Below are positions 1-64,000 of a stretch of 64,000 nt of DNA, in pieces (position 1 is the stretch's first letter; every line of letters begins with the position of its first letter). The DNA is from Pseudidiomarina insulisalsae (GTDB lineage: Bacteria; Pseudomonadota; Gammaproteobacteria; Enterobacterales; Alteromonadaceae): the NCBI RefSeq assembly GCF_003987065.1, contig NZ_PIPY01000003.1, positions 1 to 64,000 on the forward strand, given 5' to 3'. A program made the position numbers and the translations under genes. The notes under the pieces were generated by a model. It did not search any database and was not told the DNA's origin. It was given only the letters and a program-made list of their open reading frames with translations.

Positions 1-87
1 GATCTCGGGGAGCACTTCATCCTACCAATGAGGAGAACCGAACGAATTTATCCACGAGAAGTGCGATCCAAGCAGGTCAAATACCCC

Positions 88-126
88 GTAAAAAAAATGC
101 CAGTCAGCTCTTAACTGACTGGCATT
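88..126 (-). terminator. Rho-independent terminator of the adenosine deaminase-like gene
   Basis: A perfect 11-bp stem (97-107 pairing with 115-125) with a 7-base loop is followed on the minus strand by eight U residues (plus-strand A run 90-97). It lies about 30 bases after the stop codon of the minus-strand gene at 155-1384, so it very likely ends that transcript. The remaining bases 1-89 hold no gene I can support. Confidence 0.85.
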
Positions 127-154
127 AGGCACGGGATGCCGCTCTTTTTTTGTC

Positions 155-1384
155 TCAGCTTACGCCGTGCGCCTCGGCAACCTTATCGAAATACTCCAGC
201 ACCTGTTTGGCATAGCCACGTTTTGCCAGATAATCCTGCGGAAAGAAATTCTTTTTAAAGCCGTAAGCGACCATGTCTTTTAACCGTTTCAGCGGAATAT
301 CTGCCGCCTGATTAGCGAGTTCGTACTCGCGTGTCACGGTGGTGCGCGAGACCAGGCGGTTGTCGGTGCAAATAACCGTCGCCAGGCGATGGTTAAACAT
401 ATGCTTAAAATTGTGACGGGTCACATCACCTATGTTCGGATTGGTCTGTAAATTACTGGTAATGCAGACCTCAATAGCAATACGCCGGTCGGCAATAAAC
501 GAGGCAAGGTGACTGGCATAGCTCTCTTTATCAGTAATTGACGGATCCTGAATCATCTCCGGCGAGAACAGTGAGTAGCCATGACCTAACCGATCCGCGT
601 AACACTGGGTTAGCGCTTCAAAAATACTCTCCGCACCGTAGGCCTCACCGGCATGGACAGTTTTGAGTAAGAAATTCTGATGCGCGTATTCATAAACGTC
701 TTTAAAGTCGTGCGCAGGATAGCCCATTTCCTCTCCCGCAATATCCAGACCGACAATCGGCAGGCCTTCTTCGTCACGCAGGCGAATGCTGGCGCGAATC
801 ATTTCCATCGCGGCGATCTTGATGACCTGTTTCGGCTGATGATCACGTAAGGTCTGAAACAACTGAGAGTAGTAGGGCGAGAAGCCTTTTTTGCCGAACA
901 TGCGCATGGCGCAGTTAATAATACCGTAGTCAAACGGTGGCTTGTCACCGTTACGCACCTCGGGCTGACTATTGTACTCATCTTTCGCGCGTTTCAGGCC
1001 CGCGTTCGTGGTATGCATCACCCGGTCAAAGTCGATTCCGCGACTGGGATCCATCATCAGCTGCGGTGCGAAACGTACCTCGATATAAACCACGCCCTCG
1101 GCCAGATTATCGACCGCCAGTTCGTAGGCTGCCTGCTCAAGGTTCTCCATATCCCGCAACACTGCGCAGGTATACTGAAAGCCATTAAGGTATTCGCCTA
1201 AGTCGTTATAGCTTTCCTTGAAGACCTGCTCGTACAGACCTTCAACGGTGTAAGAGGGAAGTTCTACCTTGCTGCGTTTGGCCATTTCAATCAGCCCATC
1301 AGGGCGCAAACTACCGTCCAGGTGCAGGTGCAGGTCTGCCTTTGGCATGGCTTTTAAAAATTCATGCGAGTAACGCTGTGACAT
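155..1384 (-). CDS. Adenosine deaminase-family protein (409 aa)
   Basis: A metal-dependent amidohydrolase of the adenosine/AMP deaminase superfamily, expected to deaminate a purine nucleoside or related compound in the cytoplasm. Seen: the HxH zinc motif at residues 19-21 (LHLHLDGS), a THAGE-like segment (TVHAGEAYG), LGHG (DRLGHGYS) and a late TDN motif (VICTDNR). Classical adenosine deaminases have two Asp residues at that late site (TDD); here the second is Asn, and the protein is longer than E. coli Add (about 330 aa). It may therefore be a divergent subfamily whose substrate I cannot fix. A GAGGAG ribosome binding site lies 7 bases before the ATG. It is divergent from tdk, which fits nucleoside salvage, and ends at a strong terminator. 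Confidence 0.8.
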   Translation of the reverse strand: MSQRYSHEFLKAMPKADLHLHLDGSLRPDGLIEMAKRSKVELPSYTVEGLYEQVFKESYNDLGEYLNGFQYTCAVLRDMENLEQAAYELAVDNLAEGVVYIEVRFAPQLMMDPSRGIDFDRVMHTTNAGLKRAKDEYNSQPEVRNGDKPPFDYGIINCAMRMFGKKGFSPYYSQLFQTLRDHQPKQVIKIAAMEMIRASIRLRDEEGLPIVGLDIAGEEMGYPAHDFKDVYEYAHQNFLLKTVHAGEAYGAESIFEALTQCYADRLGHGYSLFSPEMIQDPSITDKESYASHLASFIADRRIAIEVCITSNLQTNPNIGDVTRHNFKHMFNHRLATVICTDNRLVSRTTVTREYELANQAADIPLKRLKDMVAYGFKKNFFPQDYLAKRGYAKQVLEYFDKVAEAHGVS

Positions 1385-1429
1385 ATCAACTCCTCTTATT
1401 CATTTGCGTTATAGTAGCAAAAATCATCT

Positions 1430-1458
1430 TTGCATTCAGCGTTTAAACTCAGTATAAA
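1430..1458 (+). promoter_or_regulatory. Sigma-70 promoter for tdk
   Basis: TTGCAT at 1430-1435 and TATAAA at 1453-1458 are separated by exactly 17 bases and lie about 40 bases before the tdk start. The minus strand of the same gap carries an extended -10-like TGCTACTAT that could serve the divergent deaminase gene. Confidence 0.6.
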
Positions 1459-1499
1459 CCTCAGTCAACAGCATTAGTTTAGCGGAAGAACCAACGATT

Positions 1500-2081
1500 A
1501 TGGCCTCACTTTATTTTACTTACTCAGCCATGAATGCGGGCAAAAGCACCTCGTTGCTACAGGTTGCCCATAACTACGAAGAGCGTGAGCAAAAGGTTTT
1601 GTTATTAACGCCCGCGGTTGATGAACGTGCCGGCAAAGGTATGATAGCCTCACGTCTTGGGATTGACCGCCCGGCCCTGGCGTTTACTACGGGCACTGAT
1701 CTTGCCGCATTGATTGAGGCGCGCCACGGCCAGAATACGATCGACTGCGTGCTAATAGATGAGGCACAGTTTCTGACTGAAATCCAGGTCTGGCAACTGA
1801 CGAATGTGGTCGATCGGCTGGATATCCCGGTTATGTGCTACGGTATACGTACCGACGCTTTTGGCCACGCATTTCCTGGTAGTGCCATTTTATTGGCCGT
1901 TGCCGATAAAGTCAGTGAAATGAAGACCATTTGTTCTTGTGGCCGCAAGGCAACGATGAACCTGCGCATCGACGAACACGGTGAAGCCGTCAAAGTGGGT
2001 GAACAGATCGCCATTGGCGGAAATGAACGTTATATCTCGTGCTGCCGTAAACACTGGAAGGAAAAGTTAGGCTTACGCTGA
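1500..2081 (+). CDS. tdk: Thymidine kinase
   Basis: Phosphorylates thymidine to dTMP with ATP in the salvage pathway. The 193-residue length and features match type II thymidine kinases: P-loop NAGKST near residue 13-18, DEAQF Walker B/catalytic region around residue 88-92, and structural zinc cysteines in CSCGRK and the terminal SCCRKHW segment. The ATG follows a weak GGAA-type ribosome binding site. It lies divergently from a purine-nucleoside deaminase-like gene; the diguanylate cyclase gene downstream is 64 bases away with no terminator visible between them. Confidence 0.96.
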   Translation: MASLYFTYSAMNAGKSTSLLQVAHNYEEREQKVLLLTPAVDERAGKGMIASRLGIDRPALAFTTGTDLAALIEARHGQNTIDCVLIDEAQFLTEIQVWQLTNVVDRLDIPVMCYGIRTDAFGHAFPGSAILLAVADKVSEMKTICSCGRKATMNLRIDEHGEAVKVGEQIAIGGNERYISCCRKHWKEKLGLR

Positions 2082-2092
2082 AAGCCTGAACG

Positions 2093-2121
2093 TTATGGAC
2101 GATGTCTGCTACGCTTATAAA
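2093..2121 (+). promoter_or_regulatory. Possible promoter for the diguanylate cyclase gene
   Basis: TATAAA at 2116-2121 has a poor -35 (TTATGG, 2093-2098) at 17 bases spacing. The following gene has a strong AAAGGGG ribosome binding site before its ATG at 2146. Readthrough from tdk is equally possible. Confidence 0.35.
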
Positions 2122-2145
2122 TGTTAGTTAAGCAAAGGGGTACAT

Positions 2146-4473
2146 ATGAGCCAGATTCCGGTGCCAGAGAACGAAACGGCACGCCTGCAACTGCTACACG
2201 AGCTGGAGCTTGTTGATAGCGAATCTGAACCTCTTTATGACAATATTACTGAGTTGGTCAAAGAGGTATTGGGCGTTGATGCGGCACTTATTACCCTCAT
2301 TGATGAAGAGCGCCAGTGGTTTAAAGCCAAAGTTGGCATGTCAGAAACTGAAACCCCGCGTGAGCACTCTTTTTGCACCTATGTCGTAACGTCCGGCCAA
2401 ACGATGGTGGTAGAAGATGCCCGCCAGGATCGTCGTTTTCAGGACAATCCCTACGTTATTGCTGAAAATGGCGTGCGCGCTTATGCCGGCGCACCTATTA
2501 CCTTATTTGGCGAGTACCACCTGGGCAGCCTTTGTGTGGTGGCGACGGAGCCACGCAGTTTTAGCGCGCGCGAAGTGCGTTATCTGGAAATCCTCGCCGA
2601 CTGGATCGCAACCACCATCACCGATCGCTACGAACTGAAGAATTACCGTGCCGAACGGGATATTTTAGCCCAGGGGCCCGTATGCGCAGTCGTCTGGCGC
2701 CTCGAACCCGACGTACATCTTAGTTACGTTGCTGAAAATGCTAAACGGGTTCTTGGTTATGACGACGATTACTTGCTGCGTCCCGACATCAATTATGAAT
2801 CCATTGTCCATCCCGATGAGCGACAAGAGCTATTGGACCGTATGCAGCGGCTTATTGACGGCGAGGCCAGCGCGCTTGAAATGGACTACCGTGTGATTGG
2901 GCAAAAAAATGGCCAGGATGTTATTCGCTGGGTTTATCATTTTGCCCGCGCCGATCTTGATAAAGACGGCAACGTCTTACGGGTCCGCGGTTACTTGCTG
3001 GATGACAGTAAAGGTAAACTGCTTGAGCTGCAGTTACGTGAGACCAATCAAAATTTTGAATTGGCGTTAACCGCAGGTGACCTTTACACCTGGTCCTGGA
3101 ACCTGCAGTCGAACCAGTTACACACTAGTCAGCCCTGGCAGCTGGTTTTGGGCTATCCGGGGGATACCCCGGAACGGCTTGACTGGCGTGAGCTAGTGCA
3201 TGCGGAAGACTTTGAGTTACTGAAACACAATCTACGCAAGTATTTGAATAGTGGTGAAGAGCGCTTTGAGGCACGTTTTCGGATCCGCCACCGCGACGGG
3301 CATTATGTCTGGGTTCACAGTGTCGGTCGGCTGGTCGATACTGATCATGACGGGCGTCCGCTAAGAATGACCGGCATTCATCATGATATTTCTGAACAGG
3401 TGGCGAACGAGCAGTTTTTGCAGCAACAAGCCGAAATTCTCGAGCTGGTCTCGCATATTCAGCATGACTTTATGCTGGCAAAAGACTTCAGTGACGTCTG
3501 CGATGAGGCCTTACCTAAACTGATGCGGATGACATCTACAACGGTTGGCTTTGTTGGCGAGTTACCACCCGGCTCCAGCCGCTATAATTTGGTGCTGGCC
3601 CATGGCTTACGAATTGCAGCGGATCAAAAGCGAACCGAAGGCTATCAACAGCTGATTCGTCAGGGGCTCGAGGTTGAGGTAAGCGGTGATGTGATCGACA
3701 ACGTCCTCAAAAAAGGCCAACCCCAGGTATGCCAGCAGCCAATTTCCAAACTGGAGCTACATTGTCAGCCGCCGGCTTTTCCGGAGTTAAAAAACGGCCT
3801 GGTATTGCCTTTGTACTTTAAGCGGGACGTGGTCGGGCTCATGATTCTTGGCAACAGTGACGAGCGCTTTAAAGCACACTTTTTAAACCTTTTACGGCCG
3901 ATGCTCGATACCCTTGGTACCTTGATGCATATGCGTCGCATGGACGAAGAGCGCCGCGCGGCAGTAAATGAACTGCGACGTCTCGCCACCACGGATGAAT
4001 TAACTGGTGTGGCCAACCGCCGGGTGTTCTGGGAGGCCGTTGAGCAGCGTTATGACGAATTTATGCGGTATGACGCCCCCATGTCGGTAGCGATCATTGA
4101 CCTTGATCACTTCAAGAAGGTAAACGATTCCTTTGGTCATGCCGCAGGTGATGAAGTATTACGGGTATTTTGTGCACGCGCGAAAGAGCAACTGCGCGAC
4201 ATTGATTTGCTTGGACGTCTTGGCGGTGAAGAGTTTGCTGTGCTCTTCCCTTATACCAGTAGAGATGATGCGCTTAAGGCAATGGAGCGCGTTCGTAAGG
4301 CTGTGGCGCGAGCGTCGATAAACTTTGCTGGCAAAGAACTGCAGATTACGATGAGCGCGGGTATTACCGAGGTTCGCCGCAGCGACGACAAACTTGATCT
4401 CTGGCTGGCCCGCGCTGACGCAGCACTCTATCAGGCCAAAGAAAAAGGCCGTAACCAATGCGTTACGGGTTAA
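2146..4473 (+). CDS. GAF-PAS-PAS-GAF-GGDEF diguanylate cyclase (775 aa)
   Basis: Predicted to make the second messenger cyclic di-GMP from two GTP. Domain order seen: an N-terminal GAF domain (about residues 20-165), two PAS folds (about 170-295 and 300-420, the second with the usual W-rich core and a GIHHDISE end), a second GAF (about 430-600) and a C-terminal GGDEF domain (about 610-775). The catalytic motif is intact as GGEEF at 693-697, and an RxxD inhibitory-site motif (R684, D687) stands five residues before it, so product inhibition is expected. No membrane segment is seen, so it is probably a cytoplasmic sensor; the ligands of the GAF and PAS domains cannot be read from sequence. It lies upstream of the MSHA locus, whose MshE is a predicted c-di-GMP receptor, but pyrC and a terminator intervene, so a direct link is inference. 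Confidence 0.9.
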   Translation: MSQIPVPENETARLQLLHELELVDSESEPLYDNITELVKEVLGVDAALITLIDEERQWFKAKVGMSETETPREHSFCTYVVTSGQTMVVEDARQDRRFQDNPYVIAENGVRAYAGAPITLFGEYHLGSLCVVATEPRSFSAREVRYLEILADWIATTITDRYELKNYRAERDILAQGPVCAVVWRLEPDVHLSYVAENAKRVLGYDDDYLLRPDINYESIVHPDERQELLDRMQRLIDGEASALEMDYRVIGQKNGQDVIRWVYHFARADLDKDGNVLRVRGYLLDDSKGKLLELQLRETNQNFELALTAGDLYTWSWNLQSNQLHTSQPWQLVLGYPGDTPERLDWRELVHAEDFELLKHNLRKYLNSGEERFEARFRIRHRDGHYVWVHSVGRLVDTDHDGRPLRMTGIHHDISEQVANEQFLQQQAEILELVSHIQHDFMLAKDFSDVCDEALPKLMRMTSTTVGFVGELPPGSSRYNLVLAHGLRIAADQKRTEGYQQLIRQGLEVEVSGDVIDNVLKKGQPQVCQQPISKLELHCQPPAFPELKNGLVLPLYFKRDVVGLMILGNSDERFKAHFLNLLRPMLDTLGTLMHMRRMDEERRAAVNELRRLATTDELTGVANRRVFWEAVEQRYDEFMRYDAPMSVAIIDLDHFKKVNDSFGHAAGDEVLRVFCARAKEQLRDIDLLGRLGGEEFAVLFPYTSRDDALKAMERVRKAVARASINFAGKELQITMSAGITEVRRSDDKLDLWLARADAALYQAKEKGRNQCVTG

Positions 4474-4490
4474 GCCGAGTAGGTTATACT
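4463..4490 (+). promoter_or_regulatory. Possible promoter for pyrC
   Basis: TATACT at 4485-4490 lies 47 bases before the pyrC ATG, with a weak TTACGG at 4463-4468 (16-base spacing) inside the end of the preceding gene. Confidence 0.4.
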
Positions 4491-4537
4491 AATTCTTATC
4501 GAAGACAGAAAAGCATCCAACGTACTTTGAGGTAAAC

Positions 4538-5569
4538 ATGCAGCAATTGACGCTTCCCCGCCCTGACGACTGGCACTTGCATTTACGCGATGAAGACTTA
4601 CTGGCGACCACGGTACCGGCATCTGCCGAGGTTTTCGGCCGTGCCGTAATTATGCCCAACCTGGTGCCGCCGGTTACCACCGTTGAGCTGGCGATGGCGT
4701 ATCGTGAGCGTATTCTTCAGCATTTGCCTGAAGGCAGCGACTTCCGGCCGCTAATGGCGCTTTACCTGACCCAGCAGACGACCGTAGAGATTGTCGAGCA
4801 GGCAGCGCAGAACGACGAAATTATTGGCTTTAAATTGTACCCATCAGGCGCGACAACGAACTCTGCGGCCGGGGTGACGGACATTGAAGCGTTAGATGCA
4901 GTCTTCAAAGCCATGGCTGAATTGCAGGTACCTCTACTGGTACATGGCGAAGTCACTGACAAGCAAATTGATATTTTTGACCGCGAAAAAGTTTTTATTG
5001 ATACCAAATTACGCCCTTTGCTCGCGCGTCATCCAAAGCTTAAGTTGGTGCTGGAGCACATTACCACCAGCGATGCGGTCGACTTTGTCCTGGAGCAGGG
5101 ACCGAACGTCGCGGCCACTATCACCCCGCAACATTTACTGATGAATCGCAATGACCTGCTGGTCGGCGGTATCCGCCCCCACAATTACTGCCTGCCAATT
5201 CTCAAGCGTCGTGAACATCAGGAAGCCTTGCAGAAAGCCGCAGTGTCGGGCAGTCCTAAGTTCTTTTTGGGGACCGACTCGGCACCCCATGGACAGTCGA
5301 AGAAAGAAGCGGCCTGCGGTTGCGCCGGCTGTTATTCCGCACCTGCAGCGTTACAGCTGTATGCTGAGTTTTTCGATCGCATGAATGCACTCGACAAGCT
5401 GGCTGATTTCGCCAGCCACTTTGGCGCTGACTTCTACGGTTATCGGCGCGCTACGGAAGAAGTGACCCTGCAGCGCGAAAGCTGGCAGGTGCCTGCTACT
5501 GTTGACACAGCAATAGGGCCGATGGTGCCTTATTGGGCGAATGAACAACTGAGCTGGCAATTAGTTTAA
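4538..5569 (+). CDS. pyrC: Dihydroorotase
   Basis: Catalyses the reversible cyclisation of N-carbamoyl-aspartate to dihydroorotate, the third step of pyrimidine synthesis. The 343-residue length matches class II PyrC. Seen: the zinc HxH motif in DWHLHLRD, the carbamylated lysine in GFKLYPSGATTNS, His ligands in LVHGEV and VLEHITT, and the catalytic Asp in GTDSAPH. A GAGG ribosome binding site precedes the ATG. The gene is followed by its own terminator, which separates it from the pilus operon. Confidence 0.97.
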   Translation: MQQLTLPRPDDWHLHLRDEDLLATTVPASAEVFGRAVIMPNLVPPVTTVELAMAYRERILQHLPEGSDFRPLMALYLTQQTTVEIVEQAAQNDEIIGFKLYPSGATTNSAAGVTDIEALDAVFKAMAELQVPLLVHGEVTDKQIDIFDREKVFIDTKLRPLLARHPKLKLVLEHITTSDAVDFVLEQGPNVAATITPQHLLMNRNDLLVGGIRPHNYCLPILKRREHQEALQKAAVSGSPKFFLGTDSAPHGQSKKEAACGCAGCYSAPAALQLYAEFFDRMNALDKLADFASHFGADFYGYRRATEEVTLQRESWQVPATVDTAIGPMVPYWANEQLSWQLV

Positions 5570-5586
5570 TTAACAGTAATACTACA

Positions 5587-5618
5587 AAGCACTGTGAGGT
5601 ATTGCAGTGCTTGTTTTT
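5587..5618 (+). terminator. Rho-independent terminator after pyrC
   Basis: An 8-bp perfect stem (5587-5594 with 5605-5612), 10-base loop and a GTTTTT tract. It insulates pyrC from the MSHA operon that begins at 5698. Between it and 5698 there are AT-rich -10-like sequences (TATAAA at 5674-5679) but no convincing -35. Confidence 0.75.
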
Positions 5619-5697
5619 CCGGCAGAAAGTGTCAAACTTGCGTTAATAGGCCGCGTCCGGCATTAATAAAAATTATAAAGCTAGCAGGGACAAGAAC

Positions 5698-6636
5698 TTG
5701 TTAAATCTATTTCGTGCGCGCAAGAGTAGCTCCTACACGCTCGCCTTTGCTTTGCGAAAGGCCGCGCTTCATCTGGCAGTGATTGAAGCGCCTGGCGACG
5801 ACGGTGAGCCGAGCCTGGTGGTGAATGATGAAGTAGAGGTTAAAGACGAGGACTTCGCCACCGCAATTCGCAACATCTCGCATAACTATTCCCGCTATTG
5901 CCGCCATAACCCGGCGGTGAGTGTCATTCTGAGTGCCAACTATTATCAGAGTGTCGCGCTTGATCGCCCGGAGCTGGAGCAGCAGGAATTAGCCGAAAGT
6001 TTACGCTACAGTCTGCGCGACCTGGTGGCCTATGAGCCGCAGGACTGCGTTGCCGATTATTATGAACTGCCGGTGCAGGTTCCCGGGCAAAACAAGATTA
6101 ACGCCGTCGCCGCCAGCAAGATGTTTTTAACGCCGGTCATGCAGGCGATTTTCGAGATCTCCGATAATGTCGTTGCCGTGCTCAGCGAAGAGCAGGCCAT
6201 CGCCGAATTGTTTAGTGACATCGAAGAGCCTACCGTAGTTGCCTACCATCAACCTAATCAGCCCGCATTGCTGCAGGTTTACCGTGACGGAACCTTGCAG
6301 GTGAATCGTGCGGTACGTTCCCTCGAGAAGCTCAGTGAGTTGACGCCCGATGAAATAAAAATGGGCGGCCTACAACCATTGAGCGTTGAAATTCAGCGTT
6401 CTGGTGATTATTTCGAACGCCAGTTGCGGCAACGGCCGATCAGCGAAGTGCAATTAGCGTTGCCCCTAGCCAAGCAGGATGAAGTGACTGAGAACCTGAA
6501 TAATGACTTAGGACTGACCATCAACTGGGCGAGCTACCCGCAGTGGGCGCGCGAGCTTGGCGCTGGTGATTACAGTGACTTCGCTGCCATCGGCGGCGCC
6601 TTAGTCACACTGAAGTTACAGGAGGGGGACGCATGA
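5698..6636 (+). CDS. mshI: MSHA pilus biogenesis protein MshI (PilM-like)
   Basis: First gene of the MSHA (mannose-sensitive haemagglutinin-type) type IV pilus operon. The 312-residue protein resembles the cytoplasmic actin-like PilM component that anchors the inner-membrane alignment complex to the assembly ATPase. It lacks a signal peptide or membrane helix, as expected. The only start upstream of the conserved N-terminus is TTG at 5698, with CAGGGA eight bases before it. It overlaps the next gene by 4 bases (ATGA), indicating translational coupling. In Vibrio and Shewanella mshH (csrD) precedes mshI; here pyrC takes that place. Confidence 0.87.
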   Translation: MLNLFRARKSSSYTLAFALRKAALHLAVIEAPGDDGEPSLVVNDEVEVKDEDFATAIRNISHNYSRYCRHNPAVSVILSANYYQSVALDRPELEQQELAESLRYSLRDLVAYEPQDCVADYYELPVQVPGQNKINAVAASKMFLTPVMQAIFEISDNVVAVLSEEQAIAELFSDIEEPTVVAYHQPNQPALLQVYRDGTLQVNRAVRSLEKLSELTPDEIKMGGLQPLSVEIQRSGDYFERQLRQRPISEVQLALPLAKQDEVTENLNNDLGLTINWASYPQWARELGAGDYSDFAAIGGALVTLKLQEGDA

Positions 6637-7256
6637 AGAACTATGCCAACCTCTATGTCGATGAGTTACGCCCGAACCGGGAATGGCTGACCTTCAACCG
6701 CTTCAGCGCTTATACGGGTGCCTTACTGGTACTCATCGTGGTGCTCTGGGTAGTGTTAACACTCATCAGTCAGCAACAAAATGAGGCCTACGTAGCCAGT
6801 TATCAGCGCGCCAACCAGCTCAATGCGGAATTGCAGGCAAAGCAGCGCCAACTTGATGCGGCCTTGAATGACTCGGAGCTCACCGAGCAACTGAACGACG
6901 TACAGCGCACGTTGAATTTGCGCCAACGTCTGTTGCTGCAAATGCAGCAGATAACCGGCCGCAACCAGTCGAGTTTTTCCGCATTATTTAGTGATCTTGC
7001 CGCCGTCGACCAGCCCGATGTCTGGTTACAGCGCATCTTATTGGCTGATGATCATTTAACGTTGCAGGGACATACTCTGTCCGCGCAACAGTTACCGGTC
7101 TGGCTGGCGGACTTCGGCCGTTATGACACGCTGCAAAATCGTCCTTTTGGCGTGTTCGAATTACGCGACGAAGGAGAACAGGGTCTGAGCTTCACGGTCG
7201 GTCATCTCAACCATGAACGTGAAGTGACCAATGCCCTCGGAGGACGACAACCATGA
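6633..7256 (+). CDS. MSHA biogenesis protein, PilN-like (MshI2)
   Basis: A 207-residue bitopic inner-membrane protein: a short cytoplasmic N-terminus (the PilN-type segment contacting the PilM-like partner), one membrane helix at about residues 28-48, a coiled-coil Gln-rich stretch (about 50-105) and a periplasmic domain. Position directly after mshI and before the PilO-like mshJ argues for the PilN role of the alignment complex. Some annotations call this MshI2 or a second MshI; naming is uncertain but the role is well supported by order and topology. It overlaps both neighbours by 4 bases. Confidence 0.8.
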   Translation: MKNYANLYVDELRPNREWLTFNRFSAYTGALLVLIVVLWVVLTLISQQQNEAYVASYQRANQLNAELQAKQRQLDAALNDSELTEQLNDVQRTLNLRQRLLLQMQQITGRNQSSFSALFSDLAAVDQPDVWLQRILLADDHLTLQGHTLSAQQLPVWLADFGRYDTLQNRPFGVFELRDEGEQGLSFTVGHLNHEREVTNALGGRQP

Positions 7257-7894
7257 CCCTATGGCAGAATCTACAATTGAAGTTCAATGCCATGCCGCAA
7301 CGGCGACGCAAGTTCTGGTTTATTCTGACGCTGGCGTTTATTACGTATATGGGCGTTTGGGTGGTGTTATTACCACAGTTGCAGGCATATCTGAATGAGC
7401 AGGCGAAGCTGGAACAGCAGCAAACCACCAATCGTCTGACCCAGACCCAGATCGAAGCGCTGGAAATACGTCTGTCGGGTGATCCGCAGGCACCACTGCG
7501 CAACCGGCTGGAGCGACTGGAACAACAGCTCAGCGAGGTAAACGCCACCTTGCAGGCCGAAACCAATTACGTCAGCGCCGCCGATAACCGACAATTATTA
7601 AAGGCATTGCTCGGTCATGCCGAGCAGCTTGATGTGCAATCAGCGCAGGCATTACCCGCCGAGCGGGTCTATGGCGATGGAGAAGCGACCGCGGGGGCTA
7701 TCTATAAGCATCGTCTGCAACTGGTCTTCCACGGCAATTACAACGAAGTCTTTGGCTACTTTCAGCGGCTGGAGCAGTTGCCCTGGTCATTTTACTGGCA
7801 GCGGCTTGACTATCGGGTGACAGATCATCCGCAAGCTGAGGTCATGCTGGAAATTTACACCTTGAGTCTGGAGCGTGACTATGTGGCGAGTTAG
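7253..7894 (+). CDS. mshJ: MSHA biogenesis protein MshJ (PilO-like)
   Basis: 213 residues with one N-terminal membrane helix (about 22-42), a Gln/Leu-rich coiled coil (about 45-105) and a periplasmic ferredoxin-like PilO-type domain. It is expected to pair with the PilN-like protein to link the inner-membrane platform to the outer-membrane secretin. The start ATG overlaps the stop of the preceding gene (ATGA), and its C-terminal codons overlap mshK. Confidence 0.85.
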   Translation: MTLWQNLQLKFNAMPQRRRKFWFILTLAFITYMGVWVVLLPQLQAYLNEQAKLEQQQTTNRLTQTQIEALEIRLSGDPQAPLRNRLERLEQQLSEVNATLQAETNYVSAADNRQLLKALLGHAEQLDVQSAQALPAERVYGDGEATAGAIYKHRLQLVFHGNYNEVFGYFQRLEQLPWSFYWQRLDYRVTDHPQAEVMLEIYTLSLERDYVAS

Positions 7895-8213
7895 CGCAAT
7901 CATAGCGGCGCTGAGCGTCATCAGTGCTGCGCAGGCACAGCAACTGAATGACCCGACGGCACCGCCGCAAGTGACACAGACCACGACGCCAGGTGCGATG
8001 ACTCACGATTTACGCCTACAGGCGGTACAGCGTCGGCCGGAAGGCATCGTGGCCTACATTAACGGCCAACGACTGCAGGAAGGCGATACGCTACCACCTT
8101 ATGCCATAACGAAAATAACAATGAATCAGGTGGTCGTGCGCCACCAACAAACCGGTGCAGAAATGACGCTGTTCATCTTTGGTGATGCATTGGGTTCAGG
8201 GGGACAGGAATAA
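7881..8213 (+). CDS. mshK: MSHA biogenesis protein MshK
   Basis: A small (110 aa) exported protein resembling the PilP/GspC homology region that docks the inner-membrane complex to the secretin. I chose the ATG at 7881 rather than the in-frame GTG at 7875 because it gives a clean signal peptide (positive MWR start, hydrophobic core, cleavage after AQA near residue 19). The mature part holds an LNDPTAPP motif and a short beta-rich domain. It overlaps mshJ by 14 bases, and its stop shares bases with the mshL start (TAATG). Confidence 0.85.
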   Translation: MWRVSAIIAALSVISAAQAQQLNDPTAPPQVTQTTTPGAMTHDLRLQAVQRRPEGIVAYINGQRLQEGDTLPPYAITKITMNQVVVRHQQTGAEMTLFIFGDALGSGGQE

Positions 8214-9862
8214 TGCGGATTGCAACACTTTTAGCGGCAAGTTTGCTGCTGGCGGGCTGTGCCCATCAACCGGAACGCTCGCCCGCAGAGGCACATCAGG
8301 CGTTGAACCAGGGCCAAAAGACAAAACCCACTGAGCGACCACCGCTACCAGAGTCAGTGCAGGCCACTTTGCGGCCTAATGCTCTGGTTACCGCGCAAGT
8401 CAGCGAACAGTTATTGGCGGAGCCACGGTTTTCAGTGAACGCCAATGGTATTCCGGCACAGGAGTTTTTCGCCGGGCTGGCCTCTGACTCACCCTATAAT
8501 ATTGTCGTGCATCCGGACGTAAGCGGCCAAATTACAGTCAGCCTTAAAGAAGTGACGTTGACCGAAACGATGGAAGTCATCGGCGATATTTATGGCTATG
8601 ATATCCGTAAAGAGAACCGCATGATCCGCGTCTTTCCGGCAGGCTTGCGCACCGAGACTATTGCACTCGACTATCTGTCCCTGCAACGTATGGGGCTGTC
8701 GCAAACCAGCGTCAGTTCCGGTGGAGTAAAAGACAACGATCAGCAAAATGGTCTGTATCGCGGCGCCGGCACCTATAACAACGCACTTCTTGGCAATCAG
8801 GGTGGTCTTGCCGGACAGGGACTGCTACCCGGTAGCGGTTTGAATGGCCTGAACAGCGCCATGCAGACCAACGGCTCTTCCATAGCTACACAATCAGAGA
8901 CCAACCTTTGGGGCGATTTAAAAGAAATCGTGCAGGGCATTGTCGGTGAAGGCAACGGGCGTCGTGTCGTGGTGTCACCCCAGGCAGGCCTGATTACCGT
9001 TACCGCATTACCCGGTGAACTGCGCGCCGCACGAGACTTTTTACGCGCAGCCGAGAGGCGTCTGCAACGTCAAGTGATTCTTGAAGCGCGTATTGTCGAA
9101 GTGGCATTAAACGATGATTACCAGCAGGGCATTAACTGGAGCGATCTGTTTAGTCTCGGTAATGCCAGTGGCAGTATTGGCTTTAGCGGTGGCAGCGTGC
9201 AGGGCACGAATGGCGTGTTTGGTATGTCGCTCGACGTAGGTGACTTCAGCGGCGTGCTGAATCTGCTGCAAGATCAGGGCAATGTGCAGGTACTGTCGAA
9301 CCCGCGGGTGAGCGCGGCGAATAATCAAAAAGCGGTCATTAAAATTGGTGAAGATGAGTATTTCGTGACCGATGTCTCTACAACGACCGTCACCGGAACC
9401 GCGACAACTTCAACGCCAAATATTGAATTAACGCCGTTTTTCTCGGGCATCTCATTAGATATTACACCGCAAATCAGTGACACGGGCGAAGTCATTTTAC
9501 ACGTCCACCCGTCCGTTGTAGAAACCACTGAGCAGAACAAAACCGTGACGCTGAATGAAGAGTCATTTGTGTTACCGCTGGCGCAGAGCAATATTCGTGA
9601 GAGCGATACCATTGTGCGCGCGCGCAACGGCGAGATCGTTGTGCTGGGAGGGTTAATGCAAACCAGCTACACCGACAATGTGTCAAAAGCACCGGTGCTG
9701 GGTGATATTCCGGTGGTCGGCAACTTATTCAAGAACAAGCGTCGCAGTGAACAGAAAAAAGAGCTGGTGATTCTCATTCGACCTATCGTGGTTGGCGTGG
9801 ATACCTGGCAACAGGAGCTGGAGCGTTCCAGCGAGCTACTCAAGCAGTGGTACAACGACTAA
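8213..9862 (+). CDS. mshL: MSHA secretin MshL (outer-membrane lipoprotein)
   Basis: Forms the outer-membrane channel through which the MSHA pilus passes. Seen: a signal peptide with lipobox LLAGC and acylated Cys16, an N-terminal secretin/TonB-type short domain (about residues 75-140), a Gly/Asn/Gln-rich linker (about 175-235), an N-domain, and the C-terminal secretin core with VLSNPRVS and the final VVLGGL, VPVLGDIPVVGNLFK-like signature. Length 549 aa is normal for the family. The start overlaps the mshK stop. Confidence 0.94.
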   Translation: MRIATLLAASLLLAGCAHQPERSPAEAHQALNQGQKTKPTERPPLPESVQATLRPNALVTAQVSEQLLAEPRFSVNANGIPAQEFFAGLASDSPYNIVVHPDVSGQITVSLKEVTLTETMEVIGDIYGYDIRKENRMIRVFPAGLRTETIALDYLSLQRMGLSQTSVSSGGVKDNDQQNGLYRGAGTYNNALLGNQGGLAGQGLLPGSGLNGLNSAMQTNGSSIATQSETNLWGDLKEIVQGIVGEGNGRRVVVSPQAGLITVTALPGELRAARDFLRAAERRLQRQVILEARIVEVALNDDYQQGINWSDLFSLGNASGSIGFSGGSVQGTNGVFGMSLDVGDFSGVLNLLQDQGNVQVLSNPRVSAANNQKAVIKIGEDEYFVTDVSTTTVTGTATTSTPNIELTPFFSGISLDITPQISDTGEVILHVHPSVVETTEQNKTVTLNEESFVLPLAQSNIRESDTIVRARNGEIVVLGGLMQTSYTDNVSKAPVLGDIPVVGNLFKNKRRSEQKKELVILIRPIVVGVDTWQQELERSSELLKQWYND

Positions 9863-9872
9863 AGAGTAAGGC

Positions 9873-10790
9873 ATGTATCAAGCGCACTTTGGACTGACAG
9901 AGCTTCCTTTTACCCTGACTCCGAATACCAGTTTCTACTGTGATCTCGAGAGTCATAAGGCGGCTTTTGAAGTGCTGGTGACCGCACTTGAGGCGGGCGA
10001 AGGGTTCATTAAAGTGGTGGGCGAGGTCGGCACTGGCAAAACACTGCTCTGCCGCAAGCTGCTCAATGAGCTGCCGGAGCGCTACGTGACTGCTTACATT
10101 CCGAACCCCTATCTGGAGCCACGCGAAATGCGTGCCCACATTGCCCGGGAGTTTCAGGTACCACAACCGGCAGAGCAAAGTGAGCAGTTACTTACCCAAG
10201 CCATTCAGGAGCGTCTGGTCGAGATCAGCCGCGCCGGTAAACTGGCGGTCATCATTGTCGATGAAGCTCAGGCGCTGCCAACGGAAACTCTGGAAGCATT
10301 GCGCCTGGTGTCTAATTTAGAGACCGAGTCACGCAAACTGCTACACATTGTTTTATTTGGTCAGCCGGAACTGGATGAGCGACTGGCAACCCGTGAACAT
10401 CGCCAGCTGCGTCAGCGCATTACCTTCAGTTATACCCTGCAGGCGATGACCCTTCCTGAGATGGCTCGTTATATTTCGCACCGTCTGCATATTGCCGGAT
10501 ACGAAGGCCCGCCGCTGTTCTCAGCACGGGTGGTGCGGTTATTACATCAGGGCAGTCGTGGCGTGCCACGACTGGTTAATATTTTATGTCATAAGGTCTT
10601 ACTGCTGTGCTATGGCGAGGGAGTTCATCGCGTGCAACCAAGCCACGTGCGTTTTGCGGTAGCTGACACTGAAGACGTCACACTGTCCGGGCGCTTGCGC
10701 TGGTGGTGGGCTGCTGCAGCTGTTTTGACCGCCATCGCTGTAGCCTGGTGGTCCTGGCAGCAAGGTTGGTTAGCGGAGTATCTGGTATGA
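9873..10790 (+). CDS. mshM: MSHA biogenesis ATPase MshM (ExeA/GspA-like)
   Basis: A 305-residue AAA ATPase of the ExeA family, thought to help the secretin insert or assemble. Seen: Walker A GEVGTGKT at residues 50-57, Walker B VIIVDEAQ near 126-133, and a single C-terminal membrane helix rich in Trp (about 278-298). The family usually couples an ATPase to a periplasmic peptidoglycan-binding part; here the protein ends soon after the helix, and the periplasmic partner is probably MshN. It overlaps mshN by 4 bases. Confidence 0.9.
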   Translation: MYQAHFGLTELPFTLTPNTSFYCDLESHKAAFEVLVTALEAGEGFIKVVGEVGTGKTLLCRKLLNELPERYVTAYIPNPYLEPREMRAHIAREFQVPQPAEQSEQLLTQAIQERLVEISRAGKLAVIIVDEAQALPTETLEALRLVSNLETESRKLLHIVLFGQPELDERLATREHRQLRQRITFSYTLQAMTLPEMARYISHRLHIAGYEGPPLFSARVVRLLHQGSRGVPRLVNILCHKVLLLCYGEGVHRVQPSHVRFAVADTEDVTLSGRLRWWWAAAAVLTAIAVAWWSWQQGWLAEYLV

Positions 10791-11845
10791 GTGTGATCAA
10801 CCGTATGTTGCGAGATCTCGACAAGCGTCAGCAGCAGGAACCTAAGTCGAGCTATACCCCGGCTGCCGCAGCGCCAACGCCCTTCCCGTGGGGCTGGATT
10901 CTGGGGGCTTTTGTGATTGCCGCAATCAGCGTAGTGGCGGTGATGGTAATTTGGCAATGGGCCAGCGACACCGAAGTGCAACAGCAAGCAGAACAGGTGA
11001 CACCGCAACCGGTTCAGGTTAGCGAAACAGCCGATGTTGCAGATACGCCGGCGACCGTAGATGTGACGCCACCAGCACCGGCCGCAACACAGCCACAGCG
11101 ACGGATGCAGCCCGAGCCTGTCGCAGCAGAACAAGCGCCGGCATCATCAGCGCCAGAGCCAGCATCACCAGATCCGGAGCCGACACCACCAGAGCCGGAG
11201 TTAGCAACGGCAGAAGTTGTCGATGACACCACTGCAACGCAGCAGATGGCAGTAGAGCGGGTGGAACTGACTGCCGCAGAACTGGCCGAAGTGAAACTGA
11301 AGCAGGCCCGGGAAGCGTTGCAAAAGGGCCAGCGCGAGCGCGCCGCCAGCTTGTTCGAACAAGTGATTGCCCTGGCGCCGGATCATGTCGCCGCGCGCAG
11401 TGAACTGGCGGCTTACTGGTATGGTCGCGGTCAGATTGCTGCTGCGCTTGCCGTGCTGGAGCAGGGCCTTGCCGCACAGCCGACCCAAAGTCGCTGGCAA
11501 TTACTCTATGCGCGTATTTTGCTTGAGGGCGGTGCCTATCAACAAGCCTATCAGGCACTGGCCACGATCGACCTTAGTAGCGCACAAGCGAACGATTTAT
11601 TGCAGTTGCGGGCCACCGCGGCAAATCAGCTGGGCTTGTTTGCTGAAGCGGCAACGGACTATCAGGCCTTGGCAGAGCGCACTGAAGAAGCGCGTTGGTG
11701 GCTGGCAGCTGCCGTCGCTTACGAAGATGCCAACGCCCGCGACGCCGCGCTTGAAGCTTATCAGCAAGCCTTGCAGCGAGGCGGCCTGAATCAGGACGCG
11801 CGCCGCTACGCTGAGCAGCGAATCAATTATTTAGGAGACCTGTAA
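10787..11845 (+). CDS. mshN: MSHA biogenesis protein MshN (TPR protein)
   Basis: 352 residues from the ATG at 10787, which overlaps the mshM stop; an upstream in-frame start at 10703 would only read mshM sequence in another frame. The N-terminus MSVINRMLRDLDKR is typical of MshN. A membrane helix follows (about 33-57), then a long Pro/Glu/Ala-rich periplasmic linker (about 60-150) and tetratricopeptide-type helices (about 160-350). It probably works with MshM at the envelope. The linker is repetitive in composition (PEP/PP motifs). Confidence 0.88.
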   Translation: MSVINRMLRDLDKRQQQEPKSSYTPAAAAPTPFPWGWILGAFVIAAISVVAVMVIWQWASDTEVQQQAEQVTPQPVQVSETADVADTPATVDVTPPAPAATQPQRRMQPEPVAAEQAPASSAPEPASPDPEPTPPEPELATAEVVDDTTATQQMAVERVELTAAELAEVKLKQAREALQKGQRERAASLFEQVIALAPDHVAARSELAAYWYGRGQIAAALAVLEQGLAAQPTQSRWQLLYARILLEGGAYQQAYQALATIDLSSAQANDLLQLRATAANQLGLFAEAATDYQALAERTEEARWWLAAAVAYEDANARDAALEAYQQALQRGGLNQDARRYAEQRINYLGDL

Positions 11846-11847
11846 CA

Positions 11848-13608
11848 ATGCGACCGCGATTAAAGATGCGCCTCGGGGACCTGCTGGTTCAAGAGGATAT
11901 TATCAGCGAACAGCAATTGCAGCAGGCGTTGGAAGATCAGCGTCGCAACGGTCGCAAACTGGGTGTTACACTGGTCGATCTGGGCTTTATTTCAGAGCAG
12001 GAACTGCTTGAATTTCTCGCCCGTCAGTTAAACATTCCTTTCATTGAACTGAGCGATCGCAAGATTGCTGATGACGTGGTGAATCTGTTGCCAGAAGTAC
12101 AGGCGCGGCGGCATCGCGCCCTGGTGGTCGAGGCCGATGACGAAGAAGCACTGGTCGCAATGAGTGACCCGGCCGATCTGACCGCAGTGGATGCGATTAG
12201 CCAGTATCTACAGCCGCGTCAGATAAAGCTTGCGGTTGCGCCTGATCATGAGTTGTTGGAAGCCTTTGATAACCTGTACCGGCGCACGAAAGACATCGCG
12301 CAATTTGCCAGTCAGTTGCAAACCGAATATGCCCGTGACGAAGCGGTGGATATTGCGGCTTTGTCGCTCGAAGATGATACCGATGACGCAACCGTTGCAA
12401 AGCTATTGCAGTCAATTTTCGCCGATGCAGTGCAAGTGCGAGCCTCCGATATTCATATTGAGCCTGACGACCGCGCGTTGCGCATCCGCATGCGGGTCGA
12501 TGGCGTGTTGCAGGAAAACGTACTGAACGAAACCACCATCGCCAGCGCCCTGGTGTTACGACTCAAACTGATGGCGGGCCTGGATATTTCAGAAAAGCGC
12601 ATTCCTCAGGACGGGCGTTTCCATATTAACGTGCGAGATCACGCCATTGACGTGCGGATGTCGACCATGCCAGTGCAATATGGTGAGTCATGCGTGATGC
12701 GTCTGCTTGACCAGTCTGCCGGGGTACTCGAGTTAGAGCAGACCGGTTTGCCGGAGCACCTGTTAAAGCGCGTCCGTAATCTTATTCATAAGCCCTACGG
12801 TATGTTAATCGTCACCGGGCCAACAGGCTCGGGTAAAACCACAACGCTTTACGGCGTATTAAATGAGCTGAATAAGGCCGAGAAAAAAATTATTACCGTG
12901 GAAGACCCGGTGGAGTACCGCCTGCCGCGTATCTCGCAGGTGCAGGTGAACAGTAAAATAGGACTAAGTTTCTCCCGCGTACTGCGCACCACGTTACGTC
13001 AGGATCCCGACATTATCATGGTGGGCGAGATGCGTGATGGCGAGACTGTTGAAATCGGCTTACGTGGCTCGATCACCGGTCACCTGGTATTAACCACCCT
13101 GCACACCAATGACTCTATTACCAGTGCCCTGCGGCTGATTGATATGGGCGCAGCCCCTTATCTGGTGGGCGCGGCGGTAAGAGGCGTGCTGGCGCAGCGG
13201 CTGATACGTAAAGTCTGCGACAACTGTAAGGTGAGTGATGAGGTTGAGCCGGGTGACCTGACCTTGTTACGCCGTATGTCATCGGAAGTACCTGAAGACG
13301 GTAGCGGTTTTGTACGGGGTAAAGGTTGCCGCAACTGTAATCACACCGGCTATAAAGGCCGCATCGGGGTGTTTGAGCTGCTGGAACTCAACGAAGAAAT
13401 GGTCAATGCCCTGCGTGACGCCAATATGCGGGAGTTTGCCGCAGCGGCGCGCAACTCGCAGCATTTCCGCCCGTTGGCGTTGGCGGCGCTTGATTATGCA
13501 CGGGAAGGTGTAACCAGCGTTGACGAAGTATTATTCCTGGCAGAAACCGTGGAAGAGGAAGAGCTTAAGGGCACGCTGACTGAAGACGCGGAGGACGCCC
13601 ATGGCTGA
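11848..13608 (+). CDS. mshE: MSHA pilus extension ATPase MshE
   Basis: GspE/PilB-type hexameric ATPase that powers MSHA pilus extension (586 aa). The N-terminal MshEN region carries two copies of the c-di-GMP-binding motif described for Vibrio MshE: residues 8-31 (RLGDLLVQED...) and 37-60 (KLGVTLVDLG...). The second is complete; the first has Asp17 where the motif has Gly. Walker A GPTGSGKT lies at 324-331, followed by Asp box, Walker B (IIMVGEMRD) and His box (TTLHTND). Two CxxC pairs (CDNC and CRNC) near residue 456-494 form the usual zinc site. ATP-driven pilus extension is thus probably gated by c-di-GMP. It overlaps mshG by 8 bases. Confidence 0.96.
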   Translation: MRPRLKMRLGDLLVQEDIISEQQLQQALEDQRRNGRKLGVTLVDLGFISEQELLEFLARQLNIPFIELSDRKIADDVVNLLPEVQARRHRALVVEADDEEALVAMSDPADLTAVDAISQYLQPRQIKLAVAPDHELLEAFDNLYRRTKDIAQFASQLQTEYARDEAVDIAALSLEDDTDDATVAKLLQSIFADAVQVRASDIHIEPDDRALRIRMRVDGVLQENVLNETTIASALVLRLKLMAGLDISEKRIPQDGRFHINVRDHAIDVRMSTMPVQYGESCVMRLLDQSAGVLELEQTGLPEHLLKRVRNLIHKPYGMLIVTGPTGSGKTTTLYGVLNELNKAEKKIITVEDPVEYRLPRISQVQVNSKIGLSFSRVLRTTLRQDPDIIMVGEMRDGETVEIGLRGSITGHLVLTTLHTNDSITSALRLIDMGAAPYLVGAAVRGVLAQRLIRKVCDNCKVSDEVEPGDLTLLRRMSSEVPEDGSGFVRGKGCRNCNHTGYKGRIGVFELLELNEEMVNALRDANMREFAAAARNSQHFRPLALAALDYAREGVTSVDEVLFLAETVEEEELKGTLTEDAEDAHG

Positions 13609-14821
13609 GTATGACTATCGTGGTCGTGACGCTGCCGGTGAGCTGGTGACCGGGGCGCTGGAGGCGAATTCCGAGCGCGCCGCGGCAGATACGCTGATCC
13701 GGCGCGGGGTAACACCGCTGGCAATTCAGTTGCGTACCGCGGGTGACGAATCCACACCGTCATTTCGTTGGTTTGAGGACAAGATTACCCTTGATGATCT
13801 GATTGTCTTCACCCGACAGATGTACTCACTGACCAAAGCTGGTATTCCGCTGTTGCGCGCAATTGAAGGTCTGGCTGAGAATAGTCCGAAGAGGCGCATG
13901 CGTGTTGTGCTGGGGGATGTGGTCGAGCAACTTGAGCGGGGCCGCGAGCTGTCTTCTGCGTTGAGTCTGCATCCGAACGTTTTTCCGCGGTTGCTGGTGG
14001 CGGTAGTTCATGTAGGTGAAAATACCGGACAACTTGAGGAAGCGTTCGAGCAGCTTTCGATGTATTTCAGTAAGGAGCAGGAGACCCGCAAACAGGTCAA
14101 ATCAGCATTGCGCTACCCAATGTTTATTATTTCAGCCTTGGTTATCGCAATGTTTATTTTAAATATCTGGGTGATACCCACGTTCGCCCGGATGTTTGAG
14201 CAATTTAACGCTGAGCTGCCATTACCGACCCGTATTCTGATTGGTGTGTCAGATTTTTTTGTCAGCTGGTGGCCTTTATTACTGCTGGCAATCGGCGCTG
14301 CGCTGGTCGGTGTTAAACGCTTCAAAGACAGTGAGCAGGGCCGGCGGCGATGGGATCGCTGGAAGACACGTATACCAATTTTTGGTGACATTGTCTTACG
14401 CAGCTTGCTCTCAAGGTTTTCCCGCAGTTTCGCGGTCATGTTGCGTGCCGGTGTGCCGCTCACCCAGTCACTGCATCTGGTCGCCGACGCGGTCGATAAC
14501 GTCTGGATGCATGACCGCATTGAAGAGATGCGCCGCACCATCGAAAAAGGTGAAGGCCTGACCCGCGCGGCACAGGGCACCGAGTTGTTCACCCCACTGG
14601 TGATGCAGATGATCAGCGTCGGCGAAGAGACCGGCCGCGTCGACGAGTTGCTCAACGAGGTCGCGGATTACTATGAGCGTGAAGTGGATTACGACCTGAA
14701 AAGTCTCACAGCACGCATTGAACCCATTATGCTGGTCCTTGTCGCTATTATGGTTGCGATTATGGCACTGGGTATATTTACGCCAATGTGGGGTATGATG
14801 GACGCATACAGAGGGCGCTAG
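13601..14821 (+). CDS. mshG: MSHA inner-membrane platform protein MshG (PilC/GspF-like)
   Basis: Polytopic core protein on which prepilins are assembled, turned by the MshE ATPase. The 406 residues show the duplicated GspF domain: a first cytoplasmic bundle (about 70-190), two hydrophobic segments (about 170-195 and 222-245), a second bundle (about 270-380) and a C-terminal membrane helix (about 378-400). An N-terminal YDYRGRDAAG segment is typical of the family. In Vibrio, mshF follows mshG; here the next gene is the MshB-like prepilin and no mshF is visible. Confidence 0.94.
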   Translation: MAEYDYRGRDAAGELVTGALEANSERAAADTLIRRGVTPLAIQLRTAGDESTPSFRWFEDKITLDDLIVFTRQMYSLTKAGIPLLRAIEGLAENSPKRRMRVVLGDVVEQLERGRELSSALSLHPNVFPRLLVAVVHVGENTGQLEEAFEQLSMYFSKEQETRKQVKSALRYPMFIISALVIAMFILNIWVIPTFARMFEQFNAELPLPTRILIGVSDFFVSWWPLLLLAIGAALVGVKRFKDSEQGRRRWDRWKTRIPIFGDIVLRSLLSRFSRSFAVMLRAGVPLTQSLHLVADAVDNVWMHDRIEEMRRTIEKGEGLTRAAQGTELFTPLVMQMISVGEETGRVDELLNEVADYYEREVDYDLKSLTARIEPIMLVLVAIMVAIMALGIFTPMWGMMDAYRGR

Positions 14822-14877
14822 ACATGCACAATAAAATAATGAAAACTAACCCTGAACACTGCAAAGAGGACGTGATT

Positions 14878-15474
14878 ATGAATGCCGAGCAAGCACAGCA
14901 TCAGCGCGGCTTTACCCTGATTGAGCTGATCATCGTGATTGTCATTTTAGGGCTGTTGGCGGCGTCGGCATTGCCACGCTTTACCAGTGTCACCGCCGAT
15001 GCTGAAGACGCCGCGCTTGAAGGTGTCGCCGGCGGTTATGCCAGCGCCGTGAGCCTGGTGCGCGCAGAATGGGAGCTGCGTGGCCGACCCAAAGGTAATA
15101 TTGATGGCTCAGGTGCAGTGATCGTTATGGACGGTGTGCCCGTAAACGTGGATGGCAATACCGGTTATCCGGTCAGCGGTAATACCAATCCCGCTGCCCA
15201 TGATCAGAACATGAGCAGTGAAGACTGTCGCACATTAATGCAGGCTATTTTGCAGGGCGCCCCCACCGCGACCACCAATTACGCGTTGCTGGGGGAAAAT
15301 CGCTATTACGTGACCCGCGAAAATAATGGCACCAACGATATTTGTGTGTATTATCTGGCCAATACCATTAAGAATCTGAATGCCGCACCGGCCGGTAACG
15401 ATTATTTAAGTGTGGGGAATGCTTTTGTGTATAATCCGCGCACCGGTGGCGTGAGCATTTTTAGTAATAATTAA
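14878..15474 (+). CDS. mshB: MSHA prepilin-like protein MshB
   Basis: A type IV prepilin-like protein (198 aa). The ATG at 14878 is preceded by GAGG at a good distance and gives an 11-residue leader ending in Gly before FTLIEL, the PilD cleavage site with Glu at +5, then the conserved hydrophobic helix. Upstream in-frame starts (14788, 14824, 14839) would give an overlong leader. Two cysteines (in SEDCRTL and NDICVYY) probably form a disulfide loop. Order (after mshG, before mshA) argues for MshB, a minor pilin; it is larger than the MshA major pilin next to it. Confidence 0.85.
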   Translation: MNAEQAQHQRGFTLIELIIVIVILGLLAASALPRFTSVTADAEDAALEGVAGGYASAVSLVRAEWELRGRPKGNIDGSGAVIVMDGVPVNVDGNTGYPVSGNTNPAAHDQNMSSEDCRTLMQAILQGAPTATTNYALLGENRYYVTRENNGTNDICVYYLANTIKNLNAAPAGNDYLSVGNAFVYNPRTGGVSIFSNN

Positions 15475-15561
15475 TCGTTGAATTCGCATGCAGCTGATTT
15501 GCCAAACAAAAACATTACAGAAGTGCTTGCTAAAAAGCGGCAAGAAATTCTCCGATGGTTT

Positions 15562-15570
15562 TGTTATATT
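15562..15570 (+). promoter_or_regulatory. Extended -10 promoter for mshA
   Basis: TGTTATATT matches an extended -10 (TGn plus TATATT) about 90 bases before mshA, in the only sizeable gap of the plus-strand pilus operon (15475-15659). No good -35 is seen. A separate promoter would allow the major pilin to be made in excess over assembly proteins. A strong AGGGAGAGG ribosome binding site precedes the mshA ATG. Confidence 0.5.
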
Positions 15571-15659
15571 CAGCTCTACAATAAAGCAGAGACGCGGATA
15601 AGCAGTTTTTGGTTTGAGTAGTTTCGGGTTGTTATTTTTTTTATTAGGGAGAGGTTCAT

Positions 15660-16145
15660 ATGAAACGCCAACAAGGTTTTACATTAATTGAGCTGATTAT
15701 TGTGATTGTCGTGCTGGGCATCCTGGCAGTAACAGCGGCTCCGCAATTTATCAATTTTTCTTCTGATGCACGTGAGTCAACCGTGAAAGGTGCTCAGGCT
15801 TCAATTCAGGGTGCAATGCAACTGGTCTACGCGCGTAGTCTTGTAAATGGTACCGAAGATCTGTCTGGCCAGACGGTGAGCACTGAGGGTGGCGATGTTG
15901 ATGTCGAATTTGGTTATCCTGCCGCTGCTGTAGGTGGCATTGATGAGGCCGCAGGATTAAGCTCTGCTGACTGGACGCGTTATGATAGCACGGATTCAGG
16001 CGATCTTACTGCTAACCAGGCCGCATTTGCTCCGGAAGGCACGACCCCGTCTTTTGATGGCACTGACAGCTGCCACGTGCTGTATACAGAAGCAGCTAAT
16101 GCAGATACCGCCGCAACAGTTTCAGTAAACGTCGCTGGTTGCTAA
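15660..16145 (+). CDS. mshA: MSHA major pilin MshA
   Basis: Major subunit of the MSHA pilus (161 aa). A six-residue leader MKRQQG precedes FTLIEL (Glu at +5), so PilD would cleave and methylate it; the helix is followed by a polar globular domain. Two cysteines, one in DSCHV and one at the very C-terminus, can close the usual D-region disulfide loop. It sits behind its own candidate promoter and strong ribosome binding site and ahead of a strong terminator, as expected for the most abundant subunit. Which of the two adjacent prepilins is the major pilin is inferred from order, promoter and size. Confidence 0.88.
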   Translation: MKRQQGFTLIELIIVIVVLGILAVTAAPQFINFSSDARESTVKGAQASIQGAMQLVYARSLVNGTEDLSGQTVSTEGGDVDVEFGYPAAAVGGIDEAAGLSSADWTRYDSTDSGDLTANQAAFAPEGTTPSFDGTDSCHVLYTEAANADTAATVSVNVAGC

Positions 16146-16170
16146 GAAAAGCACGCACTAAGCAAAATTA

Positions 16171-16198
16171 AAAAGGCGCTCCGAGAGCGCCTTTTTTA
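16171..16198. terminator. Bidirectional terminator between mshA and mshQ
   Basis: Six-bp G/C stem (16175-16180 with 16186-16191), five-base loop, six T residues on the plus side and an A run on the other, so it can end both mshA (plus) and the convergent mshQ (minus) transcripts. Confidence 0.85.
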
Positions 16199-16214
16199 TA
16201 CCTTTACGTGTCAG

Positions 16215-19190
16215 TTACTGAGTTAAATCCCGCTCCACGGTTTTCCGGACATTGCCGCGATACTCGCCAAAGCCGCCAAAGGCTCTTGGGTTGTTAAAGG
16301 TATTGCCGTCGGCATCCTGCCAGGGGTATTGCAGGTAAGGTGGCGCGTTAAACTCGAAAATAAACTCCCCGCGGTCGGGCGTTCCTGTGGGTGGGTTCCA
16401 GAAAAGTGGCGAAGTGCCCACGGTTCCATCAGTTAACGTGCCAGCCGAGCCGCCAGCGCTGGTGGTGATAGGGTCAATGTACACAACCACAGCTAATTCT
16501 GCCGGCGCGTAGCTGGTGCACTGGTCATTCGTTTGAGTGACAAAAAGCTCACCGTTCCAATACTCTGCGCGCAGTGCGACCGGCAGATTCGCGGTTTCCG
16601 GCCCGTAGCTATTGTCCAGTGCCAGACGTCCGTAGACAAAGGTTAGCTCATCATTGAGTGGCACCGCATCACCACTTTGTGTGGTGAGCGTTTGTTGCGC
16701 GGAAGCAAAGCCGCGATTATCGATTTCACTGCTGACTTGCAGCCCCACCGCGACCGTATCATAGGGGCCATCGGGTGTTGCATCGGCACGTTTTTGCAAG
16801 GTGGCGTCGGAACTGGCGATGATCAGCTGCCCTTCGTTCCAGGTGTCAGTTAAGGTTGCCTGCCAGCGTGTCGCAAAGTTATCCGCGGCGGTGTCGGCAG
16901 GGGTATTACGTGCAACCGAGGTGAGTACTGCTGTGCCGTTGTAGTTCGCGCCGTAGTTGTACAGACGTAAACCGCCGACACTACGGGCCTCAACGGTGGC
17001 ATCGAGGGTGGCGGCGTTGTGATCCATATAACTGAAGTCACCGGCGCTGCAGCTGTTACCGACCTGGCCCGTCAGCAGTACCAGGCGATCCGGATAAAAG
17101 CGCCCCACCGGACTTGATGGGCGCTCAAAAGCATCGCCGCCGCCAAGATAATCATCGCCTGGCAAGGCCGCGACGATATTAACGGTGCCTGCTTCATTCC
17201 ATACCAGATCGTCCGACTGGTAGGCGCCGCTAAGACTGCTGCTCTGGCTAAAGCCGTCGTTGATCACGAGTTTACTGGCGTCGGCATTAGTGTGTGACGG
17301 CAACGGATAGGCCACCGAGTCGAATTGCGCGGTCACATTCACCGGTGACACTTCGTTGCCGAAGTTGGGAGTCACTACCCCGTTGGCATTGAAGCTACGA
17401 ATGACCGCGCTGACCGACTCGCCGGCAGCGGCAAGGCCGGCGCCGGTATCTGTGGTCGCGGCCCACGGCTGCCCGCTGCTATCGAGCGCCTGTACCGACA
17501 GCGTGTAGGGTTTCACTACATAGTCCATCAGGCTGGTACCAGTGAGTTGTAACGCAGGATCATTGATCGCGCTGGTATCGCCAGGTTCGGCACTCAAGCT
17601 CACACGCGCGTGCATACGTAGTAACCCGACATCGGTGTAATTATTCGTCAGGGCGGCGCTGCCATTGCTATCAAAATTAAGGGTGACGGTGTTGTAACTG
17701 AGTGACGCTCCGGCATCATTTAGCGGAATGGCGGTACCGTTCACGGTATACGACTGACCCGCCTGACAACTGACCGGATTGGTACAAGAGACTGCGAGCT
17801 CGATGCTCTGCTGGCCGCTCAGCCGCGCTTCACAGGCACCGGTGGTGGTATTGGTGCGCACCGCGCGCAGGCGACTGGGAAAGTCTACTGCAGCAAAGGC
17901 GCCGGGAATTGGGCTTTGGCCATCGGCGGCGGTCACAATGAGCCCCGCGGTGTTAAATTCGACATTACAGTTGGTCGCGACATTGCCGCTACTGTCCACG
18001 CACTGCGTGGGCGCTGTTGGTGATGGCGAGCTGGCAGTGGTGCTGAGTGTGGCGGTACCGCCGTCAACCCAACGCAGTCCCGCGACGCCGCTACCATTGG
18101 TAAAACTAAGGGTGGCGTTGGCGCCGCTGCTACTAACAACATTACCGCCCTGCCAGCTGGGGCCGCTACCGCCGGCGCTAACATCGACGCTGGTGGAGCC
18201 GGTGTACAGTTGTGAACAACTGGCGTCGGCGCAGGCCAGCACCTCAACGACGGCACTGTAGCAGCTGACAATGCTTTGCGGATGACGAATACGCAGATGA
18301 TGAATACTGGCTTGTGCATCACAGCCGATGGCGTCGAGTAGTTCGTCTTGCACCTCGGGACCGTAATTGAAGGTGGTATTATTGCCAACGTTCACTGTCC
18401 CGGGGGTCAAAATGCCGCCCTGGTAATTATTGTTGTTGCCCAGGGTCACCGAGGTGGTGTCATAAGGACTATAGATGAGACCATTAAAGTTAATAACCGT
18501 ATTGCTGGCGTTGCCTTCGTTGAAATTGCCGAGATCAACGTAGGCATTGTCATAAAGATAAACAATAAGGTCGCCCACCGGTCCCGAGCTATTCATGAAA
18601 ATATTGTTGTTACCAATGATGTAGTCACGGATAAATAATCTGACTTGTCCCTGCGGCTCAATATTAAGATAGGATCTATTGTCCATGTCCACTCGCTCAA
18701 TAAAATAGTCTCCGGGTGCCATACGAACTTCTGAATCGTTGCCGTCGAGAATGAGCTCTTCAATATAGTAGGTGCCGCCACCGGTAAAGGTTACCAGCGG
18801 CGCCGCATTGCCTTGTTTGGCGGTTTCGATGGTGCCATAACTCCCGGCGCTGATGTTTTGCGCATTGGTCCGATCGGGTCCGCCGGTCATATTGCTTGGA
18901 AAAGTACTGGGATCCAGAGGGGGGAATTGCAGATTCACGATATCCACCTGGCCATCGGGTGTTGGTGTATTACCCGAACCCTCAATGTCGTTACCGTTAA
19001 TTTCGGAGTTGTTACCGTAATTGAATCCGTTCTCGCCGATAATACCGTAATCCAGAAGGTCGCCGTATTGCTCGCACTGCGTGGGTGTCGGTGAAGATTG
19101 TGCCTGCGCTGGTGGCTGTCCGAGCAGGCCGACACTCAGCACCACCAGCGCAACACCCGTTGTTATGCCCATGCGTTTATTCAAGGCCAT
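16215..19190 (-). CDS. mshQ: MshQ-like large surface protein
   Basis: A 991-residue exported protein, last of the minus-strand mshDOPQ block. A signal peptide ends around AQA (residue 30). The region after it (about 45-300) is rich in Asn/Gly with repeated GNN and GNNN turns and looks like a right-handed beta-helix; it is followed by many cysteines and a long beta-rich part (about 300-990) that I match to the MshQ/DUF6701 family by context and composition. MshQ is thought to act at the pilus tip or outer surface; its exact job is not known. The ATG at 19190 has GGAG seven bases upstream and is preferred over the GTG just before it. It overlaps mshP by 14 bases. Confidence 0.8.
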   Translation of the reverse strand: MALNKRMGITTGVALVVLSVGLLGQPPAQAQSSPTPTQCEQYGDLLDYGIIGENGFNYGNNSEINGNDIEGSGNTPTPDGQVDIVNLQFPPLDPSTFPSNMTGGPDRTNAQNISAGSYGTIETAKQGNAAPLVTFTGGGTYYIEELILDGNDSEVRMAPGDYFIERVDMDNRSYLNIEPQGQVRLFIRDYIIGNNNIFMNSSGPVGDLIVYLYDNAYVDLGNFNEGNASNTVINFNGLIYSPYDTTSVTLGNNNNYQGGILTPGTVNVGNNTTFNYGPEVQDELLDAIGCDAQASIHHLRIRHPQSIVSCYSAVVEVLACADASCSQLYTGSTSVDVSAGGSGPSWQGGNVVSSSGANATLSFTNGSGVAGLRWVDGGTATLSTTASSPSPTAPTQCVDSSGNVATNCNVEFNTAGLIVTAADGQSPIPGAFAAVDFPSRLRAVRTNTTTGACEARLSGQQSIELAVSCTNPVSCQAGQSYTVNGTAIPLNDAGASLSYNTVTLNFDSNGSAALTNNYTDVGLLRMHARVSLSAEPGDTSAINDPALQLTGTSLMDYVVKPYTLSVQALDSSGQPWAATTDTGAGLAAAGESVSAVIRSFNANGVVTPNFGNEVSPVNVTAQFDSVAYPLPSHTNADASKLVINDGFSQSSSLSGAYQSDDLVWNEAGTVNIVAALPGDDYLGGGDAFERPSSPVGRFYPDRLVLLTGQVGNSCSAGDFSYMDHNAATLDATVEARSVGGLRLYNYGANYNGTAVLTSVARNTPADTAADNFATRWQATLTDTWNEGQLIIASSDATLQKRADATPDGPYDTVAVGLQVSSEIDNRGFASAQQTLTTQSGDAVPLNDELTFVYGRLALDNSYGPETANLPVALRAEYWNGELFVTQTNDQCTSYAPAELAVVVYIDPITTSAGGSAGTLTDGTVGTSPLFWNPPTGTPDRGEFIFEFNAPPYLQYPWQDADGNTFNNPRAFGGFGEYRGNVRKTVERDLTQ

Positions 19191-19644
19191 CACCGATCTC
19201 CACTAGAATACGTTTTGAGTAAGTAAAGCTACCTGCGTCACAACTGCCACCGGAAATAATCCGGATGTGGGTGCCACGATAAGGGCTGTTTAATTGTAGT
19301 TGATTACAACGCACTTCTGCCTGGCACTGGGTCAAACCTTCGGCAGTGAACGTATAGGTTCGGACTACGGGTGGCTCGGCGCTACTACGACTAGGACAGA
19401 GTGCGGTATTAAGTGTACTGTCCAACGGATAAAGCTCGGTCATTAATGCCTCGATACCGCTTCGGGCCGCCAGTTGCGCGCGGGTGCCTATGACATCACT
19501 GGCGACCGCAGTGGCGGTATCGTTCAGCGCACGCACCAGCGTAAGCCCCAGTAGTGCGACAATCAGTAACACAAACAAGGCGATAGCTAATGCGGCGCCG
19601 GCCTGTTGCCGTGACGTTGAATGGTTAGGGCACATTGGGAACAT
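19177..19644 (-). CDS. mshP: MSHA biogenesis protein MshP (PilX-like)
   Basis: About 155 residues with a short basic N-terminus, AGAALAIALF hydrophobic helix (about 19-45) and a small extracellular domain with three or four cysteines. The helix resembles PilX/GspK-type minor pilins that lack the strict Gly-Phe cleavage motif. Start is uncertain: ATG at 19644 or 19635; both overlap the end of mshO, and GAGG sits too near the first and too far from the second. Longer upstream extension reads mshO sequence. Its role is probably as a minor pilin with MshO and MshD. Confidence 0.75.
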   Translation of the reverse strand: MFPMCPNHSTSRQQAGAALAIALFVLLIVALLGLTLVRALNDTATAVASDVIGTRAQLAARSGIEALMTELYPLDSTLNTALCPSRSSAEPPVVRTYTFTAEGLTQCQAEVRCNQLQLNSPYRGTHIRIISGGSCDAGSFTYSKRILVEIGDGLE

Positions 19645-20464
19645 AGACCTCATGCGTGATCTCAATCGCAGCTGCGCCCTCCTCACTGGACGCAAAGGCA
19701 AAGAAGATTTGAATCAGATTATTGCGCTGCAACGTCGGCTCGCTCACTAGAAAAGGGCGTTGCCCGGGGCTCGCGTCATTCACCAGATCAACCGCCATGA
19801 CTTCCTGGCTTAAAGCATTGGTTACCAAACTGCCAAGACTCGGCTGACTCAGGGTTAAAGGGTAATCAGTGAAACGGATCAGTTGCCCGGTCGCGCGATT
19901 CAGACACCAACTAACCGGCGCGCCACCAAGATAAAAAGAGCGACTCGGGCTATCAGTGAAAAATTCACCGGGAGACGCGCTCAGAGTCAGCGTACTGAGC
20001 CCGTTTTGCGGACTGTCATCAGCAGCGGCGGTGACCAATTTCCGCCGGCTTTCGTCATTGCCGTAAATGTATTCTGGACCAGTGGCATACACCAGTACAT
20101 AGCTGCCGGCAACACTGTTCCCTGGCATGTAGGGGGTGACCACGACCATTGGGTTTGCCCCGCCAGGCCCCGGCCTTGGTAGTGACAAATAAACGTTGGT
20201 ACCTTTTAACGGCATGTACTCCAGACAGTCGGCATTCGCCCGCGAACTGCGCGGCACCGAGTTACTGGCTTCGCGGGTCAGCCGCTCAATCGCGAAGCGC
20301 TGCTCGGCGACCAGCTGGGTACGTGCGCTTACTGAGGCGACAATCTCGCTGCCAATCCCCAGGAAACTGAACGAATAAATGGCCAAGGTGGCCAGTAACA
20401 CCACTACCACGATAATTTCTATCAAGGTAAAGCCGCGGTATCGGTTCAGCGCTAAATTGTGCAT
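19625..20464 (-). CDS. mshO: MSHA minor prepilin MshO
   Basis: 279 residues with leader ending RYRG before FTLIEI (Glu at +5), hydrophobic helix, then a large beta-rich globular domain with paired cysteines (ADCLEY and SWCLNR). This matches MshO, a PilW/GspJ-like minor pilin. Its ATG overlaps the mshD stop (TAATG) and its end overlaps mshP, so the four minus-strand genes form one translationally coupled operon. Confidence 0.85.
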   Translation of the reverse strand: MHNLALNRYRGFTLIEIIVVVVLLATLAIYSFSFLGIGSEIVASVSARTQLVAEQRFAIERLTREASNSVPRSSRANADCLEYMPLKGTNVYLSLPRPGPGGANPMVVVTPYMPGNSVAGSYVLVYATGPEYIYGNDESRRKLVTAAADDSPQNGLSTLTLSASPGEFFTDSPSRSFYLGGAPVSWCLNRATGQLIRFTDYPLTLSQPSLGSLVTNALSQEVMAVDLVNDASPGQRPFLVSEPTLQRNNLIQIFFAFASSEEGAAAIEITHEVYVPNVP

Positions 20465-21033
20465 TAGTAATTACCCACAATAGTAGCGAAGGTAAAGTCC
20501 TGCGACTGCGAGGTACGCAAAGTCACCTGTACCCGTTTGAAACGGGTAATTGCGCCCGCGCAGGTACCCTGTACGTCGCTGTAACAAACATCGATGGCGT
20601 AACTGAAGCCGCGGTAATCCTGCTCAATACCGGCACCGAACGCATCTTGCAGGTCGGGCTGGGTGAGGTGCAGCTGATGGTAATCGTCGACATCGTCAAA
20701 ACGCTCGCGGCTTTCACCGTCAGGGCCCAGCGTGGAGCTACAGGCCGGTGCACCGCTTTCGCCGCAGCGCAAGCTGCCACCGGAGCGGTCACTGTTCTCG
20801 TCAAATGATTTACCCACAATCTCCTGCATAAATGCCTGTGCCAGATTTGCCGCGCGCACCTGCAACACGGGTTCAGCGCTACGCAGCGCCTGCGGGAAAA
20901 TCAGCGTGGTAACCAACGATAAGGCAAAGGCAAGCACCACCACGCCAATGATCAGCTCAATCAGCGTAAAGCCGTTTTTCAGCGCGCGTGACGGTGTGCC
21001 GGTAGCTGCCGTCCTGGTGGTCTGCGTTATCAT
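20464..21033 (-). CDS. mshD: MSHA minor prepilin MshD
   Basis: 189 residues, a 21-residue leader ending KNG before FTLIEL (Glu at +5), hydrophobic helix and a globular domain with several cysteines (LRCGE, APACSS, VCYSD, GTCAG). It fits MshD, a PilV/GspI-like minor pilin. It is the first gene of the minus-strand block mshD-O-P-Q and diverges from mshC; in Vibrio and Shewanella mshC and mshD are adjacent and on the same strand. Confidence 0.82.
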   Translation of the reverse strand: MITQTTRTAATGTPSRALKNGFTLIELIIGVVVLAFALSLVTTLIFPQALRSAEPVLQVRAANLAQAFMQEIVGKSFDENSDRSGGSLRCGESGAPACSSTLGPDGESRERFDDVDDYHQLHLTQPDLQDAFGAGIEQDYRGFSYAIDVCYSDVQGTCAGAITRFKRVQVTLRTSQSQDFTFATIVGNY

Positions 21034-21082
21034 TCGTATTGATCTGTTTTTGATTGATTTATCGCCAGTTTATCAACAATCT

Positions 21083-21120
21083 TTGACTTGTTAAGTCAAT
21101 ACTATACTCTTTTTTAGTAT
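21083..21120. promoter_or_regulatory. Divergent mshD/mshC control region with inverted repeats
   Basis: In the 113-base gap, a perfect 7-bp inverted repeat TTGACTT-GTT-AAGTCAA (21083-21099) contains a TTGACT -35-like hexamer on each strand. A second repeat ATACTA/TAGTAT (21099-21104 and 21115-21120) covers TATACT (21103-21108), a good -10 for mshC. The spacing between the plus-strand TTGACT and TATACT is only 14 bases, so the promoter assignment is tentative; the palindrome could be an operator acting on both directions. Confidence 0.45.
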
Positions 21121-21146
21121 TTCGCATCGCAACCCTGAGCGTGGCT

Positions 21147-21653
21147 ATGACTCAAATGAAAAGTGTAAAGAACATGCAAGGCTTCTCGGTGATCGAGCTG
21201 ATCATCGTTATTATCTTGCTCGGTATTCTTGCCGTTACCGCGGTGCCGGCGTTTTTAAGCCGCGATGGTATTGCGGAACAACGCATTCAACAGGAGCTGT
21301 TAAGCGCGTTGCGACTGAGCCAGGAGCGTGCCATGCAAGACGTTAACCAGCGTTGTTACGGTATTGAGTTTGCAGCGATGAGTATTCGCCCTTACGAATG
21401 TGGCACTGCTGTTCCGCCGGAACAGGTAATCTCAGTCGCCGGAGATGTAAATGTGACGGTCAATTCAAGCGTGCCAAATGCAAGTACACGATGGCTGTTC
21501 AACAGTTGGGGATGCCCGGTGTCAGAAAATCACACTGTGAATGCGGAACCTTGTGGCCAGAGTAGCGTCGAAATTGTCATCACCGGTACCACCATGCGGT
21601 ACGTTTGTGTGCAAAGTCAGGGCTATATTCGCAGCGGTGCTTGCAGTACATAA
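21147..21653 (+). CDS. mshC: MSHA minor prepilin MshC (GspH-like)
   Basis: 168 residues from the ATG at 21147 (a GTG lies two codons upstream). Leader ends NMQG before FSVIEL (Glu at +5), then the helix and a GspH/FimT-like domain with cysteines in QRCYG, YECGT, GCPVS and the terminal YVCV...GACS. It is alone on the plus strand, cut off from mshA by the inverted mshDOPQ block, and lies 158 bases before mreB. Within the gap to mreB, GCTTACT (21724-21730) and AGTAAGC (21752-21758) could form a hairpin followed by GCGTTTT, a weak terminator candidate. Confidence 0.8.
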   Translation: MTQMKSVKNMQGFSVIELIIVIILLGILAVTAVPAFLSRDGIAEQRIQQELLSALRLSQERAMQDVNQRCYGIEFAAMSIRPYECGTAVPPEQVISVAGDVNVTVNSSVPNASTRWLFNSWGCPVSENHTVNAEPCGQSSVEIVITGTTMRYVCVQSQGYIRSGACST

Positions 21654-21787
21654 TTTCACCGTGATTAGCAGTGTCAAAGCAGGCAAAAAATATGCAATAA
21701 TAGGCGTACAAAGAACGGAGCGGGCTTACTGGCACTTCTGACAGTTGCGAAAGTAAGCGCGTTTTCCCACCGACCAGACAGAATTAA

Positions 21788-22855
<1,068 letters not shown>

Positions 22856-22861
22856 TCCGCT

Positions 22862-23779
22862 ATGAAGTCGCTGTTTGAACACGGCCCTTCATTACGCACG
22901 CGCCTGCTGCTGGCTCTGGTCGTAGCAGGGGCGCTGATGTTTCTCGACCACCGGCTGCAGACCATGCAGCCGGTGCGTTCGTTTTTAAGCACTGCTACCG
23001 CCCCGGTCCAGTATCTGGCTGTTTTACCTGAGCAAATCATGGACCGTCTGGTGTATCTGGCGACCACCCGCTCGGCATTACGCGAGGACAACCAGCGTCT
23101 GCGCGACGAGTTGCTGGGGCTGCAAATGGCAGTACAGCGGCTGAACTTTCTGGAGAACGAGAATGCCCGTTTGCGGCAACTGCTCGACTCCGAAGTACGC
23201 GCAGCCAGCCGGCGCATGGCTGCCGAAGTAGTGTCGGTTGCGACCGATCCGTTTTCCCATCAGTTAGTGATCAATAAAGGTTACGCCAGCGGTGTCTACG
23301 AGGGGCAGCCGGTGCTCGATAATCGCGGCATTGTCGGTCAGGTGGTGAACGTCGCGCGTACTACCGCGAGGGTGTTGCTGATTTCCGATCAAAGCCATGC
23401 TATTTCGTTACGCGCTGAGCGCAATGACATACGCGTAATTGCCCAGGGCACCGGTGATCTGAACCAGCTTGCGCTTAATTTCATTCCCCACAGCACCGAA
23501 CTGCAGGAAGGCGATGTGCTGGTGTCGTCAGGTTTAGGCGGGGTGTTTCCTGAGGGCTATCCGGTGGCGCAAATCAGCGTGATTAACCGTGACGAGCGGC
23601 TGCAGTACGCAGAAGTTCTGGCGACACCTTTTGCTGAGCTGGATCGCGTTCGCACGCTCTTGCTGTTATGGCCAGCCGATGCCAGTGAAGCACCGATTTA
23701 TGACGAGGCCGAGCCCGATGCCGAGGCCGCACCTGAGCCATTACCGCCGATAACTCAGGGAGTGAGCGATGTGGATTAA
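22862..23779 (+). CDS. mreC: Rod shape-determining protein MreC
   Basis: Bitopic membrane scaffold of the elongasome (305 aa): N-terminal helix at about residues 14-30, coiled coil (about 65-105, rich in Leu/Arg/Glu), and two periplasmic beta-barrel domains (about 115-270). The C-terminus is an acidic/proline-rich tail. It lies six bases after mreB and overlaps mreD by 11 bases. Confidence 0.96.
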   Translation: MKSLFEHGPSLRTRLLLALVVAGALMFLDHRLQTMQPVRSFLSTATAPVQYLAVLPEQIMDRLVYLATTRSALREDNQRLRDELLGLQMAVQRLNFLENENARLRQLLDSEVRAASRRMAAEVVSVATDPFSHQLVINKGYASGVYEGQPVLDNRGIVGQVVNVARTTARVLLISDQSHAISLRAERNDIRVIAQGTGDLNQLALNFIPHSTELQEGDVLVSSGLGGVFPEGYPVAQISVINRDERLQYAEVLATPFAELDRVRTLLLLWPADASEAPIYDEAEPDAEAAPEPLPPITQGVSDVD

Positions 23780-24251
23780 ATCGGGACTGTTTCCGTTACT
23801 GCTAAGTTACCTGGTGGCGCTGGTGTTGACCGTCATGCCAATGCCGGCGGTGCTTGAACCCTGGCGCCCTGACTGGGTCAGTCTGGTGTTGATTTACTGG
23901 CTGATTGCGATTCCGCATCGCGTGGGCTTTGCTACCGTGCTGGTGATGGGCCTGCTGACCGATATTCTGATGGGGAGTACCTTTGGTATTTATGCCACGG
24001 CGCTGGTCATTATCGCTTATCCGGCCTTGCGCCATTTTCAGCGCATACGTAATTACTCACTGACCCAGCAAGCCCTGGTAGTAGCGGTGCTGGTGTTGGT
24101 GAAACGCATTATTGTCTACGAACTTGAACATCTGTTGAACGATGCCACGTTTAATTTGCCTTACTTATATCCAGTGCTGTCATCAGCCCTTATCTGGCCC
24201 TGGATCTTTTTGATTTTGCGCCGTTACCGGCGCCGTTATCTGATTCGCTAA
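23769..24251 (+). CDS. mreD: Rod shape-determining protein MreD
   Basis: Small polytopic inner-membrane protein (160 aa) with about five hydrophobic segments and an Arg-rich C-terminal end (RRYRRRYL). It completes the MreBCD complex that works with RodA and PBP2. The start overlaps the end of mreC. Confidence 0.94.
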   Translation: MWIKSGLFPLLLSYLVALVLTVMPMPAVLEPWRPDWVSLVLIYWLIAIPHRVGFATVLVMGLLTDILMGSTFGIYATALVIIAYPALRHFQRIRNYSLTQQALVVAVLVLVKRIIVYELEHLLNDATFNLPYLYPVLSSALIWPWIFLILRRYRRRYLIR

Positions 24252-24267
24252 GCGCAGGACGTCATTC

Positions 24268-24861
24268 ATGCAATTATTTTTAGCCTCGGCCTCGCCGCGT
24301 CGACACGAGCTTTTACAGCTACTCGATCGTCCTTTTACGGTCGTCCGCCCACAGGTGCCCGAGCAACAGCAGCAGGGCGAATCGCCGCAAGACTATGTCC
24401 GTCGCCTGGCGCAAAGTAAAGCTGAGGCTGGCGCTGCCATGGTCAATACCGAGGCCGCTGTGATTGGCGCCGATACCATTGTCGTGGCGGCTGGCGAGGT
24501 GTTGGAAAAGCCGCGCGATGAAGCGGACTTTAAACGCATGATGCAGCAGTTGTCTGGCAGCAAGCATCAGGCGATGACAGCAGTGGCCCTGCACTATAAT
24601 GGTGCAACTGAGGTGGTGTTAGTCACCACAGTGGTGCAGTTTAAGTCGTTAACGGCTGCGGAGATCAGTGCTTACTGGCAATCAGGCGAGCCCCGCGATA
24701 AAGCCGGGGGATACGGTATTCAGGGGCGTGCTGCGAAGTTTGTCACCCGCATTGAAGGTAGCTATTTGGCGGTCGTCGGACTACCGTTATATGAGACGGA
24801 ACAACTGATTCAAGCGGTTGAGAATAAAGCGAAGAATAAAGCAAAGAGTAAAGCGAAATGA
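24268..24861 (+). CDS. maf: Maf-family nucleoside triphosphate pyrophosphatase (YhdE type)
   Basis: Hydrolyses non-canonical or modified (dTTP/UTP-type) nucleotides to monophosphates. Seen: the SASPRRHELL start (residues 7-16), the ADT motif (VIGADTIV) and the KAGGYGIQG motif, all typical. After about residue 183 the protein ends in a lysine/alanine-rich tail NKAKNKAKSKAK, encoded by three tandem 12-base repeats (24820-24855) and not part of the known fold. It overlaps rng by 4 bases (ATGA). Confidence 0.93.
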   Translation: MQLFLASASPRRHELLQLLDRPFTVVRPQVPEQQQQGESPQDYVRRLAQSKAEAGAAMVNTEAAVIGADTIVVAAGEVLEKPRDEADFKRMMQQLSGSKHQAMTAVALHYNGATEVVLVTTVVQFKSLTAAEISAYWQSGEPRDKAGGYGIQGRAAKFVTRIEGSYLAVVGLPLYETEQLIQAVENKAKNKAKSKAK

Positions 24862-26327
24862 GCGCTGAAATACTAATGAACGTGACCCCGACCGAAACCC
24901 GGGTAGCGTTGATCGAAAATGGAATTTTGCAGGAAATTCATATTGAGCGTCAGGCCAAACGTGGCCTGGTGGGCAATATTTATGTCGGCAAAGTCGCGCG
25001 TGTACTGCCGGGTATGCAGGCTGCGTTCGTTGACATTGGCCTGGATAAAGCGGCTTTTTTGCACGCCTCTGATATTGTCTCACCGTTGTCCGCCGCTGAA
25101 GGCGTGACGCCACGCCCTGAGCTGGCGCCTGACATTGCCACGCTGGTGCGTCCGGGGCAACATATTTTGGTGCAGGTAGTAAAAGACCCGCTGGGTACCA
25201 AGGGCGCGCGTCTGACTACCGATATTACCATTCCGTCGCGCTATATGGTGCTGATGCCGCAATCACCGCATGTCGGTATCTCGCAGCGAATTGAAGATGA
25301 GAGCGAGCGTGAGCGTTTGAAAAGCGCCGCGTTGCCGTACTGCGACGAAGACGGTGGCTTTATTGTACGTACCGCCGCTGAGGGCGCCAGTGACGCAGAA
25401 TTGCGTAGCGACGCCGCATTTTTACGCCGCTTGTGGGACACCCTGCAAAAGCGCCGCAAGGGCATGCGCAAAATTGGCATAGTCTATGAGGATCTCAATC
25501 TTTCCTGCCGTATTCTGCGCGACTTTGTGGGTGACGAGATTGAACGTATCCGCGTCGACTCAAAGATCACTTACGAGGTATTGCAGGAATTCGTTACCGA
25601 GTTTATTCCGGAGCTGACGCCGGCCCTTGAGTACTATGCGGGTGAGCGGCCGATTTTTGATATGTTCGATGTTGAAAATGAAGTGCAACGCGCGCTTGAT
25701 CGCAAGGTTGAACTCAAATCGGGTGGTTCGATTATTATCGATCAGACCGAAGCCATGACGACCATTGATATCAATACCGGTGGTTTTGTCGGCCATCGCA
25801 ATCTCGAAGAGACGATTTTTAATACCAATATTGAAGCCACCCAGGCCATCGCACGGCAGCTACGACTGCGTAATCTGGGCGGTATTATCATTATCGATTT
25901 TATTGATATGCAAAACCCCGATCATCGTCGCCGCGTGCTACACAGCCTTGAGCAGGCGCTCGCCAAAGATCGTGCCAAGACCTCGATTAATGGTTTTACC
26001 TCATTAGGTTTGGTAGAGATGACCCGCAAGCGTACGCGTGAGAGCCTCGAACATGTGCTGTGCTCTGAGTGTCCGGTGTGTAATGGTCGCGGTACCATGA
26101 AAACGGTGGAGACCGTATGCTATGAAGTCATGCGCGAAATTGTGCGGGTGAATCGTGCCTATGCCGCCGATCATTTTGTCATTTATGCCTCTGCTGCGGT
26201 GGCTGACGCCTTACTCAATGAGGAATCTCACGCGCTGGCAGAGCTCGAAGTATTTATTGGCAAACAGGTTAAAGTCTCGATTGAACCGCTCTACCATCAG
26301 GAGCAGTTCGACGTGGTGATGATGTAA
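24858..26327 (+). CDS. rng: Ribonuclease G
   Basis: Endoribonuclease of the RNase E/G family, involved in 16S rRNA 5' end maturation and mRNA decay (489 aa, the usual RNase G size). Seen: an S1 domain (about residues 35-125, GNIYVGKVARVLPGMQAAFVDIG), the catalytic DNase I-like part with conserved acidic residues (TIDINTGGF and IIIDFIDM), and the zinc-link CPVC motif. It lacks the long RNase E C-terminal scaffold. Cotranscribed with maf and yhdP. Confidence 0.96.
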   Translation: MSAEILMNVTPTETRVALIENGILQEIHIERQAKRGLVGNIYVGKVARVLPGMQAAFVDIGLDKAAFLHASDIVSPLSAAEGVTPRPELAPDIATLVRPGQHILVQVVKDPLGTKGARLTTDITIPSRYMVLMPQSPHVGISQRIEDESERERLKSAALPYCDEDGGFIVRTAAEGASDAELRSDAAFLRRLWDTLQKRRKGMRKIGIVYEDLNLSCRILRDFVGDEIERIRVDSKITYEVLQEFVTEFIPELTPALEYYAGERPIFDMFDVENEVQRALDRKVELKSGGSIIIDQTEAMTTIDINTGGFVGHRNLEETIFNTNIEATQAIARQLRLRNLGGIIIIDFIDMQNPDHRRRVLHSLEQALAKDRAKTSINGFTSLGLVEMTRKRTRESLEHVLCSECPVCNGRGTMKTVETVCYEVMREIVRVNRAYAADHFVIYASAAVADALLNEESHALAELEVFIGKQVKVSIEPLYHQEQFDVVMM

Positions 26328-26331
26328 AATT

Positions 26332-29300
26332 ATGTGGCGAGTTTCGTTTAAAGTAGCTTATCGGACCCTGCTCTACACTGCGGCAACCACGCTGGTGTTG
26401 TTCGCGGTGCTGCTAAGTATACTGCGTTACCTGCTGCCACAATTGCCCGATGTCACCACCCAGGTCGAAGATTTTTTTGCCGAAAACTACGCCGTTGAAC
26501 TGACTATTTCGCAACTCGGGGCGGACTGGAACGTAGCCGGACCGCAACTGATTCTGCAGGATATTGAAGTACAGCGGCTGGACGGTGAATCAGCACAGTT
26601 ACAACTGAACGAAGCGCGGGTCATATTTAATTTCTGGCAGAGCCTGCGTACCTGGTCGCTGAAGTTCGAGCAGATAGCCCTTGCCGATTTGCATGTCACC
26701 TATGATCTACGGGATTCCTCGTGGGGCGGGAACAGTGGCGTGGCCAATGATCTACCGCGGTTTTTCCTCAACCAGCTAGATCAGGTGACCATCCAGGACA
26801 GCACGCTGGAGCTGATAAATCTCGTGGGTGTCCGCCGGGCGATTGAAATTGAACAACTGAGCTGGAACAACCAGGGGCGTTCGCACCAGGGTATCGGCAG
26901 TTTACGTATTGCTGAGCTGGCGCCAAACTCGCTCGACGTCATTATTGACGTAGAGGGCAATGACCCTGCTGACCTCGCCGGACAAATTTACATTAAAGCG
27001 AAGAACCTCGACATTGCCGGTTATCTACAGCAAAAGATCATTGATGCCGAAGTGTCGCAGGCCGAGTTTAACTTCACCTTGTGGCTGAACTTCAGTGCCA
27101 GTGATTTTCGCAACGGCATTTTGCAACTGGGACGCAACGAGCTGCACTGGCAGGTGGACGACCGCCGCCATCAGTTAGTCATCCCAAAAGGGTTATTAGA
27201 GCTACGACCGCATGAAGACGGCTGGCTGGTCAATAATAACCCCATCACCTTTATTCAGGATCGCACCACCTGGACGCTGCCGACAGTAAGCTGGCTGCAA
27301 ACCCCCGAGTTGTTTGCCTTCAGTGCCGAGGCGGTACCGGTAGCGCCGCTGCTGCAACTTGCCTCACTGGCTGGCAGCGAGGGTCAGCAATGGGCCGACC
27401 AGCTGAAACAGGCGGAGCTGCAGGGCGAACTCGATATCCATCTGCAGCAACCATTACAACAACCGTTGCAGTGGCAAGCTAGCGCGCGTCAACTGGCCTG
27501 GCAGGAAATGACCGGCGTGCCCGGACTTAACGGTGTGGCCTTGCAGGTTCGGGGCCAGGACCGCAAGGCCCGGTGGCAACTCAGTGGCGAAGCGATTCCG
27601 CTCGAAAGTGATAGCCTTGTCGCGGGCGCGGCCTGGCAGTTGCAACGGCTGCAGTTAGGCGGTGATCTGGATTGGTCCGATGCCGGCTGGCAGGTGCAGG
27701 TGGACGCTGACAGTCGTGCTGATCTTGAGGGCTTGCCGTTGCGCCTGGCGGCGCGCTTAGACTACCGTGATCGGCTGTACATTGCCGCGCGCCTAAGTGA
27801 TGCCAGTGAAGCGCCGATACCCGCCGCCGTGTTGCGTCGTTACTTACCGGAAGTCATGGGCGGGCAACTGCATGACTATTTACAGACCGCTTTGCTGGAA
27901 GCCAACGCCACCGATCTGGCAATGGTCTGGCGCGGGCCGCTGAATGAATTTCCCTATCATGATGGCACTGGTGTGTTTCAGGCACAGGCGACCCTGCAGG
28001 ACCTGGTGTATCGCTTTCAGCCGGACTGGCCAGCCATTAATGACGCCACCACCTATGTGCACTTTGCCAACGAGCGGATGCACATTTTGACCGAGAATGC
28101 ACTGTTAGAAGGGGTCCAGCTGGAACGGGTCGATACGGTCATCGATGATATTCTGGCCCGACCGCTTAGCTTATCGATTCGCGCGGGCATGAAAGGTGAG
28201 GGGGCAAGACTGCAACCGATCTTTGCCGCCAGTCCGCTGGCGGACAGTTTGGGACAGGCGTTCGGTGAAATTCAGCTGGCAGGACAGTTCATTGGCGAGC
28301 TGGATTTAACCATCCCGCTGGATGGTAGCAACCAGGTCACGGCGAAAGGCTATGTAGACCTGAACGATAATGACCTTTATGTCGCCGCAATCGATCAGCG
28401 CTTTCATGATTTGCAGGGCCGTATTCGTTACCAGAATGAGGTGATAAACGCCGAGCAGTTGCAGTTGTCGTGGAATCAGTTACCGCTGGCGGTTGATCTG
28501 CAGGGTGGGTTGCGTGAACAGGATTATCAGGTGCGGCTGGATGTCACCGCCGACTGGTCAATGAATAAGCTGGCCACGCGGCAGCCATTGACCACTGAGC
28601 TGGCCAGTGGCCAGTTACAGTGGCAGGGCAAGCTTGCGTTGTCGCTGCCGCAGCAAGGGGGCTATTCGTTCCATTGGCAACAGCAGTCAGAACTAGAGAA
28701 TTTTGCCTTGCATCTGCCAGCCCCATTGGCCCTGGATCAGGGCGAATCCATGCCCTGGCAGCTCCAGGTCTCAGGCGGTCCACAAAGTCTGCTAATCAAC
28801 AGTACATTGGGCGAACACAGTCTGCTCGAGCTGCAATACAATGCCGATGCCAGTGAGCTACGCCAGGGGTATGCGCGTATCGGCGATCGGGTCAGTCAAC
28901 TGCCGAACCCTGATCTGATTGGCCTGAATCCGCGCTTTGCGATGGAAATCGGGCTGGGTGACCTTGATGCACAGGTCTGGTTGGATAAGCTCGGGACATT
29001 ACGTCAGTGGTTGGCGGCGCAGAGCACAGGTTCAGTAACGAACGGGCACACCATTGCGCAACCAATCCCCGATGTCATTGAAGTGCAGGCCGACCGTATT
29101 TTCTTTGGTGGCCATCAGTTAACTGAGAATTCACTGGTAGTGTGGCCACAACAGGAGCCACAGGCCGAACAAACCATTGATACCTGGCGTTTTAAATGGC
29201 GCGCCCGGGAAGCTGCTATGCAAGGCACCTACTGGCCGCAGGAAGCCGCCCAAGGTGAGCGCATTGAGGTGAATGCCGACTACCTGGAGCTGGCGAAACC

Positions 29301-30312
29301 GGAAGCCGAGCCGCAGGAGGTTGCCACAGAGCTGGTAGAGGACACGCAGCAACTCGCCGGTTTCAGTCGCTGGCCACGGCTGGTTTTCGACTGTAAACGC
29401 TGCCGTTACGGTGCCTATCAGCTTGGCGAAGTCGCTTTTAATTTGGAACCCGAGGCACAGACGCTGCGCATTACCGATATTCAGTTGCGTAACGACCAGC
29501 ACCAACTGAATGCCGAGCTGGAATGGAACCTGGCCACCGCAGAACAAGACGCGCGTACGGCGTTTAGTGGTGAGTTTAACAGTGATGATTTTGGTGACTT
29601 TCTGAGCGATTATGAAATCACTTCAATTATTCAGGACAGTCCGGCGCAGTTCGACTTCGCGCTTAACTGGCAGGGCGCACCTGACGAATTCAATGTCGCC
29701 AGCTTAAATGGCAACATGGACTGGCGCTTAGGTCAGGGCTATCTGAGTGATGTCAGCGACGGTGGCGCACGTATTTTTTCAATGCTGAGTTTGGAAAGTA
29801 TTTTGCGCAAGTTGCGCTTCGATTTTCGCGATATCTTTGCTAACGGCATGTTTTTCACCGAATTCGTTGGCCAGTTCGAAATTGACGACGGGGTGGTTAA
29901 AACTGACGGCGCGCGCATGAATGGCGCCGCCGGTGACATGGAAATTACCGGCCAGAGTAACCTCGTCAACAACAGCCTTGATTACGAATTATTCTTTGTG
30001 CCGAAAGTGACCTCCAGTCTACCGGTTATTCTGGCCTGGATGGTCAATCCGCCGTCAGGTCTGGCAGCGCTGCTCATCGACCAGATGTTGCAGGACGCAC
30101 AGGTGATCAGCCGGCTTGAATATAAAATTACGGGCACCATTGATGATCCGGTGGTGAAAGAAATTTCTCGCGCCAGTCGCGAAGTGGACATTCCCGTTGA
30201 CCAATTGCCGCAGCAGCAGGAGGACCCCGATGTCGAAGCAGAGAATAGTGCAACTGACAGCGGTACAAATGACCAGCCAGCCGGACCCGCAGCAGAATCT
30301 GGCGCAAATTGA
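26332..30312 (+). CDS. yhdP: YhdP-family AsmA-like envelope protein
   Basis: A 1326-residue inner-membrane-anchored protein of the YhdP (TIGR02099) family, proposed in E. coli to help move phospholipids across the periplasm to the outer membrane. Seen: one N-terminal membrane helix (about 15-38), a very long beta-rich periplasmic body with repeated LQ/WQ segments, and the conserved C-terminal AsmA_2-type end with GYLSDVSDGGARIFSML. The C-terminus is Gln/Asp/Glu-rich and overlaps the next gene by 83 bases. It starts four bases after rng. Confidence 0.94.
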   Translation: MWRVSFKVAYRTLLYTAATTLVLFAVLLSILRYLLPQLPDVTTQVEDFFAENYAVELTISQLGADWNVAGPQLILQDIEVQRLDGESAQLQLNEARVIFNFWQSLRTWSLKFEQIALADLHVTYDLRDSSWGGNSGVANDLPRFFLNQLDQVTIQDSTLELINLVGVRRAIEIEQLSWNNQGRSHQGIGSLRIAELAPNSLDVIIDVEGNDPADLAGQIYIKAKNLDIAGYLQQKIIDAEVSQAEFNFTLWLNFSASDFRNGILQLGRNELHWQVDDRRHQLVIPKGLLELRPHEDGWLVNNNPITFIQDRTTWTLPTVSWLQTPELFAFSAEAVPVAPLLQLASLAGSEGQQWADQLKQAELQGELDIHLQQPLQQPLQWQASARQLAWQEMTGVPGLNGVALQVRGQDRKARWQLSGEAIPLESDSLVAGAAWQLQRLQLGGDLDWSDAGWQVQVDADSRADLEGLPLRLAARLDYRDRLYIAARLSDASEAPIPAAVLRRYLPEVMGGQLHDYLQTALLEANATDLAMVWRGPLNEFPYHDGTGVFQAQATLQDLVYRFQPDWPAINDATTYVHFANERMHILTENALLEGVQLERVDTVIDDILARPLSLSIRAGMKGEGARLQPIFAASPLADSLGQAFGEIQLAGQFIGELDLTIPLDGSNQVTAKGYVDLNDNDLYVAAIDQRFHDLQGRIRYQNEVINAEQLQLSWNQLPLAVDLQGGLREQDYQVRLDVTADWSMNKLATRQPLTTELASGQLQWQGKLALSLPQQGGYSFHWQQQSELENFALHLPAPLALDQGESMPWQLQVSGGPQSLLINSTLGEHSLLELQYNADASELRQGYARIGDRVSQLPNPDLIGLNPRFAMEIGLGDLDAQVWLDKLGTLRQWLAAQSTGSVTNGHTIAQPIPDVIEVQADRIFFGGHQLTENSLVVWPQQEPQAEQTIDTWRFKWRAREAAMQGTYWPQEAAQGERIEVNADYLELAKPEAEPQEVATELVEDTQQLAGFSRWPRLVFDCKRCRYGAYQLGEVAFNLEPEAQTLRITDIQLRNDQHQLNAELEWNLATAEQDARTAFSGEFNSDDFGDFLSDYEITSIIQDSPAQFDFALNWQGAPDEFNVASLNGNMDWRLGQGYLSDVSDGGARIFSMLSLESILRKLRFDFRDIFANGMFFTEFVGQFEIDDGVVKTDGARMNGAAGDMEITGQSNLVNNSLDYELFFVPKVTSSLPVILAWMVNPPSGLAALLIDQMLQDAQVISRLEYKITGTIDDPVVKEISRASREVDIPVDQLPQQQEDPDVEAENSATDSGTNDQPAGPAAESGAN

Positions 30313-31084
30313 ACAATTACTGCAACAACTGCCGCCGGAACGGCCCCAGCTCGTAGTATTGCCAGAGGCGTGTTTATGCTTTGGTGCGGGCGACAAACGC
30401 CAGCGTGAACTCGCCGAACAGCCCGGGAGTGGTCCCATGCAGCAGCGCCTGAGCGCGTTGGCAAAAGAACATGGCATTTATCTTCTGGCAGGTACGGTGC
30501 CGCTGGTGGAGCAGAAGGATGACGACAAGTTCAGTGCCGCTTCATTAGTTTACGGCCCCTCTGGTGAATGTTTGGCGCGCTATGACAAAATTCATTTGTT
30601 CGACGTGGATGTCGCAGACAGTACGCGAACCTATCGTGAGTCGGCATGGACGCACGCCGGTGAAAAAGTGATCACTGTCGACACCGAGTTTGGCCGGCTG
30701 GGGCTGGCAGTATGTTATGATGTGCGCTTTCCGGAACTGTTCCGGGCATTGCGCGAGCAGGGCGCTGAAGTGATCGCTTTGCCCTCAGCTTTTACCCGCG
30801 TTACCGGCGCTGCGCATTGGCATGTTCTGGCGCGGGCGCGCGCCATCGAGCAGCAATGCGCGCTCGTGGCTGGCGCCCAGGTCGGAACCCATGCGAACGG
30901 TCGTGAAACTTATGGCCATGCACTGGTGGTTGACGCATGGGGTAAACTATTAAGCGAATGTGACGGCACGCAAAGTCCATGCCTGGCAAGTGCGCGTGTT
31001 GATTTAACAGAACTGGATGAAATACGGCGCAATATTCCTGTCGCCAAACATTTTGCCAGTAGTAAGAAGGTAATTCATGAGTGA
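30230..31084 (+). CDS. Carbon-nitrogen hydrolase (nitrilase family, Nit2/NIT1-like)
   Basis: 284-residue amidase of the nitrilase superfamily with the Glu-Lys-Cys triad visible in LPEA (near residue 45), DKIHLFD and AVCYDVRFP. Members of this class commonly hydrolyse deaminated glutathione or small omega-amides; the substrate here is inferred. I place the start at ATG 30230 because AGGAGG lies six bases before it and the protein then begins with the normal first beta strand ([10 protein letters not shown]); this makes an unusually long 83-base overlap with yhdP in another frame. It overlaps tldD by 8 bases. Confidence 0.9.
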
Positions 31085-32546
31085 ACAAAATCAGGTCATT
31101 CAGCAGTTAGTGACCGCCAACGAGCTTGATATTGAAGGTTTGCAGCAACGCCTGGCAAGCATTTACACCGGCTCGATTGATTATGCTGACATTTACTTGC
31201 AGCACAGCACCAATGAGTCATGGGTGCTTGAGGACGGTATTGTGAAATCCGGCAGCTTTCATATTGAAAGCGGGCTCGGCGTGCGTGCTATCCATGAAGA
31301 TAAAACCGGCTTTGCTTACGCCGATGAAATTTCAGCGTCGGCACTGGCACAAGCGGCTAGCGCAGCACGCGGCATCGCCAACGCAGGCGCTGACAAAAAG
31401 CTGAATGTGGGCCAGCAGGTCGCGGCCCCCTCGCGCTACCAGGGACTCAATCCGTTGAGCAGCCTGGATGAAGCTGCGAAAATCAGCTTACTGTGTGAAA
31501 TCGACGCCTATGCACGCTCGCTCGATAGCCGCGTGGTGGAAGTCATTGCCAGCGTTAACGGCAGTTATGATGAGGTGCTGGTGATCGCCACTGACGGCAC
31601 CCTGGCCACCGATATCCGGCCGCTGGTGCGGGTTAACTGCACCGTGCTGGCAGAGCAGAATGGTCGTCGTGAGCGTGGCAGTGCCGGTGGCGGTGCGCGG
31701 GTCGATTATCAGTACTTTTTTGCCGCCGAAGCGGCCGCGGAAAGCGACAGCAATGCCTTACCGCGTTGGCAGACCTATGCCAAAGAGGCGGTACGGCAGG
31801 CGATCGTGAACCTCGACGCGCGTCCGGCTCCGGCCGGAACCATGCCGGTAGTGCTTGGCGCTGGCTGGCCGGGCGTATTACTGCACGAAGCCGTTGGTCA
31901 TGGCCTGGAAGGCGATTTTAACCGTAAAGGTGCGTCAGCGTACTCAGGCAAAATCGGTGAAATGGTCGCATCTGAACTTTGCACCATTGTCGATGACGGT
32001 ACCCTTAGCGACCGTCGCGGCTCATTAAGTGTCGATGACGAGGGCACTCCCGCTGGCTATAACGTTCTCATTGAGAAAGGGCGTCTGGTTGGCTACATGC
32101 AGGACAAAATGAATGCCCGGCTGATGGGTGTTGCTCCGACGGGCAACGGCCGGCGCGAGTCCTACGCCCATTTGCCGATGCCGCGTATGACCAATACCTA
32201 TATGCTCGGCGGTGATGCTGCGCCGCAAGATATTATTGCCAGCGTGAAGCGTGGTATTTACGCACCACAGTTTGCCGGCGGCCAGGTCGATATTACCTCA
32301 GGTAAATTCGTGTTCTCGGCCTCCGAAGCCTATTTGATTGAAGATGGAAAGATCACCGCACCGCTGAAAGGGGCGACGCTGATTGGTAATGGTCCTGACG
32401 CTATGCGCCAGGTGTCCATGGTAGGTAATGACCTGGCGTTAGATACCGGCGTTGGGGTCTGTGGTAAAGACGGCCAGAGCGTACCGGTTGGCGTTGGCCA
32501 ACCGACGTTAAAACTGGACGCACTGACCGTAGGTGGCACCGCTTAA
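31077..32546 (+). CDS. tldD: Metalloprotease TldD
   Basis: Zinc-dependent protease subunit that works as a heterodimer with TldE (PmbA). 489 residues, with the [11 protein letters not shown] metal-binding motif near residues 263-273. The TldD/TldE pair is known for microcin B17 maturation and CcdA degradation in E. coli. Its stop codon overlaps the stop of convergent darP by 4 bases. The pmbA partner starts only about 570 bases downstream. Confidence 0.96.
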
Positions 32547-33058
32547 GCGGTTGCCACCTCACGTAAGTATTTAAACAGCTCGCGGGCAGCAGCCGGAGGT
32601 TTGCCCTGTTGTTGCTGCTTTTGCGCTTGCCGGTAGAGCTGACGCAGTTTTTGCCGGTCAGCCAGCGGATAGGTTTCGACAAAGTCCTGAATGGCGCTGT
32701 CGCCGTCCGCGAGAATGGCATCGCGATATTTCTCGAGCTGATGAAACAAAGCATTTTGCTCAAGATGCGCATGCTCAAGCTCATGCAGTGCCTGCTCAAT
32801 CGGCGCTGTGTCACGCTGGCGCATCATTTTGCCAATTTGTTGCAGTTGCCGGCGAAAGCCCTCGCGCTTATTACGAATGCGCTGAGCTAACTGAATGGCG
32901 TCAAGCAGTTCGTCATCCAGCGGCAGCTTGGCAAGCTTACCGGCCGGCAGGTCGACAAGTTTGGTGCCAAGCGCTTGTTGCGCTTCTGCTTCACGTTTAA
33001 GTTGAGATTTACTGACCAACTGATCATCGTCTTGGTCAAAGTCGTGACTATCTTGCAT
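32543..33058 (-). CDS. darP: Ribosome-associated protein DarP (YjgA)
   Basis: 171-residue charged, helical protein of the YjgA/DUF615 family, which assists late assembly of the 50S subunit in E. coli. The N-terminus is acidic (SHDFDQDDD), followed by [15 protein letters not shown] and DAIQLAQRI motifs typical of the family. It lies on the opposite strand between tldD and pmbA; as in E. coli it is divergent from pmbA, with about 54 bases between the starts. Confidence 0.92.
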
Positions 33059-33112
33059 GGTATGTCCTCTGTGCTACCTGCGTAGTTTAACAGGCAACTG
33101 ACCAGGCAACCA

Positions 33113-34471
33113 ATGGAGTTTAGTTTGAAACCAGAATTAGCCGATTTAAAAACCGAGCTTGCCGATGTGAAGCAAGCCGTCGCCGACGCGCTGAGTTATG
33201 GCAAGAAGCTCGGCGCCAGTGCAATGGAGTGTGCCCTGACCCGTAGCCGGGGCATCAGCGTAGAAACCCGTCTGGGTGAAGTTGACACGGTAGAGTTCAA
33301 TCAGGACGGGGCCCTGGGCATTACCTTGTACCAGGGCCAGCAAAAAGGTTCTGCTTCGACCACCGACTTATCTGCGGCGGCAATTCGCGCCAGTGTTGAA
33401 AAAGCGCTGGATATTGCCCGTTTTACCTCGCCTGATCCCTGTGCCGGCCTGGCGCCTGCCGAGCTGATGGCCTATGACAATCCTGATCTGGAACTTTGTC
33501 ATCCCGGTGAGCAGTCGGCCGATTATGCTCTTGAGCAGGCGTTGCAATGTGAGCGTCACGCCCTGAATCTTGATGAGCGCATCGTTAATTCCGACGGTGC
33601 CAGCTACAGCAGTCACGTGGGTTATCGCGTCTACGGCAACAGCCATGGTTTTTTGGACGGTTACCTGCAGTCACGCCATGCCATGAGCTGTTCGTTAATT
33701 GGTAAGCAGGGCGATGCCATGCAACGCGATTTCGCCTACACCGTGGCGCGCGCGACCGGTGATCTGGAGAGCCCTGAGTATGTGGCGGAGCAGGCGGCTT
33801 ACGAGACACTGGCCCGGCTGGGTGCGCGCAAAATCAACACCGCTAAAGTGCCGGTCATTTTCCGTGCCGATATTGCCAACAGCCTGTTTGGCCATTTTGT
33901 CGGTGCCATCAGTGGCGGCAACCTGTATCGCAAATCGAGCTTCTTGCTGGATCATCTGGGCGAACAGGTCTTACCCGACTGGCTGACCATTACCGAAACC
34001 CCGCACTTGTCGGGGGCGTTAGCAAGCTCGCCTTTTGATCATGAAGGGGTGGCCACACAGAACCGTACCATGGTCGAAAACGGTGTATTGCAAAGTTACC
34101 TGTTGACCAGCTACGCCGCGCGTAAACTGCAGATGCAGCCAACCGGACACGCCGGCGGCATTCATACCTGGCAGCTGACACAACAGCAGCAGAGTTTAGC
34201 TGACCTGTGTCGCACCATGGGCACCGGCCTCTTGGTCACGGAAGTGATGGGGCAAGGCGTCAATCTGGTCAACGGCGACTACTCGCGCGGCGCTGCCGGA
34301 TTCTGGGTTGAAAATGGCGAAATTCAGTATCCGGTGGAAGAGATTACCATTGCCGGTAACCTGAAGGACATGTTGCGTAACATTGTCGCCATTGGCAATG
34401 ACACCGACCTGCGCCACGGTGTGCGCACTGGCTCGGTGTTACTTGAGAGTTTGCACGTGGCCGGGAACTAA
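33113..34471 (+). CDS. pmbA: Metalloprotease subunit PmbA (TldE)
   Basis: Non-catalytic partner of TldD (452 aa) with the PmbA/TldD fold. It carries the family motifs (ARKINTAKVPVIF; SGALASSPFDHEGV; GMGVNLVNGDYSRGA-like end) but lacks the HExxxH metal motif, as normal for TldE. Its stop codon lies in the loop of an 8-bp perfect hairpin (34458-34479) just before the convergent mgtE. Confidence 0.95.
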   Translation: MEFSLKPELADLKTELADVKQAVADALSYGKKLGASAMECALTRSRGISVETRLGEVDTVEFNQDGALGITLYQGQQKGSASTTDLSAAAIRASVEKALDIARFTSPDPCAGLAPAELMAYDNPDLELCHPGEQSADYALEQALQCERHALNLDERIVNSDGASYSSHVGYRVYGNSHGFLDGYLQSRHAMSCSLIGKQGDAMQRDFAYTVARATGDLESPEYVAEQAAYETLARLGARKINTAKVPVIFRADIANSLFGHFVGAISGGNLYRKSSFLLDHLGEQVLPDWLTITETPHLSGALASSPFDHEGVATQNRTMVENGVLQSYLLTSYAARKLQMQPTGHAGGIHTWQLTQQQQSLADLCRTMGTGLLVTEVMGQGVNLVNGDYSRGAAGFWVENGEIQYPVEEITIAGNLKDMLRNIVAIGNDTDLRHGVRTGSVLLESLHVAGN

Positions 34472-34479
34472 CCCGGCCA
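34458..34479. terminator. GC-rich hairpin between convergent pmbA and mgtE
   Basis: TGGCCGGG (34458-34465) and CCCGGCCA (34472-34479) form a perfect 8-bp stem with loop AACTAA containing the pmbA stop codon. There is no U tract on either side, so it may stabilise 3' ends or act with other factors rather than be a classical terminator. Confidence 0.4.
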
Positions 34480-34496
34480 TAGTTGTGCTGACAGAC

Positions 34497-35858
34497 TTAT
34501 CCTAACAACAGGGTGGCCGTGCCAAGGAAGGCAAAAATACCGACCACATCGGTGACTGTGGTCAGAATCACGCCGCCGGCCAGCGCCGGATCAATATCGA
34601 ATTTTTTCAAGATCAGCGGTACGGTCACGCCTGCCAGGCCCGCGGCCAGCAGGTTGGCCATCATCGCGAAGGCGATGATTCCCCCTATGACCAGATCTTG
34701 TTTCCAGATAGCGACTACTGCGGCAATCAACAATGCCCAGATGACCCCGTTGAGGGCACCGATCGCCAGCTCTTTGCCGATCAGCCAGCGCTGGTTACTG
34801 GCCCCAATATGACCCAGTGCCATACCGCGAATGACCAGTGTCAGGGTTTGCGATCCGGCAATCCCGCCCATGCTCGGTACAATGGTATTTAAAATGGCCA
34901 GAACAGCCATTTGCGCAAGAATATCCTCAAACATGGAGCTGACTGCGGCAGCCAGTAACGCGGTGACCAGATTCACCGCCAGCCACACTGTGCGGCGTCG
35001 GGTACTTTTTAGTACCGGCGCGAAAGTATCTTCGTCGTCCTCAAGACCGGCCATACTCAGCATTGAGTGCTGCGCCTCTTCGCGAATGATATCAACCACG
35101 TCATCAATGGTGATACGGCCGAGCAAGTGATTCTCAGAGTCAACCACCGGCGCTGAGATCCAGTCCTGGCGTTCAAACAGCTTGGCGACTTCGGTTTCAT
35201 CCATGTCAACCGGAATGCTCTGCACGTCGGCTTCCATCACCTCACCGACCAGCTTGGCGGGGTCAACGGTGACCAGTCGCGAGATGGAAATCTCACCGAT
35301 AAACTGGTCATCACGGCTGACAACATACAGCTTGTCGGTGGCCTCGGGGAGCTCGCCTTTTAACCGCAGGTAGCGCAAGACCACATCAATGGTCACATCC
35401 TGACGCAGCGTGATGGTATCGGTATTCATCATCGAGCCAGCGGTTTCGTCCTCGTAAGAGAGGGCTTTTTCCGCGCGATGGCGATCCTGCTCATCCATCG
35501 ACTTGAGTACTTCCTGGTAAACCTGTTCCGGCAGACCACGAAGAACGTAAGCCAGGTCGTCGGTGTCCATGCCTTCAGTAGCGGCGGCCAGCTTCTCTGG
35601 CGCCATCTGGCGAATGACCGACTTTTGTACTTCTTCCGAGAGTTCTTCAAGAATATCGCCGTGCTCATCGGCATCGACGAGTTGCCAGATAATCGCCCGG
35701 GCTTTAGGTGGGGAAGACTCGAGCAGGAGTGCTACGTCCCATGCGGGCAGGTTATGTAACTGCCGGCGCGCCTGCACATACATGCCACGGGCGAGCGCTT
35801 CGGTCACGTCCTGGAGCCGTTGTTCGGCAAACTCTTTTTCGGCGACTTCTGGAAGCAT
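34497..35858 (-). CDS. mgtE: Magnesium transporter MgtE
   Basis: Mg2+ channel/transporter of the MgtE family (453 aa). Domains: an N-terminal helical superhelix (about residues 10-135), a CBS pair (about 140-265) that senses cytosolic Mg2+, and a C-terminal membrane domain of about five helices (about 290-450). It is last in the minus-strand run headed by kdsD, as often seen after ptsO in gammaproteobacteria. Its AGGAG ribosome binding site is buried in a hairpin (see next entry). Confidence 0.95.
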   Translation of the reverse strand: MLPEVAEKEFAEQRLQDVTEALARGMYVQARRQLHNLPAWDVALLLESSPPKARAIIWQLVDADEHGDILEELSEEVQKSVIRQMAPEKLAAATEGMDTDDLAYVLRGLPEQVYQEVLKSMDEQDRHRAEKALSYEDETAGSMMNTDTITLRQDVTIDVVLRYLRLKGELPEATDKLYVVSRDDQFIGEISISRLVTVDPAKLVGEVMEADVQSIPVDMDETEVAKLFERQDWISAPVVDSENHLLGRITIDDVVDIIREEAQHSMLSMAGLEDDEDTFAPVLKSTRRRTVWLAVNLVTALLAAAVSSMFEDILAQMAVLAILNTIVPSMGGIAGSQTLTLVIRGMALGHIGASNQRWLIGKELAIGALNGVIWALLIAAVVAIWKQDLVIGGIIAFAMMANLLAAGLAGVTVPLILKKFDIDPALAGGVILTTVTDVVGIFAFLGTATLLLG

Positions 35859-35863
35859 GGTGA

Positions 35864-35888
35864 AAACTCCTATGGATATGAGGAGTTT
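35864..35888 (-). promoter_or_regulatory. Hairpin that sequesters the mgtE ribosome binding site
   Basis: On the minus strand, AAACTCCT (35888-35881), a nine-base loop and AGGAGTTT (35871-35864) form a perfect 8-bp stem. The AGGAG at 35871-35867 is the only good Shine-Dalgarno sequence, eight bases before the mgtE ATG, so the stem would block initiation unless opened. No M-box riboswitch was recognised. Confidence 0.6.
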
Positions 35889-35926
35889 ATCTTATTTAGT
35901 GAGCGGCGTCAGCAGGAAGATGCGCG

Positions 35927-36205
35927 TCAGGCGTCTTCGTCAAAGCGTGCTTCAATTAAAGCCGCTATGGCGTCAACCGCCGGTTGCGCCTCGGGGCCCC
36001 GGGCGACAATGTCGATCTCTTTGCCCTGACCACTGGCCAGTAACAACAAGCACATGACGCTGGAGGCGTCGACTTCACGGCCGTCCTGAACAATGGCAAC
36101 CCGGGCGTCAAACTTATGTGTCAGCTTAGCAAGTTTGGTAGCTGCCCGGGCATGTAAGCCGAGCTTGTTCTGAATAATGACAGTCTTTTTGACTTGCTGG
36201 CTCAT
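35927..36205 (-). CDS. ptsO: Phosphocarrier protein NPr of the nitrogen PTS
   Basis: HPr-like protein (92 aa) that passes phosphate from EI-Ntr to PtsN. The active-site histidine is His18 in LGLHARAA, and Ser48/Ser49 sits at the regulatory-site position. It overlaps rapZ by 4 bases and follows ptsN, giving the usual rpoN-linked Ntr-PTS cluster; the EI-Ntr gene (ptsP) is not in this window. Confidence 0.95.
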   Translation of the reverse strand: MSQQVKKTVIIQNKLGLHARAATKLAKLTHKFDARVAIVQDGREVDASSVMCLLLLASGQGKEIDIVARGPEAQPAVDAIAALIEARFDEDA

Positions 36206-37053
36206 TTGCGACGAAACCCCTCACGATGCCGGACCTGCACTTTAAACTCATGACCACTAAAGCGCTCGGCCAGCTGCTCGGCAATGTAAACCGAGCGGTG
36301 TTGGCCACCGGTGCAGCCTATACCAATGGTCAGGTAGCTGCGGTTACTGCGCTGAAAGTGCGGCAGCCAGGTACCGAGAAAAGTTTCCAACTGATAGATA
36401 AATTTAGTCACTAAAGGCTGCTGCGCAAAAAAGTGCTGCACCGCCTGGTCACTGCCGGTTAACGGCTTAAGTTCAGGCTCCCAATGGGGGTTTGGCAAAA
36501 TACGCGCATCGAAAGCGTAATCAAGGTCAGGCGGCAGTCCATATTTGTAACCAAATGACTGGAACACGACGATCAGTCGCGAGGCGGCGCGGCCTAAGAC
36601 CCGTTCGCTGACCTGCTCACTCAACTGATGCACACTGAGTTCGCTGCTCTCAATCCGCCAGGTTGCCCGTCCTGCCAGGGGCTCCAGTAACTTCGATTCC
36701 ATCTGCAGTGCTTCGCTAAGCGGCATTTCATCACGCGACAGCGGATGCAAACGGCGGGTTTCACCAAAGCGTTGCAGCAGAACTTTATCGTTGGAATCGA
36801 GAAACAGAATCTCAGGCTTAATGTTGTCGGGGAGAAAATCGAGCGCGTCGCTCAGATCGTCATGATTGTCCGGTAAATTCCGTACATCGACACTGACGGC
36901 GACATTTTCGTAGCGGTCCTCGATAGCATGGACCAAGGTTGGCAGCAGCATGATGGGTAAGTTATCGACGCAATAGAATCCAAGATCTTCAAGTACCCGT
37001 AGGGCGATGGTCTTACCCGAACCTGAACGACCACTTACGATAATCAGTTGCAT
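36202..37053 (-). CDS. rapZ: RNase adapter protein RapZ
   Basis: P-loop protein (283 aa) that in enteric bacteria presents the GlmZ small RNA to RNase E and so tunes glucosamine-6-phosphate synthesis. Seen: Walker A GRSGSGKT (residues 8-15), a FLDSNDKVLL motif, and the C-terminal domain with KYGLPPDLDYAFDAR and GCTGGQHRS. Whether GlmY/GlmZ exist here cannot be told. It lies two bases from ptsN. Confidence 0.95.
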   Translation of the reverse strand: MQLIIVSGRSGSGKTIALRVLEDLGFYCVDNLPIMLLPTLVHAIEDRYENVAVSVDVRNLPDNHDDLSDALDFLPDNIKPEILFLDSNDKVLLQRFGETRRLHPLSRDEMPLSEALQMESKLLEPLAGRATWRIESSELSVHQLSEQVSERVLGRAASRLIVVFQSFGYKYGLPPDLDYAFDARILPNPHWEPELKPLTGSDQAVQHFFAQQPLVTKFIYQLETFLGTWLPHFQRSNRSYLTIGIGCTGGQHRSVYIAEQLAERFSGHEFKVQVRHREGFRRK

Positions 37054-37055
37054 GG

Positions 37056-37514
37056 TCAGCCGCAGTTGTCGTCAGTGAAAAGTTGATAAAGTTCCTGATC
37101 ATTTTGCGCGTCACGTAATGCGCGGGTGCAGGACTTATCGTTCAGTCGCTGCGCGACGGCAGCCAAGGTTTGCAGGTGCTGCTCGTGCTCTTCTTCGGGC
37201 ACCAGCAGGGCAAAAACGATATCGACGGGCTGGTTATCAATGGCATCAAAGTCTATGGGCTCTGCCAGCGTCATTAAAATCGCTACCGGCTTGTTGGCAC
37301 TTTGCAGGCGGCCATGAGGAATCGCCACGCCGAGGCCAATGCCTGTGCTGCCAAGACGTTCGCGGTTGAGCAAACTTTCAAACACGTCAAAGCTCGTGGT
37401 ACCGGAAAGCCGTGGGGCAGCCAGCTGGCCGATCATTTCTAAAACTTTCTTCTTACTTGAGCCCGCGACTGCACGACGGGTGCAGTCGGGGCTTAACAGA
37501 GTGGATAAATCCAT
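37056..37514 (-). CDS. ptsN: Nitrogen-regulatory PTS EIIA protein PtsN
   Basis: EIIA-Ntr (152 aa), the terminal phosphate acceptor of the nitrogen PTS, which controls potassium transport and other targets. The phosphorylated histidine is His67 in VAIPHGRL. It lies between hpf and rapZ with gaps of only a few bases, matching the conserved rpoN-hpf-ptsN-rapZ-ptsO order. Confidence 0.96.
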   Translation of the reverse strand: MDLSTLLSPDCTRRAVAGSSKKKVLEMIGQLAAPRLSGTTSFDVFESLLNRERLGSTGIGLGVAIPHGRLQSANKPVAILMTLAEPIDFDAIDNQPVDIVFALLVPEEEHEQHLQTLAAVAQRLNDKSCTRALRDAQNDQELYQLFTDDNCG

Positions 37515-37517
37515 GAT

Positions 37518-37805
37518 TTAGTGGCGTTTCATCTTTTCTTTATGTTTAATGACCTGGCGATCGAGCTTATCAATAAGACCGTCAATCGCCGCGTACATAT
37601 TTTCGTGCTCTGAATCAGCGAAAATCTCGCCGCCGTTTACGTGCAGCGTAGCTTCCGCTTTTTGGGTTAACTTTTCAACATTTAAAATCACATGGACATT
37701 GGTGATATGGTCAAAGTGGCGCTCAAGCTTTGCAAACTTGGTGTTGACATAATCCCGCAACGCGTCAGTTATCTCAATATGATGACCAGTCAGATTAATT
37801 TGCAT
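37518..37805 (-). CDS. hpf: Ribosome hibernation-promoting factor (short form)
   Basis: 95-residue short HPF that binds the 30S decoding region and promotes 100S dimers in resting cells. Start chosen at 37805: GGAAG precedes it and the protein then begins MQINLTGHHIEIT as in E. coli; the longer reading adds 10 atypical residues. Motifs KLERHFDHI and ADSEHENMYAAIDGLIDKLDRQV are typical. Directly downstream of rpoN. Confidence 0.95.
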   Translation of the reverse strand: MQINLTGHHIEITDALRDYVNTKFAKLERHFDHITNVHVILNVEKLTQKAEATLHVNGGEIFADSEHENMYAAIDGLIDKLDRQVIKHKEKMKRH

Positions 37806-37831
37806 AACATCTTCCTTCTTTTGTCCAAGTT

Positions 37832-39217
37832 TCAAATTAGACGTTTGCGCTGACTCGAGGGCGGTATATTCAACGCCTCACGATACTTAGCAATCGTCCG
37901 TCTAGCGACCTGAATACCCTGATCTGCCATGAGTTGCGTGAGCTTATTGTCACTCAGTGGCTTTTTCGGATTTTCAGCAGCGACTAGTTTCTTCAGCAAT
38001 GCCCTGATTGCGGTTGAAGAGCACTCTCCTCCCTGCTCAGTGGCTAACTGGCTGGAGAAGAAGTACTTCAATTCAAACACACCTCGGGGCGTATGCATAT
38101 ACTTTTGTGAAGTGACTCGGGATACGGTGGATTCGTGCATCTCGATAGCCTCAGCTATGTCAGCTAAGATCATCGGCTTCATGGCTTCTTCGCCATGTTC
38201 GAAAAAGGCTTGCTGGCGCTGTACGATGCTGCTCGCAACCTTCAGCAGGGTTTCATTGCGGCTCTCGATACTGCGAATGAACCACTTGGCTTCTTGTAGG
38301 TGTTGACGGATGTAAGTCATGTCCTCGCTTGCTCGGGAATCCTGTATTAACGCAGCGTAACTGCCGTTTACTTTTAGTTTAGGCAAACTTTGCGGATTTA
38401 GCTCAACCATCCAGCGATTATTTTGCTTGCGCACCACCACATCAGGAATCACGTAAGCGTCATCGGCGGTGCTGAAGCATTCACCGGGACGCGGCTGCAA
38501 ATGCTGGATAATACTTAGGACCTCGGTCAATGCCGCTTCGTTCAATCGAAGTGCCCGGGACAGCGTGCGATAGTCGCGTAAACCAAGCAGTTCAACGTGA
38601 TCGCGGACCGCCTTTTTGGCAGCGTCAAGATAAGGCGTCTGTTCAGGCAACTGTTGTAACTGCAACAACAGGCATTCGCTGACATCACGGGCGGCGACGC
38701 CAAGCGGGTCAAAGTGTTGGATACGTTTTAACACGACCGCCACTTCACTTTCTTCAATCGGTTCGTCAAGCTGCTGATTCAGTGCCTGGGTAAGTTCTTC
38801 CAACGTGACTTGCAGATAGCCGGCCGCATCAATGGCATCAATGATGGCCAGGCCAATTTGTTCATCGGTGGGTGTCATGTGAGCCAGCTGTAGCTGCCAG
38901 CGGAGATGGTCGTGCAGGGTTTCCTGGCTGCAACCATAGGTCATGGCATCGTATTCGGCGTCGTTCTGGCCGACCGCGCCCATTAAATCAGCAGTGTAAT
39001 TCTGATCCCACTCTTCGCTGACTTCGACTTCGTCGTCACCATGTTCACGTAGTGGGTCGTCGACCTCTTCCTGCTCCAGCAGTGGATTTTCTTCCAGTGC
39101 TTGTTGTACTTCCTGCTGCAGTTCAAAGCTCGACAGTTGCAACAGGCGAATGGCTTGCTGCAGCTGAGGCGTCATCGACAGCTGCTGAGTATATTTTAAT
39201 TGCAAGCCTTGTTTCAT
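37832..39217 (-). CDS. rpoN: RNA polymerase sigma-54 factor
   Basis: Alternative sigma factor (461 aa) needing AAA+ activators. Region I is the Gln/Leu-rich N-terminus (LQLKYTQQLSMTPQLQQAIRLLQLS), region II acidic, then the core-binding part and the C-terminal helix-turn-helix and RpoN box (ARRTIAKYRE). It sits between lptB and hpf, as in most gammaproteobacteria. No convincing -24/-12 promoter was found in this window. Confidence 0.97.
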   Translation of the reverse strand: MKQGLQLKYTQQLSMTPQLQQAIRLLQLSSFELQQEVQQALEENPLLEQEEVDDPLREHGDDEVEVSEEWDQNYTADLMGAVGQNDAEYDAMTYGCSQETLHDHLRWQLQLAHMTPTDEQIGLAIIDAIDAAGYLQVTLEELTQALNQQLDEPIEESEVAVVLKRIQHFDPLGVAARDVSECLLLQLQQLPEQTPYLDAAKKAVRDHVELLGLRDYRTLSRALRLNEAALTEVLSIIQHLQPRPGECFSTADDAYVIPDVVVRKQNNRWMVELNPQSLPKLKVNGSYAALIQDSRASEDMTYIRQHLQEAKWFIRSIESRNETLLKVASSIVQRQQAFFEHGEEAMKPMILADIAEAIEMHESTVSRVTSQKYMHTPRGVFELKYFFSSQLATEQGGECSSTAIRALLKKLVAAENPKKPLSDNKLTQLMADQGIQVARRTIAKYREALNIPPSSQRKRLI

Positions 39218-39248
39218 TCAGCACCACCTGCGAATAGCAACCACGCGG

Positions 39249-39974
39249 CTATAATGTGAACTGATCGCCTAAGTAGACGTCTTTTACCTGTTGGTTATTT
39301 AAAATAGTATGGGCGTCACCCTCAGCAATCAACTGCCCATGACTGACAATATACGCATGCTCACACACCGAGAGGGTTTCGCGCACGTTATGGTCAGTAA
39401 TTAACACGCCTATACCGCGCTGACGCAGATGTTCGATAATCTTTTTGATATCGATGACTGAAATCGGATCGACGCCGGCAAACGGCTCATCGAGCAGAAT
39501 AAACTGAGGTTCGGCCGCCAGTGCGCGGGCAATCTCGACCCGGCGCCGCTCACCGCCCGAAAGGCTCATGCCCAGACTATTGGCAATATGGCCGATGTGA
39601 AATTCTTCGAGCAGATTATCGAGCTTCTCTTCACGGGTATTGGCATCAAGCTCCTTACGGGTTTCCAGAATCGCCATAATGTTATCGCGCACCGTCAGCT
39701 TGCGAAAAATCGAGGATTCCTGTGGCAGGTAGCCAATACCACGTCGCGCGCGCTCGTGCATCGGTAACAATGAGATATCCTGTTCATCGAGCAGGATGCG
39801 CCCTTTGTCATGATTCACCAGCCCGACAATCATATAAAATGTTGTGGTTTTACCGGCGCCGTTAGGGCCGAGCAGGCCAATGACTTTGCCGGACTCTACA
39901 GTCAGGCTGACATCTTTGACGACCTGACGTTTTTTGTAAGACTTAGCGAGATGTTCAGCGATTAATCGGCTCAT
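39249..39974 (-). CDS. lptB: LPS export ABC transporter ATPase LptB
   Basis: Cytoplasmic ATPase (241 aa) that drives LPS extraction by LptB2FG. Walker A GPNGAGKT (residues 36-43), signature LSGGERRR, Walker [14 protein letters not shown], and a His switch TDHNVRET are all present. Start at 39974 ([14 protein letters not shown]) fits the family; upstream in-frame codons read the end of lptA, which it overlaps by 20 bases. lptF and lptG are not in the window. Confidence 0.97.
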
Positions 39975-40518
39975 TGTTATCGTCGTTCTTTTTGCTCGGC
40001 TGAAAGATAGTGGTGACACGATCGCTGTCATCTTCACCACGAGAGGCACGCATTTGTTGCGTCGCGAAGTTATAAATAATTTCGTGTCCCCGAATCAGGC
40101 TATCGTCCTGAGTGACCTTAACATTCCCCGACATGGTCAGAAGCTGCTGACTTTCGTCATAGCGGATCACCTGAGCTTCGGCACGAATAATGCTGCCATC
40201 TTCAAGTTCCTGACGATAGGTCGCCGGATTACCCTCGGCGGTGAAAGAGCGCGTGCCGGTAGCCTCGTCCTGTGCTACCTCAAGGTGGTCAGCAGTAATT
40301 CTCAGGGTGCCCTGAGTAATCACCGCATTGTCTTCAAAGACTGCGATCTTGTTTTGAATATCAAACCAGTCGCGCTCAGAGCGTATTTCAATATTCTGCT
40401 CGAAGTCAGCCTTACCCTGCGCCAGAACTGTACCGTTCGAGACGCCAAGCAGGGCGATGACCAGCAGGGCAAACTTAAGGCTGCGGTAGGCGGGTGTAAA
40501 TGGTTTGTACATGTTCAT
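39955..40518 (-). CDS. lptA: LPS periplasmic bridge protein LptA
   Basis: 187-residue periplasmic beta-jellyroll protein that polymerises to carry LPS between LptC and LptDE. A signal peptide runs to about residue 34 (VLAQG). The core shows the OstA-like pattern ([46 protein letters not shown]). ATG at 40518 has a nearby GGA; ATG 40512 is an alternative. It overlaps lptC by 44 bases and lptB by 20. Confidence 0.94.
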
Positions 40519-41044
40519 TTAATTCCAAAGTTTCGGCGCTGAGATCGGCAATCATACCATTTCCGCGCACTAAAAAGTTTTTCCCGTAAATAGTTACCGG
40601 CTCATCAGTTACCATGGTTTCAGCCAGGGTGTCGATGGTCAGATAGCTGGTTTCAACGCGTTCCAGATAATCATCGTCGGTCAAATGTGTAATGACGATA
40701 TCGCGCTCCAGCACTAGCGTTTTATCGTCGTAAAAAGAGCCCTGTTCGGCTACTACCTGCCACTCGCTTCCATCTTCGCTGACCCGAACACGGTATTCAG
40801 GCGAGGTGAGCTCCGTGAGTCCAATTGGACTGTAGTGCGTCATTTTGGTTGCATTAATTCGATGGACCAGCTTACCTTCGGCGTTGTAAACCCGGGTACG
40901 CAAGCCTTGGGCAATAAAGTCAGGGGGTACTTCCCGAAACTGCGGATTAATGGTGGCATCCTCATCCGTGTCAAAGGGACGCCAGATGAGCAGCGCTCCG
41001 AGAATGAATAAAATCGCCAGAATCCAGCTGAGTTGGCGGTTCAT
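40475..41044 (-). CDS. lptC: LPS export protein LptC
   Basis: Bitopic inner-membrane protein (189 aa) joining LptB2FG to the LptA bridge. One N-terminal helix (about residues 6-22), then a jellyroll domain with the expected YNAEGKLVHRINA and YSPIGLTELTSP strands. Its end overlaps the lptA start by 44 bases, an unusually long overlap for this cluster; its ATG overlaps the kdsC stop by 4 bases. Confidence 0.93.
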   Translation of the reverse strand: MNRQLSWILAILFILGALLIWRPFDTDEDATINPQFREVPPDFIAQGLRTRVYNAEGKLVHRINATKMTHYSPIGLTELTSPEYRVRVSEDGSEWQVVAEQGSFYDDKTLVLERDIVITHLTDDDYLERVETSYLTIDTLAETMVTDEPVTIYGKNFLVRGNGMIADLSAETLELNEHVQTIYTRLPQP

Positions 41045-41601
41045 ACGCTGGCTCCGCCCTGCAGTTGCAAGTGCCCCTGACTGAGTAAAATGAGATCACT
41101 TAATTCGCGCACGGCGCCAAAGCCACCGCGCATGCTGGTAATGTAATCAGCCTGTTGTTGCACCCAGGGGTGCGCATCCTGCGTTGCGACACCAATGCCG
41201 GCGCGCTGAATCATCAGTACATCGGGCACATCATCGCCCATGCTGGCAATGGCGGCATCCGTTAAATCATATTTACTGGCCAGTTTCTGGTACACCGCAA
41301 GTTTTTCTGTGGTGCCCTGATAAATCTCCGTCACGCCCAGCGCGCGCATGCGCTGCTCGACAATGTGCGACTGGCGGCCGGTAATAACGGCAACCTGGAC
41401 GCCGCTATTGAGCAGTGCCTTAACGCCAAAGCCGTCGCGGGTATGGAAAGCTTTGAGCTCTTCACCGTCATTGCCTAAATAAATACGGCCGTCGGAAAAT
41501 ACGCCGTCGATATCAAAAATCACCAGCTTAATGGCTTGCAGGCTGACAAAAAGTGACTCGCTGATATCACCGTACCAGGTGCTGATCGTTGCTTGTGGCA
41601 T
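41041..41601 (-). CDS. kdsC: Kdo-8-phosphate phosphatase KdsC
   Basis: HAD-family phosphatase (186 aa) that releases Kdo from Kdo-8-phosphate for LPS core synthesis. The nucleophile motif is FDIDGVFSDG (near residue 31-40), with VITGRQS and SMGDDVPD later motifs. Its start overlaps the stop of kdsD, which supplies arabinose-5-phosphate earlier in the same pathway. Confidence 0.95.
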   Translation of the reverse strand: MPQATISTWYGDISESLFVSLQAIKLVIFDIDGVFSDGRIYLGNDGEELKAFHTRDGFGVKALLNSGVQVAVITGRQSHIVEQRMRALGVTEIYQGTTEKLAVYQKLASKYDLTDAAIASMGDDVPDVLMIQRAGIGVATQDAHPWVQQQADYITSMRGGFGAVRELSDLILLSQGHLQLQGGASV

Positions 41602-42581
41602 TACATTACCCCCGCTTTTAGCAGGTCATGCATGTTCAGAGCTCCGACCGGCTTTTGCGCATCATCAACTGCAAACAGACCGTTAATTTTACGGTCTTCC
41701 ATCAGTTTTAAGCCTTCGGCAGCAAGCACGTCGGCACTAATCGTAATAGGATTACGGGTCATGACCCGGTCAATTTGTGCTTGGTGTACGTCAATACGCT
41801 GGTCCAGAATGCGGCGCAGGTCGCCGTCAGTGAAAACGCCCACCAGGCGTTGCTGCGCATCAACAATGCCGGTCATCCCCAGACCTTTACGTGACATTTC
41901 CAGCAATGCATCACTCAGACTAGCATCGGCGTTTACCAACGGCATCCGCTCGCCTTTGTGCATGACATCGTGAATATGCAGTAGCAGACGTCGGCCCAGA
42001 CTACCGCCCGGATGGGACATGGCAAAGTCATCGGCGGTAAAGCCCCGCGCATGCAGCAGTGCGACCGCCAGCGCGTCACCCATGGCCAGCGTGGCGGTGG
42101 TTGATGAGGTCGGCGCCAGTCCGAGCGGGCATGCTTCTTGCTCGACGGCGATACAAATATGCACATCGGCAAGTTCAGCCAAAGTCGACTGCGGATTGCC
42201 AGTCATACTAATCAAATGCGCACCACGGCGTTTTATCAGCGGCGCAATACTGAGCACCTCGCCGGTCTCGCCAGAATTGGAAATGGCCAGCACCACATCA
42301 TCTGAGGTGATCATGCCAAGATCACCGTGGCTGGCTTCACCGGGGTGAACAAAAAAAGCAGGCGTGCCGGTAGAGGCGAGGGTGGCTGCGATTTTACCGC
42401 CAATGTGGCCGGATTTGCCCATGCCCAGCACGATCACCCGGCCTTTACAGGCAAGCAGACACTCACAGGCGCGGGTAAAGTTCGCATCCAGATAACGCTT
42501 CAGGTCACTCACTGAGCGCGCCTCGATGTCCAGCACCGACGCGGCAAGTGAGGTAAATGTTTCGGTTTTCGCAGCAGTCAT
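41601..42581 (-). CDS. kdsD: Arabinose-5-phosphate isomerase KdsD
   Basis: Converts ribulose-5-phosphate to arabinose-5-phosphate, the first committed step to Kdo (326 aa). An N-terminal SIS domain (about 35-170; GMGKSGHIGGKIAATLASTG and SNSGETGE motifs) is followed by a CBS pair (about 205-325). It begins the long minus-strand run that ends at mgtE, and is divergent from the mla operon. E. coli has yrbG between kdsD and mla; that gene is absent here. Confidence 0.96.
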   Translation of the reverse strand: MTAAKTETFTSLAASVLDIEARSVSDLKRYLDANFTRACECLLACKGRVIVLGMGKSGHIGGKIAATLASTGTPAFFVHPGEASHGDLGMITSDDVVLAISNSGETGEVLSIAPLIKRRGAHLISMTGNPQSTLAELADVHICIAVEQEACPLGLAPTSSTTATLAMGDALAVALLHARGFTADDFAMSHPGGSLGRRLLLHIHDVMHKGERMPLVNADASLSDALLEMSRKGLGMTGIVDAQQRLVGVFTDGDLRRILDQRIDVHQAQIDRVMTRNPITISADVLAAEGLKLMEDRKINGLFAVDDAQKPVGALNMHDLLKAGVM

Positions 42582-42761
42582 GGCAAACCCTAATCTGAAC
42601 TTTAAAGTTGCAATAAGCCAATGATAACCGATCGATTCTGCAAATGCAGACGTAAAACTGCAGGTTATAAATGATTTGTCACAAAATTTACCGCCGCGAG
42701 CTAGGGTATGCCTTCGTTTTCAGGTAAACTAGGCGGTCTGAAACGTAAGGAAGAACCAGTT

Positions 42762-43607
42762 ATGACAAGCGCTAACGCGGATGATCTCGTCGTCATTGAA
42801 AATCTGGACTTCGCGCATAATTATGGTGCGAAAGAGGTCTTTAACGGCCTGAATATGAAGATCCCCCGTGGCAAAATTACAGCCGTCATGGGGCCCAGTG
42901 GTATTGGAAAAACTACATTACTACGCCTGATCGGCGGTCAGCTCAAGCCACAAAAGGGTTCCATAAAGTTCGCCGGGCACAATATCCCGGAGCTGTCTCG
43001 CTCGGATTTGTATGAACAGCGTAAACGCATGAGCATGTTGTTTCAAAGCGGCGCTTTGTTCACTGATCTGTCAGTGTTCGACAATATTGCCTTTCCGTTA
43101 CGGGAACATAGCGATCTGAGCGAAGAGATTATTGAAACCATCGTCCTGTTGAAACTTGAGGCGGTAGGTTTGCGCGGCGCCCGGCACCTGATGCCGGCCG
43201 AGTTGTCCGGCGGTATGTCCCGTCGCGCGGCGCTGGCGCGCGCCATCGCGCTCGACCCTGAACTGATCATGTACGATGAGCCGTTTGCCGGTCAGGATCC
43301 GATTTCGATGGGCGTCATTGTGAAGCTGATTAAATCGCTCAATAGCTCGTTGGGTATCACCAGTGTTGTCGTTACCCACGACGTGGCTGAGGTGCTGACC
43401 ATTGCCGATCAGGTGTTCATTGTCGCCGACCAAAAGGTGGTGGCGTCTGGCTCACCTGAGGAGTTAAAGCAGTCGGATGATCCACTGGTGCAGCAGTTCC
43501 TTGAGGGTGAAGCTGACGGTCCTGTGGCTTTTCATTATAAAGCGCCAAGCCTGGCCAAAGAGGTATTAGGGAAAGATATCAACGAAGGGGAAGGTCATGC
43601 TGGATAA
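42762..43607 (+). CDS. mlaF: Mla phospholipid transport ATPase MlaF
   Basis: ATPase of the MlaFEDB complex that maintains outer-membrane lipid asymmetry (281 aa). Walker A GPSGIGKT (44-51), signature LSGGMSRR, and Walker [14 protein letters not shown] are seen. ATG 42762 is preferred because AAGGAAG lies eight bases upstream; an earlier ATG at 42708 has no ribosome binding site. The 180-base gap to divergent kdsD holds AT-rich stretches but no clear promoter. It overlaps mlaE by 11 bases. Confidence 0.95.
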
Positions 43608-44373
43608 GGTGGCAGCCTTAGGAAAGACAGTTTTAGATAACATTGCCGGAGCTGGCAAAGCCATGGTGATGCTGGTGCGGGCATTGATAGGTAAGCCGCA
43701 GCTTCGCAAGTCATGGCCGTTACTGATGCAGCAAATGTACTCAGTGGGTGTGTTGTCGCTCATCATCATTATTATCAGTGGACTGTTCATCGGCATGGTG
43801 CTGGGCCTGCAGGGCTACAAAATTTTGGTCGATTTCGGGGCCGAGCAGAGCCTTGGGCCCATGGTTGCGCTCTCATTGCTGCGCGAGTTAGGACCGGTGG
43901 TGACGGCGTTGTTATTTGCCGGCCGCGCCGGTTCAGCACTGACCGCTGAAATTGGTCTGATGAAGGCGACTGAACAGCTGTCGAGTTTGGAGATGATGGC
44001 CGTCGACCCTTTACGTCGCGTTATTTCGCCACGCTTTTGGGCCGGTTTTTATAGTATGCCGCTACTGGCACTGATTTTTTCTGCCGTAGGTATTTATGGC
44101 GGTTATCTGGTCGGTGTGCGCTGGCTGGGTGTTGATGAAGGCGCGTTCTGGTCGGTGATGCAGTCGAATGTCGAATGGGGCCAGGACATTTTAAACGGCA
44201 TTATTAAGAGTTTAGTTTTTGCATTCGTGGTGACCTGGATTGCCCTACATAAAGGCTATCATTGTGTGCCTACTTCGGTGGGTATCAGTCGGGCCACGAC
44301 ATCAACGGTGGTCACCGCCTCGCTGGCGGTGCTGGGTCTGGATTTTGTTCTTACTGCACTGATGTTTGGATAA
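43597..44373 (+). CDS. mlaE: Mla phospholipid transport permease MlaE
   Basis: Inner-membrane permease (258 aa) of the MlaE/YrbE family with about five hydrophobic segments; conserved stretches [39 protein letters not shown]-like core and the final TTSTVV are typical. Coupled to mlaF by overlap. Confidence 0.95.
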
Positions 44374-44379
44374 TAAATT

Positions 44380-44847
44380 ATGGAATCAAGAAATACGCAG
44401 TTAGCGGTTGGTTTTTTTGTCATTATCGGCGTTCTAGCCTTGTTGTTCCTGGGCTTGCGCGCCGCTAATACCAGTTTTTCGGCCAATGGCGAGACATATA
44501 AATTATATGCAAAGTTTGACAACATCGGTGGTCTGAAAGAGCGCTCACCGGTTAAAGTAGGCGGTGTGGTCGTCGGAAGGGTCAGCAACATTACCCTCGA
44601 CGGTGAGTATTATGAACCGTTAGTCGAAATGACCATTAGTAAGAAGTATGACGAATTTTCGAATACATCGTCGGTCTCAGTACTTACCTCGGGGCTTTTA
44701 GGCGAACAATATATTGGCCTCAGCCCCGGCTTTATTGACGATACCGTAGAAATGTTAGATGACGGTGACTACATTCAGGACACGAAATCGGCGCTGGTGT
44801 TAGAAGACCTGATTGGTCAGTTCTTATTTAGCCAGGGCAATGATTAA
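44380..44847 (+). CDS. mlaD: Mla substrate-binding MCE protein MlaD
   Basis: 155-residue MCE-domain protein anchored by an N-terminal helix (about residues 10-30) and forming the periplasmic hexameric ring. The MCE core (FDNIGGLKERSPVKVGGVVVGRV) spans about 45-120. Length is near that of Vibrio/Shewanella MlaD and a little shorter than E. coli. Confidence 0.95.
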   Translation: MESRNTQLAVGFFVIIGVLALLFLGLRAANTSFSANGETYKLYAKFDNIGGLKERSPVKVGGVVVGRVSNITLDGEYYEPLVEMTISKKYDEFSNTSSVSVLTSGLLGEQYIGLSPGFIDDTVEMLDDGDYIQDTKSALVLEDLIGQFLFSQGND

Positions 44848-44856
44848 GGAGTAGGC

Positions 44857-45516
44857 ATGAAAAGCTTATCGGCACTCTTGTTGACAGCGTTGTTGGTGGT
44901 CACGGGAACTGCACAGGCAGAGTCTGATGTGGTGCGTGGCGAAAACCCTTATGAGCTGCTTCAGCGGGTAGCGAATAAAACCGCTGAGCGTATTGCCAAT
45001 GAACGTTCTAAAATTAATGAAGATCTCGACTATTTGCGCACCATCATTCGCGAAGAACTGTTGCCTTATGTCGATGCCACCTATGCCGCGAAACGCGTGC
45101 TTGGCCGTAACCTGAAGGACACGACGGCAGAGCAGCGTCAGGAATTTTATTCGGTATTCCGTGATTATCTGATTGCCACCTATGGCCGTGCATTTACGCA
45201 ATATGACGAAGACAAACATCACTTTGAGTTCGAGCGGGCGCGGGAAGTGGAACCGGAAGATCGTATGGTCGAAGTGAAAACCCGTCTGATCGAAGAAGGT
45301 CGTCCACCTATTCGTTTGGACTTTAAAATGCGCTACGACGAAGACGAGCGACTTTGGAAAGCTTACGACCTCGTGGTTGAGGGGGTCAGCCTGCTGAGCA
45401 GTCAGTCAGCGGAGATTTCCTCAGTGATCCGCAGCCGCGGTATTGATGGGACCATTGAGCTGTTGCGCGAGAAAGCAAAACAGCCTATTCAGCCTTATGA
45501 CGAAGGGCAAAGTTAA
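44857..45516 (+). CDS. mlaC: Periplasmic phospholipid shuttle MlaC
   Basis: Periplasmic lipid carrier between MlaA and MlaFEDB (219 aa). Signal peptide ends near AQAES (residue 22). The MlaC fold is seen in LLPYVDATYAAKRVLGRNLKD and RLIEEGRPPIRLDFKM. GGAG-like AAGGAGTAG precedes the ATG. Followed three bases later by mlaB. Confidence 0.95.
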   Translation: MKSLSALLLTALLVVTGTAQAESDVVRGENPYELLQRVANKTAERIANERSKINEDLDYLRTIIREELLPYVDATYAAKRVLGRNLKDTTAEQRQEFYSVFRDYLIATYGRAFTQYDEDKHHFEFERAREVEPEDRMVEVKTRLIEEGRPPIRLDFKMRYDEDERLWKAYDLVVEGVSLLSSQSAEISSVIRSRGIDGTIELLREKAKQPIQPYDEGQS

Positions 45517-45519
45517 ACC

Positions 45520-45834
45520 ATGGCCGACGCGAAATTAAGCTGGCAGCACGACAACGGCAAGCTCGCCTTCGATGGTGAGCTGACGCGCGCAACCGTGCCT
45601 GCAGCATGGGAGCAGCGTGATAGCTGGCAAAGCGAAGCTGGCGACCAGTTGCAGGTTGATTTGTCCGAAGTGGAGCATGTGGACTCCGCTGGTGTGGCAA
45701 TGCTGCTACAGTTAAAGAAGTACCTGATGCAAAAGGATTGTGAACTAACTATTCTGAATCCGAGTCAACAGTTTAAAGCAATTGTCGAAGTAAGCGGTGG
45801 AACAGATCTTCTGGAACTTGCGTCTGAAGAGTAA
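45520..45834 (+). CDS. mlaB: STAS-domain protein MlaB
   Basis: Small cytoplasmic STAS protein (104 aa) that binds MlaF and activates the transporter. The core DLSEVEHVDSAGVAMLLQLKKY holds the conserved Asp-Ser. Last of the five mla genes. Confidence 0.92.
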   Translation: MADAKLSWQHDNGKLAFDGELTRATVPAAWEQRDSWQSEAGDQLQVDLSEVEHVDSAGVAMLLQLKKYLMQKDCELTILNPSQQFKAIVEVSGGTDLLELASEE

Positions 45835-45884
45835 TTGCGTAACCATCCTTACCTGTCACTCAAGTAACCATAAATGAAAGACTC

Positions 45885-47415
<1,531 letters not shown>

Positions 47416-47424
47416 CCCCGCCTG

Positions 47425-48489
47425 TTAATAACTGAGCTTACTGATGGTAACAGTCGTCGTAAGCTCAGTATTGTCACGAATAAAACGTACTTCGAGTTCC
47501 GTTCCTGGCTTTGTATTGGAAATCAGAGCCAAGCCCTCAGCAGACGACGCGATAGGTTGTCCGGCAATTTCAATAATATAATCATCCGCCCGCAAACCTG
47601 CGCGATCGGCGGGACTGTTCGGGTCGACTCCGGTAACCAAAATACCCGGTTGTTGCTGCGATTGTGGACGGTCACCGGTATTCACGCCAAGATACCCGCG
47701 TACCACTTCACCTTCTTCAATGAGCTTCGTCATGATGTCGTGGGCGAGTACATAGGGGACGGCAAAATAAATGCCTTCCACGCCCTGACCTGCCGGACCG
47801 CGAAACTGCGCGTTATTAATACCAACCAGATAGCCTTCGCTGTTAACCAGCGCACCGCCCGAGGCGCCCTCATTAATTACAGCATCCATCTGTAACAGGT
47901 CGGCATGGCTGTTGATCACGCCCATACGGCCGCCGGTGGCGCTGATAATACCTTGTGTGATGGTTTGCCCGAGATTGAGCGGATTACCTATAGCAAGGAC
48001 GACATCGCCCACATTGGAACGTAACTGCAAGTCCTGCGGAATAATCGGCAGGTTATCAAGCTCAATGCGCAATACCGCCAGGTCGGTGACCGGGTCAGTA
48101 CCAATCACCTGCGCGCTGGTTTGCCGACCGTCCTGCAAGGCTACCTGAATGCTACTGACATTTGCGACCACGTGTGCGGCGGTCAGAATATGACCGACAT
48201 TGTCCATAATTATGCCCGAACCCAGTCGCAGGACGGTATTGGGACGACGGTTATAGTAGGAACCTCGTACTTCTGACAGACTGTAAATATTCACCACCGC
48301 CGGGGCCGCGCGATTGACGGCTTTGGCAAAAGACATCGGTTGGTCAGGTGTGACTCGCTCGGCCTGCCAGGCGCTGATAAGCGGCTGAAGCCAAATGACG
48401 AACGCTGCAACAACAAGCCCAAGAATCACCGAACGTATGACGTAGCCGATCCAACTACCTGACTTGCGTTGTTGCATGAGGACATCCAT
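47425..48489 (-). CDS. degS: Inner-membrane serine protease DegS
   Basis: Site-1 protease that senses unfolded outer-membrane proteins and starts RseA cleavage to free sigma-E (354 aa). One N-terminal membrane helix (about 16-36), trypsin-like domain with His106 (TAAHVV), Asp136 (TDLAVL) and Ser210, and one PDZ domain (about 255-345). The serine motif reads GASGGA, with Ala209 where E. coli DegS and most relatives have Asn. Starts at 48489 and 48477 are both possible. Downstream of degQ on the same strand but separated by a terminator. Confidence 0.93.
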   Translation of the reverse strand: MDVLMQQRKSGSWIGYVIRSVILGLVVAAFVIWLQPLISAWQAERVTPDQPMSFAKAVNRAAPAVVNIYSLSEVRGSYYNRRPNTVLRLGSGIIMDNVGHILTAAHVVANVSSIQVALQDGRQTSAQVIGTDPVTDLAVLRIELDNLPIIPQDLQLRSNVGDVVLAIGNPLNLGQTITQGIISATGGRMGVINSHADLLQMDAVINEGASGGALVNSEGYLVGINNAQFRGPAGQGVEGIYFAVPYVLAHDIMTKLIEEGEVVRGYLGVNTGDRPQSQQQPGILVTGVDPNSPADRAGLRADDYIIEIAGQPIASSAEGLALISNTKPGTELEVRFIRDNTELTTTVTISKLSY

Positions 48490-48531
48490 TAGCGAATTGA
48501 TGTGACGATAAAAATTAGCATAACACTTCTG

Positions 48532-48562
48532 GAAAAAAGAAGGCAGCCCTAAAGAGCTGCCT
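48532..48562 (-). terminator. Rho-independent terminator after degQ
   Basis: Minus-strand stem GGCAGC/GCTGCC (48561-48556 with 48547-48542), eight-base loop, then TTCTTTTTTCC. It ends degQ and implies that degS has its own promoter in 48490-48535. Confidence 0.8.
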
Positions 48563-48615
48563 GTAAATTATGCGCTGTGTGCAGTCAATGTTTGCTGCTG
48601 TTAAACGATATGGGG

Positions 48616-49965
48616 TTAGCCACCGCGTAATACAAGGTAAAGCGATGAATTTCCGCGCTGAATATTCAGTGCGACCACACCCTCAGCGTTGTCCAGTACG
48701 TTGCGCAACTCAGCGACCGAGTTCACGCCCTGACGGTTGACCGCAACAATGATGTCATCTTTGCGTAAACCATAACGTGCTGCCATTGAACCTTCTTCAA
48801 GCTCAGTGATGGTAATGCCACCACCGTCGGCCGGTGCCAGCGTTGCGCCTTGCAGGGCGGGGTGCAGCTGCTCAGCCTCTACTGAGGTTTCTTCTGCGGT
48901 AAGCGTTACTGAGAAGGTCTGGGTATCGCCGTCACGCAAGACGGTAATATTGATTGGCTTACCAATACCGAGCGTCTTCACCCGTGCGGTTAAATCACCA
49001 AAGCTACGGATCTTCTCACCATTGACGCCGACAATAACGTCGCCTGACTGCAAGCCAGCTTTTGCAGCCGCGCTCTCAGGCAGAACCTCGGCAATGAAGG
49101 CACCTTGCTTGGCATCCAGATTCAGGGCTTCCGCAATATCGGCTGTCAGATCGTTACCACGAACACCTAATACGCCGCGGCGCACTTCGCCGAACTCAAT
49201 AAGCTGCTGTACCAGAGCTTGCATCATATCTGACGGAATGGCGAAACCGATACCAATGTTGCCGCCGGTCGGGCCTAAAATAGCGGTGTTAATGCCAATT
49301 AACTGACCATCAAGGGTGACCAGTGCACCGCCTGAGTTACCGCTGTTAATGGCTGCGTCGGTCTGGATGAAATTCTCAATTTCTTCAATGCCCAGACCGC
49401 TGCGACCCAGCGCACTGACAATACCGGAGGTAACGGTTTGTCCGAGGCCAAAGGGGTTACCGATCGCAACGACAAAATCACCGACACGCAAATCACGCGA
49501 GCGGCCAATTTCAACTTCAGTCAGGTTCTCGCCGTTTTTAATTTTCAGCAGGGCGATATCTGAGTTCGCATCTGTACCGATGACTTCAGCATCAAACTGC
49601 TCACCATCTTTCAGGGTCACTAATATCTCAGTAGCGCCCTCAATCACATGGTTATTGGTCACCACATAACCGTTTTCGGCATCAATAATTACGCCTGAGC
49701 CCAGCCCCCGGAAAGGTCGCTCCTGAACTTGCTCACGCGGACCATTGGGGCCAAAGAAAAAGCGGAACATATCGGGAATACGTTGCCGTACTTCGCGACT
49801 GCCCTTCACAGAAATATTCACTACCGCAGGGGTAACTTCTTCCAGCATGGGCGCCAGAGTTGGCGTTTCATCTTTGTCGCTGAAGAAAGGGATATTGGCC
49901 TGCGCGCTTGTGCCAAGCGCCAACACGCCGGTGAGGGTGATAACTGCTAATAATTTAAATCTCAT
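48616..49965 (-). CDS. degQ: Periplasmic Do-family serine protease (DegQ/DegP)
   Basis: 449-residue periplasmic protease/chaperone: signal peptide to about residue 23 (AQA), protease domain with His106, Asp136 and Ser211 (GNSGG), and two PDZ domains (about 240-340 and 350-445). The protein is nearer E. coli DegQ than DegP in length. Adjacent to degS as degQ is in E. coli, but a sigma-E-like promoter lies upstream, as for degP. AAAGGAG lies about ten bases before the ATG. Confidence 0.93.
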   Translation of the reverse strand: MRFKLLAVITLTGVLALGTSAQANIPFFSDKDETPTLAPMLEEVTPAVVNISVKGSREVRQRIPDMFRFFFGPNGPREQVQERPFRGLGSGVIIDAENGYVVTNNHVIEGATEILVTLKDGEQFDAEVIGTDANSDIALLKIKNGENLTEVEIGRSRDLRVGDFVVAIGNPFGLGQTVTSGIVSALGRSGLGIEEIENFIQTDAAINSGNSGGALVTLDGQLIGINTAILGPTGGNIGIGFAIPSDMMQALVQQLIEFGEVRRGVLGVRGNDLTADIAEALNLDAKQGAFIAEVLPESAAAKAGLQSGDVIVGVNGEKIRSFGDLTARVKTLGIGKPINITVLRDGDTQTFSVTLTAEETSVEAEQLHPALQGATLAPADGGGITITELEEGSMAARYGLRKDDIIVAVNRQGVNSVAELRNVLDNAEGVVALNIQRGNSSLYLVLRGG

Positions 49966-50019
49966 AGGGTACAGACTCCTTTAATCATCACGACCATGCT
50001 TTAGGGCATGCGTGCAAGT

Positions 50020-50046
50020 AAAGACCGACCCTATTGAGATAAGTTC
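50020..50046 (-). promoter_or_regulatory. Sigma-E-like promoter for degQ
   Basis: On the minus strand GAACTT (50046-50041) is followed after 16 bases by TCTTT (50024-50020). E. coli degP has GAACTT, 16 bases, TCTGA. The -35 is exact and the -10 partial. Position is 55-81 bases upstream of the start codon. Confidence 0.5.
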
Positions 50047-50060
50047 AGCTCACGAATGTT

Positions 50061-50498
50061 TCAAGATGTTTTTTCAGTTGAGCTGGAAAAAAGACCGCTC
50101 TTTTTTTCAGAGTAATCCCGCGGCGGCTGTTCAGCCGTCTCTTGCTTACCCTTCGAGCTGTCTTTTTGCAGCTGACTGGCCATGCGTAACTGGCGCATGG
50201 TGTCCTCTGCAAAAAAAGGTAGACTCGGTTGCGTTTGCTCGCGCTGCAGCAGGTCAGAGCTATGGTTCAAATAAGCTTTCAGTTTTTCCTGGGTTTCTTC
50301 CAGTTGTTCAACCAATGCGGTCGCGGTGGCAAAATGCTCGGCGACTTCCTGCTGATACGAAGCCAGTTGTTCACGGCTTTGCTGTACTTCAGCATTCAGG
50401 CGCGCCTCATCAGAGTGCTCTTTCAGCCAGTAGCGGGCAACAAAGAAGCCAACAACAGCCCCTGCCAATACTAAAAGAATGCCAATGATTGCATTCAT
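50061..50498 (-). CDS. zapG: Inner-membrane cell-division/envelope protein ZapG (YhcB, DUF1043)
   Basis: 145-residue bitopic protein: N-terminal membrane helix (about 3-22), long coiled coil (about 28-85) and a polar tail. YhcB/ZapG proteins link division and cell-wall or envelope synthesis; the name ZapG follows recent usage. AAGGAG lies six bases before the ATG. It is divergent from zapE, as in E. coli. Confidence 0.88.
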   Translation of the reverse strand: MNAIIGILLVLAGAVVGFFVARYWLKEHSDEARLNAEVQQSREQLASYQQEVAEHFATATALVEQLEETQEKLKAYLNHSSDLLQREQTQPSLPFFAEDTMRQLRMASQLQKDSSKGKQETAEQPPRDYSEKKSGLFSSSTEKTS

Positions 50499-50568
50499 AA
50501 AAACTCCTTAAAAACGCGATTCACATGATAAACTAGACCCCCATAGCATAATCCAGAATAGGGTCGAA

Positions 50569-51693
50569 GTGGTAGTGACAACGCAAAACATCACCCCATT
50601 GAGCAAATATGAAGCAGATCTGGCCTCGGGAGGCTTTACTCCGGACGCCGCCCAGCGTCGTGCTGTGGAAGAGCTGCAACGACTATATGATGAACTGCTG
50701 GCACATCGTACCGACGCCAACGCAGGCTGGCTGTCGCGCTTGAAAAAACGCTTCGGCAAAGAGCCCGCCACGCCTCAGGGTATTTACTTCTGGGGTGGCG
50801 TGGGGCGCGGTAAGACCTATTTGGTCGATACCTTTTACGACACGCTACCATTTGACGAAAAGCTACGCGTGCACTTTCACCGCTTTATGCATCGGGTACA
50901 CAAAGAGCTGAAAGAACTGAAAGGCAAGAGCGATCCGTTGCCGATCATTGCCGACAAACTTGCCAGCGAAGCCCGGGTGATTTGTTTTGATGAGTTTTTT
51001 GTGCAGGACATTACCGATGCCATGATACTGGGCACCCTGATGCAAGAGCTGTTCAGCCGCGGCGTCGTTCTGGTCGCTACCTCAAATATTGAACCCGACG
51101 ACCTTTATAAAAATGGACTGCAACGGCAGCGGTTTCTGCCCGCTATCGAGCTGATTAAAACCCATTGCACTATTATCAATGTCGACAACGGCATTGATTA
51201 CCGCCTGCGCACCCTGACCAAAGCAGAAATCTACCACTCACCGCTCGATGCCGAAGCAGATCAGAACCTGAAACGTTATTTCACCCAACTGGCACCTGAT
51301 CACTGCAGTCGTAATACCGACGGCACCATTCGTATTAATGGCCGTGACATTCCGGTACGGCTGGAGTGCGACGATGTGGCGTTATTCGAGTTCGAGGCCA
51401 TCTGTGGTGGACCGCGCTCGCAAAATGACTACATTGAGCTGGCGCAGCTGTACCACGCTGTGCTGATCAGCAACGTGCCGCAGCTCGGCAGCCATAACGA
51501 GGACGCCGCGCGCCGTTTCCTCGCCCTGGTCGACGAATTCTATGAGCGCCGCGTCAAGTTGATCCTTTCAGCCGCGGTGCCGCTGGAACAGATCTACAGC
51601 GAGGGCAAACTGAAGTTTGAGTATCAGCGGTGTATTTCGCGCCTGCAAGAAATGCAAAGTCACGACTACCTCGCCCAAGAGCACAAACCCTGA
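50569..51693 (+). CDS. zapE: Cell division ATPase ZapE
   Basis: AFG1-like ATPase (374 aa) that interacts with FtsZ and is important under low oxygen and during late division. Walker A GGVGRGKT (residues 76-83), Walker B VICFDEFFV and sensor-type ATSN motifs are seen. No ATG exists near the family start; GTG at 50569 with AGGG five bases upstream is chosen, GTG 50575 is the alternative. Its stop TGA is immediately followed by the in-frame TAA that begins a palindromic intergenic element. Confidence 0.94.
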   Translation: MVVTTQNITPLSKYEADLASGGFTPDAAQRRAVEELQRLYDELLAHRTDANAGWLSRLKKRFGKEPATPQGIYFWGGVGRGKTYLVDTFYDTLPFDEKLRVHFHRFMHRVHKELKELKGKSDPLPIIADKLASEARVICFDEFFVQDITDAMILGTLMQELFSRGVVLVATSNIEPDDLYKNGLQRQRFLPAIELIKTHCTIINVDNGIDYRLRTLTKAEIYHSPLDAEADQNLKRYFTQLAPDHCSRNTDGTIRINGRDIPVRLECDDVALFEFEAICGGPRSQNDYIELAQLYHAVLISNVPQLGSHNEDAARRFLALVDEFYERRVKLILSAAVPLEQIYSEGKLKFEYQRCISRLQEMQSHDYLAQEHKP

Positions 51694-51809
51694 TAAGAGC
51701 AAAGGCGTTATTGGATAATAGATATTGGATATTGGAAAGCCGTCAACCAATAACTAATATCCAGTAACCAATAACTAATATCCAGTAACCAATAACGTCT
51801 TCGCTCTTA
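51694..51809. repeat. Palindromic AT-rich intergenic element, copy A
   Basis: 116 bp between zapE and the rplM promoter. Its 21-base ends (51694-51714 and 51789-51809) are inverted copies matching at 19 of 21 positions, starting TAAGAGC and reaching CGTTATTGG. The right half holds a 21-base tandem unit (CCAATAAC...CAGTAA) 2.4 times from 51746 on; the left half has ATATTGG repeats complementary to it. The whole can fold into a long hairpin. A second copy is at 56740-56833. It may work as a transcription terminator or RNA-stability element, or be a non-autonomous mobile repeat; nothing decides this. Confidence 0.75.
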
Positions 51810-51810
51810 G

Positions 51811-51839
51811 TTGATCTTTTGAGCGGTTTTCCCTATAAT
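51811..51839 (+). promoter_or_regulatory. Promoter of rplM-rpsI
   Basis: TTGATC (51811-51816), 17-base spacer and a consensus TATAAT (51834-51839), immediately after the repeat element. It would give a leader of about 110 bases. The leader holds a perfect TGTGGC/GCCACA stem (51876-51890) and further GC-rich complementarity around 51904-51922, a possible site for autogenous control by L13 as known in E. coli. Confidence 0.85.
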
Positions 51840-51958
51840 CCGCGCAGCCCACGTTACAGGTACAACTAACCAGTGTGTGGCACAGCCACAGCGGTTGTTG
51901 TGGTTCGCGGGGAAGCCCGGAACTACTGTCGTGAACCTTTAATAAAGAGTATGTTTCA

Positions 51959-52387
51959 ATGAGTACATTTGTTGCAAAACCAGAAACTGTACAACGTGAC
52001 TGGTATGTTATTGACGCTGAAGGCAAAACGTTAGGTCGTCTGGCGACTGAAGTTGCGCGTCGCCTGCGCGGTAAGCATAAGCCTGAGTACACTCCTCACG
52101 TCGACACTGGTGATTACATCATCATCGTTAACGCTGAGAAAGTTGCAGTTACTGGCCGTAAGGCACAGAACAAGATTTATTATTCACACTCTGGGTATCC
52201 AGGTGGTATCAAGGAAATCAACTTTGAGAAGTTGATCGCCAAGGCACCAGAAATGGTCATTCAGAAAGCGGTGAAAGGTATGTTACCTCGTGGTCCACTA
52301 GGTCGTGCCATGTTCCGTAAACTGAAAGTATATGCAGGCGCAGAGCACAACCACGTTGCTCAGCAGCCTAAACAACTTGAAATTTAA
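51959..52387 (+). CDS. rplM: 50S ribosomal protein L13
   Basis: 142-residue L13, full family length, with the expected [18 protein letters not shown] start and [10 protein letters not shown] motif. An early assembly protein of the 50S subunit. It is followed 17 bases later by rpsI, the universal L13-S9 pair. Confidence 0.98.
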
Positions 52388-52404
52388 GACGGAGCATTAA
52401 GAAA

Positions 52405-52797
52405 ATGGCAGAGAATCAATACTACGGTACTGGTCGTCGCAAAAGCTCTACTGCACGCGTTTTCTTGCGTCCGGGCAGCGGCAACATCAGCATCAATAAC
52501 CGCACTCTCGAAGAATACTTCGGCCGTGAAACCGCACAAATGGTTGTTCGTCAGCCACTTGAGCTGGTTGACATGGTTGAGAAATTCGACTTATACATCA
52601 CTGTAAAAGGTGGTGGCGCAAGTGGTCAGGCGGGCGCAGTTCGCCACGGTATCACTCGTGCATTAATGCAATACGACGAAGCCCTGCGTGGCGACCTGCG
52701 TCGTGCTGGTTACGTAACTCGTGACGCACGTCAGGTTGAACGTAAGAAAGTTGGCTTGCACAAAGCTCGTAAGCGTCCACAGTTCTCGAAGCGTTAA
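52405..52797 (+). CDS. rpsI: 30S ribosomal protein S9
   Basis: 130-residue S9 with [16 protein letters not shown] at the start and the basic C-terminal tail [11 protein letters not shown] that reaches the P-site tRNA. Followed by a strong terminator, so the bc1 operon next door needs its own promoter. Confidence 0.98.
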
Positions 52798-52840
52798 TTG
52801 CAAAAGTTACCGTTTACGAAACGATACGTTTTCGAATACG

Positions 52841-52869
52841 AAAAACCCGGCCTTTGTGCCGGGTTTTTT
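52841..52869 (+). terminator. Rho-independent terminator after rpsI
   Basis: CCCGGC (52846-52851) pairs with GCCGGG (52858-52863) around a six-base loop, followed by six T residues; flanking A/T runs lengthen the stem. Confidence 0.92.
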
Positions 52870-53026
52870 GTCTTTGACCTTGTAAAAATCAGGGTATTTC
52901 TTTATCATCTGAAAGCATTTTTTTGCCGATTGCCTCTGCGCAACAGTGCAAGCAATTCTAACGCAGCAGCTAATTACTGACTTCGCGGCCAAGTCCCGCG
53001 GAGCGTCCAAACTGGAGAGTAAGTGG

Positions 53027-53617
53027 ATGAGCAATGCGCCTGTAGATAAAGGCCGCCGTCGTTTTCTGACTGTCGCAACCTCTGTGGTTGGTGCAGCAGG
53101 CGCGGTGGGTGTTGCCGTTCCTTTCATTGCGTCGTGGAACCCAAGTGCGAGAGCTAAAAACGCGGGTGCGCCAGTGGAAGTGAACATCGGAAAAGCCGAA
53201 CCGGGTCAGATGATCCGTGTGGAATGGCGTGGCCAGCCGGTCTGGGTGGTGCGTCGTACGCCGGAAATGTTAGCAGGGCTGGATGGTCTCGCTGATCTTT
53301 TACGTGACCCGAATTCAGAAGAGCCTCAACAACCTGAGTATGCGCAGAACCAGTACCGTTCACGCAGAAAAGAATACTTTGTTGCGGTCGGTATTTGTAC
53401 GCACTTAGGTTGCTCGCCGCAGTATCTGGAAGATACGTTCGCTGAGCAGGTTGAAGGTGTCAATGCCGGTTTCTTCTGCCCATGTCACGGTTCAAAATTT
53501 GATATCGCTGGTCGCGTATTCGAAGGCGTTCCTGCACCATACAATCTGGTGGTTCCGCCGCATTACTATATCGACGATAACACCATTCTCGTGGGTCAAG
53601 ACGGGGAGCAAGCCTGA
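53027..53617 (+). CDS. petA: Ubiquinol-cytochrome c reductase iron-sulfur (Rieske) subunit
   Basis: Rieske subunit of cytochrome bc1 (196 aa), passing electrons from ubiquinol to cytochrome c1. The start is set at ATG 53027, with GGAG nine bases upstream; a longer in-frame reading adds an unrelated N-terminus. Twin-arginine motif GRRRFLT, a membrane helix (about 17-38), and [2Fe-2S] motifs CTHLGC and CPCHGS are present. The leader has a TTGACC at 52874 with a poor -10 and a small hairpin CGCGG/CCGCG (52984-53000). Its stop overlaps petB (ATGA). Confidence 0.97.
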   Translation: MSNAPVDKGRRRFLTVATSVVGAAGAVGVAVPFIASWNPSARAKNAGAPVEVNIGKAEPGQMIRVEWRGQPVWVVRRTPEMLAGLDGLADLLRDPNSEEPQQPEYAQNQYRSRRKEYFVAVGICTHLGCSPQYLEDTFAEQVEGVNAGFFCPCHGSKFDIAGRVFEGVPAPYNLVVPPHYYIDDNTILVGQDGEQA

Positions 53618-54879
53618 TGAAAAATCTTATCGCATGGTTTGACGAACGCATTCCGATGACCAAGACATGGAATATCCACCTGGCGCAATACCCAGCTCCA
53701 AAAAACTTTAACTTCTGGTACGTCTTTGGTGCGCTGGCGATGTTGGTGCTGGTTAATCAGATTCTGACCGGTATCTGGCTGACCATGAATTACGTGCCGT
53801 CAGCAGAGGGTGCATTTGCCTCTGTTGAATATATTATGCGCGACGTCGACTACGGCTGGTTACTGCGCTATATGCACTCGACTGGCGCCTCGGCCTTCTT
53901 CGTGGTGGTGTATCTGCACATGTTCCGCGGCATGATGTATGGCTCGTACCAGAAGCCACGCGAATTGCTGTGGGTGTTCGGTATGCTGATCTTCCTGGTG
54001 CTCATGGCCGAAGCATTCATGGGTTATCTGTTACCTTGGGGACAAATGTCCTATTGGGGTGCGCAGGTTATCATTTCACTGTTTGGTGCTATTCCAATTA
54101 TCGGTGACGACCTGACCCTGTGGATCCGTGGTGACTACGTTATCTCCGGTGCTACCCTGAACCGCTTTTTCGCGCTGCACGTCATCGCACTGCCGCTGGT
54201 ACTGGTCATTCTCGTGTTCCTGCATATTATTGCACTGCACGAAGTGGGCTCCAATAACCCGGAAGGCGTACCTATTAAGAAGAAAAAGGGCTCGGTCTCT
54301 GAAGAAGAGAAACCAAACTTCAAGTTCCATGAGCGCTTCACCAAGAAGTATGACATTGTCGACTCTATTCCGTTTTACCCATACTACGTGGTGAAAGATC
54401 TGGTTGGCGTCGGCATCTTCCTGTTCTTCTTCTGTTACGTAATTTTCTTCGCTCCGGCGATGGGAGGCTTGTTCCTTGAGCCACCAAACTTTGAACCGGC
54501 GAATCCGCTGAAGACCCCAGAGCATATTGCTCCGGTGTGGTACTTCACGCCGTTCTACGCAATTTTACGTGCGGTTCCGGATAAGCTCCTGGGTGTTATC
54601 CTGATGTTTGGTGCGATTGTAGCGCTGTTCCTGTTGCCATGGCTTGACCGCGGCAAGGTGCGGTCAATTCGCTACCGCAGCGGCTTCCACAAGCTGAACC
54701 TGACCATTTTTGCAGTTAGTTTTGTGGCGCTAGGCTACTTAGGTCTGAAGCCCGCGACTGAGGTCTACACCTTATTCTCGCGAATCTTCACCTTCTTGTA
54801 CTTCGCTTTCTTCGTACTGCTGTTCTTCTACAGTAAAAACGAAAACACGAAGCCAGTTCCAGAGAGGATTACTAAGTGA
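53617..54879 (+). CDS. petB: Cytochrome b subunit of the bc1 complex
   Basis: 420-residue cytochrome b with eight or more membrane helices. Haem-ligand histidines are in MHSTGASAFFVVVYLHMFRG and FFALHVIALPLVLVILVFLH. The Qo loop reads PVWYF in place of the PEWYF common in mitochondria and alpha-proteobacteria; this form is usual in gammaproteobacteria. Overlaps petA and petC by a few bases. Confidence 0.97.
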   Translation: MKNLIAWFDERIPMTKTWNIHLAQYPAPKNFNFWYVFGALAMLVLVNQILTGIWLTMNYVPSAEGAFASVEYIMRDVDYGWLLRYMHSTGASAFFVVVYLHMFRGMMYGSYQKPRELLWVFGMLIFLVLMAEAFMGYLLPWGQMSYWGAQVIISLFGAIPIIGDDLTLWIRGDYVISGATLNRFFALHVIALPLVLVILVFLHIIALHEVGSNNPEGVPIKKKKGSVSEEEKPNFKFHERFTKKYDIVDSIPFYPYYVVKDLVGVGIFLFFFCYVIFFAPAMGGLFLEPPNFEPANPLKTPEHIAPVWYFTPFYAILRAVPDKLLGVILMFGAIVALFLLPWLDRGKVRSIRYRSGFHKLNLTIFAVSFVALGYLGLKPATEVYTLFSRIFTFLYFAFFVLLFFYSKNENTKPVPERITK

Positions 54880-55628
54880 TGAAACAGTTTCTGAAAACGA
54901 CTCTTCTGGTAGCCGCTACAATCTGGTCAGTTGCAGGTTTTGCAGCTGACCCGACGGTGCCACTTGATGAAGCTAAAGTTGATTTGCATGACAAAGCCTC
55001 TTTGCAGCGCGGTGCACAACTTTTCATGAACTACTGTCTGGGTTGCCACTCCATGGAGTACCAGCGTTATAACCGTACCTTTAATGACTTAGGTATTCCG
55101 CTGGAATTGGGTATGGAAAACCTGCAATTTACCGGTGAAAAAGTAGGTGATCTGATCACCAACGCCATGCCAACTGAAGCTGCTGAAAACTGGTTTGGTA
55201 CGGCTGCACCTGATTTGACTCTGGTATCACGTGTCCGTGGTGCGGATTGGATTTACACCTATCTGCGTACATTCTATGTCGACGAGTCACGCCCGTTTGG
55301 TGTCAACAATGCTGTGTTCCCGAACGTGGGTATGCCGCATGTGTTACAAGAGCTGCAGGGTGTGCCACGTAAAACGACTGAAGAGCGCATGATCGACGGT
55401 GAAATGCAGGACGTTTATGTTGGCATTAAAACCGACGGTAGCGGCATGCTAAGTGAATCTGAATACGACCAGGCCATGTTAGATTTAACTAACTTCCTGG
55501 TTTATACCGGCGAACCTATGTTGCTTGAGCAACGTCGTATGGGTTGGTATGTATTCGGTTTCTTATTGGTCTTTACAATTTTAGCTTGGTTACTGAAGCG
55601 CGAATTCTTTAAAGACGTGAAGAAATGA
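54876..55628 (+). CDS. petC: Cytochrome c1
   Basis: 250-residue haem protein of bc1 with a signal peptide (to about residue 23), a CLGCH haem-c motif, the sixth ligand Met in a GMLSESEYDQAM-type region or nearby, and a C-terminal membrane anchor (about 225-243). Last gene of petABC; sspA follows 11 bases later. Confidence 0.96.
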   Translation: MMKQFLKTTLLVAATIWSVAGFAADPTVPLDEAKVDLHDKASLQRGAQLFMNYCLGCHSMEYQRYNRTFNDLGIPLELGMENLQFTGEKVGDLITNAMPTEAAENWFGTAAPDLTLVSRVRGADWIYTYLRTFYVDESRPFGVNNAVFPNVGMPHVLQELQGVPRKTTEERMIDGEMQDVYVGIKTDGSGMLSESEYDQAMLDLTNFLVYTGEPMLLEQRRMGWYVFGFLLVFTILAWLLKREFFKDVKK

Positions 55629-55639
55629 TGGAGAAAGAC

Positions 55640-56269
55640 ATGTCGGTTGCGGCAAATAAGCGGTCAGTGATGACCTTGTATTCAGGGCGTAATGACTTAC
55701 GTAGTCATCAAGCCCGAATCGTTTTGGCTGAAAAAGGCGTGAGTGTCGAAATCACTTATGTCGACAGCGATCAAATGCCAGAAGACCTGTTGCAGTTAAA
55801 TCCTTATCCGGATGCGCTGCCAACGCTGGTTGATCGCGAGCTTGTGCTTTATAACGCCCATATCATCATGGAGTACCTTGATGAGCGATTCCCGCATCCG
55901 CCATTAATGCCGGTGTACCCAGTGGCTCGCGGTACCAGTCGTTTGATGATGTATCGCATTGAACGCGACTGGTACAGTCTGGCTGACAGCATCGAAAAAG
56001 GTGGCAAGGGCGTTGAGGCCGCGCGTCAGGAATTACGTGAAGGAATTCTGGCGCTGGCACCTATTTTCGCCGATACACCTTTCTTCATGAGTGAAGAATT
56101 CACCTTGGTGGACTGCTATCTGGCGCCGCTATTATGGCGTTTGCCAAGCTATGGCATCAGCCTTGAAGGTGCTGCCGCGAAAGCTGTTAAGGCATATATG
56201 TTGCGCGTGTTTGAGCGTGACTCCTTCCAGGACTCGCTGACCGATATCGAGCGGGACCTCGGCCGGTGA
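55640..56269 (+). CDS. sspA: Stringent starvation protein A
   Basis: Glutathione S-transferase-fold protein (209 aa) that binds RNA polymerase and affects stationary-phase transcription. ATG 55640 has GGAG six bases upstream and gives a length close to E. coli SspA; upstream in-frame ATGs at 55625 and 55628 overlap the petC stop. The MTLYSGRNDLRSHQARIVLAEKG N-terminal thioredoxin-like half and the helical C-half are recognisable. Coupled to sspB through GTGA. Confidence 0.94.
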   Translation: MSVAANKRSVMTLYSGRNDLRSHQARIVLAEKGVSVEITYVDSDQMPEDLLQLNPYPDALPTLVDRELVLYNAHIIMEYLDERFPHPPLMPVYPVARGTSRLMMYRIERDWYSLADSIEKGGKGVEAARQELREGILALAPIFADTPFFMSEEFTLVDCYLAPLLWRLPSYGISLEGAAAKAVKAYMLRVFERDSFQDSLTDIERDLGR

Positions 56270-56742
56270 GTGAGCTGAGTGCAATGTCGGCACGCCGCCC
56301 GTATATGTTGCGGGCGGTGTACGAATGGCTGGTGGACAATCAGCTGACCCCGCATCTGGTGGTTGATGCAAATCAACCTGGTTGTCAGGTGCCATTTGAG
56401 TTTGTCCAGGACGGTCAGATTGTCCTGAACATTGCGCCTTCAGCAGTAGGTAATCTGCAACTGGCCAACGACCGCGTTGAGTTCAACGCCCGCTTCTCGG
56501 GTAAGCCTCATCATGTCTATGTGCCGATGGTGGCCGTAGTAGCCCTGTACGCGCGTGAAAACGGCGCTGGCACCATCTTTGAAGAAGAGCCGCAACTCGA
56601 AGAACTCACCCCTTCTGAAACGCCCGAAGCACCGAAACAAGGCCCATCGGACGTCATTCAAGGCAGGGGAGAGGGCAAGGGCGAAGGCAAAGGCGACAAA
56701 GCCAGCAAAGGCAAGCGCCCCAACCTCAAAGTTATCAAATAA
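56266..56742 (+). CDS. sspB: ClpXP adaptor SspB
   Basis: Adaptor that delivers ssrA-tagged proteins to ClpXP (158 aa). The N-terminal domain (RRPYMLRAVYEWLVDNQLTPHL) is very like E. coli; a Gly/Lys/Glu-rich flexible linker (about 130-150) leads to a C-terminal ClpX-binding tail ending PNLKVIK. GTG start at 56266 overlaps the sspA stop and gives the E. coli-like spacing before RRPY. Its stop TAA coincides with the first bases of repeat copy B. Confidence 0.95.
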   Translation: MSELSAMSARRPYMLRAVYEWLVDNQLTPHLVVDANQPGCQVPFEFVQDGQIVLNIAPSAVGNLQLANDRVEFNARFSGKPHHVYVPMVAVVALYARENGAGTIFEEEPQLEELTPSETPEAPKQGPSDVIQGRGEGKGEGKGDKASKGKRPNLKVIK

Positions 56743-56833
56743 CTACGAGAGCGTTATTGGATACTAGATATTGGTTATTTAAAACCAATACCCAGTATCC
56801 AATATCTAATAACCAATAACGTTTTTGCTCTTA
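56740..56833. repeat. Palindromic AT-rich intergenic element, copy B
   Basis: 94 bp filling the gap between convergent sspB and dolP. The right end CCAATAACG...GCTCTTA matches copy A closely; the left end keeps CGTTATTGG but is otherwise degraded. Inner ATATTGG/CCAATATC segments pair to form a long hairpin with a short AT-rich apex near 56781. The TAA ends are the stop codons of sspB (plus) and dolP (minus). In this convergent position it may end both transcripts. Confidence 0.72.
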
Positions 56834-57400
56834 AGTCTCGAAGGCGTCGATGACGCGTGCTACCCCGTTTGTGTTACGTGCAATCTCTATCGCCTCGCGC
56901 GCCATCTGCCGATCAATCAAGCCCATCAGAAAAACTTCGCTATTTTCCGTAACGACTTTAATTTTACTGGCATCGACATTCTCGTCGGTGACGTACTTGG
57001 CTTTGATTTTACTGGTGATCCAGCTGTCATTGCTGATGGTCTTCAGGCTAATGACCGGCGCGACGCGCAGCTCGTTATGTACCCGCTGCACGCCCTCAAC
57101 TTCGCGGGCGATGCGGGCGGCGAGCTCAGCACGGCCATGGCTGGGTACCTGACCGAGCAATAAGACCGAGCGGTTGAACGAAACCACCTGCACGCGGCTA
57201 TCCTCGAGGCGCTCTTCCCGTTTAAGCTGCGCGATGACTTTAATTTCTATGGCCTGATCATCGACTTGTGTGCCCACGGTGCGCGAATCGGTTGCCGAGG
57301 AAATGCCAACGGCGGTCGCTCCCACTAACGCGGCCGTACAACCTGTCAACGTAAGTACTGCGGTCAATGCCGCCGCGGCAAAACGAATACGCTGCTTCAT
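56831..57400 (-). CDS. dolP: Outer-membrane BON-domain lipoprotein DolP
   Basis: 189-residue lipoprotein (lipobox LTGC, Cys21) with two BON domains (about 48-115 and 125-188). DolP (YraP) supports outer-membrane integrity and BAM function and locates at the division site in E. coli. It overlaps diaA by 4 bases and completes the conserved lpoA-yraN-diaA-dolP cluster. Its stop codon is the end of repeat copy B. Confidence 0.94.
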   Translation of the reverse strand: MKQRIRFAAAALTAVLTLTGCTAALVGATAVGISSATDSRTVGTQVDDQAIEIKVIAQLKREERLEDSRVQVVSFNRSVLLLGQVPSHGRAELAARIAREVEGVQRVHNELRVAPVISLKTISNDSWITSKIKAKYVTDENVDASKIKVVTENSEVFLMGLIDRQMAREAIEIARNTNGVARVIDAFET

Positions 57401-57969
57401 GGGTTATCCTCCTGTGGGAAAATCTGTTGTTCAGCAAGGCTACAAAGCATATTGACGAGTTGTAGTAAGTGCTCGCTTACCCGTGCGGTATTACGCGACG
57501 GAACGCGAATTTCAACGTCGTCAGGTCCGAGCAGTCCAGCCACGTCCTGATCGGCTTCATTGGTCAGTGCGATAATCAGCATATCGCGACTCACTGCAGC
57601 CTCCATGGCGCGACTGATGCGCGGCGCCTGGTTCCCGGCATTGAGTACGACTAACAGGTCATTGGGTTGTCCGGCGGCGAGAATCTGCTGCGCGAAAATG
57701 GTTTCGTGCTCATTAGCACCGTAATCAGCATGTAAAGCGTTGACCGGAAAAGGTGGCCGCTCGAACTGTAAGCCGGTCAGCATAATATGAGCAAAATGGC
57801 GGGCGCTGGCATGGGCCATGCTCTCGCCACAGCAATAAATCTTCTGCCCGTGCAGCAGCGAGTCGACTAACAACTCGGCAGCGCGCATCAGCGGTTCCTG
57901 TAACAAATCAGCGGATGCAATCTGAGTTTGAATGCACTCAGTAAAAATAGCTTTAACCGGCTCTTGCAT
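57397..57969 (-). CDS. diaA: DnaA initiator-associating protein DiaA (SIS domain)
   Basis: 190-residue SIS-domain protein of the GmhA/DiaA type; DiaA binds DnaA and promotes timely replication initiation. Motifs CCGESMAHASARHFA and LVVLNAGNQAPRI sit at the usual SIS positions, though the Ser-rich nucleotide loop differs from GmhA isomerase. Identity as DiaA rests mainly on the cluster order. Confidence 0.9.
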   Translation of the reverse strand: MQEPVKAIFTECIQTQIASADLLQEPLMRAAELLVDSLLHGQKIYCCGESMAHASARHFAHIMLTGLQFERPPFPVNALHADYGANEHETIFAQQILAAGQPNDLLVVLNAGNQAPRISRAMEAAVSRDMLIIALTNEADQDVAGLLGPDDVEIRVPSRNTARVSEHLLQLVNMLCSLAEQQIFPQEDNP

Positions 57970-57978
57970 AAGTCCTCA

Positions 57979-58329
57979 TTAAAAAGCATCGGGCAACCAG
58001 TGTAACTGTGCTGGCTGCTGACAGATGGCTACGACATCAAAGCGCATGAGCGTCTGATGCTCATCAAGATTGTGCGATAGTAAATAAAATTGTGCGCAGC
58101 GTCTAATGCGCTGACACTGCGCCGGGGTAATTTGTTCTACCACGGTCGCAAAATCTTCATTACTGCGGTATTTGACCTCAACGAAAACCCAATGTTCGCC
58201 GTCGCGCATGATCAAGTCAATTTCACCCAGCTGACAGCTGAAATTTCGTTCGACCAGTTTGAGCGCGGCGCTCTGTAAGTGCGCTAAGGCTTTATCTTCG
58301 GCCTGGTTGCCGCTGGTTTTCGGTAACAT
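57979..58329 (-). CDS. yraN: YraN family endonuclease-like protein
   Basis: 116-residue member of UPF0102, with a restriction-endonuclease-like fold (GEIDLIMRD and FVEVKYR give the Asp...ExK catalytic pattern). Function unknown; conserved next to lpoA and diaA. Confidence 0.9.
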   Translation of the reverse strand: MLPKTSGNQAEDKALAHLQSAALKLVERNFSCQLGEIDLIMRDGEHWVFVEVKYRSNEDFATVVEQITPAQCQRIRRCAQFYLLSHNLDEHQTLMRFDVVAICQQPAQLHWLPDAF

Positions 58330-58355
58330 CCTTGTTCACCTCTTAGCAGAAAAGA

Positions 58356-60191
58356 CTAAGGCATCGTCAACGGTTCACTGGTAGGCACGACTTCATGGCC
58401 GTCGTAACGGGCCCAGTCCAATTGTCGCTGCAGCGCGTCTGGCTGCCACTTTAAGGTTCCGGTCAGGCCCTCAAGGTAAATACCGGGGATGGCCGCCATT
58501 TGCTGCTGACGTAGCGTTAGCAATACAGCGTCGTGACCAAAGGCCGCAAGACGGGCAAGGTTATACCCCCAGTGGCTGCGCTGTTGTAACAGCTGCTGCA
58601 GCCGGCCGTACTGGGGGTGATCCGGTAACAACCAGGGCAGCTCGGTGAAGCGCACATTATCAAGATCGTTCTCGCTCAGCGCATCGCCTTTGATATGACT
58701 GGCGGACGTCGCATACACCGGAATAGGCTGCATGAACGGCGAAATGTTGACGTCAATAAAGGGTTTCAGCAAGCGTGTCTGTTCAATACTGCCGGGCAGG
58801 AAAATAACATCAAAATCAGCGCGACTACGGGCTTCGGCGTCGACCAGAATTTTGCCAGCGGTTATCTTAACCTGCCAGATGCGTGCTTCACTGGCAGCGA
58901 CGCCAAGTTTCTCCTGAACGATGGCTTTCATGTCATCAGGCGTACGGTACAGACCGCTCTCAACAGTGCTCTGTGGCTGCTGTTGTTGAAAGGCGTCACT
59001 GAACACCGCAATGGCTTCACGCCCGCGTGCCGAGTCCGCCGCCAGCACCAGTGGTTGCCGGTAACCTTTCGCGGCAAAGGTTCTGGCCACTTGCTCATAT
59101 TCCGTCTCGGGCGCAAGGGCGTACCACAGCGTCGGCGTCGCATTTAACTGCTGCAGCGAGTTGAGTGCCACCCAACGGACGTTGGCGACGGCATCGTCGG
59201 ACACCTGGCCAATATTATCTTTTAGCAAAGGGCCAATCAGCGTATCAGCGCCGGTGCGCTGTAATTCTTCGGCCAACTGCGCAAAGTCGAAGCTAAAGCT
59301 ATCGCGCACGGTAATTTGCAGGTTTGGCTGGTCTTCTAACGCCATGACCATACCATCAAGCACAGCCTGCCCCTGCTCGGCATAGGGCCCGCTCAGCGGC
59401 AGTAGTACCAGCGCTTGTTGCTGCTTTGGCGAGCGCAGCACCGCTGCGACCCGTGCAGCAATTGCCTGGCCCGGGTGATCAGCATGTCGCAGTTGCCAAC
59501 CTTGTAAGGCACTGCTATCCAGCCCTTGCGCCTGCTGATGCGCGGCTTTAAGTAAGGCTAGCCAGCTCTGCGCCGCGTTGCTGCGTGCCTGCAGTTCGTC
59601 AGGCTTGGGGGCTTCGCGTAAGAAGCGCCAGGGGTCGTCCGTTGGCTCCGCTTGTCCACCGGCGTCGAGTAGGGCCAGTTGCATGTGGGCGGCCTGTTGT
59701 GGTTGTTGCAGTTGCCAGGCAAGATCGCGCGCCAGCCTTAAGCCGGCGGTGTGGTAAGTACTGCCGGAAAGCTGAGGAAGTAGAGGTTGTAGTTGTTGCT
59801 GCGCGACCTCGTAGCGGCCCTGACTTGCCAGCCAGCGCACCTCGGCTAACTGCAGCTGCCGGCGTTGACTCGCCGTAAGCTGTTGTTCGTGGCGCTCTAT
59901 TTCGCTGAGTAACGCCGCGCTGGTCTGCCACTCATTGGCCTGCTGCAACTGTTCCACCTCATGCAAAAGAAAGCTGAGCTGTTGCCCAACCGTAGGCAGC
60001 GCACTCAGCTCTTCAAGCAGGGTGTTCAGGGTGCGCGCGGAGCTGACCACTTCGGTCTGTTCAAAGCCGTTGGACTGCGTGGGCGTGTCGCTTACTTGTT
60101 CACGCTGCTTACCGGGGCTGGCACAGGCACTTAACAGACAAACAAGCATGCACAGGGTTAACTTCTTTGGCACAATAGCGGGGTTCACCAA
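58356..60191 (-). CDS. lpoA: Penicillin-binding protein 1A activator LpoA
   Basis: Outer-membrane lipoprotein (611 aa) that reaches through the periplasm to stimulate PBP1A. Lipobox LLSAC with acylated Cys23, an N-terminal helical TPR-like part (about 45-260), and a C-terminal periplasmic-binding-protein-like domain (about 265-600; QALVLLPLSGPYAEQGQAVLDG). Divergent from rsmI, exactly as in E. coli. Confidence 0.95.
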   Translation of the reverse strand: MVNPAIVPKKLTLCMLVCLLSACASPGKQREQVSDTPTQSNGFEQTEVVSSARTLNTLLEELSALPTVGQQLSFLLHEVEQLQQANEWQTSAALLSEIERHEQQLTASQRRQLQLAEVRWLASQGRYEVAQQQLQPLLPQLSGSTYHTAGLRLARDLAWQLQQPQQAAHMQLALLDAGGQAEPTDDPWRFLREAPKPDELQARSNAAQSWLALLKAAHQQAQGLDSSALQGWQLRHADHPGQAIAARVAAVLRSPKQQQALVLLPLSGPYAEQGQAVLDGMVMALEDQPNLQITVRDSFSFDFAQLAEELQRTGADTLIGPLLKDNIGQVSDDAVANVRWVALNSLQQLNATPTLWYALAPETEYEQVARTFAAKGYRQPLVLAADSARGREAIAVFSDAFQQQQPQSTVESGLYRTPDDMKAIVQEKLGVAASEARIWQVKITAGKILVDAEARSRADFDVIFLPGSIEQTRLLKPFIDVNISPFMQPIPVYATSASHIKGDALSENDLDNVRFTELPWLLPDHPQYGRLQQLLQQRSHWGYNLARLAAFGHDAVLLTLRQQQMAAIPGIYLEGLTGTLKWQPDALQRQLDWARYDGHEVVPTSEPLTMP

Positions 60192-60283
60192 TGGTTACTC
60201 ATTATCAGCTGGCTCATGGGCATACTATAAACCCAGGACCGCGGTGAAACAACGTAACGGACCAATTCTTACAGGGGGTTAAC

Positions 60284-61135
60284 ATGTCGCAAACGCAGCC
60301 CGGAACTTTATATATCGTGCCGACACCCATTGGTAACCTCGGTGACCTGTCTCCACGCGCGCAACAGGTGCTACAGGAAGTGGCGGCCATTGCTGCTGAG
60401 GATACCCGCCATAGCCGGCAATTATTGCAGCAGTTTGCGATTCAGAACGAGGTCTTTGCCCTGCATGAACACAATGAGCGCGAGCGCGCCGCGGCGGTGG
60501 TGGAGCGTCTGCAAGCGGGTGACTCGCTGGCGTTAATTAGTGATGCTGGTACGCCGCTTATCAGCGATCCTGGCTATGTGCTGGTGCAGCAGTGCCGGGC
60601 GCAGGGCATTACCGTGGTGGCACTACCCGGGCCTTGCGCTATCACCACCGCGCTGTCAGCCGCAGGACTGCCCACCGATCGGTTTACCTTCGAAGGGTTT
60701 CTCCCCGCCAAGCCACAACAGCGCCGCAAGGCACTGGAAGCCTTACGTAGTGAGACCCGCACTATGGTTTTTTATGAATCGCCGCATCGCATTCTGGCGA
60801 CTTTAAGCGACCTGCAGGACGTGATTGGCGCTGAACGCACGCTGGTCATGGCCCGTGAGCTGACCAAACGCTACGAAACCTATCTGAGCGGTAGCGTGGC
60901 AGAGGTCTTAGCACGGGTGCAGGACGATAGTAATCAGCAGCGCGGTGAAATGGTACTGGTGCTCGCTGGCGCGCCGCAACAGGAGCAGTCAGGCGATAGC
61001 CAGGCGGCGTTACAGACGGTACAGATACTGCGGGCGCATCTACCACTGAAAAAGGCCGCCGCCTGCGCGGCCGAGATCCATGGCCTGCGCAAAAATCAGC
61101 TCTATCAACTGGCGCTCGAGCAAGATAACACGTAG
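60284..61135 (+). CDS. rsmI: 16S rRNA 2'-O-ribose C1402 methyltransferase RsmI
   Basis: SAM-dependent methyltransferase of the tetrapyrrole-methylase fold (283 aa). The LYIVPTPIGNLGDLSPRA start, EDTRHSR and SDAGTPLISDPGY motifs are diagnostic. The 92-base gap to lpoA includes AGGGGG before the ATG and a TATAAA-like -10. Its TAG stop codon forms part of the rnpB -10 box. Confidence 0.97.
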   Translation: MSQTQPGTLYIVPTPIGNLGDLSPRAQQVLQEVAAIAAEDTRHSRQLLQQFAIQNEVFALHEHNERERAAAVVERLQAGDSLALISDAGTPLISDPGYVLVQQCRAQGITVVALPGPCAITTALSAAGLPTDRFTFEGFLPAKPQQRRKALEALRSETRTMVFYESPHRILATLSDLQDVIGAERTLVMARELTKRYETYLSGSVAEVLARVQDDSNQQRGEMVLVLAGAPQQEQSGDSQAALQTVQILRAHLPLKKAAACAAEIHGLRKNQLYQLALEQDNT

Positions 61136-61138
61136 AAT
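61109..61138 (+). promoter_or_regulatory. Promoter of rnpB, inside the end of rsmI
   Basis: TAGAAT at 61133-61138 (including the rsmI stop codon) with CTGGCG (61109-61114) 18 bases upstream; a GC-rich discriminator (GCGCGCC) leads to the mapped-by-homology RNA start near 61146. GC-rich discriminators are typical of stable-RNA promoters. Confidence 0.6.
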
Positions 61139-61145
61139 GCGCGCC

Positions 61146-61490
<345 letters not shown>

Positions 61491-61508
<18 letters not shown>

Positions 61509-63674
61509 ATTATGATCCCGACAGAAGGCAACAAAGGTTTCCAGGCGCATACTGTGGCCGTAATAGAAACCTTGCTGATAGTGACAGTCTTTGGTGCGCA
61601 GGAAATTCGCCTGTGAGGCTGTCTCTACGCCTTCTGCGATCACTTCCATATCGAGCGTGTGCGAAATACGTATCAGCGCGTCAACAATTGCCGTCTGCTG
61701 CTTGTTCTGCGGCACATCCCGTAAAAACCCGCGATCAATCTTAATCACATCTATCGGATACGAGCGCAAGTAGTTCAGGCTTGAATAACCGGTACCGAAA
61801 TCATCAATCGCCAGATGCACGCCCGCGGCGCGCAAACGCTTCAGGTTCACCAACTGTCGCTCTTTGTTGCGCATCAGCATCGACTCGGTGATTTCCAGCA
61901 TCAGTTTATCAGCTGGCATGCCGGCTTCCTCAAGTTCAGCCAGCCACTTGTTGGCCGCTTCCTTGTCATTAAACTCGCGCGGCGAGCGGTTGACGGCGAT
62001 GGTCAGATCCAGGCCTTCTTCCGTCAGCGTTTGATAATCACGCATCACCTGTGCCAGCACAAACTCACCCAGGGCGACAATCGAGCCGGTCTTTTCGGCA
62101 ATTGGAATAAACTCACCGGGAGAAACTTCGCCGCGCTCGGGATGCTGCCAGCGGATCAACGCCTCACATCGGGTCACCAGACCCGAATCGGTGGCAATGA
62201 CCGGCTGATACTCGACGTGGAACTGCTCTTCTTCGAGCGCGTTAATCATCTCATGGTGCAACGCAATGTGTTGTTCGGTACTGCGGCGTAGCTGCTCATC
62301 AAAGAAAGAGACGGTCAGCGAACCGGTCGACTTTGCCGCGTACATTGCCAGTTCGGCACACTTGATTAACTGCTGCGCTTCGTTGGCATCGGCAGGGAAC
62401 ATTGAAATGCCGACGCTGGCAGTAATATTGATATGGTTCTGCTCGATATCGGCGGTGTTCATCAGATTATTGATGAGTACTTTGGCGTAGCTCTCAGCTT
62501 CGGAGGCGTCTTTGATGTTGGTCAGCACAATGGCAAATTCATCGCCACCGACGCGGGCAAGCAAATCGCCTTCATCCAGATCGCCCTGCAGCCGCTCGGC
62601 CACATGTTGCAGCAAGGTGTCGCCAATATCATGACCAAGCGCGTCATTGATATCGCGCAGGTGGTCAAGGTCGAGCATGATCATGGCAAATACCTGATCG
62701 CCATCGTGCGCGCCAAGAATCTTAATTTCCAGCTGTTGCTGGAAGTGCTGTCGGTTGGCCAGCTCGGTCAGCGGGTCAAACCGTGCCTGAAAGCTAATGG
62801 TATGAACGGCCAGTCGCAGGCGGTGCTGGGTAAAGATAAGAATGGCGAACGCCGCAACAATGACCGCAGTCAGGAATGAGCCGGTGAACCAGATCGCATC
62901 CAGGTTATGGCCAGGCGCTATCCAGCTGCCATAGCGCGGCGCGACGGCCAGCTCCCAGACGTCACCAGGCACGTGTAGCTGAGTCACCATAGGATCAGCG
63001 GTCATAACTTCCGGCACCCCGGCAATAATCTCCGCACCGCGAGTCGGGGTACTCCGCTGTAACAGAAATTTGTATTCCGGGTGGTCATTAAATTCGACGG
63101 CTTCAAACAGGTGCTCGTGGTCAATCACCAGCGAAGCAATGCCCCAGAAACTGCCGTCAGTATGAAATATCGGTAACCGTGCAATAAAGGCTTTGCCACC
63201 TTGCAAAAGATTCACCGGCGAGTTCAGCAAAATGTCCTGACTGGCAATGGCACGCAGAATTTCGTGAATCTGGTCACTGACCTCGCGGTAGTCGACCCCG
63301 ATGAGTTTGGTATTGCCAGTGCTGGGATGCACGAAGCTGATGCGCAGATCAGGAGCCAGCGCCAGATGACTGATATCCAGATCAGAATTAAGGAATTCGT
63401 CGATTATTTTTTGCAAGCGCATGCGATCAGGCGTATCTTGCCAGAAAATTTCCGGCTTCAGAGCCCGCAACACCAGCACGTTGGCCTGTATGCGCTGCTC
63501 AATGCTCGAGCGCATCGAGCTGAGATGCTCAAGAGCGCGGCGCTTTTCCGACTGAACTTGTTGCTCGCGGGCATTATCGACCACCATCATGACCGCATAC
63601 ACCATTGCCAGTGCAATCAGAAATAATCCGATGAGATCACGAACCAGTCGCAACTTCGCCTTACGCGGCGTCAT
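61491..63674 (-). CDS. Membrane GGDEF-EAL cyclic di-GMP protein with periplasmic sensor domain
   Basis: Predicted bifunctional c-di-GMP enzyme (727 aa from ATG 63674; TTG at 63716 would add 14 residues; neither has a good ribosome binding site). A membrane helix (about 12-32), a periplasmic CHASE/PAS-like sensor (about 50-255), a second helix (about 262-285), a GGDEF domain with intact GGDEF (ARVGGDEFAIV) but no RxxD inhibitory site, and an EAL domain with EALIRW, LEITES, DDFGTGYSSL, IKIDRGF and AEGVET. The NLS-type motif reads VNRSP and the C-terminal loop YYGHSM is divergent. Net activity may be phosphodiesterase; a cyclase role is possible too. It lies between rnpB and mraZ, which are neighbours in many relatives. 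Confidence 0.88.
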
Positions 63675-63817
63675 TGCCTGATTTCGCTTGGTTAAGTGGC
63701 TGATAAATTTACGCAATTTAAATGGCTATTATTATTGTTATTACCTGCGTACGCATCATCTAGCACATTGGCTACCGCGTCAAGTCCCGTCGCACACCGC
63801 AAACCCGGTATTTTTTC

Positions 63818-63847
63818 TTGACAGTGGGAAAGAACGCCACCTAGACT
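63818..63847 (+). promoter_or_regulatory. Promoter of mraZ (dcw cluster, PmraZ)
   Basis: Consensus TTGACA (63818-63823), an 18-base spacer and TAGACT (63842-63847), about 43 bases before the mraZ ATG. The rest of the gap to the divergent GGDEF-EAL gene (63717-63817) is AT-rich and shows nothing else. Confidence 0.85.
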
Positions 63848-63856
63848 GTCACATTG

Positions 63857-63881
63857 TGGGGATTTGTGGGTAATAGTGGAT
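63857..63881 (+). promoter_or_regulatory. MraZ operator: TGGGN repeats
   Basis: TGGGG (63857-63861), TGGGT (63867-63871) and TGGAT (63877-63881) recur every ten bases with five-base spacers, the pattern known for the MraZ repressor. A weaker TGTCA at 63847-63851 keeps the phase. They lie just after the promoter, suited to autorepression. Confidence 0.8.
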
Positions 63882-63889
63882 CAAATTTT

Positions 63890-64000
63890 ATGTTTCGTGG
63901 TGCAGCAGCATTAAGTCTGGATGACAAAGGCCGTCTGGCGATACCAACCAAGTATCGCAAGAGCCTTATGCTGGACTGTGAAGGCCAGATGGTTTTCACC
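63890..64000 (+). CDS. mraZ: Transcriptional regulator MraZ (partial)
   Basis: First 37 codons of MraZ, the AbrB-fold repressor at the head of the division and cell-wall cluster; the window ends inside it. The reading begins MFRGAAALSLDDKGRLAIPTK, which is diagnostic. Regulated by the adjacent TGGGN repeats. rsmH, ftsL and the rest of dcw are expected to follow outside the window. Confidence 0.95.
   Translation, partial: MFRGAAALSLDDKGRLAIPTKYRKSLMLDCEGQMVFT

Follow-up and report, generated by a model that had tools for sequence, protein, structure and literature searches.

The window, a 64,000-nt stretch of the Pseudidiomarina insulisalsae genome, carries two palindromic elements between genes (gene calls are longest open reading frames only). 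Copy A (51694–51809) lies between zapE, which encodes an AFG1-like ATPase (50569–51693, plus strand, Pfam AFG1_ATPase, start codon provisional), and rplM, which encodes ribosomal protein L13 (51959–52387, plus strand, Pfam Ribosomal_L13). Copy B (56740–56833) fills the convergent gap between sspB (56266–56742, plus strand, Pfam SspB) and dolP, which encodes a BON-domain protein (56831–57400, minus strand, Pfam BON), from stop to stop. Both palindromes had been described in an earlier note on this DNA, and their coordinates and arms held when rechecked.

Copy A begins with a left border, TAAGAGCAAAGGCG (51694–51707, plus strand; end consensus WAAAANCAARAGCG), and a left arm of four heptamers, TTATTGG-ATAATAG-ATATTGG-ATATTGG (51708–51735, plus strand). 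Its right arm consists of inverted heptamers, seven clear and one degenerate innermost (51740–51795, minus strand), and its right border (51796–51809, minus strand) immediately precedes a promoter-like site of rplM, TTGATC-17-TATAAT (51811–51839, plus strand), assigned by consensus match only. The tandem 21-base unit previously reported in copy A was found in this arm at 51745–51796, in 2.5 copies, and is itself three heptamers. Copy B is composed of a left border (56740–56753, plus strand), a left arm TTATTGG-ATACTAG-ATATTGG-TTATTTA (56754–56781, plus strand), a right arm of five inverted heptamers (56785–56819, minus strand) and a right border (56820–56833, minus strand). The ends said to be common to the two copies are present in copy A, whereas the left end of copy B is TAACTACGAGAGCG rather than TAAGAGC. 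The coincidence with stop codons is as first described: zapE ends at 51693 and is followed in frame by the TAA of copy A, while the first three bases of the copy B left border are the sspB stop (56740–56742) and the last three of its right border are the dolP stop (56831–56833, minus strand).

The outer arms of copy A (42 nt) are 83% complementary and the arms of copy B (26 nt) 88%, and both copies fold beyond dinucleotide shuffles on both strands (RNA z −7.4 to −9.0, DNA z −5.8 to −7.4), with none of 200 shuffles folding as well, as expected from the hairpin-forming capacity attributed to them. A search of the whole window against Rfam at gathering scores returned RNase P alone; the elements match no RNA family, and we rejected a hidden RNA family on this result.

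A genus-wide family of heptamer palindromes

Copies A and B are members of a palindrome family found across the genus Pseudidiomarina. In the host genome, a 23-base pattern derived from the two copies and allowing at most three mismatches gave 71 matches at at least 33 separate sites and its reversed control none, in agreement with the earlier suggestion of a repeat family. The elements follow one plan, in which an A-rich border (approximately WAAAANCAARAGCG) leads into a run of heptamers, a loop, an inverted run and an inverted border, and they span 67–196 bp with borders (68 examined). The heptamer skeleton is NTRNTNG, or WTAYTRG in the host, and runs usually contain four units (36 of 66 left arms and 30 of 66 right arms, two of the 68 elements having been left out of the arm and loop analysis for overlapping arms). 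Unit positions T2, T5 and G7 are nearly invariant, in a scan that itself demands these letters in seed units, and most genome-specific change falls at positions 1 and 6. The commonest units of each genome contain no GGG tract. Arrays differ in unit number and include 14- and 21-bp higher-order repeats, and terminal inverted repeats, a feature of MITEs, are present. The earlier note had not seen the heptamer architecture, the genome-specific units or the replacement of units at orthologous sites.

Across stretches of 13 Pseudidiomarina genomes, 68 of the 73 elements detected by a scanner requiring two skeleton units per arm within about 160 nt are intergenic. In the single region sampled, 14-kb loci around sspA, 9 of the 22 loci from Pseudidiomarina contained elements, 12 in total, with controls at 0 to 1 per group, and none of 21 loci from other Idiomarinaceae or of 37 outgroup loci contained a palindromic heptamer element. 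A generic four-unit pattern matched in 40 of 118 Alteromonadaceae genomes, where the reversed control pattern also matches, and 20 such arrays viewed by eye lack an inverted partner, with the possible exception of L231; on these two grounds we rejected a wider distribution in that family. Genome-wide pattern counts are likewise doubtful in two Pseudidiomarina genomes (G010 and G023) because the control pattern matches there too. SbcCD was dropped as an explanation because sbcD, for which a match is missing in 24 of 26 genomes and present in the host and G005, fails to separate element-rich from element-free genomes. Viral carriage was also rejected, the single pattern match in viral contigs having arisen by chance within an open frame.

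Elements lie behind stop codons

Distances to stop codons, once tabulated, show that the elements clearly favor gene 3' ends, as had been proposed. The median distance is 12 nt for the 68 intergenic elements, 30 of 71 stop-side edges fall at 11–14 nt, and in tandem gaps 32 of 37 elements are closer to the stop than to the following start. Gap type (convergent, tandem or divergent) is close to background (p = 0.07; convergent against the rest, p = 0.03). The idea that an element supplies the stop of its neighbor applies to a minority of cases: compared with element-free orthologs, the element-bearing gene is at least 3 aa shorter in 8 of 47 comparisons (about 6% of 317 control genes, a random quarter of those without elements; p = 0.014), but 37 of 47 end within 1 aa. 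A stop triplet occurs at the matching place in 17 of 60 ends facing a stop codon and also in 16 of 76 facing none, so the triplet belongs in part to the element itself.

The resemblance to terminators noted earlier is one of form. U-rich tails follow 39 of 136 element ends, compared with 4.6% of 7647 background 14-mers, but the remaining 97 are not U-rich, and the stems are A+T-rich, whereas a classic intrinsic terminator has a G+C-rich stem followed by a U-tract. Canonical terminators are rarer at element-bearing gene ends (6 of 65) than at those without an element (112 of 515, p = 0.02). The elements may act as symmetric 3'-end hairpins, probably as weak two-way terminators or RNA 3' guards.

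Shared sites with different units

Comparing presence and absence at orthologous gaps, the check for which the earlier note had called, revealed sites common to relatives above expectation. P. marina and P. tainanensis (94.8% protein identity) have 88 orthologous gaps with elements in 8 and 9 of them, and share 8 sites where 0.82 are expected (p = 1.4e-10; the P. marina element at 16506, in this first count, was later dropped for ORF overlap, leaving 7). At 7 of the 8 shared sites the units differ in both arms, for example TTATTCG in P. marina where P. tainanensis has ATATTAG/CTATTGG, and the flanks still align. Mean flank identity at the 7 measured pairs is 0.80; because mismatches cost nothing in this measure, we added a non-orthologous baseline from left flanks only, and 13 of 14 orthologous flanks exceed the highest of its 84 pairs (mean 0.49).

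Across orthologous pairs drawn from all genome pairs, which are not independent, 11 of 12 possible sites are shared at ≥94% protein identity (0.87 expected), 29 of 37 at 80–91% (2.0 expected) and 9 of 32 at <80% (1.6 expected). The modal unit differs at 9 of 11 shared sites at ≥94% identity, in both arms, at 21 of 29 at 80–94%, and at 7 of 8 below 80%. Finding different unit sequences at the same places in close relatives indicates that something seems to rewrite units genome-wide.

Individual loci illustrate the range of outcomes. One site (-+) is occupied throughout a clade of six members and in no other genome displayed, as viewed by eye, scanner absences including misses such as P. marina and the MAG at this locus, both of which have elements by eye. 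Similarly, the copy B gap was scored as host-only, yet the P. halophila, P. aquimaris and P. atlantica loci hold arrays there. The gap before a gene that we take from its N-terminus to be rplU is occupied in all four genomes whose stretch includes it, with four different unit mixes. Sites shared by P. tainanensis and P. gelatinasegens have a border identity of 0.89 and a unit identity of 0.00; over all orthologous loci border identity is raised only modestly (0.51 vs 0.44), which leaves room for replacement of whole elements. One P. gelatinasegens locus appears by eye to be a mosaic, with an outermost unit ATATTGG resembling the old type, TTATTCG inside, and a border end, AATACAAAARCG, common to four relatives. 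We looked for an inside-outside gradient of unit conservation and found none.

Units and loops are alike within genomes

Averaged over genomes, identity at unit positions 1 and 6, the two most genome-specific, is 0.58 among elements of one genome, 0.27 between orthologous sites and 0.31 between non-orthologous sites of different genomes, and within-genome identity exceeds orthologous identity in 8 of 11 genomes. Whole-unit likeness is 0.27 within genomes (247 pairs) and 0.10 at 48 orthologous pairs, a pooled figure resting largely on P. tainanensis (0.56; host 0.12, P. aestuarii 0.10), with no within-genome excess in P. halophila, P. gelatinasegens or the MAG. We read the figures for positions 1 and 6 as concerted evolution.

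The genome-specific units occupy both arms. Left arms pair with their own right arm at 0.842 and with right arms elsewhere in the genome at 0.828, compared with 0.73 for the right arm at the orthologous site in another species (0.818, 0.789 and 0.729, respectively, when P. tainanensis is omitted). Coupling within individual elements is weak by units (74 of 220 identical vs 0.282 after within-genome shuffling, with 23 of 2000 shuffles as high) and by letters (0.839 vs 0.829, 188 of 2000 as high), and none was detected in the host or P. aestuarii. Compensatory change per element, which we tested on these figures, is thus weak; arms agree mainly through the shared units of their genome, and selection on each hairpin is unsupported.

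Loops follow genomes as well. With heptamers masked, as unmasked counts partly reflect heptamers left in loops, 42 of 137 within-genome loop pairs match at z>5, compared with 22 of 944 between genomes; the former comprise 21 of 66 pairs in P. tainanensis, 14 of 36 in P. aestuarii, 3 of 15 in P. marina, 3 of 3 in P. donghaiensis and 1 of 3 in the MAG. In P. tainanensis, the unit order ATATTAG-CTATTGG-ATATTAG-ATATTAG recurs with homologous loops at many loci, the loop being present by eye in both orientations. In the P. donghaiensis genome, two unit types occur together.

Proposed copying in place and its alternatives

We favor, at close to an even chance, the reading that the elements persist by inheritance as hairpins at gene ends, with a probable role as weak two-way terminators, and that sequence copied from elsewhere in the same genome replaces their interior. 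An element once at a gene end would pass to descendants in place, as a symmetric 3'-end hairpin, while its arms and loop would be repeatedly overwritten from another element of that genome, such that the genome drifts to a common unit and the sites stay. In the copying step that we deem most likely, the palindrome would stall a replication or repair strand, which could then pair with another element via the shared heptamer skeleton, copy its interior and return in the opposite arm. Such a step would need no dedicated transposase, and the proposal does not extend to colonization of new sites. The complete scheme, in which palindromes at fixed inherited sites overwrite one another's arms and loops by hairpin-triggered template switching through the 7-base skeleton and, without a transposase, shift a genome to a new unit from one sister species to another, is a tentative one.

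The main rival to in-place copying is insertion at hot spots, whereby mobile non-autonomous subfamilies, each with its own heptamer, would have entered the same spots behind stops repeatedly and independently, a possibility that we consider less likely. Because position beside stops is so tight, independent insertions would land at nearly one base; distant pairs too share more sites than expected (9 vs 1.6), the P. tainanensis loop occurs in both orientations, and the rplU gap is filled in every genome compared with a different unit mix in each. However, site sharing drops steeply with divergence despite conserved flanking genes, the -+ site is filled throughout a single clade, some close pairs have locus-specific border letters in common and different units, and the P. 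gelatinasegens element appears mosaic, all of which count against this rival. It is also unlikely that the elements are binding sites or terminators tracking a genome-specific protein, with units changing by selection site by site. The concentration of change at positions 1 and 6 beside the nearly invariant T2, T5 and G7 would fit such a protein, as would the rarity of canonical terminators where an element is present, but two unit types coexist in P. donghaiensis, and the loops, a part that such a protein would have no need to read, are shared within some genomes and differ between them, pointing instead to copying.

Local slippage and palindrome repair within each element, with no exchange between loci, would account for variable unit numbers, for the 14- and 21-bp higher-order repeats and for the low whole-unit likeness between loci in genomes such as the host, but is very unlikely given that it cannot yield identical unit order and homologous loops at many P. 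tainanensis loci and is contradicted by shared loops in several genomes. Least probable, and disfavored, is mobilization of REP/REPIN elements by a RAYT (Y1) transposase. REPs and REPINs are small, non-autonomous dispersed palindromes at gene ends whose GTAG/GGAG motif adjoins the hairpin; the Pseudidiomarina elements are likewise dispersed intergenic palindromes at gene ends, and 19 of 26 Pseudidiomarina genomes encode a Y1 transposase domain. However, element presence does not follow Y1 presence, and we rejected a RAYT/REP origin accordingly: PF01797 has no match in P. marina G012, G001, G006 and G016, where elements are seen, or in G010 and G017, carriers by pattern counts (doubtful for G010), while P. 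terrestris has PF01797 and neither an element in 115 kb nor a genome pattern match. The elements differ from REPs in their heptamer arms and in an end profile without GTAG or GGAG, and GTAG palindromes occur alongside them in the same gaps.

Concerted evolution of dispersed repeats is familiar in eukaryotes. Pseudidiomarina offers a clean bacterial series, with the same sites, alignable flanks, sister species and different units, in which to study how dispersed non-coding repeats are rewritten.

Relation to known heptamer repeats

Several published repeats resemble these elements in part. By description, the mobile palindromic elements of fungal, algal and sponge mitochondria are small hairpins that spread between genes, in organelles. 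The TAACTGA heptamers of Beggiatoaceae are likewise dispersed and intergenic, but in the passages describing them they are direct repeats, mostly ahead of start codons, the main genome having 169 direct sets and a single indirect repeat (PMC4679880). The heptanucleotide repeats of Geobacter metallireducens, also compared by description, occur as tens of dispersed copies of four or five heptamers; one class of 16 sequences, fifteen with five MTYCTGA heptamers, is depicted as folding back onto the opposite strand and may also be inverted, one family also lies within genes, and the parts of the account concerned read them as regulatory RNA elements or regulator sites (PMC2700814).

The closest published kind, though G-rich, are the repeats of Xanthomonas (GGGAATC) and Nostoc (GGGGA(C/T)T), heptamers with fixed and variable positions that lie on average 28 nt from the preceding ORF and form inverted pairs in Xanthomonas (70 cases in Xcc and 75 in Xac), where most have the same neighboring genes in two species and vary extensively in length and sequence (PMC4692102). 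Like them, the Pseudidiomarina units are 7 bases long, dispersed, mostly intergenic, commonly in fours, in inverted pairs and near the preceding ORF. In contrast, each Pseudidiomarina element is a palindrome with borders and a loop, one unit type replaces another at orthologous sites, for which the passages concerned in the Xanthomonas and Nostoc account report no counterpart, and the units lack the G-tracts of those repeats, whose authors stress G-quadruplexes (PMC4692102). That an A+T-rich family has the four-unit, inverted, gene-end layout of the Xanthomonas repeats suggests that this layout, rather than the G-quadruplex, is the common feature of heptamer repeats.

Architecture and distribution of the palindromes

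The window contains copy A, between zapE and rplM (51694-51809), and copy B, filling the convergent gap between sspB and dolP (56740-56833), and the earlier description of both palindromes holds overall, except at the left end of B. The inner repeats first reported there are tandem 7-base units (WTAYTRG in the host P. insulisalsae, on a genus-wide skeleton NTRNTNG) that run in an arm to a loop and return inverted, enclosed by A-rich borders. Folding is indeed strong for both copies and both strands (RNA z −7.4 to −9.0; DNA z −5.8 to −7.4), and the flanking gene names agree with Pfam matches to ZapE, L13, SspB and a BON-domain protein. Host SspA shares 98% identity with its P. homiensis counterpart, placing the host close to Pseudidiomarina. 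The window also encodes a bacterial class A RNase P RNA (61146-61509, + strand).

The suspicion of a repeat family was borne out in the host genome (2.56 Mb, 19 contigs), where a 23-base pattern gave 71 matches at 33 separate sites against none for the reversed control, and at least two more sites lie on contigs C15 (near 79.0 kb) and C12 (near 29.7 kb). Scanning 14 stretches of 13 genomes (1.89 Mb) for pairs of skeleton units that face an inverted pair yielded 73 elements, 68 of them intergenic, compared with four (two intergenic) for each of the reversed and everted-order controls. Elements span 67 to 196 bp including borders (median 124), four units are the commonest arm size (left 36/66, right 30/66), and the outer ends follow a common profile close to WAAAANCAARAGCG.

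Threefold NTATTNG and WTAYTRG patterns matched 18 and 14 of 26 Pseudidiomarina genomes, the control for the former also matching in genomes G010 and G023. Within one 14-kb region, no heptamer palindrome occurred in 21 loci from other Idiomarinaceae or in 37 outgroup loci. Single heptamer arrays are present in other Alteromonadaceae; long, near-perfect ones (for example of GTGTTAG, CTGTTGG, GTACTAG or CTGATAG) occur in G119, G101, G062, G114 and other genomes. The sbcD family TIGR00619 matched in only 2/26 Pseudidiomarina genomes (the host and G005) and in 13/14 control genomes, a scarcity that may aid the survival of long palindromes.

Position at gene ends

Tabulated stop distances confirm the proposed preference for gene 3' ends: the median distance from the heptamer edge to the neighboring stop codon is 12 nt (11–14 nt in 30/71), and in tandem gaps the stop is closer than the next start for 32/37 elements (p = 7e-6). 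The further idea that the element supplies the stop holds only sometimes. Genes ending at least 3 aa early number 8/47 with an element versus roughly 6% among 317 controls (p = 0.014), but 37/47 end within 1 aa of their element-free orthologs, so the element mostly sits behind a pre-existing stop. A stop triplet occurs at the matching place in 17/60 stop-side and 16/76 other ends. Canonical terminators are rarer at element-bearing gene ends (6/65 versus 112/515), and U-rich tails accompany 39/136 versus 4.6% of background 14-mers. In one convergent gap, P. tainanensis (stretch position ~68750) and P. gelatinasegens (~63398) carry a canonical terminator inside the loop, as though the arms had arisen on either side of it or a pair of copies had merged.

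Shared sites carry different units

Comparison of orthologous gaps revealed that the A and B gaps of several relatives hold period-7 palindromes built from other units. Among 88 orthologous gaps of P. marina and P. tainanensis, with elements in 8 and 9, eight sites are shared (0.82 expected, p = 1.4e-10), and at seven of these the units are unlike in both arms. Genome pairs with at least 94% protein identity share 11/12 possible sites (expected 0.87), those at 80–91% share 29/37 (2.0) and those below 80% share 9/32 (1.6), with the same modal unit at only 2/11, 8/29 and 1/8 shared pairs, respectively. P. donghaiensis and G025 (97.2%) differ in modal unit at 2/2 shared sites. The gap before a gene that we take, from its N-terminus, to be rplU holds an element in all four genomes whose stretch includes it, the unit mix being different in each.

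In P. homiensis and others (loci L031 and L033; stretches of G008, G025 and G004), the same gaps at gene ends also contain palindromes of the GTAGCCCG type, apparently true REP/REPIN elements; one in P. homiensis appears to have displaced half a heptamer array. In locus L042, from a MAG, additional genes, with stretches that by eye resemble Rhs-type fragments, lie between rpsI and petA.

Units are more alike within most genomes

Averaged across 11 genomes, positions 1 and 6 of the unit show an identity of 0.58 among loci of one genome, 0.27 between orthologous loci and 0.31 between other loci of different genomes; the within-genome value exceeds the orthologous one in 8/11 (exceptions P. halophila, P. 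gelatinasegens and the MAG). Whole-unit identity is 0.27 within (247 pairs), 0.10 orthologous (48) and 0.08 other (1885), the first figure being driven largely by P. tainanensis, at 0.56, compared with 0.12 in the host and 0.10 in P. aestuarii.

Left and right arms pair at 0.842 within an element, at 0.828 between loci of one genome and at 0.73 when a left arm is set against the right arm of its ortholog in another species; leaving out P. tainanensis gives 0.818, 0.789 and 0.729. The difference sits at positions 1 and 6, where pairing drops from 0.71 and 0.62 within an element to 0.31 and 0.26 across species. At orthologous loci, pairing is kept with both sides altered in 103 cells, 588 cells show no change and 205 include at least one mismatch. 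Within single elements, the two arms are coupled weakly beyond what the units common in a genome explain, and in the host not at all. Once heptamers are masked, loop matches are found in 42/137 within-genome versus 22/944 between-genome pairs, long loops being too few in the host for it to take part, and in 0/72 pairs between P. marina and P. tainanensis.

How the units change

Loops shared among the elements of one genome, as seen in several genomes, show that what spreads within a genome is copies and not individual bases. Repeated insertion could also place new units at old sites; we favor in-place replacement of the interior, short of proof, because site sharing falls with divergence, some close pairs keep locus-specific borders (identity as high as 0.89 where no unit is shared) and one element is mosaic. 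As a mover, the Y1 transposase (PF01797) tied to REP/REPIN elements was rejected: it is missing in P. marina and in further carriers, while P. terrestris has it but showed no element in 115 kb. Given that no Y1 transposase tracks the elements, and given the in-place evidence, we propose template switching, which the hairpin would trigger and the shared skeleton might guide.

Relation to known repeats

Among the papers listed by searches of open-licence literature, we found no account of this family or of unit swapping at orthologous sites. The G-rich heptamer repeats found in Xanthomonas and Nostoc are the nearest published kind; they vary in sequence between two species and share with the present elements four units in an inverted, gene-end layout (PMC4692102). 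G-quadruplexes cannot be the reason for that layout in Pseudidiomarina. The TAACTGA repeats of Beggiatoaceae (PMC4679880) and the heptamers of Geobacter (PMC2700814) are further relatives in form.
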